In this document: one piece after another, positions 1 to 64,000 of the stretch | How the letters are laid out: each line of letters starts with the position of its first letter | How positions within the stretch are numbered: the first letter of the stretch is position 1 | Source: Pseudomonadaceae bacterium SI-3 | GTDB lineage: Bacteria; Pseudomonadota; Gammaproteobacteria; Pseudomonadales; Pseudomonadaceae | Direction: 5' to 3' | Assembly: GCA_004010935.1 (NCBI GenBank) | Contig: CP026511.1 | Coordinates: forward strand, 2,170,001 to 2,234,000 | Length of the DNA: 64,000 nt | Notes under the pieces: model-generated | Databases searched by the model: none | What the model was told of the DNA's origin: nothing | What the model saw: the letters and a program-made list of their open reading frames with translations, nothing else | Made by a program: the position numbers and the translations under genes

Positions 1-604
1 TCAGCAACGGCTGGCCCGGTTTGTCGAACACGAAACGAATGCGATGGCGATTAAGTATGTCGACGCGATCAACGCCCTGCAGATCGGTGCGGTAGCTCGG
101 GTGACCATCTTTGATCAACAGCCGATAAGAAAATGCAACGTCGTAAGCCGTGATCGGGCGACCGTCGTGAAAGCGCGCCGAGTCGCGCAGGTTGAAAACC
201 ACCCAACTATGGTTGTCGCTATACTCGATGGTCTCGGCGATCAGGCCGTACGCTGAAGCGGGTTCGTCGCCTGATGGATCATAGACGCCTGTCCCAACCA
301 TCAGCGGCTCGTTCAGTTCAGAGACGCCATACTGGAAAAAGCCAGGTGTTGCGGTTGGGCTGGTTCCCTTGAATGTGTAAGGATTCAGCGTGTCAAACGT
401 GCCGGAAGCCATCAGCCGCACGTTGCCACCCTTAGGCGCATCGGGGTTCACCCAATCGAAATGAGTAAAGTCTTCCGCATATTTAAGGGTGCCGAACTGC
501 GCATAACCGTGGCTTTCGCTGATGGTGGCGAACGACGGAAAGCTCAGTCCCAGACAGCTCAACAGTAATAGGATGGGTCGCATCAAACGGTGAATCCGAT
601 CCAT
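1..604 (-). CDS. Extracellular solute-binding protein family 5 (YejA-like), N-terminal part
   Basis: This is the N-terminal ~201 residues of a periplasmic peptide-binding protein whose 3' end lies outside the window. Translating the minus strand from an ATG at 604 gives a hydrophobic signal peptide (MRPILLLLSCLGLSFPSFA if the in-frame ATG at 583 is used). Hallmarks of the YejA branch follow: HGYAQFGTLKYAEDF, HFDWVNPDAPKGGNVRL and RFHDGRPITAYDV. Family members bind oligopeptides or microcin C-like peptides and feed an inner-membrane permease of the YejBEF type, which would lie to the left if present. It is divergent from the HDOD gene. Family call is secure; substrate is not, and either start is possible. 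Confidence 0.85.
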   Translation of the reverse strand, partial: MDRIHRLMRPILLLLSCLGLSFPSFATISESHGYAQFGTLKYAEDFTHFDWVNPDAPKGGNVRLMASGTFDTLNPYTFKGTSPTATPGFFQYGVSELNEPLMVGTGVYDPSGDEPASAYGLIAETIEYSDNHSWVVFNLRDSARFHDGRPITAYDVAFSYRLLIKDGHPSYRTDLQGVDRVDILNRHRIRFVFDKPGQPLL

Positions 605-724
605 GGCGCTTTCGGTCTTTTCGGCCGGCTACAGTAACAGCTTGTATCCGCTGGAAAAAGGCCGGCCATCTGGGCAAACTGCCTTTCCCTTCAGCCGCCC
701 GATCCTTGGGTGAGGTCTCAAATT

Positions 725-2167
725 TTGAGTGAAACCAGTTACGGTCTGCAGGCCTGGATAGACCGCCTGAACCAATCCGAACTGCCGGCGTTGGCGGCGG
801 TCGTGCAGGATCTTCAGCGGATTACCGAGCAAGAGCATGCGTCTGTTCAGCAGCTGGCGGACGTGCTCCTGCGCGATGCAGCCCTGACGTCGAAGGTGCT
901 TCGGGTTGGCAATAGCAGTTACTACAACCCGTCCCAGGAAACGATCAAGACCATCTCTCGAGCCATCGTCATGATCGGCTTCGATAACGTCCGGCTGATC
1001 AGTCTTTCGGTCAGCCTGATCGACGGTTTACTGGATCGTACGCCGCGACAACAGCTGCAGGAATTGCTCGCCCGGTCCTTTCATGCGGCGGTGCAGGCAC
1101 GCAACATTGCCGGCTACGTTCTGACCAAGCATGAGGAAGAGGTTTTCATCGCCGCGTTGCTGCACGAGGTGGGCGAGCTCGCGTTCTGGGGCTGCGGTGG
1201 CCAGCAGGCCGATGAGTTGGGTGATGCCTTGGCGGCCGGCACGGATCACGATCAAGCTGTCGAGCAGGTGCTTGGTACCAGTTTTCGCCAGCTTAACCTC
1301 GGTCTGATCAAGAGCTGGAATATCGGTGAGTTGGCAAGCTTCGCTCATGGGGCGGGCAATCTTCGGGATCCCGCAGTGCACTCCGTAAGCCTGGGGGTTC
1401 GCATTGGCGCAGCGGCCTTGAATGGGTGGGGCTGCCCGGAAATGGAAGGGCTGGTCAAGGAGTTAGCCGATTTCAGCGGCATCTCTGAAGCGGATGCGAT
1501 GCAGCAAGTCCTTGCTAGCGCGGACGAGGCGGTGAACGTTGCGACTACTTTTGGTGCCAGTCGACTGGGCAAGCTGATACCGTCCACTGACCCGGAACAG
1601 GTTCAATTGCAGCAGGCACAGCGCGCCGCGAGCCTCTTGCAGCCTGACCTGCTATTGATGCAGCAGGCCATGCAGGACCTCGGCATGATGGCCACCAATC
1701 GGGGTGATGTCGGTTTGATACTCGATACGTTGCTCAAGGGGCTGCACCAAGGCGCAGGGCTGGAGCGCGTTATGCTCACCGTTCTTGCCGATCAGCAGCG
1801 GTCGTTCCGTGCTAAGTGTGCAGTGGGTGATCAAACTCAGTCCTGGCTTGAGCAATTCGTGTTGCCCGTTGATCCGTCAGGCCAGTCGCACATCTTCAGT
1901 TATGTACTGCGCCAGCGTCAGCCACTGTGGATGGGCATTCCGGCAAGCTATAACCTCGACGAGCTGGTGAGTTTGCCGCTTCGCCAACAGTTGGGAAAAG
2001 GCATGTTTTTCATTGCGCCATTAATGGCGGGCACGCGTGAGATCGGCGTGCTCTATGCCGACAATCGCGTATCCGGTAGAGCGCTGAAACACGAGCAGTT
2101 TGTCGCCTTTCAGCGATTTACCCAGCTGGCCGGGCGCTGTCTCGATGCACTGAGCAAGCGCAATTGA
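725..2167 (+). CDS. HDOD domain signalling protein with C-terminal GAF-like domain
   Basis: The first half (about residues 15-215) is an HDOD domain, a non-catalytic relative of HD phosphohydrolases. It has the typical opening SELPALAAVVQDLQ and an LLRDAALTSKVLRVGNSS segment. The second half (about 320-470) resembles a GAF domain (VGLILDTLLKGL near its start, EIGVLYADNR near its end). Such proteins act in cytoplasmic signalling and motility in Pseudomonas and Xanthomonas, but the ligand is unknown. I chose a TTG start at 725 because GAGG lies 9 nt upstream and the protein then begins MSETSYGLQAWIDRL; a GTG at 710 is in frame but has a poorer ribosome site. It converges on mltD. Confidence 0.85.
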   Translation: MSETSYGLQAWIDRLNQSELPALAAVVQDLQRITEQEHASVQQLADVLLRDAALTSKVLRVGNSSYYNPSQETIKTISRAIVMIGFDNVRLISLSVSLIDGLLDRTPRQQLQELLARSFHAAVQARNIAGYVLTKHEEEVFIAALLHEVGELAFWGCGGQQADELGDALAAGTDHDQAVEQVLGTSFRQLNLGLIKSWNIGELASFAHGAGNLRDPAVHSVSLGVRIGAAALNGWGCPEMEGLVKELADFSGISEADAMQQVLASADEAVNVATTFGASRLGKLIPSTDPEQVQLQQAQRAASLLQPDLLLMQQAMQDLGMMATNRGDVGLILDTLLKGLHQGAGLERVMLTVLADQQRSFRAKCAVGDQTQSWLEQFVLPVDPSGQSHIFSYVLRQRQPLWMGIPASYNLDELVSLPLRQQLGKGMFFIAPLMAGTREIGVLYADNRVSGRALKHEQFVAFQRFTQLAGRCLDALSKRN

Positions 2168-2199
2168 GCAGGGCCGCCTAAACCTTTGCGCGCCGAAGC

Positions 2200-3750
2200 T
2201 CAGCGTGGAATGTACAGCGTAAGGGTCTGGCCCGGTTTCAGCATCGCGCTGTCTCTGGGGTTCCAGGTCTTCAAGTTGTTGACTTGAACATTGAAGCGTT
2301 TAGCGATCACATAAAGCGAATCACCTTTCTTGACCTTGTAGTAGGTCGGCGCGGGTTTGGTCTGCTGGTTATTGCCGGCAGCCTGGAGAAAGAGTGCCTG
2401 TCCAACTTTGAGATTGCTGCCTGACAGGTTGTTCCAGCGCTGCAGATCACGGACCGAAACCTTCTGTGCTTTGGCGATTTCCCAGAGGTTGTCACCTTGG
2501 CGCACGCGGTAGCTACGCGGTGCCGGCTGGCTTCTCGCAACCGCGTGGAGCAATTCCTGAGACTGTGCCGCGCCGGCTGATTGCGGAATGCTCAGCACTT
2601 GCCCGATCTGCAGGTGATCGCTGCGCAGGCGATTGATATCACGAATGATGTTGACTGATAGGCGATGCCGGTTGGCGATTGCGCCCAGCGTGTCACCAGG
2701 ACGTACCTTGTATTGCTGCCAGTCAACCATATCCTGCGGTTTCATCAGCGCAAGGTTGGCCGCAAACATCTCGGCCTTGTCGCTTGGGACCAGCAGGTGC
2801 TGCGGGCCGTCCAGCGTAATGCGCCGAGTAAACGCAGGGTTCAGCTGGTAGATCTCGTCTTCGTCCAGATCCACCATGTCGGCGACCCTGGCGAGCTCCA
2901 TGCGCTGTTTCAACGCGACTACTTCAAAATAAGGCTCGTTAGCGATGGGGTTCAGATTTAGTCCATATGCATCAGGGCTTTGCACCATCTGCGAAAGCGC
3001 CAGCAGTTTTGGTACGTAATCGCGAGTTTCTCGAGGAAGGGGCAGATTCCAGTAGTCCGTCGGCAGGCCGAGTTTCTGGTTTCGCTCTATGGCGCGGCTG
3101 ACGGTTCCCTCGCCGGCATTATAGGCAGCCAGCGCAAGCAACCAGTCGTCGCTGAACAGGCCATGTAGATAGGTCAGATAGCGCAGCGCTGCGGTGGTGG
3201 ACGCAGTGATGTCGCGTCTGCCGTCATACCAGCTGGTCTGTTGCAGATTAAAGTGGCGGCCTGTTGAAGGGATGAACTGCCAAAGGCCGACTGCCTGAGC
3301 CGGAGAATAAGCAAACGGGTTGTACGCGCTCTCGATAATGGGCAGCAGTGCCAGCTCGAGGGGCATGTCGCGTTCTTCGAGCTGTTCCACGATGTAATGG
3401 ATGTAAGGGCTGCCTCGCTCGCTTGCCATCTCGATGGAATTCGGTCGGCTGGAAAAAAGGAGGCGCTGTTGCTCGATGCGCGGATTGCTTTCCAGATGGT
3501 CCTGTAGCTTGAATCCATGCCTGATGCGATCCCATATGTCCGCATGGGTCGGCTCTGCCGGCGCTTTCTCCGTGAGCCACAGGGTGTCCTGCACCATCGG
3601 CACTGCCCTGGTGCGGGCATCGCTGTCCGTCGGGGCTCGGGGGGAGGTGCTCTGGCAGCCGGTTATAGCGACACAGATTGCTAGCGCCAGGGCCCGGCCG
3701 GAGGCTGCCAAGGCGTCCGGCTGTGGGCTGTTCGTAGAGTCAGACGGCAT
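2200..3750 (-). CDS. mltD: Membrane-bound lytic murein transglycosylase D
   Basis: MltD cleaves the MurNAc-GlcNAc bond of peptidoglycan to give 1,6-anhydro ends. The 516-residue product is a lipoprotein: a hydrophobic stretch ends in ITGC with the lipidated Cys near residue 32. The SLT domain spans about 118-225, with the catalytic Glu in PIIESAYNPFA (about 140), followed by AVGLWQFIPSTGRHF and ALAAYNAGEGTV. Three LysM peptidoglycan-binding repeats lie at about 347-389, 414-456 and 471-514, each with a Y-x-V-x-x-GD core. Three LysM copies is within the range seen for Pseudomonas MltD. A GGGAG site precedes the ATG. gloB follows upstream on the same strand, as recalled for P. aeruginosa. Confidence 0.95.
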   Translation of the reverse strand: MPSDSTNSPQPDALAASGRALALAICVAITGCQSTSPRAPTDSDARTRAVPMVQDTLWLTEKAPAEPTHADIWDRIRHGFKLQDHLESNPRIEQQRLLFSSRPNSIEMASERGSPYIHYIVEQLEERDMPLELALLPIIESAYNPFAYSPAQAVGLWQFIPSTGRHFNLQQTSWYDGRRDITASTTAALRYLTYLHGLFSDDWLLALAAYNAGEGTVSRAIERNQKLGLPTDYWNLPLPRETRDYVPKLLALSQMVQSPDAYGLNLNPIANEPYFEVVALKQRMELARVADMVDLDEDEIYQLNPAFTRRITLDGPQHLLVPSDKAEMFAANLALMKPQDMVDWQQYKVRPGDTLGAIANRHRLSVNIIRDINRLRSDHLQIGQVLSIPQSAGAAQSQELLHAVARSQPAPRSYRVRQGDNLWEIAKAQKVSVRDLQRWNNLSGSNLKVGQALFLQAAGNNQQTKPAPTYYKVKKGDSLYVIAKRFNVQVNNLKTWNPRDSAMLKPGQTLTLYIPR

Positions 3751-3850
3751 TGGCTGATGGGCTCCCTAGGCGCAAATTCGAGGGAGTGTAGGAACGCCGC
3801 TCCGGTGGGTCAACCCGACGCCTCGGTTTTTGGCGACTGGTCGATCTTCA

Positions 3851-4630
3851 TTAAAAGCTGTCTTTCCACCCTCGAAGTACTGTGAACACGGCTTCCGCTG
3901 TCTCCAGTGGCCGATCGGCATGCCGATTTGCTGCGGCTACCACTCCGGGCTCCCTGCAGCGCAGGAAGGGGTTGGTGGTTTGTTCGGCACCCAAGTCCGA
4001 AGGCAGCGTGATGCGCTTTGCCTCACGCAGGCGGACGACCTGTTCGAGGCGTTCAGCGATATCAAGGTTTTCCGGTTCGACTGCCTGAGCAAACCGCAGA
4101 TTGCTCAGCGTGTATTCATGGGTGCAATAGATCTTGGTAGTTGCAGGCAGTGCGGCAAGCCGTTGCAGTGATGTGAACATTTGGATGGCGGTGCCCTCGA
4201 ACAGGCGGCCACAACCTGCGGCAAACAGCGTATCGCCGCTCAATAACCAGGGCGCTTTGGCGTCATCATGAAAATAGGCAATGTGACCGCTGGTATGCCC
4301 CGGAACCTCAAAAACTTCTAATTCCTGGCCGAGAATGCGGATGCGCTGCCCGTCGACCAGCGCATGATCTCTGGCCGGTATATTTTCGTTCGCTGGGCCA
4401 TAGACCGTCGCGCCATATTGGGCCTTGAGCTGCTCGACGCCGCCTACATGGTCGTGGTGGTGATGAGTGATCAGAATGTCAGTCAATTGCCAGCCGGGGC
4501 GAGCGTCCAGCCACTGCTGAACAGGGCTAGCCTCACCCGGGTCTACCGCTGCGCAGAGACGCCTTTGAGGATCCTGAAGCAACCAGATGTAGTTGTCGGT
4601 GAAGGCGGGCAGAGCGTCTATCTTCAACAT
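3851..4630 (-). CDS. gloB: Hydroxyacylglutathione hydrolase (glyoxalase II)
   Basis: Glyoxalase II hydrolyses S-lactoylglutathione to D-lactate and glutathione, the second step of methylglyoxal detoxification. This metallo-beta-lactamase-fold protein carries the metal motif [11 protein letters not shown], then [32 protein letters not shown] and the C-terminal [12 protein letters not shown] segment, in the family order and length (259 aa). I place the start at the ATG at 4630 ([18 protein letters not shown]), which matches the usual N-terminus; the frame stays open to 4657. It is divergent from the methyltransferase gene and points toward mltD. Confidence 0.95.
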
Positions 4631-4742
4631 ATGCACGGGTCGCCAAGTCATTAGCAAAAGCGCATCCTAACAGCCGAACTGGAGAGTTGAACCGATAGGG
4701 CGTATTGATCGGGTCCGCCAAACCGACGAATGGAGGCTAGCC

Positions 4743-5498
4743 ATGAGTGAGTCTTGTGCAAAGTCGGACGAACGCTGGCTGTCGCTGATGGACAATGCCA
4801 GTGCTTGGTTCGCTGGTCCGTCAGGGCGACAACTGCTTGAACACGAGCAGTTGGTGATCAATCAGCAGCTGTCGCGGTGTTTTGGCAGCTACCTGGTGCA
4901 TTACGGGCCATTTGCCAATACGGCGATCGAGCCGCAGAAGATCAAACGCAGCGTTCGCCTAGGGCCGCCACTTGGAGGTGTTGAAATCATCTGCGAGGAG
5001 CAATCCTGGCCGATCGGCGAACATGCTGCTGACGTTGTTGTGCTTCAGCATGGTCTGGATTTCAGCTTGTCGCCGCATGCCCTGCTGCGTGAAGCCGCCC
5101 GCAGCGTCCGGCCGGGAGGGCATTTGCTGATCGTTGGGATCAATCCTTGGAGTGCCTGGGGTGCGACACGCTTGCTGTCACGCAAGGCGTTTCGCCACGC
5201 TCGTTGCATCCGTCCGACGCGAGTAGGTGACTGGTTGAACCTGCTTGGATTCTCGCTGGAGAAACGGCAGTTCGGATGCTATTGTCCGCCGCTTTCGTCG
5301 AGCCAATGGCGGGCGCGGTTATCCGGCCTGGAGACAGCGGCACAAAGGTCGCAATTGCCTACGGGCGGTTTCTACCTGCTAGTGGCACGAAAGCTCATGG
5401 TAGGCCTGCGACCAGTGCGGCAAAGCCGTCGTGAGCGCATGGGGCAGCTGCTACCGATGCCCGTAGCGAAAGTCAGTCGCCGGGATGCCGAACAGTAA
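4743..5498 (+). CDS. Class I SAM-dependent methyltransferase domain protein
   Basis: A 251-residue protein with a Methyltransf_11-type core: [18 protein letters not shown] (post-II region) followed by [18 protein letters not shown], the classic motif before a substrate-binding insert. The usual glycine-rich motif I is weak ([18 protein letters not shown]), so cofactor binding is inferred from the overall pattern. Its substrate is unknown. GGAGG lies 6 nt before the ATG. It is the first gene of a tight cluster with rnhA (17-nt gap) and dnaQ; a gene of this type in this position is recalled from P. aeruginosa. Confidence 0.8.
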
Positions 5499-5515
5499 AA
5501 GGCAAAGAATTTCTC

Positions 5516-5968
5516 ATGAGTGACGAAACGGTCGAGATCTATACGGACGGCGCCTGCAAGGGCAATCCTGGCCCGGGCGGCTGGGGTGCGCTGCTGCTCT
5601 ACAAGGGCGTGGAGCGAGAACTCTGGGGTGGCGAGGCGGAAACCACCAACAACCGCATGGAGTTGATGGCTGCCATCCGTGCACTGGAAGAGCTGAAGCG
5701 GCCTTGCCAGGTAAAGTTGGTAACCGACTCCCAATACGTTATGCAGGGCATCAATGACTGGATGCCCAACTGGAAGAAGCGCGGCTGGAAGACCGCCGCC
5801 AAACAACCTGTCAAAAATGCTGATCTCTGGCGGCTGTTGGATGAGCAGGTCAATCGCCATCAGGTGAGTTGGCAGTGGGTCCGTGGACATACGGGGCACC
5901 CGGGGAACGAGCACGCCGATCTCCTGGCCAATCGCGGCGTAGTACAAGCCAAACGACAACCTGCCTGA
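5516..5968 (+). CDS. rnhA: Ribonuclease HI
   Basis: RNase HI degrades the RNA strand of RNA-DNA hybrids, for example R-loops and Okazaki primers. All four catalytic carboxylates are visible: Asp in [17 protein letters not shown], Glu in [13 protein letters not shown], Asp in [12 protein letters not shown] and the C-terminal Asp in [12 protein letters not shown]. The basic handle region [20 protein letters not shown] is also present. At 150 aa it has the standard bacterial length. It sits 17 nt after the methyltransferase and 12 nt before dnaQ; rnhA-dnaQ adjacency is widespread in gamma-proteobacteria. Confidence 0.97.
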
Positions 5969-5980
5969 GTAATGTGAAAT

Positions 5981-6742
5981 ATGCGTAGCGTAGTACTCGA
6001 TACCGAAACCACTGGTATGCCAGTAACCGATGGTCACCGGATCATCGAGATAGGCTGTGTTGAGGTCATCGGCCGGCGCCTTACCGGCCGGCATTATCAC
6101 GTCTATCTGCAGCCGGATCGTGAGGTGGACGAGGGCGCCATCGCTGTTCACGGGATAACTAATGAGTTTCTGACCGATAAGCCTCGGTTCAGGGAGGTTG
6201 CCGATGAGTTCTTCGAATTCATAAAGGGCGCCCAACTAATCATCCATAATGCAGCGTTCGACGTTGGATTCATCAATAACGAATTTGCCCTGCTTGGTCA
6301 GCAGGATCGTACCGAGCTAAGCGATCACTGCAGCATCCTCGATACCCTGCTGATGGCCCGTGAACGGCATCCTGGCCAGCGCAACAGCCTTGATGCGTTG
6401 TGTAAACGCTATGGGGTCGACAACTCGGGTCGCGATCTTCACGGCGCGCTGCTCGATGCGGAGATCCTCGCCGACGTTTACCTGACAATGACGGGTGGGC
6501 AAACCAACCTGTCCCTGGCGGGTGACGGTGCCGGCTCCGAAAGTGGCGGCCGTCAGCAGCCTGCGCCTATCCGCCGGTTGCCAGCTGACCGCCCCGGTAC
6601 CTTGGTGATCCGCGCCAATGCCGAAGAAGTCGCTGCGCATGCGGCACGCATGCAGGCGATCGAGAGGGCAGCGGGTGCCGTGCCACTCTGGGTTCAGTTG
6701 GAGCAACCCGTCCACAACGAGGCGGAAGCATTGCCGGTCTGA
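5981..6742 (+). CDS. dnaQ: DNA polymerase III epsilon subunit (3'-5' proofreading exonuclease)
   Basis: DnaQ supplies proofreading in the replicative polymerase core with DnaE and HolE. The exonuclease domain (about residues 1-175) shows Exo I VLDTETTGMPV, Exo II IHNAAFDVGFINNE and Exo III with the HxAxxD pattern (HGALLDAEILADVYL). The C-terminal ~75 residues after LTMTGGQ form the flexible region that carries the DnaE-binding segment. Length (253 aa) is near normal for Pseudomonas. It follows rnhA by 12 nt and is probably cotranscribed. Confidence 0.96.
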   Translation: MRSVVLDTETTGMPVTDGHRIIEIGCVEVIGRRLTGRHYHVYLQPDREVDEGAIAVHGITNEFLTDKPRFREVADEFFEFIKGAQLIIHNAAFDVGFINNEFALLGQQDRTELSDHCSILDTLLMARERHPGQRNSLDALCKRYGVDNSGRDLHGALLDAEILADVYLTMTGGQTNLSLAGDGAGSESGGRQQPAPIRRLPADRPGTLVIRANAEEVAAHAARMQAIERAAGAVPLWVQLEQPVHNEAEALPV

Positions 6743-6855
6743 GGCGTCGGCGTCGACGCGCTCACAGACGCTTCGGCGCGCCACGCAATAAATTCTAGCT
6801 TGGTGCTTGCGGGTAGAGCCTCTACGCTGGAGAGGACTCCCTCCAGGACGCCCTC

Positions 6856-9108
6856 ATGTACAAAGACCTCAAATTCCCCATCCTCATTGTTCACCGTGAC
6901 ATCAAGGCCGATACGGTCGCCGGCGAGCGAGTACGAGAAATAGCAGCCGAGCTTGAGCGGGACGGCTTTCATATTCTCCCCACGGGAAGTGCTGCAGAGG
7001 GTCGAATTGTCGCGTCAACCCATCACGGGCTGGCCTGCATCCTGGTTGCTGCAGAAGGCGCTGGCGAAAACCAACGGTTATTACAGGATGTCGTGGGGCT
7101 GATACGAGTCGCACGCCGGCGTGCGCCTCAGCTACCAATTTTTGCGCTTGGTGAGCAGATCACCATCGAGAATGCGCCAGCTGAGGCGATGGCGGACCTG
7201 AACGAGCTGCGCGGGTTGCTCTATCTATTCGAGGACACCGTCCCGTTCCTCGCACGGCAAGTCGCTCGCGCTGCGCGGAGCTATTTGGATGGGTTGTTGC
7301 CGCCGTTTTTCCGCGCGCTGGTGCAGCATACGGGAGACTCCAACTACTCGTGGCACACGCCTGGCCATGGCGGTGGTGTCGCTTTTCGCAAGAGCCCGGT
7401 CGGGCAGGCATTCCATCAATTCTTTGGCGAGAACACGCTGCGCTCCGACCTGTCGGTGTCGGTGCCTGAGCTTGGCTCGCTGCTCGATCACACTGGTCCG
7501 TTGGCAGCGGCCGAGGCCCGAGCGGCCCGAAACTTCGGTGCAGATCACACGTTTTTCGTAATCAACGGAACCTCTACAGCAAACAAGATCGTTTGGCACT
7601 CAATGGTGGCCCGGGACGACCTGGTGCTGGTGGATCGTAACTGCCACAAGTCGATACTGCATTCGATCATCATGACCGGCGCAATTCCTCTTTATCTAAC
7701 TCCCTCACGCAACGAACTCGGAATCATTGGTCCGATTCCACTCGAGGAGTTTTCCCCGGAATCGATTCAGGCCAAAATCGATGCCAACCCACTCACCCGT
7801 GGGCGCTCGCCAAGAGTGAAGCTGGCGGTCGTGACCAACTCCACCTACGACGGCCTTTGCTACAACGCTAACCTGATCAAGAGGACCCTCGGCAATAGCG
7901 TAGATGTCTTGCATTTTGACGAGGCCTGGTACGCCTACGCCGCGTTTCACGAGTTCTACGACGGGCGTTACGGGATGGACACTCGCGAGCAGGGGCCGCT
8001 GGTATTCACCACCCATTCGACACACAAGGTGCTCGCGGCTTTCAGCCAGGCATCAATGATTCATGTCCTCGACAGTGAGCAGCGACAGCTGGATCGTGAT
8101 CGCTTCAACGAAGCCTTCATGATGCATATCTCCACGTCCCCGCAGTACGGCATCCTTGCCTCGCTCGATGTCGCCTCGGCGATGATGGAGGGCCCCGCGG
8201 GTCGCTCACTGATCCAGGAAACCTTCGACGAGGCGCTGAGCTTTCGCCGCGCGTTGGCTAATCTGCGACAGCATCTGGCGCCAGATGATTGGTGGTTTAG
8301 CATCTGGCAGCCTGCTTCGGCAGATGGGGCGGACGAACTGGTCACCAGCGACTGGCTGCTGCAGCCGGAAGCGGATTGGCACGGTTTCGGGGACGTCGCC
8401 CATGATTACGTGCTGCTCGATCCGATCAAGGTCACGCTGGTAACGCCCGGTCTGACCGCCGGTGGCAAGTTGAGCGAGCGGGGCATTCCAGCGGCAGTGG
8501 TCAGCAAGTTTCTCTGGGAACGGGGGCTGGTCGTCGAGAAAACCGGTCTCTATTCTATTCTGGTGCTGTTTTCCATGGGTATCACCAAGGGTAAATGGAG
8601 CACTTTGCTGACCGAGTTACTGGAATTCAAACGACACTACGACGACAACGTACCGTTATGCGATGCGTTGCCGACTGTGGTGCAGGCAGGCGGCAGCCAA
8701 TACTTGGGGATGGGGCTGAGGGATCTATGCGACTCGCTCCATGATTGTTACCGCAAGAACGCCACCGCAAGAGCGATGAGGCGGATGTATACCGCCCTGC
8801 CTGCGTTGGCAATGAAGCCGGCCGAGGCTTACGACAAGCTGGTACGCGGCGAGGTTGAGGCAGTCTCCATCGAGGCGTTGGAAGGTCGCATCGCCGCGGT
8901 CATGCTGGTGCCGTACCCTCCAGGGATTCCGCTGATCATGCCGGGCGAGCGCTTCACCTCCGAAACGCGCTCGATTCTCGACTATCTAGCTTTCGCTCAG
9001 AGGTTCGCCGCGCAATTTCCTGGATTTGATGCTGATGTACATGGGCTGCAGCACGAGGAGCATCCGGACGGGGTAGGTTATACAGTCGATTGCATCCTCG
9101 AGGGGTAG
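6856..9108 (+). CDS. ldcA: Lysine/arginine/ornithine decarboxylase, PLP-dependent
   Basis: This 750-residue protein has the fold I Orn/Lys/Arg decarboxylase layout: an N-terminal response-regulator-like wing (about 1-130), a PLP domain and a C-terminal domain. The Schiff-base lysine is in TTHSTHKVLAAFSQAS (about K391); YSWHTPGHGGG, HFDEAWYAYAAFHEFY and VPYPPGIPLIMPGE are also typical. The P. aeruginosa protein in the same place (between dnaQ and the crotonase/fimL genes) is known as LdcA, a lysine decarboxylase making cadaverine; lysine as substrate here rests on that synteny and sequence recall. AGGA lies upstream of the ATG. Confidence 0.9.
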   Translation: MYKDLKFPILIVHRDIKADTVAGERVREIAAELERDGFHILPTGSAAEGRIVASTHHGLACILVAAEGAGENQRLLQDVVGLIRVARRRAPQLPIFALGEQITIENAPAEAMADLNELRGLLYLFEDTVPFLARQVARAARSYLDGLLPPFFRALVQHTGDSNYSWHTPGHGGGVAFRKSPVGQAFHQFFGENTLRSDLSVSVPELGSLLDHTGPLAAAEARAARNFGADHTFFVINGTSTANKIVWHSMVARDDLVLVDRNCHKSILHSIIMTGAIPLYLTPSRNELGIIGPIPLEEFSPESIQAKIDANPLTRGRSPRVKLAVVTNSTYDGLCYNANLIKRTLGNSVDVLHFDEAWYAYAAFHEFYDGRYGMDTREQGPLVFTTHSTHKVLAAFSQASMIHVLDSEQRQLDRDRFNEAFMMHISTSPQYGILASLDVASAMMEGPAGRSLIQETFDEALSFRRALANLRQHLAPDDWWFSIWQPASADGADELVTSDWLLQPEADWHGFGDVAHDYVLLDPIKVTLVTPGLTAGGKLSERGIPAAVVSKFLWERGLVVEKTGLYSILVLFSMGITKGKWSTLLTELLEFKRHYDDNVPLCDALPTVVQAGGSQYLGMGLRDLCDSLHDCYRKNATARAMRRMYTALPALAMKPAEAYDKLVRGEVEAVSIEALEGRIAAVMLVPYPPGIPLIMPGERFTSETRSILDYLAFAQRFAAQFPGFDADVHGLQHEEHPDGVGYTVDCILEG

Positions 9109-9255
9109 AGCGTATGACTCGGCCCATCCAGCCGGTATCGCAGCTTGTCAAAGAAGATCATGTGCGAGGGCGTGGGCTGCTTCACATCGTCCCGCATCGA
9201 CTTTCACTCGGCTGTTGTTATAGTTGCTCGGCTGAGAGCAGTCCTCCCTGTGTGG

Positions 9256-9297
9256 GGCTGTCGAACCCGTTCAGGCACTGAGTGCCTCGGCTGTCGA
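9256..9297. promoter_or_regulatory. Palindrome between two direct repeats upstream of the dienoyl-CoA isomerase gene
   Basis: A perfect inverted repeat AGGCACT-G-AGTGCCT (9273-9287) is flanked by two copies of GGCTGTCGA (9256-9264 and 9289-9297), ending 10 nt before the GTG start. It lacks a T-run, so it does not look like a terminator. It could be an operator; the binding protein is unknown. Confidence 0.35.
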
Positions 9298-9307
9298 GGA
9301 TGATAGC

Positions 9308-10120
9308 GTGACCGACTACCAAGCCTTCCGTGTGGAGTTGAAGAACAAGATCGCCCATGTAGCGATTAACCGACCTGACAAGGTCAACGCCATGAATGCT
9401 GCATTCTGGAGCGAAATTGTCGATATCTTCCAATGGATCGATGATACGGACGACATTCGGGTCGTGGTGCTCTCGGGCGAGGGAAAGCATTTTTCAGCGG
9501 GTATTGATCTTCAACTATTGGCGCAAGCCGCGACCCAGATGGGCAGCGATGTGGGCCGCAACGCCGAACGCCTGCGTCGCCAGATTCTCAAGCTTCAGAG
9601 CTCGTTCAACGCGGTGGATAATTGCCGCAAGCCGGTCATAGCGGCGATCCAAGGGTACTGCATTGGCGGTGCGATCGATCTCATCGCTGCCTGCGATATG
9701 CGTTACTGCACGCTCGATGCGCAGTTTTCGATCAAGGAAATCGATATGGGGATGGCGGCGGATGTCGGTACGCTGCAGCGACTACCGCGAATCATCGGCG
9801 ACGGCATGATGCGCGAGCTCGCATACACCGGGCGTAACGTTGACGGGCAGGAAGCGAAGGCCATCGGCCTGGTCAATCAAACTTACACCGACCAACCATC
9901 CCTTATGGCTGGGGTTTTCGCTCTGGCGGCCGATATCGCCGCGAAGTCACCAGTCGCCATTCGTGGGACCAAGGAGATGATTCGCTATATGCGCGACCAC
10001 CGTGTCGATGATGGCCTCGAGTACATCGCCACCTGGAATGCAGCGATGCTTCAGTCGGCTGACCTGAAGGTGGCCATGGCGGCCCATATGAGCAAGCAGA
10101 AACCGGATTTCGCTGACTGA
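9308..10120 (+). CDS. Crotonase family, probable delta(3,5)-delta(2,4)-dienoyl-CoA isomerase
   Basis: The product (270 aa) is usually annotated as enoyl-CoA hydratase, but its active-site pattern is that of the ECH1 dienoyl-CoA isomerases. It has GGAIDLIAACD, SIKEIDMG and AADVGTLQRLP. The three acidic residues fall at about D124, E144 and D152, with spacing identical to Asp176/Glu196/Asp204 of rat ECH1. Those enzymes handle odd-position double bonds during unsaturated fatty acid beta-oxidation in the cytoplasm. The oxyanion-hole segment EGKHFSAGIDL is also present. Start is GTG with GAGGAT upstream. The exact substrate is inferred. Confidence 0.88.
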   Translation: MTDYQAFRVELKNKIAHVAINRPDKVNAMNAAFWSEIVDIFQWIDDTDDIRVVVLSGEGKHFSAGIDLQLLAQAATQMGSDVGRNAERLRRQILKLQSSFNAVDNCRKPVIAAIQGYCIGGAIDLIAACDMRYCTLDAQFSIKEIDMGMAADVGTLQRLPRIIGDGMMRELAYTGRNVDGQEAKAIGLVNQTYTDQPSLMAGVFALAADIAAKSPVAIRGTKEMIRYMRDHRVDDGLEYIATWNAAMLQSADLKVAMAAHMSKQKPDFAD

Positions 10121-10157
10121 TGCATCATTCAAACGTTGCGCGGGAGGCGCGCTAGGC

Positions 10158-11840
10158 ATGGTTACCGGAGCTACTTCACTCAGCCTGGTTCGCGATGAGT
10201 TGTTCGCTACCATGGAAGAAGCCGAGCAGAGCCTCGAGCATTTCATCATCGACCGAAACAATAGCGGTCTGTTGCAGCAGGCTGTCGAGAATCTCAAGCA
10301 GGTTCGCGGCACGCTGCGGCTCATCGAGTTGACCGGCGCCGAACTGCTCGCGCAGGAAATACTCCAGCTGGCGACAGACATCCCCGTAGGGGCGGGGGAA
10401 GATCGAGACAGTCAGTTGGCAGCGCTGAGTAATGCGCTGTATGTGCTTGGACGTTATCTCGAAAGCGTCGACGCCAGCCGGCAGGAAATGCCCGAACTGC
10501 TGCTGCCGCCGATCAATGCTTTGCGGTTGGTTAGTGGCCAGTCGCCGTTACCCGAAAGTTTCTTCTTCAGCGTCCGCCTCGATCATGCGCGTCCGCCAAT
10601 CGAGGCTGCGGTGCGCGAGCCCGCTGCGCGTGCGGCCGAGGCGCGCCGGTTGCGTCAAATGTACCAGGTGGGCTTGCTCGGCTTCATTCGTGAAGACAAT
10701 GCCTCGGCCAGCCTTAAGCTTATGGCGCGTGCGCTGGGCCGGTTGGATCTGCTGTTCGCAAACTCGGCGGGCGGTCGCCTGTGTTGGCTGGGGAGCGCAG
10801 CTTTGGAGGCCCAGCTGGATGGCCAACTGTTGCCGCGCCAATCACGCAAGCAATTGTTTTCCAGGCTTGACCGAGAACTTCGGCAGCTCAGCGGTCATGA
10901 TGCCTATGAACCTCCGCGGGTTCTGCTCAAGGAGCTGCTGTATCTCGTTGCATTAGCCGAAAGCAATGGGCCGTTAGCAAGTCAGGTACGGGAAACGTTT
11001 TCGCTTGGCTCGTTACCCTTCACCGACCATCTTCTTGAGGATGAATCCCAGCGGTTGGCGGGCCCCGGCCAGGCTGTGATGCGCTCCCTGTCGTCGGCGA
11101 TCCGTGAAGAGCTGGCGAGTCTCAAAGACTTGCTGGATCTCATCGAGCGCCAGACCGCACCGGCTGAGTCGTATCCAAACCTGCATAGTCTGCTAGGCAA
11201 ACTTGCGAAGACGTTGGGGATGGTGGGGTTGTCCTCGGCATCGAGTACCTTGCATGCCCAGCTCTCGGTGGTGTCCGGCTGGAGCGTCGAACAACTGCCC
11301 GAGCCCCACGCGCTGTTGAAATTGGCCGATGCGGTGCTCTATGTCGAGAGCATGGTGGCGAGCCTGGAGCGCGGCGAGCGCTTTGATTCGCGTCCACAGA
11401 TTGCACAGCCAGGCCAAGAGGCTGAGGCATTTGCCAACCATCAGCTCGCTGAAGCTTGCATCGTGGTGATCGGCGAGGCGACCGCAGGTTTGGCCTTGGC
11501 CAAGCGCGCCATCACAGCCTATCTGGAATCAAACGGGGAAAAGTTGCATTTGGCCAATGTCCCTTTCAGTTTGATGGCTGTTCGTGGTGGGCTGCGTTTT
11601 CTAGAACAGGATCGCGCCGCTGAATTGATTGGTGCCTGTGCCGACTTTATTCAGAAGCAGATGCTCGAGGGTGTGCAAATGCCACCAGAGCAAATGCTTG
11701 AGACTCTGGCCGACGCATTGACCAGCCTCGAATATTACCTCGACGGGGGGGCAATACTGCGGCGCGACGAATCACGGATCAGCGTGTTGGATCTCGCGAC
11801 CGAAAGTGTACGGGCACTGGGTCTGCCGGTGGCTGCCTGA
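10158..11840 (+). CDS. fimL: FimL-like scaffold protein of twitching motility/cAMP signalling
   Basis: The product (560 aa) is homologous to the N-terminal region of the chemotaxis-like kinase ChpA and consists of degenerate Hpt-like four-helix modules. In the first (about residues 35-75) the usual phosphorylatable His is replaced: [16 protein letters not shown] has Gln where Hpt domains have His. In P. aeruginosa FimL promotes type IV pilus function and virulence by raising cAMP through CyaB. The symbol rests on sequence character and on the recalled fimL-nudC order. GGGAGG lies upstream of the ATG; its stop overlaps the nudC start by one base, so the two are translationally coupled. Confidence 0.85.
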
Positions 11841-12673
11841 TGAGTTTACGGTGGCAGCCAGCATTGCTTGATCCGGCTATGGGCGGTGGATGGGCCGTCG
11901 TGCATTGCCAGCAGGGGTTTCTTTGTGATGCAAATGGCGTGCTGTTCCCCAGAGATTGGCTAAAACGCCTCGACCTACCGTTGCTCAGCGAGCAAGGCTT
12001 GGGTTATTTCGATGGCGACCAAGTGTTTCTAATGGAGTTGGCGCACCCGGTCGAAGTGCCCGGCGCTGGCTGGCAGGGGCTGCGTCAATTCATGATGCAT
12101 GATGACGATACCGAAAGGTTTCGTATGCTCGGTTTCGCTGCGCAGATTGGCACTTGGGCGAGCCATCATCGCTTCTGCGGCAGCTGCGGCAACCCGATGC
12201 GCCAGCATGCTACGGAGCGTGCGATGCAGTGCGAGAGTTGTGGCATTCACCACTACCCTCGCATCTCGCCGAGCATGATTGTTTTGGTAACGCGAGGCGA
12301 CGAGCTGCTACTGGCTCGTTCACCGCGCTTTGCCCCCGGGGTATACAGCACGCTTGCAGGGTTCGTTGAGCCCGGCGAGTCAGTCGAACAGTGCGTCAGG
12401 CGGGAAGTCCACGAGGAGGTTGGGGTGTCTATCCATGAGCCCCAGTACATCTGCAGTCAGGGATGGCCGTTTCCACACTCTTTGATGCTTGGCTTTCACG
12501 CCGAGTATGCATCGGGAGAGATCGTGATGCAGCCTGAAGAGATTGAGGATGCAAGCTGGTTTTCTATCCACGATCTGCCTGCGCTGCCTGCTCACAAATC
12601 CATCGCCCGTTACTTGATTGATCTGTATCTGGCTCGGCGCTTAGGCCGCACCGAACCAGTGCTGCCAGGCTAG
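11840..12673 (+). CDS. nudC: NADH pyrophosphatase (NAD-capped RNA decapping/NAD diphosphatase)
   Basis: NudC hydrolyses NADH or the NAD cap of RNA to NMN products. A four-cysteine zinc ribbon (FCGSCGNP ... AMQCESCG) precedes the Nudix box [22 protein letters not shown]. The family's SQPWPFPxS motif downstream of the box reads [11 protein letters not shown], with Pro replaced by Gly. At 277 aa the length is normal. The ATG overlaps the fimL stop (TGATG). Its 3' end overlaps the convergent TSUP gene by about 33 nt. Confidence 0.95.
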
Positions 12674-13423
12674 CCGCAGACTCAGTACCAGCACCACCGA
12701 TATAAAGATCGGTCGGATGAATTTCGATCCGCCCTGGATTGCAGTGCGCGCCCCAAGGTATGCGCCGACCATCAAGGCGAGCCCCATGCCGATGCCTAGC
12801 CCCCAGGCGACTTGCCCGCCAGCAATGAATACGGCAAGTGCAACACCGTTGCTGACGAAGTTCATGCTGCGAGCCACGCCGCTGGCTTTTAGCAAGTCGA
12901 GCGGGTAGAGCAACATGTTGCTGACGGTCCAGAACGCTCCCGTGCCGGGCCCCGCTAGGCCGTCATAAAAGCCCAGAGTCAGGCCTTGTGGCCATTGTCT
13001 ATGTTGGGCTATTGGCTCAGCGCCCGGTCGAGGTGTGGTTGGCATCCGCCCGAAAAGCAGATACAGCCCGCAGGCAAATACCACCAAAGGTAGGGCCTGA
13101 TTGAGCCAGCGTGCCGGGATCATATGTGCCAAACCGGCGCCCAGCGCTGCCCCTATAGCAGTCGCTAAGAGCGCGGATCGCCATTGCTGTGGATGAAATA
13201 GTTTCCTGCGATAGAAAGTGAAGCTTGCCGTAGCTGAGCCAAAGGTTGCGCACAGTTTGTTGGTGCCTAGAACCAGATGTGGCGGCAAGCCGGCGGTGAG
13301 CAGAGCGGGAAGCGTCAATAGCCCACCTCCGCCGGCTATGGCATCAATAAAGCCGGCAAGAAAGGCGACGGCCATGAGGGCGGCCAATACCAATGGGTCC
13401 GTCGCAAGCTCAAAGGTCAGCAT
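12641..13423 (-). CDS. TSUP family (TauE/SafE) membrane permease
   Basis: A 260-residue polytopic membrane protein with the family signature near the N-terminus ([21 protein letters not shown]) and a second copy-like segment [15 protein letters not shown], giving about eight hydrophobic helices. TSUP proteins move sulfite, sulfoacetate or other small organosulfur or anionic compounds; the substrate cannot be told here. The frame extends to a GTG at 13432, but the ATG at 13423 gives the usual N-terminus. It converges on and overlaps nudC. Confidence 0.88.
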
Positions 13424-13644
13424 GTGAAACACTCATAGCAAAATCGGTAACGGAGATGGCGCATCATGCCGGTTGCGCTTTTGTAAAGCCAACGACAAGC
13501 GCCTCCTAATGCCGTGGTACGGGTTGGTTGAGCGAATGGCAAACAACAGAATGTCGACTCGTCTCCAGTGTTCCTTTCTGGTACTGGCTGCTCTGATTGA
13601 CCGTATCGATAATGCTCCGTCGGATTTCGGTGGATTTGCGGGCA

Positions 13645-14292
13645 ATGCAATATATAGGGCTTGCGGTGGTTGTCGCGTTACTTGCACTGCTCAGTGGCTT
13701 GGTCGCGGTGCGGTTACTTGTGGGTGGGCACTGGTTGCTGGGCTGGTTGCGTGGCACCCTCGGAATGCTGGTACTTTCGCTGGCTGGCCTAGTTGGCCTA
13801 GTCGCCTGGGACGTCACGACTTATCAGCCGTTGAGTGATGGCACGCCGTTGGCTTCGCTGACCTTTCAGGCCGATGGTCTTCAGCGTTATCGGGTGCAGG
13901 TGCAAGAGGGGCAGAGCACTCGCTTTGTCACGCTTGAAGGCGATCTCTGGCAGCTCGACTTACGAGCACTTCATTGGAAGGGGCTGGCGGCGCTCATTGG
14001 GTTGGAGCCTGGCTATCGGCTGGAGCGCCTTTCAGGTCGCTACCTGGCCGTCGAGCAACAGGATCAGGCGCGTCGTCCCTATGTGCAGCTGGGAAACAGC
14101 CGGGCGGGGGTGGATTTCTGGGCGTGGTTGCATCGGTGCGAGTGCACTCCGCTAATGCTCGATGCGCAACTGCGCCGAGTTAGCTATCTACCGATCGCTG
14201 ACAACGCCGTTTATACAGTCGAGATGACCCCTGCTGGGCTGTTGGCGAAACCGGCAAGCGTCGCAGCAGAACAGGCGATGAAGGGCTGGTAG
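13645..14292 (+). CDS. Conserved membrane protein of unknown function
   Basis: About 215 residues. Two N-terminal hydrophobic helices (about residues 1-22 and 30-55) are followed by a soluble domain that probably faces the periplasm, with repeated beta-strand-like segments such as QRYRVQVQEGQSTRFVTLEG. A gene in this position in P. aeruginosa has been labelled cation/multidrug efflux, but nothing in the sequence supports transport. The start is uncertain: the frame is open from a TTG at 13597 and an ATG at 13612, and I prefer the ATG at 13645 (MQYIGLAVVVALLALLSG). It ends just before a strong terminator. Confidence 0.7.
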   Translation: MQYIGLAVVVALLALLSGLVAVRLLVGGHWLLGWLRGTLGMLVLSLAGLVGLVAWDVTTYQPLSDGTPLASLTFQADGLQRYRVQVQEGQSTRFVTLEGDLWQLDLRALHWKGLAALIGLEPGYRLERLSGRYLAVEQQDQARRPYVQLGNSRAGVDFWAWLHRCECTPLMLDAQLRRVSYLPIADNAVYTVEMTPAGLLAKPASVAAEQAMKGW

Positions 14293-14306
14293 CCAGAAAG
14301 CTCCGC

Positions 14307-14338
14307 AAAAAAAGGGAACCTAATGGTTCCCTTTTTTG
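14307..14338. terminator. Bidirectional rho-independent terminator
   Basis: An A-run, stem GGGAACC, loop TAAT, stem GGTTCCC and a T-run lie between two convergent genes, so it can serve both the membrane-protein gene (plus) and the SDR gene (minus). Confidence 0.9.
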
Positions 14339-14352
14339 TATAAGTCGCTTGA

Positions 14353-15120
14353 TCAGGCGAGGTAGCCACCGTCTACATTGAGCGACAGACCGGTGGTGTA
14401 GCTCGATGCATCGCTGGCGAGATAGAGCACAGCACCCGCCATTTCGCTGGGATCCGCAACACGGTGTAGTGGGATGTGACGTAGCGCTTCTTCGCGGATC
14501 GAGTCGTTCTTGACCAGGGCTGAGGCAAACTTGGTGTCCGTGAGGCCTGGAAGCAGCGCATTGCAGCGAATGCCTTGGGGGGCGCACTCCTTGGCGAAAG
14601 CCTTGGTCATGTTGATCACCGCTGCTTTGGTGACCGAGTAAATACCCTGGAAGTTGCCCGGCGTGACGCCATTGATCGAGGCTACGTTGATAATACTGCC
14701 GCCCCCATGCTCACGCATCAATTTGCCGGCCTCAACGGACATGAAGAAATAGCCTCGGATATTCACATCAACCGTTTTCTGGAAGGCTGACACGTCTGTA
14801 TCCAGAATATGGCAGAACTGCGGATTGGTAGCCGCGTTGTTGACCAAGATGTCCAGCCGACCGAACTGTTCGCGAATTTGAGCGAATACGGCCTGGATCT
14901 GTTCGAGTTCACCGATATGGCACGCGACGGCTGTGGCCTTGCCACCGTCGGCGTTGATCGCATCAGCAACCGCCTGGCAGCCATCAATTTTGCGGCTTGA
15001 AACAATAACGTGGGCGCCTTGCTGAGCCAGCAGTTTGGCGATGGCTTCGCCAATGCCACGGCTGGCGCCGGATACGAAGGCAATCTTGCCGTCCAGGTCA
15101 AATAGGTTGGTCTTACTCAT
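14353..15120 (-). CDS. SDR family NAD(P)-dependent oxidoreductase
   Basis: A classical short-chain dehydrogenase (255 aa): cofactor motif VSGASRGIGEAIA, LVNNAATNP, catalytic Ser in INVASINGV and YSVTKAA (YxxxK). It ends with the ASSYTTGLSLNVDGGYL C-terminus common to FabG-like enzymes. The substrate is unknown. It is the third gene in a minus-strand row after an acyl-CoA-dehydrogenase-10-like phosphotransferase and SCP2, which hints at fatty acid or sterol-like lipid metabolism. It lies 27 nt from the phosphotransferase and is probably cotranscribed with it. Confidence 0.93.
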   Translation of the reverse strand: MSKTNLFDLDGKIAFVSGASRGIGEAIAKLLAQQGAHVIVSSRKIDGCQAVADAINADGGKATAVACHIGELEQIQAVFAQIREQFGRLDILVNNAATNPQFCHILDTDVSAFQKTVDVNIRGYFFMSVEAGKLMREHGGGSIINVASINGVTPGNFQGIYSVTKAAVINMTKAFAKECAPQGIRCNALLPGLTDTKFASALVKNDSIREEALRHIPLHRVADPSEMAGAVLYLASDASSYTTGLSLNVDGGYLA

Positions 15121-15147
15121 GGAGTCGGTTCCTCTTGGTGAGCTGTG

Positions 15148-16215
15148 TTACAGCTTCGAGTTGTTAATAACCTGCAGGCTCACTTGCTCGAGCAGGGCGT
15201 TCATTTGTACGAACTTGGCGAACCGCTTGTCCTGGGTCTGACCGTGGAAGTAGCGGTAGTAGATTTGTTGAACAATCGCCGCCAGGCGGAACAGGCCATA
15301 GGTGTAGTAATAGTCAAAGTTGTCGATGCGGATACCCGCGCGCTCGGCGTAGTAGTCGACAAATTGCTGACGAGTCAGCATGCCGGGCGCGTTGCTGGGC
15401 TGTTTGCGAATCAACTGCATCGGCGCCGGGTCCGTCGCTTCAATCCAATAGGCAAGCGTATTGCCCAAATCCATTAGAGGATCACCCAGCGTAGTCATCT
15501 CCCAATCCAGAACGCCGATGATCTCCATGGGGTTATCCGGATTGAGGATTACATTATCGAAGCGGTAGTCATTGTGGATGATGCCCGGCTTGTGGTGATC
15601 GGCTGGCATCTTGTCCCGCAGCCAAGCCTTAACCGGCTCCCATCCTGGCGCGTCAGCCGTAATCGCTCGCTCGTACCGATCGATCCAGCCATTTATCTGC
15701 CGCTGGACGTAACCTTCGGGCTTGCCCAGATCACCTAGGCCACAGGCGTTGTAGTCAACATTGTGCAAGTCGACGAATTTGTCGATGAAGCTCTTGCACA
15801 GCGCGGTGGTCTGCTCCGGCGTGAATCCAAGTTCGGCGGGCATGTCCTCACGGAGAATGATGCCCTTGACCCGCTCCATCACGTAAAACTCGGCCCCGAT
15901 AAGCGTCTCGTCGGTGCAATAGGCGTAGGCCTTCGGACAGTACGGAAAGCCAGCGTTGAGCTGGTTGAGGATTCGGTATTCCCGTCCCATGTCATGTGCG
16001 GACTTGGCCTTATGACCAAAGGGAGGACGGCGGAGCACGAATTCCTGCTTCGGGTATTCCAGCAGATAGGTGAGGTTGGACGCCCCCCCTGGAAACTGCG
16101 AAATACTCGGCATACCTTCTAGTCCCGGAATGTGGGCTTTCAGGTACTGGTCGATGGCCTCGGTGGGCAGTTCTTCGCCGTCACGTATACGGCTGGTCTG
16201 ATCAGTAAGCGCCAT
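15148..16215 (-). CDS. Phosphotransferase family protein (APH / ACAD10 N-domain type)
   Basis: A 355-residue aminoglycoside-phosphotransferase-fold kinase of the ACAD10/11-associated kind. Visible motifs are the P-loop-like FPGGASNLTYLLEY, the ATP lysine region EFVLRRPPFGH, Brenner's motif HNDYRFDNVI and the metal motif GVLDWEMTTLGDP. Related proteins phosphorylate 4-hydroxy acyl-CoAs and are often coded beside acyl-CoA dehydrogenases and SDRs, as here. Antibiotic resistance is unlikely given the context. It is followed at 27 nt by the SDR gene. Confidence 0.88.
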   Translation of the reverse strand: MALTDQTSRIRDGEELPTEAIDQYLKAHIPGLEGMPSISQFPGGASNLTYLLEYPKQEFVLRRPPFGHKAKSAHDMGREYRILNQLNAGFPYCPKAYAYCTDETLIGAEFYVMERVKGIILREDMPAELGFTPEQTTALCKSFIDKFVDLHNVDYNACGLGDLGKPEGYVQRQINGWIDRYERAITADAPGWEPVKAWLRDKMPADHHKPGIIHNDYRFDNVILNPDNPMEIIGVLDWEMTTLGDPLMDLGNTLAYWIEATDPAPMQLIRKQPSNAPGMLTRQQFVDYYAERAGIRIDNFDYYYTYGLFRLAAIVQQIYYRYFHGQTQDKRFAKFVQMNALLEQVSLQVINNSKL

Positions 16216-16409
16216 GCTTGTCCCTTTTCTATTATCGATGCCTTAATGGCCAGCTATCGCAGGCTTCGAGCCACTGCGCCATTGACCATCCGACGATCCT
16301 AATCTAATGCCCGCATTGAGCATCACCAAGGGAAGTCGGCCGTTATTGGCCGGGGTGTTGCCGCGTAATCAAGGCGCCTGATGCTTGTAAAATCCTAAAA
16401 AAAGCGCAT

Positions 16410-16443
16410 AAAAAAGCCGAAGTCGTGGGACTTCGGCTTTTTA
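16410..16443 (-). terminator. Rho-independent terminator of the SCP2 gene
   Basis: The stem AAGCCGAAGT/ACTTCGGCTT has a short loop and, on the minus strand, a T-run. It lies just downstream of the minus-strand SCP2 gene. Confidence 0.88.
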
Positions 16444-16455
16444 CGTCAAGGTAGA

Positions 16456-16770
16456 TCAGGCCGGAAACAGCTCGCTCAGCTTCAGCGCTAGCATCATGTC
16501 GCCTTCGGCGCGCAGCTTGCCTGCCATGAAGGCCTGCATGCCGTCGGTTTCACCGCTGATGACGCCCTGCATGGTTTCGCTATCCATGATCAGCGTAACG
16601 TTGGCATCAGCCGATTCGCCCTTATGAAAGTCACAGGTACCGTCTTTTACGACCAGGTAGTAGTTTTCGGCATCGGTGATATTGAACTGAAAAACCAGAT
16701 CCAAGCCGGCCGCAGCGCTGGGGTTGAATTTGGCCTTCATGCCCTGGATGGTTTCGTCGACATTGCTCAT
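16456..16770 (-). CDS. SCP2 sterol-binding domain protein
   Basis: A 104-residue single-domain protein. It shows the SCP2 pattern LDLVFQFNITDAENYYLVVK, NVTLIMDSETMQGVISGETDG and QAFMAGKLRAEGDMMLALKL. These domains bind fatty acyl chains or other lipids in a hydrophobic tunnel and may carry substrates for beta-oxidation. An AAGGG site precedes the ATG. It lies 63 nt after the histidine phosphatase on the same strand and ends at a clear terminator. Confidence 0.93.
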   Translation of the reverse strand: MSNVDETIQGMKAKFNPSAAAGLDLVFQFNITDAENYYLVVKDGTCDFHKGESADANVTLIMDSETMQGVISGETDGMQAFMAGKLRAEGDMMLALKLSELFPA

Positions 16771-16833
16771 CGGATTGACCCTTTATTGTCGTGGGGAAAA
16801 ACGTGCGGCTATGGGGCCGCGGTCGGCTGGAGC

Positions 16834-17547
16834 TTATCGATAGGTGACGAGCTCCGGATTCTTCAGCATTTCTAGGTGTGCGTGGCTATTGAATGATGCC
16901 AAGGCGACGTCCTGATCACGAAACTTCAGGCGGCTAATTGACGTATTGACGATCTGCCAGTTCAGCTCGAACGCCTTGATAGGGGGTACGCCGACGATCA
17001 ATTGCAGCAACGCTGTGATCGTACCGCCAGACGTGAACACGGCGATGTGATCTTTTTTGCTTGCCTGTTCGAGCAACCGACTCAATCCAGCCTGAACGCG
17101 GTTTACAAAACTCTGCCAGCTTTCAAGCCCCTGCTTTTCGTGATCGCCAGAGACCCATCGCTGAATGACATATTTGAACAGTCGCTGAAACTCCGCACGA
17201 TGATTGGCTGCATTGCCAAAGACCTGAATGGCACCTGGCTCAACGGCCAAGAGATCGTCCATATGTGCGCGAATCACTTCGTCGGCGCGAAACTCATTGA
17301 AGGCAGCGTCAATCTGTATAGCCGGCAGTGGGCTTTCGAGAGGAGGAGTCATTCGCTGGAGCGTTGCGCGCGCGGTGTCCTGTTGTCGATTCAACTCCCC
17401 ACTTACGCAGCGATCAAAGCGAATACCCATTTGATCCAGATAATCACCTAGGGCTGCCGATTGCTGGAAGCCGACTGGAGACAGCACGTCATAGTTTTCT
17501 GCGCCAAACGACGCCTGGCCATGTCTGATCAGGTAGATACTGCCCAT
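16834..17547 (-). CDS. Histidine phosphatase family protein
   Basis: A branch-1 histidine phosphatase (about 237 aa). The RHG motif is IYLIRHGQASFG near the N-terminus, with the second arginine and histidine regions in CVSGELNRQQDTA and HIAVFTSGGTITALLQ. In the last segment the usual catalytic His of VSHGG is replaced by Ser (TSGG), as in a subset of the family. The substrate is unknown. I chose the ATG at 17547 (MGSIYLIRHGQ), with GGAG upstream; the frame extends to 17562. Confidence 0.85.
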   Translation of the reverse strand: MGSIYLIRHGQASFGAENYDVLSPVGFQQSAALGDYLDQMGIRFDRCVSGELNRQQDTARATLQRMTPPLESPLPAIQIDAAFNEFRADEVIRAHMDDLLAVEPGAIQVFGNAANHRAEFQRLFKYVIQRWVSGDHEKQGLESWQSFVNRVQAGLSRLLEQASKKDHIAVFTSGGTITALLQLIVGVPPIKAFELNWQIVNTSISRLKFRDQDVALASFNSHAHLEMLKNPELVTYR

Positions 17548-17727
17548 GCGTTGCTCCGGCACCCAGTTTTCGCGAGCGTAGGGGCATCGTAGTGGAGTGT
17601 CAACGATAAATCATACGTTCGTTTGAATCTGGTTCCGCTGGCTCAGCCGGTAATGGAATCGGTATGCTTGAGCGATTTTCGCCAACTTGGGTTCCTGCTG
17701 GCGACCGTGGTTAATTAAGGAGGGTCT

Positions 17728-18753
17728 GTGGAATTTCTTGCTGACTATGCAAGCTTTCTGGCGAAGACGGTGACGCTGGTAGCCGCTGTCTTGGTAGTGC
17801 TGATGGCGCTTGCTTCGCTACGTCGTGGGCGGTCCAAGCAAACGGGTGGCCATCTGGAAGTACACAAGCTCAACGATTTCTACAAATCGATGCGCGAGCG
17901 TCTCGAGCAATCAATGATTGAAAAGGATCAGCTGAAACTCCTGCGCAAACAAGAAACGAAGGCAGCCAAGCTGGCCAAGAAAAATCCAGAAGACCGTTCC
18001 CGAGTGTTTGTGCTCGATTTCGACGGTGACATCAAGGCATCGGCCGTCGAGAGCCTCCGTCACGAGATCACTGCTCTGTTGACCATGGCCACACCGAAGG
18101 ATGAAGTCGTTCTACGGCTCGAAAGCGGTGGTGGTATGGTCCACGGTTATGGGCTTGCTGCTTCACAGCTGGTGCGCATCCGCGATGCCGGCGTGCCGCT
18201 AACGGTATGTGTCGACAAGGTTGCTGCGAGTGGCGGTTACATGATGGCCTGCATCGGTCAGAAGATCCTCAGCACGCCATTTGCGATTCTCGGTTCCATC
18301 GGTGTGGTTGCGCAACTGCCTAATCTGCATCGCCTGCTCAAAAAGCATGACGTCGATGTCGAGGTGCTGACCGCCGGTGAGTACAAGCGCACCCTGACCA
18401 TCTTCGGTGAAAACACTGAGAAGGGCCGGGAGAAATTTCAAGACGATCTGGAAACCACTCACGAGTTGTTTAAGAACTTTGTCGCGCGGTATCGCCAGCA
18501 GCTGAGCATTGATGAGGTCGCTACGGGCGAGGTGTGGCTCGGGATCGCGGCGCTCGGCAAGCAGCTGGTTGATGAATTGCAGACTAGCGATGAATACCTG
18601 GCCTCCCGGGCCCGTGAAGCTGATCTGTTCCAGCTGCATTACGCAGAGAAGAAAAGCCTGCCTGAGCGATTCGGCATGGCTGCAAGCACGGTCCTTGAGC
18701 ACGGTGTGTTGAAGGGTTGGACGCGTCTTAATGAACAACGTTTCTGGCAATAA
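17728..18753 (+). CDS. sohB: SohB-type S49 family inner-membrane protease
   Basis: A 341-residue peptidase of the SppA/SohB family. An N-terminal membrane helix (about 12-28) is followed by a basic, coiled N-terminal region and the serine protease domain. The nucleophile Ser is in DKVAASGGYMMACIG and the catalytic Lys in TAGEYKRTLTIFGENT. SohB degrades periplasmic or membrane-derived peptides. The start is GTG with GGAGGG 4 nt upstream. It is divergent from the histidine phosphatase and is followed at 11 nt by the quinone oxidoreductase gene. Confidence 0.93.
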   Translation: MEFLADYASFLAKTVTLVAAVLVVLMALASLRRGRSKQTGGHLEVHKLNDFYKSMRERLEQSMIEKDQLKLLRKQETKAAKLAKKNPEDRSRVFVLDFDGDIKASAVESLRHEITALLTMATPKDEVVLRLESGGGMVHGYGLAASQLVRIRDAGVPLTVCVDKVAASGGYMMACIGQKILSTPFAILGSIGVVAQLPNLHRLLKKHDVDVEVLTAGEYKRTLTIFGENTEKGREKFQDDLETTHELFKNFVARYRQQLSIDEVATGEVWLGIAALGKQLVDELQTSDEYLASRAREADLFQLHYAEKKSLPERFGMAASTVLEHGVLKGWTRLNEQRFWQ

Positions 18754-18764
18754 GGGGTTTACTA

Positions 18765-19754
18765 ATGGCTCGCTTCAAAGCACTGCAAACCAATGAAAAC
18801 GGTGGTCGTTTCGAAACTTGCCTGATCGAACGGGACACTGACGAGTTGCCAGCAGGCGAAGTACTGATTCGAGTCAGCTACTCGTCGCTCAACTACAAGG
18901 ATGCCTTATCGGCGAGTGGCAATCGCGGCGTCACTCGCAACTTTCCACACACACCCGGTATCGATGCAGCAGGGACAGTTGCCGAGTCAAGTGTGGCCGA
19001 CTTTTCCGTAGGTGATGAAGTGATCGTCACCGGTTATGACCTTGGAATGAATACCGCTGGTGGTTTCGGCCAGTATGTTCGGGTGCCGGCAGCGTGGGTC
19101 ATTAAGCGCCCGGTAGGGCTTTCGCTGCGTGAGGCCATGGCGCTCGGCACGGCTGGCCTGACCGCTGCACTGTGCATAGACAAACTTGAGCAAGCAGGTC
19201 TCGAGCCAACTGACGCGCCGATCCTGGTAACGGGCGCGACCGGCGGGGTCGGCAGCATAGCGATAGCCCTGTTGTCCCGCTTGGGATACAAGGTGGCGGC
19301 AGTGACGGGCAAGGCCGAGCAAGGCGACTTCCTTCGCAAGCTTGGCGCGACCCAAATCGTTGAGCGTAGCGCGTTACAGGCTGGCGCCGAGAAGCCCCTG
19401 CTCAAAGAGCAATGGGCGGGGGCGGTCGATACTGTCGGTGGCGATATTCTGTTCAACGTGGTGAAGTCGCTGCAGCGCGGTGCGAGCGTGGCATGTTGCG
19501 GCTTGACCGCGGGAACGAATTTTCAGGCTAACGTACTGCCGTTCATTTTGCGTGGGGTGAATCTACTGGGCGTCGATTCGGTTGAGATCCCTCTGGTCGT
19601 CAAAGCTTCGATGTGGGACAAGCTTTCAGTGCAGTGGAAGCTGCCTAATCTAGACGATTTGGTGCAGGAGATTTCGCTGGAACAGTTGCCTGAAGCGATC
19701 GAGCGTACCTTGGCTGGTCAGCAAACCGGAAGGATGTTGGTTCGACTCGACTGA
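18765..19754 (+). CDS. YhdH/YhfP family NADPH quinone oxidoreductase (MDR family)
   Basis: A 329-residue zinc-independent MDR reductase, related to E. coli AcuI/YhdH (acryloyl-CoA reductase). It shows VSYSSLNYKDALSASGN, PHTPGIDAAGTV, the nucleotide-binding motif LVTGATGGVGSIA and the C-terminal RTLAGQQTGRMLVRL. Likely it reduces an activated double bond with NADPH. It follows sohB closely and is probably cotranscribed. Confidence 0.9.
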   Translation: MARFKALQTNENGGRFETCLIERDTDELPAGEVLIRVSYSSLNYKDALSASGNRGVTRNFPHTPGIDAAGTVAESSVADFSVGDEVIVTGYDLGMNTAGGFGQYVRVPAAWVIKRPVGLSLREAMALGTAGLTAALCIDKLEQAGLEPTDAPILVTGATGGVGSIAIALLSRLGYKVAAVTGKAEQGDFLRKLGATQIVERSALQAGAEKPLLKEQWAGAVDTVGGDILFNVVKSLQRGASVACCGLTAGTNFQANVLPFILRGVNLLGVDSVEIPLVVKASMWDKLSVQWKLPNLDDLVQEISLEQLPEAIERTLAGQQTGRMLVRLD

Positions 19755-19872
19755 GCGTATGGGCAGACGCGGCGCCATTAGCGTTTTGCTTGTTGAGTAT
19801 AGTAAAAACCGATTTCTCCGCTGTTATCGATTGAGAGAAGCTAACGCTACTTCAACGCAGCAGGAGCCGCTC

Positions 19873-19971
19873 ATGAAAACACTGACAGAGAAAATCAAGG
19901 CAGCCTTCGGTAAGAACGCTACGATCGCAATTGAGCGGGTAGAGCACCCGAACTTTTGGATGTACCAGTAA
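19873..19971 (+). CDS. Small protein of 32 residues, unknown function
   Basis: The reading frame codes for MKTLTEKIKAAFGKNATIAI followed by ERVEHPNFWMYQ. It has a strong AGGAG site 6 nt before the ATG and is followed within 3 nt by a good terminator, the layout of a real small gene rather than a chance frame. The first 14 residues could form a basic amphipathic helix. I do not recognise the family. A longer in-frame start at 19759 lacks such a ribosome site. Confidence 0.6.
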   Translation: MKTLTEKIKAAFGKNATIAIERVEHPNFWMYQ

Positions 19972-19973
19972 CG

Positions 19974-20003
19974 AAAAAACCCGCCAAATAGGCGGGTTTT
20001 TTT
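19974..20003. terminator. Bidirectional rho-independent terminator
   Basis: An A-run, stem CCCGCC, loop AAATA, stem GGCGGG and T7 lie between the small gene (plus) and the DUF934 gene (minus). Confidence 0.92.
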
Positions 20004-20025
20004 ACAGCGTATCGTTGGGGCTGCC

Positions 20026-20520
20026 TTATCTGCGGCGAAACAGCGGAAGAGGTTCGTCTGCGGCGGCCTGGTAAGTGACTGAGAAATCATTCAACCCTTC
20101 CAGCGCGTCATAGGGATCGCGATCAGGGCGTACGGCGAAGGCGTCAAAGCCACAACGGCGCATGTAGAACAGCTGATCACGCAGCACATCTCCAATCGCG
20201 CGAATTTCGCCTTTGTAACCGTAGCGATCTCGTAGCAGTCGCGCAGTCGAGTAATGACGGCCGTCGGTGAACGCGGGGAAGTTCAGTGCGATGACCTGAA
20301 AATGTTCCAGATCATCGGCAATCTCTTCCACGGCCTCGTCGGAGTCCAGCCAGATGCCGAGACCGCCGTCACGAACCTTCAGGGCGTGGGCGTGATCGAG
20401 CCATAGCTGGAACGGCACGATCAGATCGTCGCAATTGGACAAGCCATCAAGGGTCACATCCTTGGGCAGCAGGTGCCAGGTCTCGTCGATGACCTGGCCG
20501 TCCTTAATGATTCGCTGCAT
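20026..20520 (-). CDS. DUF934 protein, sulfite-reduction partner
   Basis: A 164-residue DUF934 protein (MQRIIKDGQVIDETWHLLP; the region GLGIWLDSDEAVEEIADDL; ALNFPAFTDGRHYSTARLLR). This family almost always follows the siroheme nitrite/sulfite reductase in Pseudomonas and beta-proteobacteria and is thought to assist sulfite reduction, but its activity is not known. The start at 20520 has AGGAG upstream and overlaps the end of the reductase gene by 17 nt, so translation is coupled. The upstream frame to 20580 lies inside the reductase gene. Confidence 0.92.
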   Translation of the reverse strand: MQRIIKDGQVIDETWHLLPKDVTLDGLSNCDDLIVPFQLWLDHAHALKVRDGGLGIWLDSDEAVEEIADDLEHFQVIALNFPAFTDGRHYSTARLLRDRYGYKGEIRAIGDVLRDQLFYMRRCGFDAFAVRPDRDPYDALEGLNDFSVTYQAAADEPLPLFRRR

Positions 20521-22162
20521 AGACGCGCTCCTTGAAGGGGTCGATACCGATTCGGCGGTAAGTATCGAGAAACTGTTCATCTTCTGTACGCTGCTCCACG
20601 TAGACGCCGATGACCTTTTCGATCACGTCGGGCATGACATCCTGGGCAAAGGATGGACCGAGGATCTGGCCGAGGCTCGCATTTCGCCCTGAGCTGCCGC
20701 CGAGCGAAACCTGATAGAACTCCGCGCCTTTCTTATCTACGCCAAGAATGCCGATGTGACCCACATGGTGGTGTCCGCATGCGTTCATGCAACCGGAGAT
20801 GTTCAGGTCGATATCGCCGATGTCGAACAAATAATCCATGTCATCGAAGCGGCGTTGAATGGCTTCGGCGATCGGGATCGATTTGGCATTCGCCAGGGAG
20901 CAGAAATCGCCACCTGGGCAGCAGATGATGTCGGTCAGCAAGCCGATGTTTGGCGTGGCGACTCCTAGTTCGCGTAACTCATGCCACAGCTCGAACAGAC
21001 GTGACTGCTCGACATCGGCCAGGATCATGTTCTGCTCGTGGGAGTTGCGTACTTCGCCAAAGCTGTATCTATCCGCCAGATCGGCAATGGTATCGAGCTG
21101 CTTGTCTGTCACGTCACCTGGCGCTACGCCGGTGCTTTTCAGTGACAACGTGACCGCTGCGTAACCGGATTTCTTGTGAGCGACAACGTTGCGCTCACGC
21201 CAGCGAGCGAAGCCTGGGTGCTCGGCATCAAGCTGGGCGAGCACAGCGCTCTGGTCTTCGAGAGATTTGTACGCCGGGTCGACGAAGAATTTGCTGACCC
21301 GCTCGACCTCGGCTTCGGTCAAAGTATTCGCGCCGTCTTTCAAATACGACCACTCGGCCTCTACACGCTCGGCAAACACTTCCGGAGTTAGGGCCTTGAC
21401 CAGAATCTTGATGCGCGCCTTGAACTTGTTGTCCCGGCGGCCATAGCGGTTGTACACCCGCAGAATCGCATCGAGATAGGTCAACAGGTGCTGCCATGGC
21501 AGGAACTCATTGATAAAGCTGCCCACGATCGGCGTACGGCCAAGACCGCCACCCACGGATACGCGGAAGCCCAGCTCGCCTGCCTCGTTGTTGACCGCTT
21601 CGAGCCCGATGTCATGGACCTCGATGGCTGCACGGTCACTCGCAGCGCCGTTCACCGCAATCTTGAACTTGCGTGGCAGGAATGCGAACTCTGGATGGAA
21701 GGTCGACCACTGACGAATGATCTCGCACCAGGGGCGGGGGTCGACTAGCTCGTCTTTGGCCACGCCGGCGAACTGGTCGGTGGTGGTATTGCGGATGCAG
21801 TTGCCGCTGGTCTGGATGGCGTGCATCTGCACGGTTGCCAGTTCGGCGAGAATGTCAGGGACATCCTCCAGCTCGGGCCAGTTTAGCTGCACGTTGGTAC
21901 GGGTACTGATGTGGGCATAGCCCTTATCGTACCGACGGGTGATGTCGGCCAGCTTGCGGATCTGAGTAGACGACAACAGCCCATAAGGCACAGCAATGCG
22001 CAGCATCGGCGCATAGCGCTGGATGTACAGACCGTTCTGCAGGCGAAGAGGCAACAATTCTGCGTCAGTCAGTTCACCGGCGAGATAGCGGCGAATCTGG
22101 TCACGGAACTGACGCACGCGATCCTCGATGATGTGTTGGTCATACTGGTCGTATACGTACAT
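20504..22162 (-). CDS. cysI: Nitrite/sulfite reductase, siroheme and 4Fe-4S hemoprotein
   Basis: An assimilatory siroheme reductase (552 aa) that reduces sulfite to sulfide for cysteine synthesis. It has the two-fold ferrodoxin-like domains (PYGLLSSTQIRKLADI ... TRTNVQLNWPELEDVPDIL). The cluster/siroheme cysteines lie in DIICCPGGDFCSLANAKS and SGCMNACGHHHVGHIG. The single-protein form and its coupling to DUF934 are the usual Pseudomonas arrangement; nitrite as substrate cannot be excluded. AGGA lies before the ATG. Confidence 0.93.
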   Translation of the reverse strand: MYVYDQYDQHIIEDRVRQFRDQIRRYLAGELTDAELLPLRLQNGLYIQRYAPMLRIAVPYGLLSSTQIRKLADITRRYDKGYAHISTRTNVQLNWPELEDVPDILAELATVQMHAIQTSGNCIRNTTTDQFAGVAKDELVDPRPWCEIIRQWSTFHPEFAFLPRKFKIAVNGAASDRAAIEVHDIGLEAVNNEAGELGFRVSVGGGLGRTPIVGSFINEFLPWQHLLTYLDAILRVYNRYGRRDNKFKARIKILVKALTPEVFAERVEAEWSYLKDGANTLTEAEVERVSKFFVDPAYKSLEDQSAVLAQLDAEHPGFARWRERNVVAHKKSGYAAVTLSLKSTGVAPGDVTDKQLDTIADLADRYSFGEVRNSHEQNMILADVEQSRLFELWHELRELGVATPNIGLLTDIICCPGGDFCSLANAKSIPIAEAIQRRFDDMDYLFDIGDIDLNISGCMNACGHHHVGHIGILGVDKKGAEFYQVSLGGSSGRNASLGQILGPSFAQDVMPDVIEKVIGVYVEQRTEDEQFLDTYRRIGIDPFKERVYAANH

Positions 22163-22390
22163 AAATGTCCTGTTTTTTCAGGCTGTCTACAGCTTCTGCG
22201 CGCACGGCCGCGCACCCGTTGATGGGAGGCCGGCACGATACCAGCTAGCGTTTATGCGCAAAAGTGATGTTTGGGAATATGTTTAGAACGAAACGCTGCT
22301 TTTCAGGCATTTCAATCGCTGGCCTTGAGCGCTCCGTATGCATGGTCTTAACTGCAATCAATGCGATCCTCAACGACAAGGTATACCGCT

Positions 22391-22504
22391 GTGTCAGAGC
22401 ATTTGAAACGCCATGATAATGACAGCCGCGCAGATGCCGCCGCGATCTTCTTTCTGATCCTGCTCGCAGTGGCGACAGCAGTGTTCTGGGTTAGCCACCA
22501 ATAA
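22391..22504 (+). CDS. Small single-helix membrane protein (37 residues)
   Basis: A GTG-initiated frame codes for MSEHLKRHDNDSRADAAAIF followed by FLILLAVATAVFWVSHQ. It consists of a polar N-terminus and one clear transmembrane helix (about residues 17-35). AAGG lies about 11 nt upstream. It lies between the divergent cysI gene and the DUF2970 gene on the other strand. Single-helix proteins of this size are often accessory subunits of membrane complexes; the partner is unknown. Confidence 0.5.
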   Translation: MSEHLKRHDNDSRADAAAIFFLILLAVATAVFWVSHQ

Positions 22505-22528
22505 CCTGGCGGCCTCTACATAACCGGG

Positions 22529-22747
22529 TTAAACGCCGACTAGATAGAGCACCAGCTTGACGATACCCAGAATCACCAGGACGAACGCTACGGTGAAGCC
22601 GACGCCGAGCAGAATGAAATGGCTGGGTTTACCGTGGCTGAAATCCCGCACTCGATTCTTCCCGCTCTGCACGCCCAAAGCGCCGGCCAGCATGCTTTGA
22701 AGCATCTGCCGTAGCGTGAGCGATTTGGGTTGCCTATCGTCGTCCAT
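22529..22747 (-). CDS. DUF2970 small membrane protein
   Basis: A 72-residue protein matching DUF2970: TLRQMLQSMLAGALGVQSGK, then NRVRDFSHGKPSHFILLG and a C-terminal transmembrane helix (VAFVLVILGIVKLVLYLV). Function is unknown; relatives are common in Pseudomonas and beta-proteobacteria. It points toward the small plus-strand gene and is divergent from the B12-regulated operon. Confidence 0.85.
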   Translation of the reverse strand: MDDDRQPKSLTLRQMLQSMLAGALGVQSGKNRVRDFSHGKPSHFILLGVGFTVAFVLVILGIVKLVLYLVGV

Positions 22748-22914
22748 TAAGTGTCTCCGTGAGGCTGAGTGCCTGAAGTCTAGTCAGCAATCCTGCTTCT
22801 GGAGAGATCAATCCGATGGTTAGCGACATCAACGGGTCGTCACGCTTGTCGTTGCTTGATCTTGCCTAAGTCGGCGCGTAAGGTTCGCGCCTCGGCCGCC
22901 TAGCGGTTGAACAA

Positions 22915-23045
22915 TTGAAGTGCGTGGTGCCCGGATCATGGTCCGGGTTAAATGGGAAATCAGTGCAAGCTGATGCTGCCCCCGCAACGGTAGAGTCGAT
23001 CCGACTGAGCCCGATACCAGCCCGTACTTCCCAGGAACTGTCGCG
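22915..23045 (+). ncRNA. Cobalamin (AdoCbl) riboswitch
   Basis: The conserved core is plain: GGTGCCCGGATC (P3-side), GTTAAATGGGAA, CAGTGCAAGCTGATGCTG, CCCCCGCAACGGTA (the B12 box) and GAGCCCGATACCAGCC. Boundaries are approximate. Binding of adenosylcobalamin normally lowers expression of the downstream gene, here the CobN-like operon. The distance from the B12 box to the ATG (about 140 nt) leaves room for a separate expression platform. Confidence 0.93.
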
Positions 23046-23102
23046 GTGGGCGACGTCCTCAGTTTTGTCGCTGTGCCGGTTTGGCTAGGCGCCTTATCTG
23101 TT

Positions 23103-23128
23103 GCCCACTGCACCCGGATGGAGTGGGC
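23103..23128 (+). promoter_or_regulatory. Ribosome-site-sequestering hairpin upstream of the CobN-like gene
   Basis: GCCCACT (23103-23109) pairs perfectly with AGTGGGC (23122-23128), which ends at the ATG. The ribosome site GGATGGAG lies in the loop and 3' arm. This is the expected OFF structure of a riboswitch acting at translation; there is no terminator-like T-run between the aptamer and the gene. Confidence 0.65.
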
Positions 23129-26100
23129 ATGTCTTTCGCCTTTCGCTGCGTGGCACTAGCGCTTCTGTTACTGACGCAAGTGGCACCGGTCAGTGCCAGT
23201 CAGATCAACGCGATCATTTCCCAATACAGCGCTGCCGAGTTCGCTTCAGCTGCCGCTTTGCTAAAGCAGCGATTCCCTGAGCGTACCGTTAGTGCCCGTA
23301 CTCCGGAGCAGCTGGCAGAGCTGGACGACGCCGCGATCGCCCAATGGCTTGCCAGTGGAAGGCGTTTGCTCGTGGTGGGTGTATTCGGGGCGGAAGTCGA
23401 GCGTTTGCGACCGTTGATCGAGCGACACAGCATGGGCGAGCGTTTCATCATGCATAGCGATCAGGCGTTGGTGGCGATGAGTCGCACCAATGACCGCATG
23501 GTGTTTGCCAACCGTGATCAGGCGGTAAGCCTGGGGGCTGAAAAACCCGCTGGTGATCTGGATGCGTGGGTGCAGTCGCTAGCGGCCGCCAACCCGATTC
23601 AAGCCCAATGGATCGAAGCGCGCAGTTATTGGCTGGCCGGTGGTAGCGATAATATTGCGCGGTTGCTGGTGTGGCTGACGGACCGCGACAACCCAGGTGG
23701 CACTGCCGAGCCTGCACAGGCTCGGCCGGCGATGCGCCTCTATCAGGACGGCGCGGTAAGGGAAGCTCAGGATCTCGCCTGGCGCGGCGAGCGAATGGTT
23801 GCGGTGATTGACCATGGCCGTGCTGATCGACGCGGAGATGCCGACCTCAACGATGCATTGTGTCAGACCCTGCAGCAACGCGACATCGCGTGCGTCAGCC
23901 TCTTTGCCAACTGGGGTGAGGGCACGCTGCAGGCGTTACATTGGCTAAACGACGCTGCGCACCCACCGCTGGCAGCGGTGGTTGTGCTGCAGGATTTCGT
24001 CCTCGGCGGCGGTGAGGGGCGCGAGGAGGCAACCGAACTCCTCAAACAGCTCAATGTGCCTGTATTCAAGGCGCTGCGTCTGGACGACCGCGACGAGAAC
24101 GCGTGGCAGCTTTCCAGCGATGGGCTCGGTCGTGACAAGGTGCATTACCGGCTGGCGATGCCCGAATTGCAGGGTACCGGTCAACCGATGGTGCTCGCGG
24201 CTTGGGAGTCGTCCCAGATCGACCCAAATTCGGGGATTCGCTTTGGCTTCAGTCAACCGTTACCTTCTCGTGTCGAGGCCATGGCGGCTCGCCTGGGCCG
24301 TTGGCAGCAGCTGCAGACGAAGGCGAATGCGGACAAGCGCTTGGCGATCGTCTACTACAACCACCCACCGGGGCGGCACAACATCGGCGCGGATAACCTC
24401 GATGTACCGCAATCGCTGTTTGCCATCCTTCAGCGTTTGAAAACTGAAGGCTACGACACTGGAATGCTGCCAGGCTCGCCCGAGCAGCTGCTGGAGCTGC
24501 TGCAAGAGCAGGGCGTCAACCTGCCGGAACAGGGCGATGCGCTGGCTGCGATGGCACGCAAGGCCGTTACGGTCGATACCGATGATTACCGTCGCTGGTT
24601 TCATTCGCTGCCGTCGGCATTGCAGGCGGAGATGGTCCTAGGCCCGCTGGGATATTGGAATGCGCAAATGCGCCGCGCGTTACAAGCCTCACAGCTGGAC
24701 ATCGCCAGATTGACTCTGAAAAACGGTTCCAGCGAGCTGCACCATGTGCTCGACGGTGTCGACCATCCGGCACGCGAGCGCGCGTTGGATCTGTTAGCCC
24801 AGCTCGAAACCTTTTATGAGCAGGCGCTGAGCCAGCCCGGGCTGGCTGATTGGGGCCAGGCTGACAGCCTCATTCAGGCGCTGGCAGAGACGGGCATTGA
24901 GGGGTTGCGCGGGTGGGGAGAGGCGCCGGGTCAGGTCATGGTGCATGACGGCCAGATGGTGCTGCCGGGGGTGCAGTTTGGCAACATCTTCATCGGGCCG
25001 CAGCCCCCCAGGGGCTGGGAAGTCGACGAGGAACTGCTCCATGCCAACCTGGTGTTCCCGCCACCCCATCAGTACCTGGCCCTGTATCACTGGTTGCGTG
25101 ACGAGTTCAGGGCTGATGCGCTGATCCACCTGGGTCGTCACTCCACCTATGAGTTTCTGCCGCGTCGTCGAGCAGGGCTCAGTGCCGAAGACTACCCGAC
25201 GCAGATCGTCGGTGACCTGCCGAGCATCTATCCCTACATCGTCGATGGGGTTGGCGAAGGGATTCAGGCCAAGCGTCGTGGGCTGGCCGTCATGATCGAT
25301 CACCTGACTCCGCCGCTGGTGGCTACGCCGCTTTATGACGATCTGCTCAAGTTGCGCCAATTGATCGAGAGCTTCGAGACGGGCACTGGCAGCAGCGAAG
25401 GGCCGGCGCGGCGCGCCACCATTGCAGAGATCAAGCGGTTGGTGACTCGTTCCGGGCTGGAACCCGAGCTTCGTGAGTCCATGGCCGAGCCGCTGGCAGC
25501 GCGCGGTATCGATTTCGAACAGGTGGATGATGACTTGCTGGTGCACGAGGTCGGGCATTACCTGACGAATATTCAGGAGCGCTTCATGCCGCTTGGCCTG
25601 CATGTGTTCGGCCAGCCCTGGGCGCCGGAAGCCGTGGACACCTTGCTGGCGTCCATGAATACCGAAGAGTCGCGTTACCGGCAGGCACTGATTGATTCAC
25701 CGGATGCGGAAATGCAGGCGCTGGTCGACGCGCTCAACGGCCGATTCGTCGAGCCAGGCAAAGGCAACGATCCGATCCGTACGCCGGAGGCGTTACCGAC
25801 CGGGCGCAATTTCCATGCGCTCGACAGTAGCCTGATCCCGAGTCGCATCGGCTGGAGTATCGGCAGCGAGCTGGCCGACCGTGCGCGACAGCGGCCAATG
25901 GAGCAGGGCGGACGCGAGGCCGTCATTCTCTGGGCATCCGATACCGTCCGTGATGAAGGCGCCATGATCGCCTTCGGACTGGACCTGCTTGGCGTAGAAC
26001 CTGTGTGGAACAGCCGGGGCATCGTCGAAGGCATCAAGCGAATACCTGCTTCAGCCGGGCGCGAGCGACGCGACCTGATGTTCACCACCTCCGGTTTGTT

Positions 26101-27409
26101 TCGCGATCTCTATGCCGATCAGCTTGCACTGCTCGAACGCGGAGTACTGCTAGCGCTGGACGGCGCCAGCGAAACCATTCGCCGTGACTACCCTGCCCTG
26201 CGTACGTCGTTGGATGCGGCACTGCAACCGCTCGGTGCGCTCGCAAGTGGCGGCGATGAAAGTCTGGCGTTGAATCTGGTGGCGGCTAATTGGGTGCGGG
26301 ACGCCGCGCAGCGACTCGACTCAGGCGCTGAGCCTGAGCAAGCCGGTAGCCTCGCCGCGTTGCGGCTCTTCGGTGTCGCACCGGGCGCTTACGGTGCTGG
26401 GGTCAATACGCTTGTCGAGCGTTCCGGAAGCTGGCAGGACCGCGGTGAGCTTGCACGTAGCTACGTCAATCGCATGGGGCATGCGTATGGCATGAACCAC
26501 CAGGGCGAGCCCGTGCAGGCGGTCTTCGAAGACAGCCTGAAACACGTCACCCGCACCTATCTCGGCCGTTCGAGCAATCTGTATGGGCTGATGGACAACA
26601 ACGATGCGTTTGACTACCTCGGCGGGTTGAGCATGGCCGTGGAGCACCTGAGCGGAAAAGCGCCGGAGAATTTCGTCAGCTGGCACAACGATCCGCGGAA
26701 GGTTCGTCTTGAGCCACTGCAGCAGGCGCTGTTGGCTGAATTGCGCGGGCGATTCCTGAATCCGGCCTGGATCAAGGCGTTGATGCAGCATGACTACGCC
26801 GGCGCGCGGACCATGGGCAGCGAGTTCCTGGAGTACCTCTGGGGCTGGCAGGTCACCAATCCGGACATCATCAAGGACAGCGCCTGGGAAGAGGTGAAGG
26901 CGGTGTATCTGGATGACAAGCACGCGCTTGGAGTCGACGCCTTTCTCGAGAAAGGCGCCAACGTCCATGTCAAAAGCAACATGCTCGCAATCATGCTGGT
27001 GGCGATTCAGAAGGGCTTTTGGAAGGCCGACGAGGCGACCCAGTACGCGCTGGCCGAGCAGTTCGCAGCCCTGGTTGCTGAGCACGGCTTGCCGGGAAGT
27101 GGGCATACCCGGCCGGATCATCCGATGTTCGAGTGGCTGATGCCGAAGCTATCCGACCCATTGCGCGACGCACTGCAGGCTCGGCTCGATTCGGCACTGC
27201 GCGCGGCGCCGCAAACGAACCCACCGAGCAGTATCAGCGAGATTCAGCCGGAGGCGACGGACATGCCACAAGCCGCGCCAGATCAAACTGAAACACAAGG
27301 TGATCAAAGCGCTAGCCGATACCTTTGGCTGGCTGCACTGATCGTTCTGCTGCTATTAGGGCTTGGCATCTGGCGTGGTCGTGGGCCTCGGCCGAGGGGA
27401 GTTGCGTAG
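23129..27409 (+). CDS. Exported, membrane-anchored CobN-like cobaltochelatase family protein
   Basis: The 1426-residue product belongs to the CobN/BchH (metal chelatase large subunit) family: PPHQYLALYHWLRDEF, then IHLGRHSTYEFLPRR and GVGEGIQAKRRGLAVMIDHL. Unlike cytoplasmic CobN it begins with a signal peptide (MSFAFRCVALALLLLTQVAP then VSAS) and ends with a transmembrane helix (about 1402-1420) and a basic tail. The bulk should therefore lie in the periplasm anchored at the inner membrane. The canonical active-site run H-x-GKHGxxEWLPGK reads HLGRHSTYEFLPRR, keeping H667, H671 and E675 but not the GK/HG residues. The start at 23129 follows GGATGGAG. P. aeruginosa has a similar gene next to ExbB-like and DUF2149 genes. 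It is not the cob-pathway chelatase by context. Confidence 0.88.
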   Translation: MSFAFRCVALALLLLTQVAPVSASQINAIISQYSAAEFASAAALLKQRFPERTVSARTPEQLAELDDAAIAQWLASGRRLLVVGVFGAEVERLRPLIERHSMGERFIMHSDQALVAMSRTNDRMVFANRDQAVSLGAEKPAGDLDAWVQSLAAANPIQAQWIEARSYWLAGGSDNIARLLVWLTDRDNPGGTAEPAQARPAMRLYQDGAVREAQDLAWRGERMVAVIDHGRADRRGDADLNDALCQTLQQRDIACVSLFANWGEGTLQALHWLNDAAHPPLAAVVVLQDFVLGGGEGREEATELLKQLNVPVFKALRLDDRDENAWQLSSDGLGRDKVHYRLAMPELQGTGQPMVLAAWESSQIDPNSGIRFGFSQPLPSRVEAMAARLGRWQQLQTKANADKRLAIVYYNHPPGRHNIGADNLDVPQSLFAILQRLKTEGYDTGMLPGSPEQLLELLQEQGVNLPEQGDALAAMARKAVTVDTDDYRRWFHSLPSALQAEMVLGPLGYWNAQMRRALQASQLDIARLTLKNGSSELHHVLDGVDHPARERALDLLAQLETFYEQALSQPGLADWGQADSLIQALAETGIEGLRGWGEAPGQVMVHDGQMVLPGVQFGNIFIGPQPPRGWEVDEELLHANLVFPPPHQYLALYHWLRDEFRADALIHLGRHSTYEFLPRRRAGLSAEDYPTQIVGDLPSIYPYIVDGVGEGIQAKRRGLAVMIDHLTPPLVATPLYDDLLKLRQLIESFETGTGSSEGPARRATIAEIKRLVTRSGLEPELRESMAEPLAARGIDFEQVDDDLLVHEVGHYLTNIQERFMPLGLHVFGQPWAPEAVDTLLASMNTEESRYRQALIDSPDAEMQALVDALNGRFVEPGKGNDPIRTPEALPTGRNFHALDSSLIPSRIGWSIGSELADRARQRPMEQGGREAVILWASDTVRDEGAMIAFGLDLLGVEPVWNSRGIVEGIKRIPASAGRERRDLMFTTSGLFRDLYADQLALLERGVLLALDGASETIRRDYPALRTSLDAALQPLGALASGGDESLALNLVAANWVRDAAQRLDSGAEPEQAGSLAALRLFGVAPGAYGAGVNTLVERSGSWQDRGELARSYVNRMGHAYGMNHQGEPVQAVFEDSLKHVTRTYLGRSSNLYGLMDNNDAFDYLGGLSMAVEHLSGKAPENFVSWHNDPRKVRLEPLQQALLAELRGRFLNPAWIKALMQHDYAGARTMGSEFLEYLWGWQVTNPDIIKDSAWEEVKAVYLDDKHALGVDAFLEKGANVHVKSNMLAIMLVAIQKGFWKADEATQYALAEQFAALVAEHGLPGSGHTRPDHPMFEWLMPKLSDPLRDALQARLDSALRAAPQTNPPSSISEIQPEATDMPQAAPDQTETQGDQSASRYLWLAALIVLLLLGLGIWRGRGPRPRGVA

Positions 27410-27410
27410 C

Positions 27411-27887
27411 GTGTTCGACAATCAATTGTTCAGTTGGCTGCATCTGCTGGTGGGCTGGCTGTTGCAGCCTGTGACCTGGGGCCTGTTCGGGCTTTTGGCG
27501 TTGGCCATTTGCGATGCCGGTGTCGCAATGGGTGAGCGCCTGGGTGGGCTGAGGCGCTGGCGCCAGCTGCCCGCTGCGGAGATCGAGCGGCGCGCGCGTC
27601 GAAGGCTTGATCGAGCCGATCTAGTGGCGCGGATTGGCCCCATGCTCGGACTGATGGGAACGCTGATCCCGCTGGGCCCCGGCTTGGCGGCCCTGGGAGA
27701 TGGCAACGTGCAGATCCTCAGCGTGGCTATGCGCGTAGCCTTCGACACGACGGTGCTTGGTTTGCTGATCGGCGTACTCGGTTTCGCACTGGGCCGCTTG
27801 CGCCGGCGTTGGTACGACGAACTACTGGACGAACTCGAAGCCCGGTCGATTAAGGAGCGCGACGATGAGCCGGCGCTGGCGCTCTAG
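27411..27887 (+). CDS. MotA/TolQ/ExbB family proton-channel protein
   Basis: A 158-residue inner-membrane protein with three hydrophobic helices. The conserved channel core is RIGPMLGLMGTLIPLGPGL followed by AMRVAFDTTVLGLLIG, typical of TolQ/ExbB. Such proteins form a proton-conducting pentamer around an ExbD/TolR dimer and energise envelope machines. It starts with a GTG one base after the CobN-like stop, with AGGGGAG upstream, and overlaps the next gene by 23 nt, so the three genes form one operon. No tonB or tolR gene is adjacent; the DUF2149 protein is the natural partner. Confidence 0.9.
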   Translation: MFDNQLFSWLHLLVGWLLQPVTWGLFGLLALAICDAGVAMGERLGGLRRWRQLPAAEIERRARRRLDRADLVARIGPMLGLMGTLIPLGPGLAALGDGNVQILSVAMRVAFDTTVLGLLIGVLGFALGRLRRRWYDELLDELEARSIKERDDEPALAL

Positions 27888-28164
27888 TCGGTTCGCCTCT
27901 GGCGACGACGATCCGCTGGGGCCACTGGCAAATATGGTCGATGTCGTGCTGGTATTCGCCTGTGGGCTGATCGCTGCGCTTGTCGCACAGACGGACCTGC
28001 TCCAACAGTTGAATGCTGCGAAACAGCCGGTTGCCGTCGAACGCGGGCGGGAGCTTCCAAAGCTACCTGACAGTGTTGAAGGTGACAGCGGGCAAGGGCT
28101 TGAGAGCGTTGGCCAGGTTTACCGTGATCCGGCCACCGGCAAGCTGATCCTGATCGGCGATTGA
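27865..28164 (+). CDS. DUF2149 protein, ExbD-like in layout
   Basis: A 99-residue protein with a short cytoplasmic N-terminus, one transmembrane helix (about 26-46) and a periplasmic tail ending YRDPATGKLILIGD, the DUF2149 signature. Its helix begins NMVDVVLVFACG, with an Asp at the position where ExbD/TolR have the proton-carrying Asp (xxIDVMLVLL). From this and its coupling to an ExbB-like gene I infer it is the ExbD counterpart. AAGGAG precedes the ATG; it overlaps the ExbB-like gene by 23 nt. Confidence 0.85.
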   Translation: MSRRWRSSRFASGDDDPLGPLANMVDVVLVFACGLIAALVAQTDLLQQLNAAKQPVAVERGRELPKLPDSVEGDSGQGLESVGQVYRDPATGKLILIGD

Positions 28165-28203
28165 TGCAGGTTGCAGACTCTTCATCTGCAGGCCTGCTGT
28201 CGG

Positions 28204-28653
28204 TCATCCCTTGAACCAATCCCACAGCCCCAGCGAATAGTTCGGCAGCAGATTGATTCCGAGTGCCGACTTGACCAGATAGAGCGCGACCAGGCCGATC
28301 AGTACCGAGAAGAACAGGAACGCAGTGATTGCTCCGGCTTTGGCCGCCAGCGACAGGCTCCGTTGAGCTCGGCTCAGGCTGCGTTTGTTTCGCCCGCCAA
28401 CCAACACGAAATAGTACTGGTTGCTCCACAGGCTGAAGGTACCGCGCAGATCGAGCTTGTGCCTGGCCCACGAGCGGGTGGCGAAGGCATTGCGTAAAGC
28501 ATCTAGCTGCTGCGGTGTGAACGTCTCGCGCAGCTCTTCAGGAAGCCGTTGCTTGAGTCCAACCACGAACGGGTCCTGGTCGAGCGTGACGGTGTCCTGG
28601 GTGCAGGCGTAGCGTTCAGATGCTTCATCGGGTTTGGATTCTGGAGCGAGCAT
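28204..28653 (-). CDS. Conserved hypothetical membrane protein
   Basis: A 149-residue protein. A soluble N-terminal part contains LPEELRETFTPQQLDALRNA and GTFSLWSNQYYFVLVGGRNK, followed by one transmembrane helix (AITAFLFFSVLIGLVALYLV) and a short tail. Similar Pseudomonas proteins have been mislabelled as 3-phosphoshikimate 1-carboxyvinyltransferase; nothing here resembles that enzyme. It lies 47 nt downstream of the LRR-kinase on the same strand and is probably cotranscribed, so it may be a partner or target. Confidence 0.75.
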   Translation of the reverse strand: MLAPESKPDEASERYACTQDTVTLDQDPFVVGLKQRLPEELRETFTPQQLDALRNAFATRSWARHKLDLRGTFSLWSNQYYFVLVGGRNKRSLSRAQRSLSLAAKAGAITAFLFFSVLIGLVALYLVKSALGINLLPNYSLGLWDWFKG

Positions 28654-28700
28654 AGCGTCAGGTTGCCGTCGGGAAGCGAGAGAGACGATCGCTTATGCAA

Positions 28701-30044
28701 CTACCTGGCCGAAACGCTCTGTTGCGCTGATATTTGCTGCAACTGCTCGACCAGTTGGTCGAAATCGGGGCGGTGGCTGGGGTTTTCCTGCATGCACTGA
28801 CGCTGCAGGGTGGCAAGGGTTGTCAGGCGCTCGTCCTGACCGTATGCATCGCAGCGGTCCAGTAACTCCTCGAGCAAACAGCCGAACGCACGCGCTTCAA
28901 TACGCCGTAGCGCCTGACCCGCAGTGGTCTCCGGATCGAAGAACGAGGCTGCACCGAAATCGCTGAGCAGTGTTTGGCCGCGCGAATCGACCAGCAGGTT
29001 ATGTGCGTAGAGGTCGCCATGCAGGATGCCGCGCGTGTGGAGGTGGCTGGTTGCAGAAGCTGCACCTGTCGCGATCCGCAGCAGCTGTTCGGCGGAGAAC
29101 CGCTGCCCGGGTGCGTAACAGTCACGGGTACAACTGGCTAGTGATGGCGGATCGGCGAGCACACGGTAAGAAGGATCGATGAGCTCCATCAGCAAGCCCG
29201 GTAGCGCATCGGTGTGCTCGGCCAGTGGTCCAGCAATGCCGATCAGGTTGGGATGTTCGCCAGCGGCGATACAGGCCGCCATCTCGCTGTGAGGCAGCCC
29301 ATCGCTGGTCAGGCTGCCTTTGAACAGTTTGGCTGCCATGGCACGGCTCGGCTGGCCGGACGCTTGCCAGTCAGCACGATGAACGACGCCGGATGCGCCC
29401 TGGCCAAGCACGTCGCCGAACATGATCTGCCTGCGGTCGACCGGTGGCAGCGGATGCTGCGCCAAGGTCTGCGATTCCAGCGCATCGCTGAACGGGTTGC
29501 CGGCGAACGCCAGCCAGCTGAGGCGCGGCATCGACAACAGCCACTGCGGCAATGCTGGCAAGTGATTGGCGGCAATGCGCAGCAACTCTAACTGGCGGCA
29601 GCGAGCAAGCGATTCGGGCAATGCGGCTAGCTGGTTGCCGGCGAGCATCAGCTTCTGCAGGCGGTCGCAGCGTCCAATTTCGTCAGGCACCGCTTCGAGC
29701 TGGTTGTCGGTCAGGATCAGCCAGCGCAGCCTGGGCGGCAGCGCTTCGGCGGGCACGTGGCGGATGCGATTGGCTTTGAACCCAACCATCTCCAGCCTAG
29801 CGCAGTGGCCGATCGAGGCGGACAGCTCGGTGAACGGGTTGTCCGAGCAGAATAGGATGCGCAGCTTGTGCAGGCGCGACAAATCGTCAGGCAAACTGCT
29901 GAGCTGGTTCCCTGAAAGGTTGAGAATTTCCAGGCTATCAGCCAGGTCGAATATGGCTCGAGGGAAAGTCTCGAGCTGTTCTGACAGGTCCAGGCGGGTT
30001 GTTCCGGCGAGGTCGCCGCGTTCAAGTTGTGCCAAGGTGTGCAT
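28701..30044 (-). CDS. Leucine-rich-repeat protein kinase
   Basis: A 447-residue fusion. The N-terminal ~190 residues hold about six leucine-rich repeats of the short bacterial type (LEILNLSGNQLSSLPDDL, LRWLILTDNQLEAVPDEI, LQKLMLAGNQLAALPESL). The C-terminal part (about 205-440) is a eukaryotic-like protein kinase: glycine loop LGQGASGVVHRADW, ATP lysine in MAAKLFKG, catalytic loop ILHGDLYAHNLLVD (HGD in place of HRD) and metal motif LLSDFGAASFF. No signal peptide or membrane helix is seen, so it is cytoplasmic. The phosphorylation target is unknown; LRRs suggest a protein ligand. Confidence 0.9.
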   Translation of the reverse strand: MHTLAQLERGDLAGTTRLDLSEQLETFPRAIFDLADSLEILNLSGNQLSSLPDDLSRLHKLRILFCSDNPFTELSASIGHCARLEMVGFKANRIRHVPAEALPPRLRWLILTDNQLEAVPDEIGRCDRLQKLMLAGNQLAALPESLARCRQLELLRIAANHLPALPQWLLSMPRLSWLAFAGNPFSDALESQTLAQHPLPPVDRRQIMFGDVLGQGASGVVHRADWQASGQPSRAMAAKLFKGSLTSDGLPHSEMAACIAAGEHPNLIGIAGPLAEHTDALPGLLMELIDPSYRVLADPPSLASCTRDCYAPGQRFSAEQLLRIATGAASATSHLHTRGILHGDLYAHNLLVDSRGQTLLSDFGAASFFDPETTAGQALRRIEARAFGCLLEELLDRCDAYGQDERLTTLATLQRQCMQENPSHRPDFDQLVEQLQQISAQQSVSAR

Positions 30045-30114
30045 GCGTGCTCTCGCATTCGGTCGGAGCCGGGAATTGGGTCAATGCGCTAGGACACTGC
30101 GCGCTGTAACCCGT

Positions 30115-31170
30115 TCAATTACCGTCTAGCACGGGCGATTCAGCCGGACGCTGGCGTGCACGGATCACGCGCTCCGCACGGGCGCGCAGTTGTCCGCAGC
30201 CGCCATCGATGTCCTGTCCCGCCGAGTTGCGCACCTTCGTCAGCACCCCGTTTTCATGCAGATAGCGCATGATCTGATGGATGCGATCCGCCTCTGGCCG
30301 CTGAAACTCGTCGTCATCGAGGCTGTTGTAGGGGATGACGTTCATGATCGCGAACTTGCCGCGCAGCAAGCGGATGATCCCGTCCATCTCGTCCTGGCTG
30401 TCATTGATGCCTTTGAGCAGCGTCCACTGATATTGAATCGGATAGTCGACGAGGCGGGCATAGGCTTCGCCCAGCTCGACAAGCTCGGCGGGATCGAACT
30501 GAGGCGCCCGCGGCAGCAACTCGCGGCGCAATGCGGCGTCGGTGCTGTGTAAAGACAGGGCCAGAGCGGGTTTCACTTTCTGCTGTGGCAAGCGCTCAAA
30601 TACGCGCCGGTCGCCAACCGTGGAAAACACCAGGTTCTTGTGCCCGATGCCTCCATCGGTGCCCAGCAAGTCGATGGCGTCGAGCACGTTGTCCAGGTTG
30701 TGAGCAGGCTCGCCCATGCCCATGAAGACGACTTTCTTGACCGGGCGGAAACGTCGCGCGAGGGCGACCTGAGCGACGATCTCGGCGCTGCCCAATTGGC
30801 GCAACAAGCCACTCTTGCCAGTCATGCAAAAGACGCAGCCCACGGCGCACCCGACCTGACTCGATACGCAGAGACCGGCTCTGGGCAGCAGCACGCTTTC
30901 GACCATCTGACCGTCAGCCAGCGCCACCAGCAACCGTGCCGAACCATCCGAGCCCGGATGCTCAGAACTCAGGCGGGCCAGCCCTTCGATTGACTGGCTC
31001 ACCTCATGCAGGCCGTTGCGTACGGACAACGGGAGGAAGTCTTCCGTCCGCTGGTGGCGCGTGCCGGTGTCCAGCGGTGTGCCATTCAGCCAGGCACGGG
31101 TCACCCGGCCAATGTGGATGGGCTTGGCGCCGATCGAGGCGAGCTGCTGGTGTATGTCTTGGATACGCAT
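30115..31170 (-). CDS. RlmN/Cfr-family radical SAM RNA methyltransferase (paralogue)
   Basis: A 351-residue radical SAM enzyme. The cluster cysteines are in SSQVGCAVGCVFCMTG (C108, C112, C115). The methyl-carrying and acceptor cysteines seen in RlmN are present (C101 in GLCVSS and C325 in DIDGGCGQL), as is the base Glu (E91, VESVL). RlmN makes 2-methyladenosine at 23S A2503 and tRNA A37. The protein is shorter than RlmN (about 380 aa) with a reduced linker before C101, and the housekeeping rlmN usually sits beside ndk/pilF elsewhere. I therefore call it a paralogue of unknown RNA target. Confidence 0.85.
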   Translation of the reverse strand: MRIQDIHQQLASIGAKPIHIGRVTRAWLNGTPLDTGTRHQRTEDFLPLSVRNGLHEVSQSIEGLARLSSEHPGSDGSARLLVALADGQMVESVLLPRAGLCVSSQVGCAVGCVFCMTGKSGLLRQLGSAEIVAQVALARRFRPVKKVVFMGMGEPAHNLDNVLDAIDLLGTDGGIGHKNLVFSTVGDRRVFERLPQQKVKPALALSLHSTDAALRRELLPRAPQFDPAELVELGEAYARLVDYPIQYQWTLLKGINDSQDEMDGIIRLLRGKFAIMNVIPYNSLDDDEFQRPEADRIHQIMRYLHENGVLTKVRNSAGQDIDGGCGQLRARAERVIRARQRPAESPVLDGN

Positions 31171-31256
31171 AGGTCGCGCATTCTAGCCAAACGTCATTGT
31201 CCGGTCTGTAGCCCTTTACGCGGTGCTGATGCCAGACCTCATGCATCGCAGAGCGG

Positions 31257-32405
31257 TTAGTCTCTGAACCGATGGCTCCCAAGCGCTAGCATGATCAATA
31301 GCGCCGCAAGCAGGGCGAAGGCCAGCGTCAGCGATGCGTAGTGAGCAATCACACCGATCAGCGCCGGGCCTGCGAGCACCCCTGCAAACCCGATGGTGGT
31401 CGCTGCAGTAATGGCTTGATGGACAGGCATGGCGTTCTGTCGGCTCAACGACGAAATCAATACCGGCGAGACGTTGGCGCAGCCAAGCCCGCAGAGCGCA
31501 TAACCGAGCAGGGCAAGCCCCCAATGCTCGGTGAGAATGGTCAAGCCAATGCCGAAAGCAGCCAGCAATCCACCCAGGCCGATCACTCTGGCGGTGCCCA
31601 GGCTGTTGATCACCGGCGCGCCGGCGAAACGTCCAACTGTCACCATCAGGGCGAAGCTGGCGTATCCCAGTCCTCCTTTGGCGGTTTCCAGTGCCTTCTG
31701 CTCAGTCAGATAAAGCGCGCTCCAATCCAACACTGCGCCTTCGGCCAGATAGACGACGAAGGTCATGGCGCCGACCAACAGCACCGCGCCTGTCGGTCGA
31801 ATGAAGGCGACTCCGCCGGCTGGCGCCTTGTCCCGGAGATAACCAGGGCTCACTGCGAGATTGGCGAGGGCGATGACTGCGATCATTAGCAGGGTGCCGG
31901 TGGCAGGGGCGAGGCCAAGCGTCAACGCGCCGGTAAGTGAAAGTGCGCCGCTGATCGAACCTAAGCTGAACATGCCGTGAAAGTTCGACATGTGACGCTT
32001 GCCCGTGTCTCGCTCGATCACTACGCCCTGGATGTTGAGCACTACGTCGATCACGCCAAGGCTGCCGCCGAAACAGAAAAGCGCGAGGGCCAGCACTGCG
32101 AGCGATTGGCTGAAGGCCATGCCCAACAGGGCGAACAGCAGCAGGACGACACTGCAGAGCACCACCGGACGGATGCCGCGTCGTGTTACGAGCAGTCCGG
32201 ACAGTGGCATCCAGGTCAGCGAACCGACACCGATACACAGCAGCAACGTACCGAACACTGCGTCGCTCATCTCGATGCGTTCGCGCACGTACGGCACCAG
32301 CGGTGCCCAGATCGACAGACCGAATCCGGCCATGAAAAAGCCGATGCGTGTCGCGCGGCGCGCGATAGGTGAGGTTGCATTAACGGGCGTAGTAGCCGCA
32401 GGCAT
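31257..32405 (-). CDS. MFS transporter
   Basis: A 382-residue polytopic protein with about 12 hydrophobic helices and the MFS loop motif at the 2-3 junction (GLLVTRRGIRPVVLC). It resembles the YbjJ/fucose-permease-like branch of small uncharacterised permeases. Substrate is unknown. AGGA lies upstream of the ATG. No neighbouring catabolic gene suggests a role. Confidence 0.9.
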   Translation of the reverse strand: MPAATTPVNATSPIARRATRIGFFMAGFGLSIWAPLVPYVRERIEMSDAVFGTLLLCIGVGSLTWMPLSGLLVTRRGIRPVVLCSVVLLLFALLGMAFSQSLAVLALALFCFGGSLGVIDVVLNIQGVVIERDTGKRHMSNFHGMFSLGSISGALSLTGALTLGLAPATGTLLMIAVIALANLAVSPGYLRDKAPAGGVAFIRPTGAVLLVGAMTFVVYLAEGAVLDWSALYLTEQKALETAKGGLGYASFALMVTVGRFAGAPVINSLGTARVIGLGGLLAAFGIGLTILTEHWGLALLGYALCGLGCANVSPVLISSLSRQNAMPVHQAITAATTIGFAGVLAGPALIGVIAHYASLTLAFALLAALLIMLALGSHRFRD

Positions 32406-32612
32406 CTCAGGTGTCCTTGCTCTAACGGGGGGCCGCGTTCATGCGTCGCGTGACGGGCTGCGGCGCGCATTGTGTCAAAGAACTGCGACGGCAGCCTTAC
32501 CTTGGGCCGCAGTGCAGCTAGTGCTAGTTGGAACTGCCCGCTCAAACCATCGAGCGGGCCGGACGCTCATGGTAATCTTCGCCTTTGCCAACATGCGGCC
32601 CCGGAGCGGTAC

Positions 32613-32915
32613 ATGAAGTTCATTCACCAGCGCGAACACCTCAATGAAGACGATTTCGTGATTATTGAATGCTCGCAGCCTTGCAACATCCGCCTGATGA
32701 ACGACAAGAATTTTCGTAGTTTCAAGAATGGCGGGCGACACATCTATCACGGCGGTGCGTTCGACAATTTCCCGGCACGGATCAAAGTGCCCAACACCGG
32801 CTTCTGGAACATCACCATCGATACGGTGACGCGCAGGGCCGTCAGCGTCACGCGCAAGCCGGCCTTGACCCACTCGATCAAGATCGTTCGCAACTCGCCC
32901 TCCGAGCTCCGCTGA
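32613..32915 (+). CDS. DUF1883 domain protein
   Basis: A 100-residue protein with the DUF1883 pattern: MKFIHQREHLNEDDFVIIEC, then SQPCNIRLMNDKNF, GGAFDNFPARIKVPNTGFWN and ITIDT. The fold is small and beta-rich; related domains occur fused to TIR domains. Function is unknown. GGAG lies 8 nt upstream of the ATG at 32613; the longer open frame upstream has no support. Confidence 0.85.
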   Translation: MKFIHQREHLNEDDFVIIECSQPCNIRLMNDKNFRSFKNGGRHIYHGGAFDNFPARIKVPNTGFWNITIDTVTRRAVSVTRKPALTHSIKIVRNSPSELR

Positions 32916-33033
32916 AAGCCTCCTAGTCTCCCTTTATTGCGCTGAGCGCTCCGTTGCGACTCGATTGATGGCCATCCATCGATCGGGCCCGTGCCGGTGT
33001 TCCGGAAGCTTGCTTCTTTCGATGCGCCAGATT

Positions 33034-33049
33034 ATCTTCACGTGAAGAT
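33034..33049. promoter_or_regulatory. Perfect palindrome, probable MarR operator
   Basis: ATCTTCAC-GTGAAGAT is a 16-bp perfect palindrome 19 nt upstream of the MarR-family start codon. Size and position fit a site for autoregulation of the marR-eamA pair. Confidence 0.55.
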
Positions 33050-33068
33050 TCTTGTTCTGGAACTATCT

Positions 33069-33584
33069 ATGTCAGAGAGGCAACGCAGCGACCATGTGGA
33101 TCGCGTGCTCGCGCAATGGCGCGCAGTACAACCCGGCGCAGATGTATCGCCCATGGCGATATTCACCCGCCTGTACCGCCTTTCCAAATACCTCAATCGC
33201 AGCGTGGCCTCGGTGTTCCGCCGACATGGATTGCACGATGGCGAGTTCGACCTGCTCGCCACCCTCTACCGCAGCGGCCAGCCGCAGGGGCTTACGCCCA
33301 ACGCGTTACGTCACGCTGCGGTACTCAGCTCAGGGGCAATGACAAATCGGCTAGACCGCCTGGAAGCTGCCGGGTTGATTCAGCGAGTACCGAATCCGGA
33401 AGACCGCCGCAGCTTGTTGATTCGTCTGAGCGATGAAGGGCAGAAGGTACTGCTTGGGTGCCTTGATGAATATCTCGCCACCCTGCACGGGATGCAGGCG
33501 CCGCTGGATGTCCAGCAAAAACAGGCACTGGCGGCCGGGTTGCGCACGCTGCTGTTAGCGCTGGAGGAGGGGCACAATGACTGA
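33069..33584 (+). CDS. MarR family transcriptional regulator
   Basis: A 171-residue winged-helix regulator: HDGEFDLLATLYRSGQPQ, GLTPNALRHAAVLSSGAMTN (recognition helix) and RLDRLEAAGLIQRVPNPEDR then RSLLIRLSDEG (wing). It overlaps the EamA transporter by 8 nt and probably controls it together with its own gene through the upstream palindrome. The ligand is unknown. I placed the start at 33069 (MSERQRSDHVDRVLAQW), because the longer frame from 32991 would run through the operator. Confidence 0.9.
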   Translation: MSERQRSDHVDRVLAQWRAVQPGADVSPMAIFTRLYRLSKYLNRSVASVFRRHGLHDGEFDLLATLYRSGQPQGLTPNALRHAAVLSSGAMTNRLDRLEAAGLIQRVPNPEDRRSLLIRLSDEGQKVLLGCLDEYLATLHGMQAPLDVQQKQALAAGLRTLLLALEEGHND

Positions 33585-34488
33585 GACCAGGCGGAGAGTC
33601 ACGCTCGCGCATCTTGGCATGTTGCTCTGGGCGCTTTTTGTCGGGTTGTCCTTTCCGGCAGTGGGGCTCATGACCGAAGGTTTGCCGCCTCTGTTACTAA
33701 CGGCGATTCGCTTCATGATTGCCGCCTTGGCGCTGTTCCCATTGTTATGGCGACAGCCCGAGCGATGGCCGAGTCCGCGTGGGCTGCTGCTCTACGCGTT
33801 GATGGGGCTGAGCCTGGCTGGGTTCTTCGGCACCATGTTCTGGGCGGCTCATCGAATCAGTGCTTTGTCGATGGCGACGTTATTTGTCAGCGTGCCGCTG
33901 CTTGCCTATTGCATCGGGCGCGGGCTCGGCGTGGAGCGACCAGCCGGACGATTGCTGGCGATCCTTGCGTTGGGCGCCGTTGGCGCATTGGGTCTGGCCT
34001 GGGCCGAGAACGGCGGTCACTTTTCGGGATTGCAGCTGGGTTTCGGCGAGCTGGCGTTCTTCTTCGGCTGTGTGGCGTCAGCACTGTATCCAGTGCTGAG
34101 CAAATGGGGATTGCACCGCGGCTGGCTGGCGCCGCAGGCCGTGCTGCGGACCTTTTGGAGCCTGCTGATGGGCGCATTGCTGATCGGCGCCTTGGGCTTG
34201 ATCTGGGAGCGACCCAGCGCGCTCGCGTATATGACGACCGAAGACGTCGCGCTAGTGGCGTACCTTGGTGTCTTTTCCAGTGGCATGACTTTCTTTCTGC
34301 AGCAGCGCGCGACCGCTGTCCTGACGCCGGGTGCGGTAACCGCCTATAGCTATCTGGTGCCCTTCGTATCGATGGTGCTGCTGTTTGTAGAGCAGCCGCA
34401 ACGAATGGGTTGGCAGTGGCTACCGGGCAGCTTGTTGGTCATTCTCGCTATCGGACTACTGCTCAGGCGAGGTACGACATCTGACTGA
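33577..34488 (+). CDS. EamA/DMT family transporter
   Basis: A 303-residue protein with ten hydrophobic helices in two EamA halves. Typical features are AHLGMLLWALFVGLSFPAVG at the start, the end-of-first-repeat SALSMATLFVSVPLLAY and TAYSYLVPFVSMVLLFVEQ in the second. DMT exporters of this kind move amino acids, nucleosides or drugs. It is coupled to the MarR gene (8-nt overlap), so its expression is likely induced by the exported compound or a relative. Confidence 0.92.
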   Translation: MTETRRRVTLAHLGMLLWALFVGLSFPAVGLMTEGLPPLLLTAIRFMIAALALFPLLWRQPERWPSPRGLLLYALMGLSLAGFFGTMFWAAHRISALSMATLFVSVPLLAYCIGRGLGVERPAGRLLAILALGAVGALGLAWAENGGHFSGLQLGFGELAFFFGCVASALYPVLSKWGLHRGWLAPQAVLRTFWSLLMGALLIGALGLIWERPSALAYMTTEDVALVAYLGVFSSGMTFFLQQRATAVLTPGAVTAYSYLVPFVSMVLLFVEQPQRMGWQWLPGSLLVILAIGLLLRRGTTSD

Positions 34489-34546
34489 CGAGCATCATTT
34501 TCGACTCATTCCTTGGCTATTCCCGAGGCAGTAGACGGTTCGCGGT

Positions 34547-34879
34547 TCACTCGTCGTCAGCGCTTGCGCTTACCGCGCCAAGACAGCGAAGGCGGCTCTC
34601 CGGTGAGCTCCCGACCGTCCAATACTGCTCATCTTCGCAATACACTGCTTCCATCACACTGTTATAGCTGAACGACCATTGGCGCCGCTCACGGCCGTCG
34701 ACCGACTCTATTTGAACAACGATTTCATCACTGGCGAAGGGCTCACTTGCGACTGCGGCCGCGTCGGCACGGTCCAGTAGCGCATCGTTAAGGGTGAATT
34801 GCCAGGCGTGCAGACCGTCGACTTCGAGCATGTCGGCGGTTTCCAATTCATTGAGCAGGTAACGGGGTTCGGTAGACAT
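34547..34879 (-). CDS. Conserved hypothetical protein (110 aa)
   Basis: A small acidic soluble protein (MSTEPRYLLNELETADMLEV; FTLNDALLDRADAAAV; RRQWSFSYNSVMEAVYCEDE). I do not recognise a characterised domain. It lies 72 nt downstream of metH on the same strand and may be cotranscribed with it. Confidence 0.7.
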   Translation of the reverse strand: MSTEPRYLLNELETADMLEVDGLHAWQFTLNDALLDRADAAAVASEPFASDEIVVQIESVDGRERRQWSFSYNSVMEAVYCEDEQYWTVGSSPESRLRCLGAVSASADDE

Positions 34880-34951
34880 TGCGCGCTTCGCATGGGGTTG
34901 TTGATTTCAGTCGCAAGGCCGCCTCATAGAGATGCGGCGGCCAGCGGTAGT

Positions 34952-38644
<3,693 letters not shown>

Positions 38645-38719
38645 GGGGACTACCTGAAGCTGGTGGCGAGGACCGCGAATAATAGCAAAGCTGCACGCTT
38701 TTTGATCATCCGGCGATTT

Positions 38720-38738
38720 ACATGAGCAATGCTCATGT
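38720..38738. promoter_or_regulatory. Palindrome upstream of metH
   Basis: ACATGAGCA-A-TGCTCATGT has two perfect 9-bp arms, 76 nt upstream of the metH start. The core TGAG-N5-CTCA has the size of a MetR site (TGAA-N5-TTCA) with one mismatch per arm. A methionine-pathway regulator is possible but unproven. Confidence 0.35.
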
Positions 38739-38907
38739 TGGTGCGGCGTCGTGTATAACTGGCAGGACCCTGTGGTCGGCGTGACTGATCAGGTTACGCA
38801 GTGGTATCAGGTATCGTGTCCCTGTTCGGATACGAGTACCGCTATCCACCTGCTTAGATACCTCGAGGGTCCGATCGGGTGTACCGATTAACTACCTTCT
38901 ATCAGGC

Positions 38908-38932
38908 AATTCCTACTAAAACGCTAGGACTT
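38908..38932 (+). promoter_or_regulatory. IscR type-1-like box upstream of nfuA
   Basis: CCTACTAAAACGCTAGG inside the inverted repeat TCCTA-N9-TAGGA resembles the type-1 IscR core CCGACTAAAATAGTCGG as I recall it. It ends 53 nt upstream of the nfuA ATG. In P. aeruginosa nfuA is reported to be repressed by IscR. Confidence 0.45.
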
Positions 38933-38985
38933 TATCCAGCGCAGTGGTTGGCGTACACTGCTGGGCATGTATGAGAGGAGTTCCC

Positions 38986-39570
38986 ATGAGCGCCATTACC
39001 ATTACCGAAGCTGCACATGATTACCTGGCCGACCTGCTTGAAAAGCAGAACACCACCGGGATTGGCATCCGGGTCTTCATCACTCAGCCCGGCACGCCCT
39101 ACGCTGAGACCTGCATTGCCTATTGCAAGCCGGGAGAGGAAAAGCCGGATGACATCGCGATTTCCCTGAAAAGCTTCACCGCTTGGATCGACGGTATCAG
39201 CGAGCCCTTCCTGGAAGACGCCCTGGTTGACTACGCCACCGACCGCATGGGCGGCCAGCTGACGATCAAGGCACCCAACGCCAAGGTGCCGATGGTCAAC
39301 GAAGACAGCCCGCTCAACGAGCGCATCAATTACTACCTGCAGACCGAAATCAATCCTGGTCTTGCGAGCCATGGCGGGCAGGTGACATTGATCGATGTCG
39401 TGGATGAGGGCGTGGCGGTACTCCAGTTTGGCGGCGGGTGCCAAGGCTGTGGCCAGGCTGATGTAACGCTCAAGGAAGGTATCGAAAAGACCTTGCTGGA
39501 GCGGATTCCGGAGCTGAAGGGCGTTCGTGACGTGACCGACCACACCAATCGGGACAATGCTTACTATTAA
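38986..39570 (+). CDS. nfuA: Fe-S cluster carrier protein NfuA
   Basis: NfuA receives a 4Fe-4S cluster and passes it to client apoproteins under stress. The 194-residue protein has a degenerate A-type N-terminal domain ([18 protein letters not shown]; its cysteines partly lost) and a C-terminal Nfu domain with the cluster CxxC ([12 protein letters not shown], about C152 and C155). GAGAGGAG lies 5 nt before the ATG. It is divergent from metH; an IscR-like box in its promoter fits control by cluster demand. Confidence 0.96.
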
Positions 39571-39695
39571 GTGGTAACAGCCTAAACGGTGGTCGTATCG
39601 GTCACTTTGCTGGCAAAATGCCACTATCTTCATGTGTCCCCACCACGGCGCTCGTTAGCTGAGATAAGCTGTCCAGGTTCCAGGGGCCTGGCCAA

Positions 39696-40694
39696 GTGAG
39701 CGAGCGCTGCATGTCTGCCGTTACCGTATTGATTTGCGATGATTCAAGCCTGGCGCGCAAGCAACTGCTGCGCGCGCTGCCGGCTGCGTGGCCGCTGGAC
39801 ATTCTCCAGGCTGCCAGCGGTCGCGAGGCGCTGGAACGAATTCGTGAAGGCGGCGTGGACGTCTTGCTGCTTGATCTGACCATGCCGGACATGGACGGCT
39901 ACCAGGTTCTGGCTGCTCTTCGCCAAGAGCAACTGGGATGCAAGGTCATCGTGATATCGGCGGACGTTCAGGAAGAGGCGGTGCGCCGGGTGCTCGGGCT
40001 GGGGGCGCTGGCATTCATCCGCAAGCCTGCCGATCCGCTGCATTTGCAACAGACCCTGGCGGGCCTCGGGGTCGTGGGTAGCGAGCTCCCAGCGCTCGGG
40101 GAGCGGAGCGTGGGGCAGGTCTCGTTCCGCGACGCATTCCGCGAGGTGGTCAACGTTGCGATGGGACGCGCGGCGGCGTTGCTCGCCAAGGTGTTGGGGG
40201 TGTTCGTACAGCTGCCGATTCCCAATGTGAATATCCTCGAAGTCGGCGAATTGCACATGGCGCTGGCCGATGCGGCTCAGGGCGACAAGTTGTCAGCGGT
40301 GTGCCAGGGCTATATCGGCGGGGGCATCGCCGGCGAGGCGCTGTTGATCTTCCATGATTCGGAGATTGCCGATATGGCGCGTCTGATGCGCGCCGACGAA
40401 TATCTCGAACTTGAGATGCTGCTCGATCTTTCCAGTCTGCTAATCAGTGCGTGCCTCAGTGGCATCGCAGACCAAATCGATGTGGTGTTTTCTCAGGGTC
40501 ACCCACAGGTGCTCGGCCAGCATGCTTCGATCGACGAGCTCATTCGCGTCAACCGGCAACGTTGGAAAAACACCCTGGCGGTGGAGATCAGCTACAGCCT
40601 GGAAGGTCACGACATTCATTTCGACCTGCTCTTGCTGTTCACCGAAGACTCGGTTGAGCTGCTGTCGCGCAAACTCGCCCTTGAGATGAACTGA
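39696..40694 (+). CDS. Response regulator with CheC-like output domain
   Basis: A 332-residue two-domain protein. The receiver domain (about 8-125) has the acidic pair LICDDSS, the phosphoacceptor Asp in VLLLDLTMPDMDGY (about D60) and the conserved Lys in FIRKPAD. The C-terminal part resembles CheC/CheX phosphatases: FREVVNVAMGRAAALLAKVL and a second LEMLLDLSSLLISACLSGIA. It may dephosphorylate a response regulator or couple phosphorylation to the PAS-GGDEF enzyme coded 2 nt downstream. Start is GTG with AGGGG upstream; an ATG at 39711 is also possible. Confidence 0.82.
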   Translation: MSERCMSAVTVLICDDSSLARKQLLRALPAAWPLDILQAASGREALERIREGGVDVLLLDLTMPDMDGYQVLAALRQEQLGCKVIVISADVQEEAVRRVLGLGALAFIRKPADPLHLQQTLAGLGVVGSELPALGERSVGQVSFRDAFREVVNVAMGRAAALLAKVLGVFVQLPIPNVNILEVGELHMALADAAQGDKLSAVCQGYIGGGIAGEALLIFHDSEIADMARLMRADEYLELEMLLDLSSLLISACLSGIADQIDVVFSQGHPQVLGQHASIDELIRVNRQRWKNTLAVEISYSLEGHDIHFDLLLLFTEDSVELLSRKLALEMN

Positions 40695-40696
40695 CC

Positions 40697-41650
40697 ATGC
40701 CCGACTCGAACGATCTGAGTGAACTCCACTGGTTGCTGGCTATCGTCCAGAGCATTGATGTCGGTGTCGTGGTGCTTGATCGCGAGTACCGCATCGATGT
40801 GTGGAATACCTTCATGGAGAACCGCTCCGGACGGCTGCCAGAAGAGGCGCGCAAGAAGACTTTCTTCGAGCTCTTTCCAGAAGTCGACGAGCAGTGGTTT
40901 CGGCGCAAGGTGGAAAACGTTGCGACACTCGGGACGCCATCGTTCACCATCTGGGAACAGCGGCCTTACCTGCTGCGATTCAAGAATTACCAGCCGATCA
41001 CCGGGCTGGAAGACTTCATGTACCAGAACACCACCTTGATGCCGTTGAAGGCGCTCAATGGCAGCATCGAGCAGGTCTGCCTGATCATCTACGACGTTAC
41101 CGACGTGGCGACCAACCGCCGCCAGTTGCAAGCGGCGAATCAAGAACTGCAGCGCCTCTCCAGCACCGACCGCCTGACTGGCCTGTTCAACCGGGGCCAT
41201 TGGGAGGAGATGTTGCGTCAAGACTACGCCCGGCATCGGCGCTACGAGCGCAATGCCGCGTTGGTGATGTTCGATATCGACCACTTCAAGAAGATCAACG
41301 ACAGCTACGGTCATCAGGCGGGTGATGCGGTCATCCAGCAGACTGCCGAACTGGTTCGACAGAGCACGCGCGATGCGGACATTGCCGGACGCTACGGCGG
41401 TGAAGAGTTCGTGGTGCTGCTGCCGGATACCGATAGCGAGGGGGCGGTGACGTTCGCCGAGCGGCTACGGCAATCCATCGAAGCGCATGAGGTCGTCCAC
41501 GAAGGGCGCAGCATTCGCTTTACCGTCAGTCTCGGGATCGCGGATCTCAGCGAGCCCACCAATGGCTATGCGCAACTGATCGAACGTGCGGATATTGCTC
41601 TGTATTCTTCGAAAGCCTCAGGGCGCAATCAGGTCACCCTGTACCGCTAG
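40697..41650 (+). CDS. PAS-GGDEF diguanylate cyclase
   Basis: A 317-residue cytoplasmic enzyme making the second messenger c-di-GMP. A PAS domain (about 8-135: IVQSIDVGVVVLDREYRIDV, then WNTFMENRSG) precedes a GGDEF domain with the active-site GGEEF (about 234-238). The inhibitory I-site RDAD lies five residues before it, so the enzyme is probably active and feedback-inhibited. DRLTGLFNRGHW and FDIDHFKKINDSYGH are typical. It follows the REC-CheC gene by 2 nt, so the pair should act together. Its stop codon overlaps that of the topoisomerase gene on the other strand. Confidence 0.95.
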   Translation: MPDSNDLSELHWLLAIVQSIDVGVVVLDREYRIDVWNTFMENRSGRLPEEARKKTFFELFPEVDEQWFRRKVENVATLGTPSFTIWEQRPYLLRFKNYQPITGLEDFMYQNTTLMPLKALNGSIEQVCLIIYDVTDVATNRRQLQAANQELQRLSSTDRLTGLFNRGHWEEMLRQDYARHRRYERNAALVMFDIDHFKKINDSYGHQAGDAVIQQTAELVRQSTRDADIAGRYGGEEFVVLLPDTDSEGAVTFAERLRQSIEAHEVVHEGRSIRFTVSLGIADLSEPTNGYAQLIERADIALYSSKASGRNQVTLYR

Positions 41651-42762
41651 GATGCTGCGGTGGGCGCAGTGCGGCTGCTCAGGAATTTCAGCAAGGTGAC
41701 TTCCTCGCTGCTCATCCATTTGCGCTTTCTGGCCTTGCCCAGCTGCGCCAGTTCGCCAGTAGCAAAGGCTTCAAGCACGTCGGGATGAATGTAGCACTGG
41801 CGACACACGGCGGGAGTATTGCCGAGCTGGTGAGACACTAGCTTGACCACTTCGACCAGATTGCGCCGCGCCACCGTCTCTGGTCGCCACTCACGTTTGC
41901 GCAGATAGTCCAACGCCAGCGCACTGCCTGCCCAAGTTCGATAATCCTTGGCTGTGAAGTCGCCCCCGGTCATCTCGTGGATGAACGCGTTGACGTCGCT
42001 TGAATTCACTGGGTGCCGCATCCCGTTTTCGTCCAGGTATTGAAACAGGTGCTGGCCAGGTAGCTCCATGCAGCGGCGCACGATGCGCGCCAGCCGCTGG
42101 TTCCTTAGCGTTACGCGATGCTCTACACCGCTTTTGCCACGGAACTGAAAGCGGATCGCAGAGCCTCGTACATCGACATGACGGGTTCGTAGAGTGGTGA
42201 GCCCGTAGGAACGGTTTTCCTTTGCATAACGTGGGTTGCCAACTCGGATCAGCGTCGACTCAAGCAATTGCACCAGCAAGGCCATCACTTTTTGTCGCGG
42301 CATGCCGCGCAAAGCCAAGTGCTCCTCCAGGCGCTCGCGCATTCGCGGAAGGGCAGTACCGAACGACAGAACCCGCTCGTACTTGTTGTCGTCCCGGATT
42401 TCTCGCCAGCGGGGGTGATAACGATATTGCTTGCGTCCGCGAGCATCTCGTCCAGTTGCTTGCATATGGCCTTGCGGATCCGGGCAGATCCAGACGTCAG
42501 AGTAGGCCGGGGGAATGGCCAGCTTGTTGATGCGCGTTATCTCATGCGTATCCCGAATACGTTCTCCGGTCGGCAGGAAGTAAGCGAATTTGCCGCCGAG
42601 CTTTCGTCGACTGATACCTGGAACGTGGTCGTCTACATAATGCAGATCGGCTGGTAGCTCAGGGCAGAGGGCGGTGCCGGTATCCAATTGCTCGTCCGCC
42701 GGAAGCGCACGCACACCTTCCGCTAAGTGCAAAGCCGTCTCGCTGTCCTGATCGATCAGCAT
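41647..42762 (-). CDS. DNA topoisomerase IB (poxvirus-like)
   Basis: A 371-residue type IB topoisomerase that relaxes supercoils through a 3'-phosphotyrosyl intermediate. Seen are GKFAYFLPTGERIRD at the N-domain, RWREIRDDNKYERVLSFG, the catalytic KENRSYGLTTLRTRHVDV region, FRGKSGVEHRVTL, FTAKDYRTWAGSALAL and the active Tyr in CRQCYIHPDVLEAF. Bacterial members are scattered and accessory to gyrase and Topo I. AGGAG precedes the ATG at 42762; the frame extends further without support. Confidence 0.93.
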   Translation of the reverse strand: MLIDQDSETALHLAEGVRALPADEQLDTGTALCPELPADLHYVDDHVPGISRRKLGGKFAYFLPTGERIRDTHEITRINKLAIPPAYSDVWICPDPQGHMQATGRDARGRKQYRYHPRWREIRDDNKYERVLSFGTALPRMRERLEEHLALRGMPRQKVMALLVQLLESTLIRVGNPRYAKENRSYGLTTLRTRHVDVRGSAIRFQFRGKSGVEHRVTLRNQRLARIVRRCMELPGQHLFQYLDENGMRHPVNSSDVNAFIHEMTGGDFTAKDYRTWAGSALALDYLRKREWRPETVARRNLVEVVKLVSHQLGNTPAVCRQCYIHPDVLEAFATGELAQLGKARKRKWMSSEEVTLLKFLSSRTAPTAAS

Positions 42763-42883
42763 GCATGCTCCTGAAGGGCCGCGGCCCGGCCTGGTAAAGC
42801 CTGGCCGCATTAACGAATCTTAGATGAGTGCAGCCAGGCTATCCCTGGGTGGCCGGTGGCGATGCGCAGGACTGAAGACAGTG

Positions 42884-43048
42884 TCAGTCTTCGCTTTCCT
42901 GGCTGTTACGCATCAACAGCCTTATCGCGGCAACCAGTTCGTCAATTGCCTCTCGGTAGATAGCTGGGTCTGCCTTGGTTTCTGCGCTGTCAGCCAGCCG
43001 TCGTGCACTTTCCAGATGGTCATTTATCGAGGAATAGTCTCCGATCAT
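42884..43048 (-). CDS. Small helical protein (54 residues), unknown
   Basis: Codes for MIGDYSSINDHLESARRLAD continuing to MRNSQESED. It is acidic and almost entirely helical in character, with no signal or membrane segment. AGGAG lies 7 nt before the ATG, which supports a real gene. It lies upstream of the topoisomerase gene on the same strand. I do not recognise the family. Confidence 0.6.
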   Translation of the reverse strand: MIGDYSSINDHLESARRLADSAETKADPAIYREAIDELVAAIRLLMRNSQESED

Positions 43049-43605
43049 GTAAGCGCTCCTGGGTTGCGGATGAGAAAAGGCAGCTGGGCTGAAGGGGCAC
43101 AGTGCTTGTCTCAATAAGAGACCGACGCAACTGAAAGGGGTTCGGACCGCGTGCAAGCGTCGGTATGAACGGTTTGGTGCGACCGCGCAAAGCTTCTTGT
43201 TGACGCGTAATGATCGGCCGCCCCGCTCGATATTGCTGAGGCTATTGGTGGCAGTAAAAGACCAGTCGGTTGTACGGTTGGTGCTTACGAGCTAGACGTC
43301 ATCCCGTCACGCTGGGCTGCGCAGGCGTGGACCACGCGCTTAACTGGGCGCCATCCTTGCGCTGCTGGCGCCGTGCGTTCTCCAGCAAGCCAGCAGGTAA
43401 TTAGGTGTTGTATAGAGGGCCGTGTGACATGCGAAATCGACGGAGCTTCGCCACCCGCTGCGTTGGTGACTCGTAGCGAGAAGCTGCTGCCCTCATGGTC
43501 GGCTGAGTGGTCGCACGGCAGAGTGAGAAGGGCACCTCGCTGATGCGCCTGGCTTCATCAATTGCAGGCGTTTTGGTCATCAGCATGCACCGCCGAGGCG
43601 ACTAT
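43049..43605. other. Long intergenic stretch without a credible gene
   Basis: A 557-nt gap with GC-rich, irregular composition. A 61-codon minus-strand frame at 43401-43586 has no ribosome site. I see no terminator, tRNA or repeat. Confidence 0.5.
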
Positions 43606-43887
43606 CTATTTCGCCGGTGCGACGTCGAAGACGAGGTTTATCCCATCGCCGCTGCCGTCTCCGACGACCGAGCCTTGTACCGGTCTGTGCATCACCTGAC
43701 GGCCTTTGTAAAACTCGCTCAGACGTTTCTGCGCCACATCACGGATATGCGTGATCAGCCCCGTGGACTGTGTGTCGCGAGGGATGATGAACTTCAGGGA
43801 AACGCAATGGCTTTGGGCGCCCTCCGGCAAATCGGCCAGTCCGCTGCTGTGCCATTGATCGTTGACGTAGGCTTCTGCACCTTTCAT
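43606..43887 (-). CDS. Conserved hypothetical protein (93 aa)
   Basis: MKGAEAYVNDQWHSSGLADL ... SHCVSLKFIIPRDTQSTGLI ... VVGDGSGDGINLVFDVAPAK. A small soluble protein with a mixed alpha-beta pattern. AAGGAG lies 7 nt upstream of the ATG. No known domain is recognised. Confidence 0.6.
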   Translation of the reverse strand: MKGAEAYVNDQWHSSGLADLPEGAQSHCVSLKFIIPRDTQSTGLITHIRDVAQKRLSEFYKGRQVMHRPVQGSVVGDGSGDGINLVFDVAPAK

Positions 43888-43992
43888 GGATCACTCCTTC
43901 GTTTATTCGCTTATTGCTGGGACCGTTGAACAATCGAATGGGTCCGTTTTTTCCTAGCGGCGCCATCATTGGTGGCCAAGCGAAATGCAACG

Positions 43993-44024
43993 AAAAAGGC
44001 CCGGCGCTTGCGCAACCGGGCCTT
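43993..44024 (-). terminator. Rho-independent terminator
   Basis: The stem AAGGCCCGG/CCGGGCCTT with an 11-nt loop and a T-run on the minus strand follows the minus-strand hypothetical gene ending at 44041. Confidence 0.85.
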
Positions 44025-44040
44025 ATCAAGAAGGAGTGAC

Positions 44041-44310
44041 TTACTCAGGCATCTGCCAAGGCGCGAGATGCATACCCTGACGACTCAGATCGGCGCGTGC
44101 CTGCTCCAGCGACTGACCGAGCTTGATCGGGTCGGAGTAGACGTTGCTCGCCAATTTGCAATGGCCCACGGTGCGCGATTCGCTGCCATCCAGGACCGTG
44201 ATGCTGAGTTCGCCATTGCCTTCGAGCAGCGTCCAGGCGACGCACTGGAACGGCTTAAACGCACGGTCAGTGATAAGGAGGGCGTCGTTGAAGCGAAGCG
44301 GGCTGTTCAT
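44041..44310 (-). CDS. Conserved hypothetical protein (89 aa)
   Basis: MNSPLRFNDALLITDRAFKP ... ASNVYSDPIKLGQSLEQARA ... MHLAPWQMPE. A small soluble protein with beta-strands followed by a helix; it resembles uncharacterised Pseudomonas proteins. The start at 44310 has GAGAG upstream, whereas the open frame to 44463 runs through promoter-like AT-rich DNA. A terminator follows. Confidence 0.65.
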   Translation of the reverse strand: MNSPLRFNDALLITDRAFKPFQCVAWTLLEGNGELSITVLDGSESRTVGHCKLASNVYSDPIKLGQSLEQARADLSRQGMHLAPWQMPE

Positions 44311-44684
44311 CAGGCATGTCTCTCTGTGTGGTAACCAAAAATCGGATATTGAGCCTGCCGCCAGGCTGCCGGCGTTGGCCTTACATATCCATTGATGTAC
44401 ACAGAGGACTGATAAGTCACAGGGTCGTTTCGTGTTTTGTGATTTTTTTTTGCAATTAGCCAAAGGTCTAGCATTAGGCGCAACTTGGATGGTCAGCTTA
44501 ATCTCGGGCTAACTATCTGTTTTCGTTGGCTTTGCGGGTTTGGCTAAGAGCACGGCTTCTTAGAGCCCATCAGTCTGCTGCCTTTTGAGCTGTGGCGAAA
44601 AGCCGCAACTGGCGTGGCAAAAGAAAACGGCCAGATCCGGTTCGGGAGCTGGCCGTTGTATACAAGTTCGCTTGTAGAGCTCGG
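44311..44684. other. Intergenic stretch between the hypothetical gene and the chemoreceptor gene
   Basis: 374 nt, partly AT-rich (a T9 tract near 44446-44454). Apart from the terminator at 44620-44657 it holds only the presumed promoter of the hypothetical gene. Confidence 0.5.
44620..44657 (-). terminator. Terminator of the chemoreceptor gene
   Basis: AACGGCCAG pairs with CTGGCCGTT, followed on the minus strand by a T-rich tract (TTTTCTTTT). It lies 27 nt beyond the chemoreceptor stop. Confidence 0.8.
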
Positions 44685-46319
44685 CTAGACTTTGAACTGC
44701 TTGAGCAGACGGTTCAATTGCTCTGCCAGCTCGCCTAGTCGCTCACCCGCCGCACTCGATTGTTCCGCCGCGTGTGTGCTTTGCTGAGCCAGTCCGGCAG
44801 CCTGGGTAACGTTCTGATTAATGTCTTCAACGACGTGGGTCTGTTGCAGTGTTGCGCTGGCTATCGATGCGTTCAACCCCGACAGGTTGCGCAGCGCCTG
44901 GGCAATCTGAACGAGGCTGGCTCCGGCTTGGCTGGCTTGTTCAACGGTGGCTTGGGATGCTCGGCTGCTTTCCATGATCACCTTAACTGCAGCGCCCGAA
45001 TTCTTCTGCAAGCCCTCGATCATCGTGTGAATCTCAGCCGTTGAGGTCTGGGTGCGTTGGGCGAGCAGGCGAACCTCGTCGGCCACTACAGCAAAACCGC
45101 GGCCTTGTTCGCCGGCACGGGCAGCCTCAATCGCTGCGTTCAGCGCGAGGAGGTTGGTCTGATCGGCGATCGATCCAATGACCTCAAGCACTGACCCGAT
45201 CTTCGTGGTTTCGTCCGCTAAGGACTGTATGACCCCGACAGCTTCGTTAATGGTGATCGAAAGCTGATCTATTTGCTGCAGGCTGGCTTCGATATTCCGT
45301 TGCCCCAACCCGGCCTGCTTCTCCGCGTCACCCACTTCGTTCGATGCCTGCTCGGCATTCTTTGCCACTTCCTGAACGGCGTAGGTCACCTCGTTGACTG
45401 CAGTAGCGACCAGCTCCATCTGTTGTGACTGCTGCTGACTTTGCTTGTGCGCTTGCCCGGCCAACCCCCCCAGGGCATTGGAGGATGATTCCAGTGAGTC
45501 GGAGGTTTCGAACAACTGCCCGATCACCGTGCGCAGTTTTTGGGTGAAAGTATTGAAGTCGCGGCTAAGGGTGGTCAGCTCGTCATTACCCGATACGTCA
45601 AGATTCCGCGTCAGGTCGGCTTCACCGCTGGCGATGTTGGCCATGGCCTGCATAGAGTGACGCAGCGGCTGTGTGATGCTGCGGATAAGAATAGCGACCA
45701 GTACCGCCATCAGCGCAGCGATTGCCAGACCGATGAGCGAGAAACGGACCAGATAGTTCTGGAACTCCGCTTCGACATCATCAACGTAGATTCCCGAACC
45801 GATAATCCAGCCCCATGGCTTGAATAGTTCGACATAGGAGATCTTCGGCACAGGGTCTTTTTCGCCGGGCTTCGCCCATTGGTAGTCAACCAGGCCAGCT
45901 CCTTTGAGTTGGGCTACCTTGACCATTTCGTTGAACAGCTCTTTGCCGTTCGGATCTTTGACCTTGGAAAGATCCTGTCCCTCTAGCTCCGGCTTTATCG
46001 GGTGCATGACCATGACCGGCTGCATGTCGTTGATCCAGAAGTAGTCATTCTGGCCATAGCGAATCATGCGAACCTGGTCCATCGCGGCTTTCTGCGCCTC
46101 GGCGGTCGTCATGCTTCCGCTGGCTTCGAGCTGCTGATAGTAGGTCAGCACGCCGCGCGCAGTCTCGACGATGTTTTGCGTCATGACCTGCTTGCCCCTG
46201 TACAGGTCGGTACGAACTTGCTGGATCATCAGCAGGCCAAGAATGAAGAGCATGGCAACCGCCACTAGCGGAATCAGCCAGAGACGCTTGCTGATTGGAA
46301 GATTTCGTAGCAGATTCAT
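44685..46319 (-). CDS. Methyl-accepting chemotaxis protein with single Cache domain
   Basis: A 544-residue chemoreceptor. TM1 (about 12-30) precedes a periplasmic sCache_2-type sensor (about 35-190; [40 protein letters not shown]) and TM2 (about 195-215). A HAMP domain follows, then the signalling hairpin tip [20 protein letters not shown]. No C-terminal CheR-docking pentapeptide is seen. The [10 protein letters not shown] motif is typical of sensors of small organic acids in Pseudomonas, but the ligand is not predictable. Confidence 0.93.
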
Positions 46320-46596
46320 AGGGTTGTATGCTCCTGTTGGTACTTGTGTTCTTTATTATTCGAATAGAGGGGTGGAGCGCGGCGACACGGTCTGCCTTGA
46401 AAATCAGCTATGGCAGTGGTTGTTTGTCATGGCCCATGCATAGGGTTTCGGCCGTTGCTGAAAAAAGATGAGGGCGGCCGTGTCGGCTCAATGAATTTAC
46501 TCGCCTCAAGCGAGTCAGAACAGCGCTCAGATGGCTATCTGACATATACCTTTGTTGTATTCAGCCGCGGTGAGTTGCACCGTTATTGGGGAATAG

Positions 46597-47427
46597 ATGG
46601 ACCTTTGGATTGCCTTTCAGGCGTTGCTTCTCGGGGTGGTGGAAGGCATTACAGAATTTCTGCCGATATCCAGCACCGGGCATCAGATCATCGTGGCCGA
46701 TCTGATTGGGTTTGGCGGCGAGAGGGCGCTCGCGTTCAACATCATCATCCAGTTGGGTGCGATCTTGGCGGTGGTGTGGGAGTACCGTCGTAAGATTTTC
46801 GATGTGGTCGTTGGTTTGCCAAGGGAGAAACAGGCGCAGAAGTTCACCGGGAATCTGTTGGTCGCGTTCTTCCCTGCGGTAGTGCTGGGAATTACCTTCG
46901 CTGATCTCATTCACGAATACTTGTTTAATCCGATCACGGTAGCGACGGCGTTGGTCATTGGCGGGGTCGTGATGCTCTGGGCCGAAAAGCGCGAGCATGA
47001 AGTACAGGCCGAAACCGTCGACGATATGCACTGGTCCCACGCCTTGAAGGTAGGCTTCGCACAATGTCTGGCGCTCATCCCCGGCACTTCACGGTCCGGC
47101 GCGACAATCATCGGTGGGCTGTTGTTTGGGCTGTCCCGCAAGGCTGCCACCGAGTTTTCGTTCTTTCTGGCCATGCCGACTATGGTCGGTGCCGCAGTGT
47201 ATTCGGGTTACAAGTACCGCGACCTGTTTCAGCCTGGCGACTTGCCGATCTTTGCGATTGGGTTCATCACCTCGTTCATTTTCGCCATGCTGGCGGTGCG
47301 CGCCCTGTTGAAATTTATAGGCAACCATAGCTATGCCGCATTTGCCTGGTACCGGATCATCTTCGGCATCATCATCTTGGCTACTTGGCAGTTCAGCTTG
47401 ATCGACTGGAGTACCGCGGCGGGCTGA
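46597..47427 (+). CDS. uppP: Undecaprenyl-diphosphatase
   Basis: UppP (BacA) dephosphorylates undecaprenyl diphosphate at the inner membrane, recycling the lipid carrier of peptidoglycan and O-antigen, and gives bacitracin tolerance. The 276-residue polytopic protein has both signature motifs: [20 protein letters not shown] and [21 protein letters not shown] lies upstream of the ATG. Confidence 0.97.
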
Positions 47428-47457
47428 CGCGCAACGCACACAGCAGAGGAGTGCCCT

Positions 47458-48432
47458 GTGCACGCATTCGAACACCGACTGTTGCCCATCAATGGCATCA
47501 CCCTCAGCCTTTACTGCGCCGGGCCTGAGCAAGGCCCGGTGATCTGGTTGCTCCACGGGTTTCCCGAAAGCTGGTACTCGTGGCGACATCAGATCCAGGC
47601 GTTGGCGGATGCAGGCTACCGTGTGGTGATTCCGGAGATGCGCGGCTATGGCCAAAGCAGCGCGCCGGATGATATCGCCAGCTATGACCTGATAACCGTC
47701 TGCGCGGACATCCAGGCGGCAATGGACCTGCTTGGTCACTGCTCGGTAGCGGTGGTGGGCCATGATTGGGGCGCACCGGTGGCTTGGCATCTGGCCTTGC
47801 TCGAGCCGCAGCGAGTCAACGTTGTCGCAGCTATGGCGGTGCCTTATGGCGGCCGTCCGAAGAGACCCGCGATCGACATCATCCGCAGCCAGTTCGCCGA
47901 TCGCTTCAACTATATTCTGTATTTCCAGCAGTCCGGCGTTGCCGAGGCCGAGCTTGATCAGGACATTCCGCGTACTTTGCGGATGATGATGCATAACACC
48001 TCGGCAGCGGTCCCCAAGGATTTGTTCCTGCAGGACAAGCCGGTCGGCAGTTCGCTTTATCAAGGGATGCGAGACCCCGGCGCGCCGCCGGCTTGGTGCG
48101 GCTCGGACGCGTTCGCCGTCTACGTCGCTACGTTCGAGGGGCGCGGCTTTCGTGGCGCACTGAACTGGTACCGCAATTTCGAGCGGAACTGGGAGCGCAC
48201 TGCACCGTTAGCCGAGCGCAAGGTGGAGCAGCCGGCGCTTTTCCTACTAGGCGACAAGGACCCGGTCGGCACTCTGGAAGCTCATACGCTGCAGAAAATG
48301 CCCAGCTGGGTACCGGACCTTGAGCAGCACCTCATCGAAGACTGTGGCCATTGGATACAGAGCGAGCAGCCCGAGCAGGTCAATAGGCTGCTTCTCAGTT
48401 TTCTTGAGCGCCGCTACACCCATGCCCGATAG
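47458..48432 (+). CDS. Alpha/beta hydrolase, epoxide-hydrolase-like
   Basis: A 324-residue protein of the soluble epoxide hydrolase branch. It has the oxyanion motif LLHGFPESWYSW, nucleophile Asp in VGHDWGAPVAWHLA, a cap domain with the tyrosine-containing GALNWYRNFERNW, the acid in LGDKDPVGTL and the His in EDCGHWIQSEQPEQV. An Asp nucleophile with a cap tyrosine favours epoxide hydrolysis over ester cleavage or dehalogenation. The substrate is unknown. GTG start with GAGGAG 7 nt upstream; 30 nt after uppP. Confidence 0.88.
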   Translation: MHAFEHRLLPINGITLSLYCAGPEQGPVIWLLHGFPESWYSWRHQIQALADAGYRVVIPEMRGYGQSSAPDDIASYDLITVCADIQAAMDLLGHCSVAVVGHDWGAPVAWHLALLEPQRVNVVAAMAVPYGGRPKRPAIDIIRSQFADRFNYILYFQQSGVAEAELDQDIPRTLRMMMHNTSAAVPKDLFLQDKPVGSSLYQGMRDPGAPPAWCGSDAFAVYVATFEGRGFRGALNWYRNFERNWERTAPLAERKVEQPALFLLGDKDPVGTLEAHTLQKMPSWVPDLEQHLIEDCGHWIQSEQPEQVNRLLLSFLERRYTHAR

Positions 48433-48500
48433 CTGCTTGCGGCTCGTAGCTCCAAAAGTAAGCGGCTAGAATCCCCGGTTTTACCGCCGGATCACTTGCT

Positions 48501-49208
48501 ATGGAATTACGCGGTCAGCTGAAAAGCTGGAACGATCAGAAGGGATTCGGTTTCATTCGGCCGGAACAGGGCGGCGAGGAAATCTTCGCCCATATTTCGG
48601 CTATGCGCGGCGCTCGCCGCCCGGCGCAGGGCGACCGGGTGCTCTATATCAGCGAACGGGACGAGAACGGGCGTTTGGGTGCCACGCATATCCGCCTGGA
48701 TTCGGGGCTGTCTCTAGACGAGCCGGCGATTCGACGAAAACCGCCTGCGGTAGCGATCCAGTCCGAACAAAACAGAAGCTTCCAAGCACGCGCTAAGCCC
48801 AAAGCGCATCCACGGCACAATGGGTCGATAAGGTGGCTGCTACCGAAGCTTCTAGCGCTCGTCCTGCTGTGTCTGTCACCGGCGCTCGGGCTTGCTCGTC
48901 TGGCGGGGCAGGGTAGTTACTGGCCGCTCTATGCCTATCTCTCGGGTAGCCTGTTGGCTTTTGGCTTCTACCTGCACGACAAGCGCAGCGCACTGCGTAG
49001 CGGCTGGCGTACACCCGAGGCTCGCCTGCATCTTGTTGAGTTGCTTGGTGGCTGGCCGGGGGCATTGATCGCTCAGCAAGCGTTTCGCCACAAGACCCGC
49101 AAGTTGTCGTTCCAGCTGGTGTTCTGGCTGATCGTCGTCGTGCATCAGCTCGCATGGCTCGACTACCTATATGTCCAGCGGCTGTATGGGTTATTGCTAG
49201 AAATTTGA
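48501..49208 (+). CDS. Cold-shock domain plus DUF1294 membrane protein
   Basis: A 235-residue fusion. The N-terminal ~70 residues form a cold-shock nucleic-acid-binding domain (GQLKSWNDQKGFGFIRPEQG, EEIFAHISAM). The C-terminal half is DUF1294 with about four membrane helices (SGSLLAFGFYLHDKRSALRS; LVELLGGWPGALIAQQAFRH). A basic linker joins them. The role of joining an RNA/DNA-binding domain to a membrane domain is unknown. Confidence 0.92.
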   Translation: MELRGQLKSWNDQKGFGFIRPEQGGEEIFAHISAMRGARRPAQGDRVLYISERDENGRLGATHIRLDSGLSLDEPAIRRKPPAVAIQSEQNRSFQARAKPKAHPRHNGSIRWLLPKLLALVLLCLSPALGLARLAGQGSYWPLYAYLSGSLLAFGFYLHDKRSALRSGWRTPEARLHLVELLGGWPGALIAQQAFRHKTRKLSFQLVFWLIVVVHQLAWLDYLYVQRLYGLLLEI

Positions 49209-49250
49209 GCACTGACCGAGCCGTACGCGATGATGATTCGTCGATGCAAA

Positions 49251-49276
49251 AAACGCCCCGCGTTGGCGGGGCGTTT
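49251..49276 (-). terminator. Rho-independent terminator of ybiT
   Basis: AAACGCCCCGC-GTTG-GCGGGGCGTTT, a perfect 11-bp stem with an A-run on the left that gives a T-run on the minus strand. It may also stop plus-strand transcription. Confidence 0.9.
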
Positions 49277-49293
49277 CGTTACCTCAACGAGGT

Positions 49294-50880
<1,587 letters not shown>

Positions 50881-51098
50881 AGGGGGTTACCTATCAATAA
50901 CTTGGAGCTTGCAGATGGTGCTGAATGGTGCGCGATACTGCGGCTAGAGCGGAGTCTAAAGTGACCCGGCGGACAGGCAGTAGCGGCAGCCGCGGCGCAT
51001 TATGGCGAGCTGTTGGGAGAAATGCGGGGGTTGATGCCAGACATTGGGCGCTATTGTCGCATAGGTCTGTCGGCAGTTGCATGACACTCCGTAAATGC

Positions 51099-51130
51099 AA
51101 ACGCCCCGAACCAGTCGGGGCGTTTGTTTT
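51099..51130 (-). terminator. Rho-independent terminator of acnB
   Basis: AAACGCCCCG, loop AACCAGT, CGGGGCGTTT. It lies just after the acnB stop on the minus strand; T-tracts on both sides suggest it works in both directions. Confidence 0.85.
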
Positions 51131-51152
51131 ACCTGCGTGGCGCGTCAGAACA

Positions 51153-53762
51153 TCAGACAGCGACCACGTCGATCTTTGCTTTGGCCGCAGACTCGCGGAA
51201 CTCGGCAATCTGATCGAAGCTCAGGTAGCGGTAGACATCAGCCGCCATGGTGTCGATCTGAGCAGCGTAGACCATGTACTCCTCAACGGTCGGCAGGCGA
51301 CCCAGGATCGAGGCGACTGCTGCCAGTTCGGCAGAAGCCAGGTACACGTTGGTCGCGTCGCCCAGACGGTTAGGGAAGTTACGAGTCGAGGTGGAGACGA
51401 CTGTCGAGCCGGTCTCAACCCGTGCTTGGTTGCCCATGCACAGCGAGCAACCTGGCATTTCCAAGCGTGCACCAGCGCGGCCGTAGATGCCGTAGTAGCC
51501 TTCTTCGGTCAGCTGGTGCTGGTCCATCTTGGTCGGCGGAGACAGCCACAGGCGAGTTGGCAGAGCACCTTCAACTTTATCCAGCAGCTTGCCAGCGGCG
51601 CGGAAGTGACCAATGTTGGTCATGCACGAGCCGATGAATACTTCATCGATCTTCTCACCCTGAACGGTCGAGAGCAGACGCGCATCGTCCGGGTCGTTAG
51701 GTGCACAGAGCACAGGCTCGTTCACTTCGGACAGGTCGATCTCGATGATCTCGGCGTATTCGGCGTCTGCATCGGCAGCCAGCAGTTCCGGCTTGGCCAA
51801 CCAAGCTTCCATGGCCTGAGCACGACGCTCCAACGTACGAGCATCGCCGTAACCTTCACTGATCATCCAGCGCAGCAGGGTAATGTTCGACTGCAGGTAC
51901 TCAGCGATCGCAGCTTCCGGCAGTTTGATGGTGCAACCCGCAGCGGAACGCTCGGCAGAAGCGTCAGACAGCTCGAACGCTTGCTCGACGGTCAGGTCGT
52001 TCAGGCCTTCGATTTCGAGAATACGGCCGGAGAAGATGTTCTTCTTGCCTTTCTTCTCGACGGTCAGCAGACCTTTCTGGATCGCGTAGTAGGGAATCGC
52101 ATGAACCAGGTCACGCAGCGTGATGCCAGGCTGCATCTTGCCCTTGAAACGAACCAGTACCGACTCCGGCATGTCCAGCGGCATGACGCCAGTGGCTGCG
52201 GCGAAGGCGACCAGGCCGGAACCGGCCGGGAAGGAGATGCCCATCGGGAAGCGGGTGTGCGAGTCACCGCCGGTACCGACAGTGTCCGGCAGCAGCATGC
52301 GGTTCAACCAGCTGTGGATGATGCCGTCGCCTGGACGCAAGGAAACGCCGCCGCGGGTCATGATGAAGTCCGGCAGGGTGTGATGCGTGGTGACGTCGAT
52401 CGGCTTCGGATAAGCGGCTGTGTGGCAGAACGACTGCATGACCAGATCAGCGGAGAAGCCCAGGCAAGCCAGGTCTTTCAGCTCGTCACGGGTCATCGGG
52501 CCAGTGGTGTCCTGGGAGCCAACGGTGGTCATCTTTGGTTCGCAGTAGGTGCCCGGGCGGACGCCTTTGCCTTCCGGCAGACCGCAGGCGCGACCGACCA
52601 TCTTCTGTGCCAGGGTAAAGCCCTTGTCGCTCTCGGCGGGGGCTTCTGGCTTCTTGAACAGGTCCGACGGGCCCATGTCCAGCTCGGCACGTGCCTTTTC
52701 GGTCAGGCCGCGACCAATGATCAGCGGAATACGACCGCCAGCGCGAACTTCGTCGAGCAGGACATCGGTCTTCAACTGGAAGGTGGTGACCAGCTCATCG
52801 CTGCCGTGGCGGCGGACTTCGCCTTTGTAGGGGTAGACATCGATGATGTCGCCCATTGCCAAATCGGAGCAGTCGAACTCGATCGGCAGTGCGCCGGCGT
52901 CTTCCATGGTGTTGTAGAAGATTGGCGCAATCTTGGTGCCGAAGCAGAAACCGCCGGCACGCTTGTTCGGCACGTTCGGAATGTCGTCGCCGAAGAACCA
53001 CAGCACCGAGTTAGTAGCGGACTTACGCGAAGAGCCGGTACCGACCACGTCACCCACATAGGCGACCGGGAAGCCTTTGGTGGCCAGTTCTTCCATCTGC
53101 TTGAGTGGACCAACCGAGCCAGGAACGTCGGGGTTGATGCCGTCGCGAGCCATCTTCAGCATGGCCAGTGCGTGCAGCGGGATGTCGGGGCGCGACCAGG
53201 CGTCAGGCGCCGGCGACAGATCGTCGGTGTTGGTTTCGCCAGTGACCTTGAATACGGTCAAGGTGACTTTTTCGGCAACCGGGGCGCGGTTCTTGAACCA
53301 CTCGCCTTCAGCCCAGGACTGCAGGACGGCTTTGGCGTTCGCGTTGCCAGCCTTGGCTTTCTCTGCAACGTCGTGGAACGCGTCGAACATCAGCAGGGTG
53401 TGCTTCAGCTCTTTTGCGGTAGTGTCGGAAAGTTCTGGGTCGTCGAGCAGGTCGACCAGCGTGACGATGTTGTAACCACCTTGCATGGTGCCCAGCAGTT
53501 CAACAGCGTGCTGCTTGCTGATCAGCGGAGAGGTGGCTTCGCCCTTGGCGATAGCGGCGAGGAATCCAGCCTTGACATAGGCGGCTTCGTCCACGCCCGC
53601 GGGAACGCGGTTGGTGATCAGGTCGAGGAGGAATTGTTCTTCGCCAGCTGGCGGATTTTTCAGGAGTTCGACCAGGCCTGCGGTCTGCTCGGCGTTCAGC
53701 GGCTGGGGCACGACGCCCTGAGCGGCACGCTCTTCTACGTGTTTGCGATAGGCTTCAAGCAC
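51153..53762 (-). CDS. acnB: Aconitate hydratase B / 2-methylisocitrate dehydratase
   Basis: AcnB interconverts citrate and isocitrate in the TCA cycle and can dehydrate 2-methylisocitrate. The 869-residue protein has the N-terminal HEAT-like domain typical of AcnB ([13 protein letters not shown]) and the 4Fe-4S cysteines in [13 protein letters not shown] and [15 protein letters not shown]. The substrate residues lie in [17 protein letters not shown] and [11 protein letters not shown]. It starts with GTG, with GAGGG about 10 nt upstream. A ~190-nt leader with nested stems precedes it. Cluster-free AcnB binds mRNA in E. coli. Confidence 0.97.
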
Positions 53763-53813
53763 AGTTTTATACCCTCATCATTGGTCCCATGGGTGTCTCG
53801 GGACGCGCATCCG

Positions 53814-53928
53814 GAAGCTGTTTTCAAAGTTTTACGCCGGGTTTGGTGCCGGGTACGCAGGTTAGAGGGATCTGCGCACCCGGAAAGTAGCCGGTCAACT
53901 GTGCTCGTGACGCTTTGAAAACAGCTTC
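53814..53928 (-). promoter_or_regulatory. Nested inverted repeats in the acnB leader
   Basis: GAAGCTGTTTTCAAAG (53814-53829) is the perfect reverse complement of the 16 bases at 53913-53928. Inside, CCGGGTACGCAG (53849-53860) pairs with CTGCGCACCCGG (53872-53883) at 11 of 12 positions. In the acnB transcript this gives a long closing stem and an inner hairpin, ending about 50 nt before the GTG. No T-run follows either stem, so it does not look like an attenuator. Confidence 0.75.
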
Positions 53929-53960
53929 TTGCGGATTATGGCGCCTAAAACGGCGGGCCG

Positions 53961-53989
53961 ATTCTACTGGAACGTGCCCGCAAAGTTAA
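53961..53989 (-). promoter_or_regulatory. Probable sigma-70 promoter of acnB
   Basis: On the minus strand TTAACT (53984-53989) and TAGAAT (53961-53966) are separated by exactly 17 nt, matching four and five of six consensus bases. Transcription would begin near 53954, giving a leader of about 190 nt that contains the nested repeats. Confidence 0.5.
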
Positions 53990-54165
53990 GTGAAACGCCA
54001 GGGCACAGCGATGGCGAGGCCGCCAACGGACATGTCGCAGTTTCGGCTTAGGCCCGCAATCTGTGGGCTGCAGACTCTCTTTTTGAGGCATGGTCCGGAT
54101 TGGTCAGTGACCCGGCTTGGACAAAAGTCTAAGATGCGGCGCTGTTCTTCGATTCATCGTCCGTC

Positions 54166-54633
54166 ATGTCCAATCAGCGAATCAAAACCCCTTGCGTAGG
54201 CCTTTGCTCCACCGTTTACGGCGATCTCGTCTGCCGCGGATGCAAACGGTTTCATCATGAAGTGGTGAGCTGGAACGGCTATAGCGATGAGGTCAAGCGC
54301 TCGGTCTGGCAGCGCCTGGAGATATTGCTAGCGCAAGTGATGGCGGCAAAGCTGGAGGTTTTCGATGCGCCGCTGTTGCGTTCTCAGCTGGAAAGCCGAC
54401 AGATCCGCTTCGTTGCCGACCAGTCACCCTACTGCTGGGCCTATCAACTGATCGCACGCGGCGCGCGCGTGATTCAGCAACTCGAAGCCTATGGCGTCGT
54501 GCTGCTGCCGGAGTTTCGTGATTGGTCCTTGCCTGAGCTTCGTGATGCAATCGATCGGGAGTTCTTTCTCCTTTCCGAAGCGCATTACCAGCGTTATATC
54601 GCCCCTCGATTTGTTCAGGACATGGCTCGCTAG
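54166..54633 (+). CDS. DUF1289 domain protein
   Basis: A 155-residue protein with the DUF1289 cysteine motif at the N-terminus: IKTPCVGLCSTVYGDLVCRG, then CKRFHHEVVSWNGY. The CxxxC...CxxC pattern suggests metal or cluster binding. The C-terminal ~100 residues are an extension. Function is unknown. It is divergent from acnB and convergent with usp, an order recalled from P. aeruginosa. Confidence 0.9.
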   Translation: MSNQRIKTPCVGLCSTVYGDLVCRGCKRFHHEVVSWNGYSDEVKRSVWQRLEILLAQVMAAKLEVFDAPLLRSQLESRQIRFVADQSPYCWAYQLIARGARVIQQLEAYGVVLLPEFRDWSLPELRDAIDREFFLLSEAHYQRYIAPRFVQDMAR

Positions 54634-54644
54634 GCATTCAATAC

Positions 54645-54674
54645 AGCCGAGGAAGGCGATATCCAGCCTCGGCT
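54645..54674. terminator. Hairpin between convergent DUF1289 and usp genes
   Basis: AGCCGAGG and CCTCGGCT form a perfect 8-bp stem with a 14-nt loop. The T-run is missing, so a terminator role is only possible. Confidence 0.4.
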
Positions 54675-54686
54675 GAGCTGATGACC

Positions 54687-55550
54687 CTAGCGCTGCGCTA
54701 CGAGCTCCTCAAGGTGGTCGATGATGTCCTCTGGCTTCAGCACCAGCACATCGCTTTCCAATGTATCGAGCACGACCTCCGCGGTATTGCCCATCAAAGC
54801 CCCGGACAATCCGGTGCGGGCGACAGTGCCGATGACCGTTACGGCAGCCTGAAGCTGGTGGCAGACGCGAGGGATCAAGGCGTCTGCGGGCCCTTCCTCG
54901 ATATGCAGTTGGCCGTCAGGGATATCGAACTCGGTCTGAAACTGCCGGCAGGCGTTGCGGTAACGCGCTTCGATCGTTTCCTTGAGCTGGAACGCGGGAT
55001 CAGCGGAGGACAGCATGGCTGAAGGGTGCGCGCTGATCACATGCAGTGTGCCCTCAGCGAGCGAGGCAATCTGGTAGCCGTAATTGATGATGCTGGAATG
55101 AAGCGTGCGGTGTTCGATGTCAGCATTGCCGACGTCCACTGCGGCCAGAATGTTGCCGCCCGTCCAGGGCGCTTCGGTTTTGACCATCAGCACCGGGCAG
55201 GGGCAATAACGCAATAGCTTCCAGTCATCGGGCGTCAGCAGGGCGCGTTTCAGCGGGTTGTCGGCAATGTGCTGTTTGATCACCAAGCCGCAGCCTTCGG
55301 CTTGCTGAGCGCTGATGATGGTCTGGTGCAGGTTTTCATGCCAGGCCTGCCGAGCCGTAACGACGTGGCCCTGATCTTCGAGTTCTTGGCGCAAGCGCTC
55401 TAGGTAGCTGCTGTGATCCTGTTTGGCGTCGCAGATCAGCAAGTGCAGCCGGGACTGGCTGACGCTGGAAATCAAGCGCGCCCTTTTCAGTGCCAGATTT
55501 TCGGAAAGTTTTGGGTCAATTACCACGAGGATACAGCGTATGGCTTGCAT
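54687..55550 (-). CDS. Tandem universal stress protein (UspA family)
   Basis: A 287-residue protein with two Usp domains (about 1-140 and 150-285). The N-terminal strand ILVVIDPKLSENLALKRARL and the C-terminal GTVARTGLSGALMGNTAEVV (the ATP-binding-type G-x2-G-x9-G[ST] region) are visible. In P. aeruginosa several such proteins serve anaerobic survival and are Anr-controlled. The promoter here has an Anr-type box at the class II position. GGAG precedes the ATG. Confidence 0.92.
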   Translation of the reverse strand: MQAIRCILVVIDPKLSENLALKRARLISSVSQSRLHLLICDAKQDHSSYLERLRQELEDQGHVVTARQAWHENLHQTIISAQQAEGCGLVIKQHIADNPLKRALLTPDDWKLLRYCPCPVLMVKTEAPWTGGNILAAVDVGNADIEHRTLHSSIINYGYQIASLAEGTLHVISAHPSAMLSSADPAFQLKETIEARYRNACRQFQTEFDIPDGQLHIEEGPADALIPRVCHQLQAAVTVIGTVARTGLSGALMGNTAEVVLDTLESDVLVLKPEDIIDHLEELVAQR

Positions 55551-55582
55551 GATCGGCTCCGTTTGGGTGATCAGATGGTTTC

Positions 55583-55624
55583 ACTATAGACAAGGGCTTC
55601 AGGGCAGCCACTGACCTATATCAA
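55583..55624 (-). promoter_or_regulatory. Anr (FNR-type) class II promoter of the usp gene
   Basis: On the minus strand TTGATATAGGTCAG (55611-55624) matches TTGAT-N4-GTCAA at 9 of 10 fixed positions. A -10 box TATAGT lies at 55583-55588. The centres are 32 nt apart, which puts the Anr site at -41.5, the standard activating position. Confidence 0.65.
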
Positions 55625-55724
55625 GCAGTGCTGGCCGTTACTTGCTGGGCTCGTATAATGCGCGGCGGCCCAGCGACTTCGTGCTGTTCGCTGCTTTCAT
55701 TTCCTTCATGAATACCAAGACCTC

Positions 55725-56330
55725 ATGCTCCCCGAACTGAACGAATTTCTTGGCTGTGCGACACCTTCGGCGTGGGTCGACGTTGCGCTGCAGAACCAGG
55801 ATGTGATGTTGATCGATCATGGCAACTGCGAGAAGAAGGCTGCGGGCGCTGCCTTTCAGTTGATGTTTCGCTATGTCGATAAGCCGGATCTGCAGAACAA
55901 GATGTCGCGCCTGGCCAGGGAGGAGTTGCGACATTTCGAGCAGGTGCTCTCGATCATCCGCAAGCGTGAAATCAGTCTGCGCAATATCGGCTCGTCCCGT
56001 TATGCGGCCGGTTTGCGCGAGTTGGTGCGTAACCACGAACCCTACCGGCTCACCGATACGCTGGTGATTGGCGCATTCATCGAAGCTCGCTCTTGTGAGC
56101 GTTTTGCGATGCTGGTGCCACACCTCGACGACGAGCTCGGGCGGTTCTACCACGGGCTGCTAAAGTCTGAAGCGAGGCACTTTCAGGATTACCTGAAGCT
56201 GGCCTACCTCTATGGAGAGGCGGCGGACATCGATGCAACCATCGTTCGCGTTCGTGAACGTGAGCGCGAACTGATCGAAAGCCCTGACTCCGAGTTCCGC
56301 TTCCACAGCGGCGTACCAAGCGCCGCTTGA
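55725..56330 (+). CDS. miaE: tRNA-(2-methylthio-N6-isopentenyladenosine(37)) hydroxylase MiaE
   Basis: MiaE hydroxylates the isopentenyl group of ms2i6A37 in tRNA with a non-heme di-iron centre. The 201-residue ferritin-like protein shows the iron ligands in a repeated pattern: DHGNCEKKAAGAAFQLMFRY, LAREELRHFEQVL, GAFIEARSCERFAML and LKSEARHFQDYLKLA. It is convergent with lpxH, with 4 nt between the stops. Confidence 0.95.
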   Translation: MLPELNEFLGCATPSAWVDVALQNQDVMLIDHGNCEKKAAGAAFQLMFRYVDKPDLQNKMSRLAREELRHFEQVLSIIRKREISLRNIGSSRYAAGLRELVRNHEPYRLTDTLVIGAFIEARSCERFAMLVPHLDDELGRFYHGLLKSEARHFQDYLKLAYLYGEAADIDATIVRVRERERELIESPDSEFRFHSGVPSAA

Positions 56331-56334
56331 CGGT

Positions 56335-57057
56335 TCAGGTCAGGTCGAATGGCGCTTGGTGAAGGCCTGCCTCGTCGACCTGTAACGCCCAACCCTGGCG
56401 ATCCCAGTCACCCAGGACGATCCGGATGGCCGCTTGACCATCGATCTGCAACGAATGGGTTGCTGGCCGGTGGGTGTGGCCGTGAATTAAGGTTCGGACT
56501 TTGTAGCGTTGCATGATGCTCGCCACTTCGTCGGGTGTTACGTCGACGATATCCCTGGCCTTCATTCGCGTCTCTTCCTTACTGCTGGAACGCAGTTTTT
56601 GCGCCAGCTTCTGACGCTTGGCAAGCGAAAGGTTATGCAGGATGAAGAGACTTACCGGGTTGCGCAGCCAGCGGCGTAGCCGCATGTAGCCTTCGTCACG
56701 CGTGCATAGGCTGTCGCCATGCATCAACAACACGCGCTCGCCAGCGAGCTGCGCGATATGCGGGTCGGCCAGCAGCGTGCATCCGGCCTCGCGGCAAAAG
56801 GCTTTTCCGATCATGAAGTCACGATTGCCGTGCATCAGATAGATGCGCGTCCCATGCAGGCTCAGCGCTTTCAGCGCTCGGGCTATCTCATGCTGAAAAG
56901 GCGTCATGCCGTCATCGCCGACCCAGACTTCGAAAAAGTCACCGAGGATATAGAGTGCCTCGGCTTCGATTGCGCGAGTCTCGAGGAAACGAAGAAACGC
57001 CCGGGTAAGCTCCGGGCGTTTTTCTTCGAGATGCAGATCTGAGATCAACAGGATCAA
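56335..57057 (-). CDS. lpxH: UDP-2,3-diacylglucosamine diphosphatase
   Basis: LpxH cleaves UDP-2,3-diacylglucosamine to lipid X in lipid A synthesis at the inner-membrane face. The calcineurin-like metal motifs are intact: [58 protein letters not shown] and LIHGHTHRP. The start is a rare TTG with only 6 nt separating it from the ppiB stop, so translation is probably coupled to ppiB. Confidence 0.96.
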
Positions 57058-57063
57058 TGCGAT

Positions 57064-57558
57064 TTACTCGACGATTTCGGCTTTCTCGATCACGACGTCT
57101 TCTACCGGAACGTCCTGATGGCCAGACTTCATCGTGGTGGGCACGCCTTTGATCTTTTCAACTACGTCCATGCCTTCGACCACTTCGCCAAATACTGTGT
57201 AGCCCCAGCCTTGAACGGTCGGCGCCGTGTGGTCGAGGAAATCATTGTCTTTAACGTTGATGAAGAACTGCGCAGAGGCCGAGTGAGGCTCCATGGTGCG
57301 TGCCATGGCCAGGGTGCCGGTCTTGTTGGAAAGGCCGTTGTTAGCTTCGTTCTTGATCTGGCCGCGGGTAGCTTTCTGCTTCATGCCGGTCTCGAAGCCG
57401 CCGCCCTGGATCATGAAATTGCTAATCACACGGTGGAAAATGGTGCCGTCGTAGTGACCGCTCTTTACGTATTCCTTGAAGTTGGCGGTGGTCTCGGGTG
57501 CCTTGTCTTCGAACAGCTTGACGGTGATGACGCCGTGATTGGTATGCAGCTTGATCAT
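57064..57558 (-). CDS. ppiB: Cytoplasmic peptidyl-prolyl cis-trans isomerase B
   Basis: A cyclophilin of 164 residues without a signal peptide ([59 protein letters not shown]). The catalytic Arg is in FHRVI. GGAAGG lies upstream of the ATG at 57558; the frame extends to 57600 without support. It leads an operon with lpxH and is divergent from glnS, as recalled from P. aeruginosa. Confidence 0.95.
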
Positions 57559-57755
57559 TGAATGCCTTCCTAAATGAGGGAGAAATATGTGTCGCGGCAA
57601 CGCGACCGGCGTGACGGCCCCGAAGACTCGCGGCTACGGCGCATAGCGCGGCAGGGCGCTTTGCTCTGTCAGGGGGTTGACGGGTCCGCTATGATAAGCG
57701 CTTTGATTTGGCGGGCCTACCCTGAGGCACGCACTCGCAGATCGTTAAGGACACC

Positions 57756-59426
57756 ATGAGCAAGCCTGAGACTACCGCAGCCACAAATTTTCTCCGCCCG
57801 ATCGTTCAGGCCGACCTGCAATCAGGCAAGCACGCGAAGATCGTGACGCGCTTTCCACCGGAGCCCAATGGCTACCTGCACATCGGTCATGCCAAGTCGA
57901 TCTGCCTGAATTTCGGCCTGGCGAAAGAATTTGGTGGCGAGTGCAATCTTCGTTTCGACGACACCAATCCGGCGAAAGAAGATCAGGAATACATCGATGC
58001 AATCAAAAGCGATGTTCAGTGGCTCGGCTTCGAGTGGGCTGGGGAGGAGCGTTACGCCTCCAACTATTTTTCGCAGCTGCATGACTGGGCCATCGAGCTG
58101 ATCAAAGCGGGCAAGGCTTACGTCTGCGACCTGACATCCGAGCAGGCCCGAGAGTACCGCGGCAGCCTGACCGAACCGGGCAAGAACAGTCCGTTCCGCG
58201 ACCGTTCCATGGAAGAAAACCTGGACCTGTTCGCGCGGATGAAAGCTGGCGAGTTTCCGGACGGCGCAAAGGCACTCCGGGCCAAAATCGATATGGCCTC
58301 GCCAAACATGAATCTTCGCGACCCGATCCTCTATCGGATTCGCCATGCGCATCACCACCAGACCGGGAGCGACTGGTGCATCTATCCAAGCTATGACTTC
58401 ACCCATGGCCAGTCGGATGCCATAGAAGGCGTCACGCACTCGATTTGCACCCTTGAGTTCGAAGACCACCGCCCTCTCTACGAGTGGTTCCTGGAAAACC
58501 TCCCGGTTCCGGCACGTCCGCGTCAGTACGAATTCGCGCGCCTTAACCTCAACTACACCATCACCAGCAAGCGCAAGCTCAAGCAGCTCGTGGACGAAAA
58601 GCACGTCAGTGGCTGGGATGATCCTCGCATGTCGACGCTCAGTGGCTACCGTCGTCGTGGCTACACGCCGGCGTCGATTCGTACGTTCTGCGACATGATC
58701 GGGGTCAATCGCGCCGGCGGTGTAGTGGATGTAGGCATGCTCGAGTTCGCCATTCGCGAAGACCTGGACGCCAATGCCCCGCGCGCCATGTGCGTCCTCA
58801 AGCCGTTGAAAGTGGTCATCACCAACTATCCTGAGGACAAGACCGAGACGCTCGAACTGCCTCGTCATCCGAAGCAGGACATCGGCGTGCGCCAGCTGCC
58901 GTTCTCGCGGGAGATTTATATCGATGCCACCGATTTCGAAGAAGTACCTCCGGCCGGGTTCAAACGCCTGATTCCGGGTGGGGAAGTGCGCCTACGTGGC
59001 AGCTACGTGATTCGTGCGGATGAAGCGGTCAAGGACGAGCAAGGCAACATTGTTGAGCTGCGCTGCTCCTACGACGAGAACACGCTGGGCAAGAACCCGG
59101 AGGGTCGCAAGGTCAAAGGCGTCATTCATTGGGTGCCGGCTGCTGAGAGCGTCGAATGCGAAGTGCGCTTGTACGATCGTCTGTTCCGCTCGGCCAATCC
59201 CGAGAAGGATGAAGATGGCGGTAGCTTCCTGGACAACATCAACCCGGAGTCGCTGGTGGTGTTGAAGGGTTGCCGCGCCGAGCCGTCGTTGGCCTCGGCC
59301 GAAGCTGAGGATCGCTTCCAGTTCGAGCGCGAAGGCTATTTCTGCGTTGATCGCAAAGACAGCCGGCCCGACGCAATGGTGTTCAACCGTACCGTGACGC
59401 TGCGTGATTCCTGGGGAGGCCAGTAA
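57756..59426 (+). CDS. glnS: Glutaminyl-tRNA synthetase
   Basis: A class I synthetase of 556 residues. The HIGH motif is [20 protein letters not shown] and the KMSKS-like motif is [13 protein letters not shown]; the C-terminal anticodon-binding beta-barrels follow. AAGGA precedes the ATG. Its stop overlaps the cysS start by one base, so the two synthetases are translationally coupled. Confidence 0.98.
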
Positions 59427-60811
59427 TGGCGCTGGCGATTTACAACACGCTGACCAAAACCAAGGAGCCGCTCAAGCCTCTGATCGCAAATCAGGTGCGC
59501 ATGTATGTCTGCGGCATGACCGTTTATGACTTTTGTCATATCGGTCATGCACGCGTCATGGTGGCATTCGATGTCGTTTCGCGCTGGTTGCGCCAGCGTG
59601 GCTACGAATTGACCTATGTGCGCAACATCACTGACATCGACGACAAGATCATCCGGCGAGCCCAGGAAAATGGCGAGACGTTCGAGGCGCTGACCAGGCG
59701 CATGATCGCTGCGATGCATGAGGACGAGGCACGGCTCAACGTGCTACGTCCAGACATCGAGCCTCGCGCAACCGACCATATTGCTGGCATGCACGGCATG
59801 ATCCAGACCTTGATCGACAAGGGCTTTGCCTACGCACCGGGCAATGGTGACGTGTACTACCGGGTTGGCAAGTTCGTCGGCTACGGCAAGCTGTCGCGGC
59901 GCAAGATAGAGGACCTCAAGATTGGCGTGCGAATCGAGGTCGACGAGGCCAAAGAGGACCCTTTGGATTTCGTGCTATGGAAGGCTGCCAAACCGGGAGA
60001 GCCGAGTTGGGGGTCGCCTTGGGGCGCAGGGCGTCCGGGCTGGCACATCGAGTGCTCGGTCATGTCAACCTGCTGCCTGGGTGAGACCTTCGACATTCAT
60101 GGCGGCGGCCCTGACCTGGTATTTCCGCATCATGAGAATGAGATCGCACAGAGTGAAGCGGCAACCGGCAAGCTGTACGCCAATGCCTGGATGCACGCCG
60201 GCGCCGTCCGGGTTGATGGTGAGAAGATGTCCAAGTCGCTGGGCAACTTCTTCACCATTCGTGAAGTGCTGGAGAAATACCAGCCGGAAGTGGTGCGCTA
60301 CCTGCTGGTCTCCAGCCACTACCGCAGCCCGATCAACTATTCCGAAGACAGTTTGAAAGACGCCAAGGGCGCCCTTGAGCGCTTCTATACCGCACTCAGA
60401 GGTCTACCTGAGGCCACCGCTCAGGGTGGCGATACGTTCGTGGCTCGCTTCGGCGAGGCAATGGATGACGACTTCAATTCGCCCGAAGCGTGCGCGGTGC
60501 TGTTCGAAATGGTTCGCGAGATCAACCGTCTACGCGATACGGATATGCAGGCAGCGGCCGGCCTTGCTGCGCAGCTCAAAGCGCTGGCCAGCGTGCTCGG
60601 CATATTGCAGATGGATCCCGACACCTTCTTGCAGGCCGGGGTTGAGGGCAAGGTGGATGCCGCCCAGGTGGAAGCGCTGATTGCTGCACGCCTTCAGGCT
60701 CGCGCCGATAAGAACTGGGCTGAATCCGATCGGATTCGCGATCAACTGACGGCTATGGGTGTGGTTCTTGAAGACGGGAAGGGCGGCACGACCTGGCGTC
60801 TTGGCGAGTAA
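59426..60811 (+). CDS. cysS: Cysteinyl-tRNA synthetase
   Basis: A class I synthetase of 461 residues that discriminates cysteine with a zinc ion. Seen are [20 protein letters not shown] (HIGH and first zinc Cys), [20 protein letters not shown] and [13 protein letters not shown] (remaining ligands), and [19 protein letters not shown] lies before the ATG. It ends before a terminator. Confidence 0.98.
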
Positions 60812-60828
60812 CTCGTATCCGCTGCTAA

Positions 60829-60869
60829 GGCCGCACGTCAGCGTTTATCCCTGAAGTGCGGCTTTTTTT
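60829..60869 (+). terminator. Rho-independent terminator of glnS-cysS
   Basis: GCCGCAC pairs with GTGCGGC across a 19-nt loop and is followed by T7. It lies 18 nt beyond the cysS stop. Confidence 0.88.
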
Positions 60870-60994
60870 CGTCTGTTGTCTGCAGGGGCCGTTTTTGCTG
60901 CGACAACCATCTGCACAGCCTGCTGGCCAGTAGGCGCGGATCCACGGCCTATCAACTCGTTAACCTACCTGGGAAGCCTGGCTGACCAACGCGC

Positions 60995-62866
60995 TTATGT
61001 CGGGTACAACCCTTCGGCGCGCAAACGCTTGTACAAGGTGTTGCGGCTCACGCCGAGATGGCGGGCCAAGTGCGAAACGTTGCCGCGACAGGCTTCGAAC
61101 TGAGCACGCAGAGGCTCATTCGCAAGCATTGGGAACGGCACTGTTTCGCTTGTCGAGGCGGAGGCCCCGGTTCTACCTTGAGCCGTCAGCCTTACGTCCG
61201 CATCGGCAAGGAAATCATCTGGTAAATGTTCCACTCGGATCGGTTGGTCCTGGGCCAGCGCTAGCGCGACCTGCACAACGCTGCTCAGCTGACGTATGTT
61301 CCCCGGCCAAGGGTGGCTGTCGAACAGGCGCAGCACGTCGGGACTGAGACCGGCCCACTGCTGTGGTTCGCGGTGCTGTTCCCATACCCGCTGGAAAAGG
61401 GCGTGCTTGTCATAACGCGCGCGGAGGGGGGGCAATTCAACGCCGAGGCCGCTGACCCGGTAGAACAAATCCTGACGAAAGCGACCCTTTTCGACCTCCT
61501 GGCGTAGCGAACGGTTAGTTGCGCAGATCAATCGAAAGTCGACTGGGTAGGGCTCACCGCCGCCCAGCGGCTGGACGCTGCGTTCCTGCAGGACACGCAA
61601 TAGACGCGCCTGCAAGCTCAGCGGCATATCGCCGATTTCATCGAGGAACAGCACACCACCATCTGCCTTGCGGATCAGGCCCAGGCTGCCTTTCTGGTGC
61701 GCGCCGGTGAATGCACCTTTTTCGTAGCCGAAGAGTTCCGACTCGATCAGCTCGCTGGGAATCGCTGCGCAATTCACGGCTATCAGCGGGGCGTTCGCCC
61801 GTGAACTGGCCGCATGCAATGCTTTGACCAGCACTTCCTTTCCGACACCCGTTTCGCCGTTCACCAGAATCGGAATGTCTTTTTCGAGCATGAGCTGAGC
61901 CTGGCGAATCACCTTATGAACCTGCGGGTCTCCCTGATCGATGCGTGCTAGGTCGATGGCGTGTTCCGGTCGGCTATCCGGTGTCCGAAAATCACGGGCC
62001 TGAATACGCGGCTTCTGCGGGCGTCGAACAAGGCCATGAAAGCGATGATTGCCCGCTGTCCGCAGCAGCATCGGCTGGTCCTCGGGCTGGCTGAGCAGCT
62101 GCCGCAGCGGGACGTCGAACAGCCGGTCGATGCGGCTACGAGTAAGCGCCAAGCCCAGCAAATTGTCTGCACGTCGATTGGCTGAAACGATCAGCCCCGA
62201 TTCGTCGAAGACCAATAGACCGGCCCACTGACTATCAAGATTGTCCTGGCCGGTATTGAACGTCAGCTGGAAATAATCATCGCGGAACAGATTCAAGATC
62301 AGCCTGTTTTCAACCGACTGGCTCATCATCTTGACCATGCCCAGCGTGTGCGATGGCGGGAGGTAGCTGTCGCTGGACACGTCGAGCACCGCGATCAGCT
62401 GTCGTTGGGCGTCGTAAATGGGCGACGCCGCGCCGGACAGATATCGGTTGGCCTGGAGGAAGTGCTCGTCCCGTTGGATATGCACGGCTTGCCCGCTGGC
62501 CAGTGCGGTGCCGATCGCATTGGTTCCAGTATCTCGCTCCATCCAGCTGGCGCCCGGCTTGAATCCGCGTTGCTGCGCGGGGTCGACGAAGCGCCTGTCA
62601 CCCCAGGACTCAAGCAACTGTCCGCCGCTGTCGGCAAGCAGAATCAGGCAGCTCGAATTCGAAAGGATGTTCTCGTAATAAGGCAGCACTTCACGCTGCG
62701 TGGTCTGGACCAGGTTTCGCTGACGTTCCAGCAGGGCATTGACGTCTCTCTCCGCTGGGTCGCCAAAGCTGGGGATGCTGAGCGGGTGTAGTCCGTAGCG
62801 TTCGCAACGGCTCCACGAGCCTTCTACCAAAGCCTGGTGTGAGATGGGCTGGGCTGGGTTGGCCAT
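60995..62866 (-). CDS. Sigma-54-dependent activator, AcoR-like (GAF-PAS-AAA-Fis)
   Basis: A 623-residue enhancer-binding protein. The N-terminal GAF sensor (about 55-210; ERDTGTNAIGTALASGQAVH) is typical of AcoR-type activators. A PAS-like segment (about 215-290) follows, then the AAA+ domain with Walker A NGETGVGKEVLV, the sigma-54 contact loop ELFGYEKGAFTGAHQKGSLG, and Walker B DGGVLFLDEIGDM. A Fis-type HTH lies at the C-terminus (GNVSHLARHLGVSRNTLYKR). The GAFTGA loop is intact, so it should activate sigma-54 promoters. It is divergent from a sigma-54-type promoter and ABC operon, its likely target. Confidence 0.93.
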   Translation of the reverse strand: MANPAQPISHQALVEGSWSRCERYGLHPLSIPSFGDPAERDVNALLERQRNLVQTTQREVLPYYENILSNSSCLILLADSGGQLLESWGDRRFVDPAQQRGFKPGASWMERDTGTNAIGTALASGQAVHIQRDEHFLQANRYLSGAASPIYDAQRQLIAVLDVSSDSYLPPSHTLGMVKMMSQSVENRLILNLFRDDYFQLTFNTGQDNLDSQWAGLLVFDESGLIVSANRRADNLLGLALTRSRIDRLFDVPLRQLLSQPEDQPMLLRTAGNHRFHGLVRRPQKPRIQARDFRTPDSRPEHAIDLARIDQGDPQVHKVIRQAQLMLEKDIPILVNGETGVGKEVLVKALHAASSRANAPLIAVNCAAIPSELIESELFGYEKGAFTGAHQKGSLGLIRKADGGVLFLDEIGDMPLSLQARLLRVLQERSVQPLGGGEPYPVDFRLICATNRSLRQEVEKGRFRQDLFYRVSGLGVELPPLRARYDKHALFQRVWEQHREPQQWAGLSPDVLRLFDSHPWPGNIRQLSSVVQVALALAQDQPIRVEHLPDDFLADADVRLTAQGRTGASASTSETVPFPMLANEPLRAQFEACRGNVSHLARHLGVSRNTLYKRLRAEGLYPT

Positions 62867-62923
62867 GTCGCCTCTCTGTCGCGGTACGTTCTTGTTGTTT
62901 TGTGTTTGTCACCGTCGGTGCCA

Positions 62924-62981
62924 TGAACAGTCTTGTTCATTTTTGTTCACTGTCAATGTTCACAACTGTTCATTTTGAACA
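62924..62981. repeat. Cluster of six TGTTCA/TGAACA hexamers (activator-site array)
   Basis: TGTTCA occurs at 62934-62939, 62944-62949, 62957-62962 and 62967-62972; its complement TGAACA at 62924-62929 and 62976-62981. The outer pairs form inverted repeats (TGAACA-GTCT-TGTTCA and TGTTCA-TTT-TGAACA). They lie 55-112 bp upstream of the -24/-12 promoter, the usual place for enhancer sites. Confidence 0.75.
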
Positions 62982-63035
62982 CTTAACAACAGCGGCCTGC
63001 ACAAAGCGCCACGGGCTAGAGCGGTTTAGCTTAGC

Positions 63036-63051
63036 TGGCATGGATATCGCT
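63036..63051 (+). promoter_or_regulatory. Sigma-54 (-24/-12) promoter
   Basis: TGGCATGGATATCGCT has the invariant GG-N10-GC spacing and matches TGGCAC-N5-TTGCT at most positions. It lies 35 nt upstream of the ABC-transporter ATG and downstream of the hexamer array. Confidence 0.7.
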
Positions 63052-63085
63052 CTGAATCCTTCCATAACAACTAGAAGGATGCGGC

Positions 63086-64000
63086 ATGTCCCTCACCCTG
63101 GAACACGTCACTAAAACTGTCGATGGCCAGCTGCATATCGACGACGCCAGCGTCATTTTCGAACCTGGCTCGTTCAATGTGCTGATCGGTCGAACCCTGT
63201 CGGGCAAGACCTCGTTGATGCGACTCATGGCGGGGCTCGACAAGCCGACTCGGGGGCGAATCTTAATGAACGGCGCCGACGTAACCGGGGTTCCGGTGCG
63301 CAAGCGCAACGTGTCGATGGTGTACCAGCAGTTCATCAACTATCCGACGTTGACCGTGTACGAGAACATCGCTTCACCGTTGCGACAGGCCGGATTCAGT
63401 AAAGCCGAGATCGAGCGCAAGGTGCGCGAAACCGCCGAGATGCTGCACATCGAAGCCTTCCTGAAGAAACACCCGCTGGAACTCTCCGGGGGGCAGCAGC
63501 AACGTACTGCAATGGCCAGGGCGTTGGTAAAGGACGCCGATCTGGTCCTGTTTGACGAGCCGCTGGTGAACCTCGATTACAAATTGCGCGAAGAGCTCCG
63601 CCAGGAAATGCGTGAGCTGTTTAAAACTCGCCGCAGCATCGCCGTATATGCGACCACGGAGCCGAACGAGGCTTTGGCGCTAGGCGGAACAGCAACCGTA
63701 TTGCATGAAGGTCGGGTGATTCAGAGCGGGCCGACGTCGGAGGTGTATCACCGTCCCAGCCAGGTGCTCAGTGCCGAACTGTTCTCCGAGCCGCCGATCA
63801 ACTTGTTGCCAGGGCGAATCGCGGCGAACGAGGTCAGTTTTCAAGACTGCATGCATTTCCCGCTTAACACCGATCTGAGCGGGCTGGACAAAGGCGAGTA
63901 TCGCTTCGGGATCCGCCCCAGTCATATCGGGCTGGTGCCTTCCAACGATGATGATTTGGAAGTGTCTGGCACTGTCGAGCTGGCAGAAATCAGCGGTTCT
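63086..64000 (+). CDS. ABC transporter ATP-binding protein, GlpS-like (5' part, runs off window)
   Basis: The first 305 residues of an importer ATPase of the MalK/UgpC kind; the C-terminal part is cut by the window. Walker A is the variant IGRTLSGKTSLMRLMAGLD, the signature is LSGGQQQRTAMARALV, Walker B is DLVLFDEPLVNLD, and the regulatory domain begins near RFGIRPSHIGL. The variant Walker A and the opening (VLIGRTLSGKTS) resemble GlpS of the Rhizobium glycerol importer GlpSTPQV, so glycerol or a related polyol is a reasonable guess. AAGGA lies upstream of the ATG. Confidence 0.88.
   Translation, partial: MSLTLEHVTKTVDGQLHIDDASVIFEPGSFNVLIGRTLSGKTSLMRLMAGLDKPTRGRILMNGADVTGVPVRKRNVSMVYQQFINYPTLTVYENIASPLRQAGFSKAEIERKVRETAEMLHIEAFLKKHPLELSGGQQQRTAMARALVKDADLVLFDEPLVNLDYKLREELRQEMRELFKTRRSIAVYATTEPNEALALGGTATVLHEGRVIQSGPTSEVYHRPSQVLSAELFSEPPINLLPGRIAANEVSFQDCMHFPLNTDLSGLDKGEYRFGIRPSHIGLVPSNDDDLEVSGTVELAEISGS

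Follow-up and report, generated by a model that had tools for sequence, protein, structure and literature searches.

The name of the BtuS family is said to go back to Rodionov in 2003. BtuS proteins are described in PMC6460266, and in Bacteroides fragilis (NCTC 9343) a riboswitch has already been noted before an hmu-like gene group (PMC10100974). For HmuS, a heme de-chelatase bound to the membrane, a paper of 2025 gives a cryo-EM structure and an activity that depends on NADH, with de-chelation in lysate requiring NADH rather than ATP (PMC12583661). In Pseudomonas aeruginosa, the Zur-regulated set PA1922-PA1925 encodes a receptor, a CobN-like protein, an ExbD-like protein, and a hypothetical protein (PMC4542158), and in 2012 a cobN-exbB-exbD-tonB cluster was reported on the Geobacter lovleyi plasmid pSZ77, for which no CobS/CobT was found and a link to cobalamin was suggested (PMC3403914). 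B12-riboswitch versions of envelope CobN systems are already in print, and the statement of an earlier note on this DNA that the mechanism had not been described is outdated, given the structure and activity of the relative HmuS and the account of BtuS.

We analyzed a window of 64,000 nt from Pseudomonadaceae bacterium SI-3 (CP026511.1), whose numbering is used for all feature coordinates, together with relatives drawn from genome contigs, a 398-genome phylum sample, and plasmids. As the earlier note had read from the sequence, a cobalamin riboswitch scoring above the Rfam cut-off stands ahead of three overlapping or abutting genes (Table 1). The cobN-like gene starts at ATG 23129, with GGAG 5 nt upstream. 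Judged against relatives, GTG 27411 is the likelier start of the ExbB-like gene, which therefore abuts the CobN stop, and the start of the DUF2149 gene overlaps the end of the ExbB-like gene by 23 bases.

Table 1. Features of the riboswitch-headed gene trio, in window numbering
Feature	Position	Strand	Basis or remark
Cobalamin riboswitch aptamer	22907..23039	+	Rfam RF00174, 65.1 bits vs gathering score 31.5, E 8.1e-14
Predicted hairpin	23102..23129	+	Encloses ribosome-binding site GGAG 23120-23123 and start codon base 1
CobN-fold (BtuS/HmuS-like) exported protein, 1426 aa	23129..27409	+	PF02514 E 8e-257
Signal-peptide-like N-terminus, about residues 1-23	23129..23197	+	Hydropathy, best 12-residue window 2.45; sequence read directly
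Catalytic loop HLGRHSTYEFLP, residues 667-678	25127..25162	+	B12-branch signature
Glu710	25256..25258	+	Column altered in ChlH variant chain 6yt0
C-terminal membrane anchor, residues about 1398-1415	27320..27373	+	Hydropathy 2.09
MotA/TolQ/ExbB-type channel protein (HmuU-like)	27411..27887	+	PF01618 E 1.8e-9
DUF2149 protein (HmuV-like), single membrane helix, small C-terminal part	27865..28164	+	PF09919 E 8e-11

The aptamer is one of three RF00174 matches in the whole genome. Both the minimum-free-energy and the centroid RNA folds of 22907-23140 give the downstream hairpin an 8-bp stem with inner pairs, the z-score of this fold taken whole being only -1.73. The hairpin is probably a translational expression platform, a role suggested by the predicted fold, and the proposal that the genes are regulated by B12 and expressed when B12 is scarce is supported. 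A riboswitch heads the cobN-like gene or its operon at 45 of the 49 B12-type loci; among the 48 relatives it lies at most 500 bp 5' of the cobN-like gene in 29 and atop a gene run reaching cobN in 15, with btuB as the first gene where read. At four of these 15 operon-type loci (L034, L036, L042, and L051), one or two opposite-strand ORFs separate the riboswitch from cobN and are perhaps artefacts of the simple ORF caller. The riboswitch is absent from locus L032, and L018, L037, and L052 are truncated at contig ends. The idea that B12 control is exclusive to the window branch was dropped, as riboswitches also lead or flank loci of the other clade (L075, L085, L086, L141, L149, and L147).

The first gene encodes a member of the CobN family with predicted export, as had been proposed, the PF02514 score reaching 855.5 bits (cut-off 24.5) in the only PF02514 gene of the genome. 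Both a signal-like N-terminal stretch and a hydrophobic C-terminal anchor were seen, each judged by hydropathy alone, and a C-terminal hydropathy window of at least 1.0 was found in 45/48 B12-branch proteins vs 0/18 cytoplasmic-type CobN/BchH. By sequence, the top solved-structure match is HmuS (9d26; E 1.5e-119). The protein falls under all nine listed NCBIfam CobN/BchH cut-offs (e.g., 611.5 vs 1619 and 507.2 vs 822 bits), and in a tree that included 20 B12-branch proteins, with P. aeruginosa absent, it and biosynthetic CobN form separate clades. As a member of the envelope CobN family, alongside HmuS and BtuS, the window protein represents a system of a known kind; judged from the sequences, its group is a distinct branch of that family, a supported clade with its own loop, whose hosts are Proteobacteria, Nitrospinota, and Nitrospirota, with Pseudomonadaceae, Azotobacter, methylotrophs, and Nitrospina among them. 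An ordinary biosynthetic cobaltochelatase CobN is hardly credible: PF02514 membership and the automatic annotation of relatives speak for it, but the protein is exported and anchored by hydropathy, misses the NCBIfam cut-offs, and lies in a different clade, and the genome holds neither CbiC nor a CobS above cut-off. For CobS (cut-off 558.55 bits), the genome gave just two AAA matches, which at 25 and 23.6 bits are sub-threshold, so that the earlier claim of missing CobS/CobT stands for CobS, the part that this outcome covers. Several such proteins are publicly labelled cobaltochelatase subunit CobN, in host genomes mostly without CbiC, which flags a misannotation.

The catalytic loop of the B12 branch reads H-x-G-R-H-S-T-Y-E-F-L-P, with every residue conserved in 48/48 except position 668 (L/V/I); the residue counts omit six of the 49 CobN-like ORFs, shorter than 1300 aa (L021, L037, L041, L047, L050, and L052). 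The 49th member, L140 of Marinobacter, lies outside the 48 and has a different loop, with Tyr667 and Arg674. H671, E675, and E710 are invariant (48/48), the His and two Glu being common to true chelatases, and Glu710 is also conserved in 18/18 CobN/BchH. We also considered that the protein might be HmuS proper, a heme or porphyrin de-chelatase that provides iron or a different metal and for which control by B12 is secondary. Besides the structural match, the topology and partners are alike, and other envelope CobN members adjoin hmuY/receptor genes, nikR, or hyp genes or stand under Zur (PMC4542158). This is nevertheless quite improbable, since the second axial His of HmuS (H1209, in LSLDHxxEFMGG), present in the HmuS rows L143/L144, is replaced by Asp1159 in 48/48 B12-branch proteins, no conserved His occupies the His254 column of the head/neck heme site in a locally gappy alignment, and the methionine-rich insert of domain IV (HmuS residues 711-920) has no counterpart in the window protein. 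As to Met79 of the same heme site, phmmer gave no alignment of the first 292 residues with HmuS. The neighbors of the branch are corrinoid genes, and none of HmuY, HmuR, and HmuT was seen beside the window trio.

The hosts further narrow the substrate. CbiC was absent from 17/17 DUF2149 genomes and present in 149/398 sample genomes overall (Fisher p 4e-4, kinship ignored), and it was absent from 46/48 hosts of the genome-contig relatives and present in 2/48. No CbiC was seen in Azotobacter vinelandii (genome G039) either, whose locus L045 has the set. The within-family listing holds 15 CbiC-positive genomes, the count being 15/15 without and 2/2 with DUF2149; at genus level, g1 holds both states. 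The hosts encode late-pathway enzymes for cobalt-containing corrinoids. Because almost all of them lack CbiC, the likely goal is a corrinoid itself rather than free cobalt, which narrows the earlier wording of cobalt or another tetrapyrrole or metal. B12 regulons classically include cobalt transporters, and a machine that reclaimed the cobalt bound in unusable corrinoids or in other chelates would work like HmuS. We regard such scavenging as very improbable, as hosts without CbiC should build no new corrin for the cobalt, and the DUF2162-like metal permease that accompanies L075 and L141 was not seen by eye at the B12-branch loci inspected. That the riboswitch is on at low B12 likewise argues against cobalt removal, though for envelope members no chemistry other than removal has been demonstrated.

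Our preferred reading, held tentatively and at close to even confidence, is a B12-repressible, proton-motive-force-driven machine for corrinoid salvage in the cell envelope, with a periplasmic enzyme acting between BtuB and the inner-membrane transporter. At low B12, the riboswitch would free translation of the CobN-fold protein; after export, a C-terminal helix would hold this protein in the inner membrane, its chelatase body lying in the periplasm. A proton channel of ExbB/ExbD-like type, made up of ExbB and DUF2149, would by its motion power the working cycle of the CobN body, standing in for the AAA+ motors CobST and ChlID of the cytoplasmic relatives. Corrinoids entering via BtuB could in this way be made usable before they meet the inner-membrane transporter, be it BtuM or BtuCD/BtuF, and the enzymes of the late pathway (CobO/CobB/CobQ/BluB). 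The sequences themselves show the riboswitch, the operon, the pairing with ExbB-DUF2149, the kept catalytic residues of chelatases, the lost HmuS features, and hosts lacking corrin-ring synthesis; the periplasmic location, the motor role, and the corrinoid substrate are what we infer, and for the chemical step, our guess slightly prefers cobalt insertion or metal exchange over plain binding and hand-off.

In favor of corrinoid salvage, BtuM was found in 4/6 B12-branch genomes of the sample vs 17/392 others, and it lies in the same operon at Methylobacillus/Methylotenera-type loci and near the trio at others; as an obligate inner-membrane partner it was dropped, being present in only 27/48 genomes. 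Its position, together with the late-pathway enzymes for cobalt-containing corrinoids already in the hosts, would suit a corrinoid-binding shuttle without metal chemistry, in which the CobN body captures its cargo at BtuB and passes it to BtuM or BtuCD, the residues being kept for binding. Such a shuttle deserves some weight but is on the whole unlikely: the invariance of the loop residues and E710, with the His and two Glu of true chelatases, exceeds what binding needs, and in Marinobacter a single gene run of btuB, a cobalamin-binding protein, ABC genes, and the CobN-like gene already holds a BtuF-like shuttle. The salvage machine, for its part, is favored by L075/L099, a B12-riboswitch operon of more distant kinship that also encodes a fusion of a binding protein with CbiZ, a corrinoid-remodelling enzyme. 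Points against the salvage machine are CbiC in 2/48 hosts, the Marinobacter member without His667, and two sample genomes (G134 and G222) whose PF02514 match falls into three pieces as in the B12 branch, with the DUF2149 match absent.

The earlier note had made co-occurrence in other genomes a check on the trio, and ExbB and DUF2149 lie within 2 kb downstream of the cobN-like gene at 49/49 loci. Of the three outcomes that the note had named as refuting it, a failing riboswitch score and missing co-occurrence did not come about, and the third, on the signal peptide, was judged by hydropathy. A survey seeded with DUF2149 found 18 loci in 17/398 genomes, with CobN and ExbB adjoining DUF2149 or one gene off at all 18, and on plasmids CobN shares the cluster in 10 of 11 DUF2149 records. 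The window DUF2149 as query gave zero plasmid matches, and no DUF2149 was annotated near a haloarchaeal plasmid CobN. ExbB and DUF2149 were compared for 34 of 66 loci, of which alignment A1 holds 28 and A2 22. L79-G80-L81, T84, P87, and G89-P90 of the ExbB-like protein are invariant across 22 aligned sequences, whose profile had zero matches among solved structures at E 0.01. Asp26 of DUF2149, within the helix, is invariant across 28 aligned sequences, and presumably resembles D25 of ExbD; ExbD was not among the solved-structure matches of the DUF2149 profile, and the structure model places a helix at 19-42 with low confidence (pLDDT 71, pTM 0.31).

The same two proteins might instead be an auxiliary energizer of the TonB-dependent receptor BtuB, with the CobN-like protein as a passive partner. 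PF09919 and PF02514 both have matches in Methanosarcina acetivorans, an archaeon that served as a control and is not known to have an outer membrane, which speaks against an energizer of this kind. HmuU/HmuV have been assigned to receptor energization (PMC12583661, PMC10100974), and a BtuB-like gene occurs in the stretch read at 14/18 sample loci, the 12/12 outside the B12 branch fitting that published view and counting against a motor, with 2/6 in the branch; a receptor lies at most 10 kb away at 20/49 B12-type loci. DUF2149, however, keeps company with CobN at all 18 sample loci and with a receptor at 14, the window trio has zero receptor matches within 10 kb, and around the Comamonadaceae DUF2149 the annotation shows no receptor for 9 kb. 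On pSZ77 of Trichlorobacter lovleyi, moreover, two B12 riboswitches stand ahead of receptor-DUF2162-ExbB-DUF2149-CobN, and the cluster already has a separate ExbB-ExbD-TonB set. We therefore consider receptor energization decidedly unlikely.

The motor role in the salvage machine draws on this last arrangement and on the CobN-like protein of Marinobacter M3C, which is nested inside the B12 clade and retains its signal-like N-terminus, but has no C-terminal anchor and no adjacent ExbB/DUF2149. By the same token, a B12-type CobN without a nearby ExbB-DUF2149 pair means that the motor is dispensable or lies elsewhere in that genome, and since HmuS uses NADH and not ATP, it may need no mechanical motor. 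If the reading is true, B12 salvage gains a step, of which we found no description in the literature, and the role of HmuU/HmuV receives a testable answer, that they power the chelatase and not the receptor. With this set, bacteria without de novo B12 synthesis may be able to process, within the cell envelope, the B12-like molecules that they scavenge. A broader and rather unlikely possibility is that the DUF2149 family stands for a third mode of powering class I chelatases, in which, outside the cytoplasm, a proton-driven ExbB-DUF2149 stator would take the place of the ATP-driven CobST/ChlID ring; its branches would serve heme iron, zinc, nickel, and corrinoid, and the B12 branch would be an enzyme of the periplasm that inserts cobalt or exchanges metals, rescuing the metal-free or wrong-metal corrinoids of others in bacteria without corrin-ring synthesis.

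Set against the known systems, the earlier interpretation is supported in calling the locus B12-regulated, exported, ExbB-linked, and corrinoid-related and missed the kinship with HmuS and BtuS. HmuS of the hmuYRSTUV operon of Bacteroidota shares the CobN fold, export signal, C-terminal anchor, ExbB-type and DUF2149 partners, and catalytic His and Glu residues; its own features are the heme context of HmuY/HmuR, H1209, the ligands M79/H254, the methionine-rich insert, and HmuT, whereas the window branch is without H1209, an aligned H254, and the insert and stands under a B12 riboswitch. BtuS1/BtuS2 of B. fragilis are likewise envelope CobN-like proteins, with a riboswitch before the hmu-like group; that group is from Bacteroidota and has two receptor genes, whereas the window branch occurs in other phyla and has its own loop, a contrast drawn by description only. 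PA1922-PA1925 resembles the window in its receptor, CobN-like, and channel genes and lies in the zinc regulon; the similar set of P. aeruginosa to which the earlier note refers is this Zur-regulated one, and sets of its layout (L076 and L081) fall in another clade than the window protein. The pSZ77 cluster is also of another clade and carries DUF2162 and its own TonB set. The class I chelatases CobN-CobST and ChlH-ChlID share the CobN fold and the HxGxH...E...GE catalytic residues, but they are cytoplasmic and biosynthetic and are driven by ATP through AAA+ partners.

The earlier note had described a riboswitch-led set of CobN-like, ExbB and DUF2149 genes in the window, and this set proved to be real, conserved and linked to B12: both partner genes lie ≤2 kb downstream of the CobN-like gene at 49/49 loci, namely the window and 48 relatives found by scanning genome contigs. 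Neighbouring genes of the window trio abut or overlap each other, and hydropathy gives the CobN-like protein a signal-like N terminus as well as a C-terminal anchor, after which positive residues follow. Since the RNA fold places a GGAG motif and the start codon's first base in a hairpin, control by the riboswitch is suggested to act at the level of translation. Next to the operon is a gene whose product combines leucine-rich repeats with a protein kinase domain; by eye, the trio of relative L008 has the same neighbor.

Features of the trio operon and adjoining gene (window positions)
Feature	Position	Strand	Remarks
Cobalamin riboswitch	22907-23039		65.1 bits
8-bp hairpin	23102-23129		Encloses GGAG and first start-codon base; RNA fold of 22907-23140
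CobN-like gene	23129-27409
ExbB-like gene	27411-27887		GTG start picked from comparison with relatives
DUF2149 gene	27865-28164
Leucine-rich-repeat/kinase gene	28701-30044	-

The relatives come from Pseudomonadaceae, Methylophaga, Steroidobacter, Methylophilaceae, Nitrospinota, Nitrospirota and others. A riboswitch lies ≤500 bp upstream in 29/48 and heads the gene run in another 15/48, giving 45/49 with the window added, although one of the scans behind these counts had stricter filters. Among the remaining four, three loci end at contig edges and one (L032) has no riboswitch anywhere in the locus. Typical runs are riboswitch-btuB-btuM-cobO-cobB-cobN-exbB-DUF2149 (L030, L031 and L038) and riboswitch-btuB-cobN-exbB-DUF2149-cbiA-cobO (L019 type), with btuB and btuM assigned by search and the remainder by eye. 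BtuM is often a partner but is not obligate, since only 27/48 genomes of relatives have it.

As this set is biased toward kin of the query, a second sample was seeded with DUF2149, which was found in 17/398 genomes of the phylum (18 loci, the window's included). A CobN-family gene and ExbB lie next to DUF2149 or one gene off at 18/18 loci, where CobN genes running beyond the first stretch were read from further stretches. Six loci (the window's and L087 to L091) belong to the B12 branch, the clade of the window protein, and five of these have a same-strand upstream riboswitch (the window's, L087, L088, L091 and, via L100, L090), that of L088 scoring only 33.5 bits. None was found at L089, whose contig ends not far beyond a 5S rRNA gene situated ∼420 bp upstream. 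Of the other 12 loci, three have a riboswitch in the stretch (L075, L085 and L086) and nine have none. BtuM occurs in 4/6 B12-branch genomes of this sample versus 17/392 others, two of the 17 being partial matches. Eleven plasmid records also match the DUF2149 query, and the same cluster holds CobN in 10 of them, as judged by coordinates for two Pseudoalteromonas records; the weakest match, on a Paracoccus plasmid (L151:4271-4555), has no CobN annotated nearby.

CbiC was found in 149/398 sampled genomes versus 0/17 with DUF2149 (Fisher p = 4e-4, the genomes not being independent). Within the window's own family it is present in 15/15 genomes without DUF2149 and missing from 2/2 with it, and it is missing from 46/48 genomes of relatives (exceptions, G006 and G031). 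Canonical-type CobN genes (G303:C92:74202-77519 and G427:C17:935521-938832) occur in two genomes where CbiC was not found and the DUF2149 trio is present.

The host chromosome (4.84 Mb, window at 2170001-2234000) is Stutzerimonas-like, its closest named relatives being Stutzerimonas/Pseudomonas entries at 89% identity. The host looks like a corrinoid salvager rather than a maker, because its genome has no CbiC/CobH and no CobS above the cut-off and because one of its two other riboswitches (L055) precedes a salvage operon of the btuB-btuM-cobO-cobB-bluB-cobQ type (further genes by eye). The genome also has no second PF02514 gene. A 189-aa protein of the salvage operon matches the solved cobalamin transporter 8c7p (E = 1e-49), from whose family we take it to be BtuM. 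BtuM is described in PMC6072759. The second of the two (L056) precedes a TonB-dependent receptor gene, beside which a periplasmic-binding-protein gene runs in the opposite orientation. This receptor gene (2263-4311 of the locus, about 3982762-3984810 of the chromosome) seems to be disrupted close to its start: its reading frame gives a barrel match only and no Plug match, with ∼220 leading residues unlike a receptor. A pseudogene or an error in sequencing might account for this.

The ExbB core LGL-x-x-T and P-x-GP is kept in 22 aligned sequences, and DUF2149 keeps one Asp, D26, in its single membrane helix (28 aligned sequences); ExbD likewise keeps an Asp in its membrane helix. In the published view, HmuUV, the partners of the heme de-chelatase HmuS, power the receptor HmuR (PMC12583661, PMC10100974). 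Such energization agrees with the BtuB-like receptor gene in the stretch at 12/12 sample loci outside the B12 branch, to which L090 and L091 within it add two. We nevertheless favor ExbB-DUF2149 serving CobN rather than an outer-membrane receptor, because CobN is present at all 18 sample loci versus a receptor at 14, and because the ExbB-DUF2149-CobN set of Trichlorobacter pSZ77, which is preceded by two riboswitches, adjoins a separate ExbB-ExbD-TonB set. In addition, the CobN of Marinobacter M3C, in the B12 clade and without adjacent annotated ExbB/DUF2149, also lacks the C-terminal anchor (hydropathy, 0.14) while retaining a signal-like N terminus, a single case, in which the absence refers to annotated neighbors.

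Contexts across the CobN-ExbB-DUF2149 family point to several metals, plus corrinoids. HmuY and receptor genes beside L143, L144 and L148 give a heme-iron context. On an Azospirillum plasmid (L147), nikR adjoins the trio and a cobalamin riboswitch separates DUF2149 from the ABC genes, and on a Runella plasmid (L142) it sits within hyp hydrogenase genes; these two possibly hint at nickel- as well as B12-linked versions. A DUF2162 predicted transporter joins the trio in L075 and L141; in the B12-branch loci read, genes for corrinoid transport and the late pathway take its place. The riboswitch-led distant operon of L075 also encodes, between DUF2149 and CobN, a periplasmic-binding-protein/CbiZ amidohydrolase fusion (997-3066, minus strand), the CbiZ part being a corrinoid-remodeling enzyme. 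Downstream of other cobalamin riboswitches we observed TonB-receptor and PepSY_TM gene pairs (L130:1043-4694 and L053:15240-18893) and, by eye, ribonucleotide-reductase-like open reading frames (L120, L127, L129 and L131). The latter fit the control of B12-independent isozymes by cobalamin riboswitches. A zinc context is provided by the P. aeruginosa set, reported to be under Zur (PMC4542158).

By sequence, the top solved-structure match of the window CobN-like protein is HmuS (9d26, E = 1.5e-119), followed by ChlH and CobN. A quick maximum-likelihood tree of 52 rows groups the B12 branch into one clade (SH-aLRT support, 100), HmuS into a separate clade (100) and the rest of the DUF2149-linked proteins into a third (95), with cytoplasmic-type CobN and BchH across a branch with support of 99. 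An earlier tree without HmuS again gave 100 for the B12 clade and only 45 for the third group. The signature H-x-G-R-H-S-T-Y-E-F-L-P (residues 667 to 678) is invariant at every position but x in 48/48 B12-branch sequences, whereas CobN/BchH have Gly at 672 in 18/18 and Arg at 670 in 0/18; the Marinobacter member, outside the 48, keeps GRHST and differs in having Tyr667 and Arg674. His671, Glu675 and Glu710 are invariant in the B12 branch, and the columns of the two Glu match the sites changed in ChlH chains 6ytj and 6yt0, presumably inactive mutants. His671 is the equivalent of HmuS His538, reported as essential (PMC12583661). In contrast, the second HmuS His (His1209 column) is Asp in 48/48 B12-branch sequences, His254 has no aligned counterpart, and the methionine-rich insert is missing. 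In the domain V motif the B12 branch is nearer to CobN than to HmuS, with Asp at the His1209 column also in 8/8 rows of the main CobN group.

The name BtuS is reportedly due to Rodionov in 2003. Activity and structure of HmuS are already published (PMC12583661), and accounts exist of P. gingivalis HmuS (PMC13227078), BtuS1/2 (PMC6460266), M. barkeri BtuS (PMC10846266), a G. lovleyi cobN-exbB cluster (PMC3403914) and a B. fragilis hmu-like operon under a B12 riboswitch, for which a cobalamin role was suggested (PMC10100974). Among the open-license papers listed in literature searches, no title or abstract opening dealt with the proteobacterial branch or with a proton-driven chelatase. As a model based on gene association and residue conservation, proton-driven corrinoid salvage would fit most of the observations. 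The B12 branch is a new branch and a regulatory variant of a known, barely understood family.
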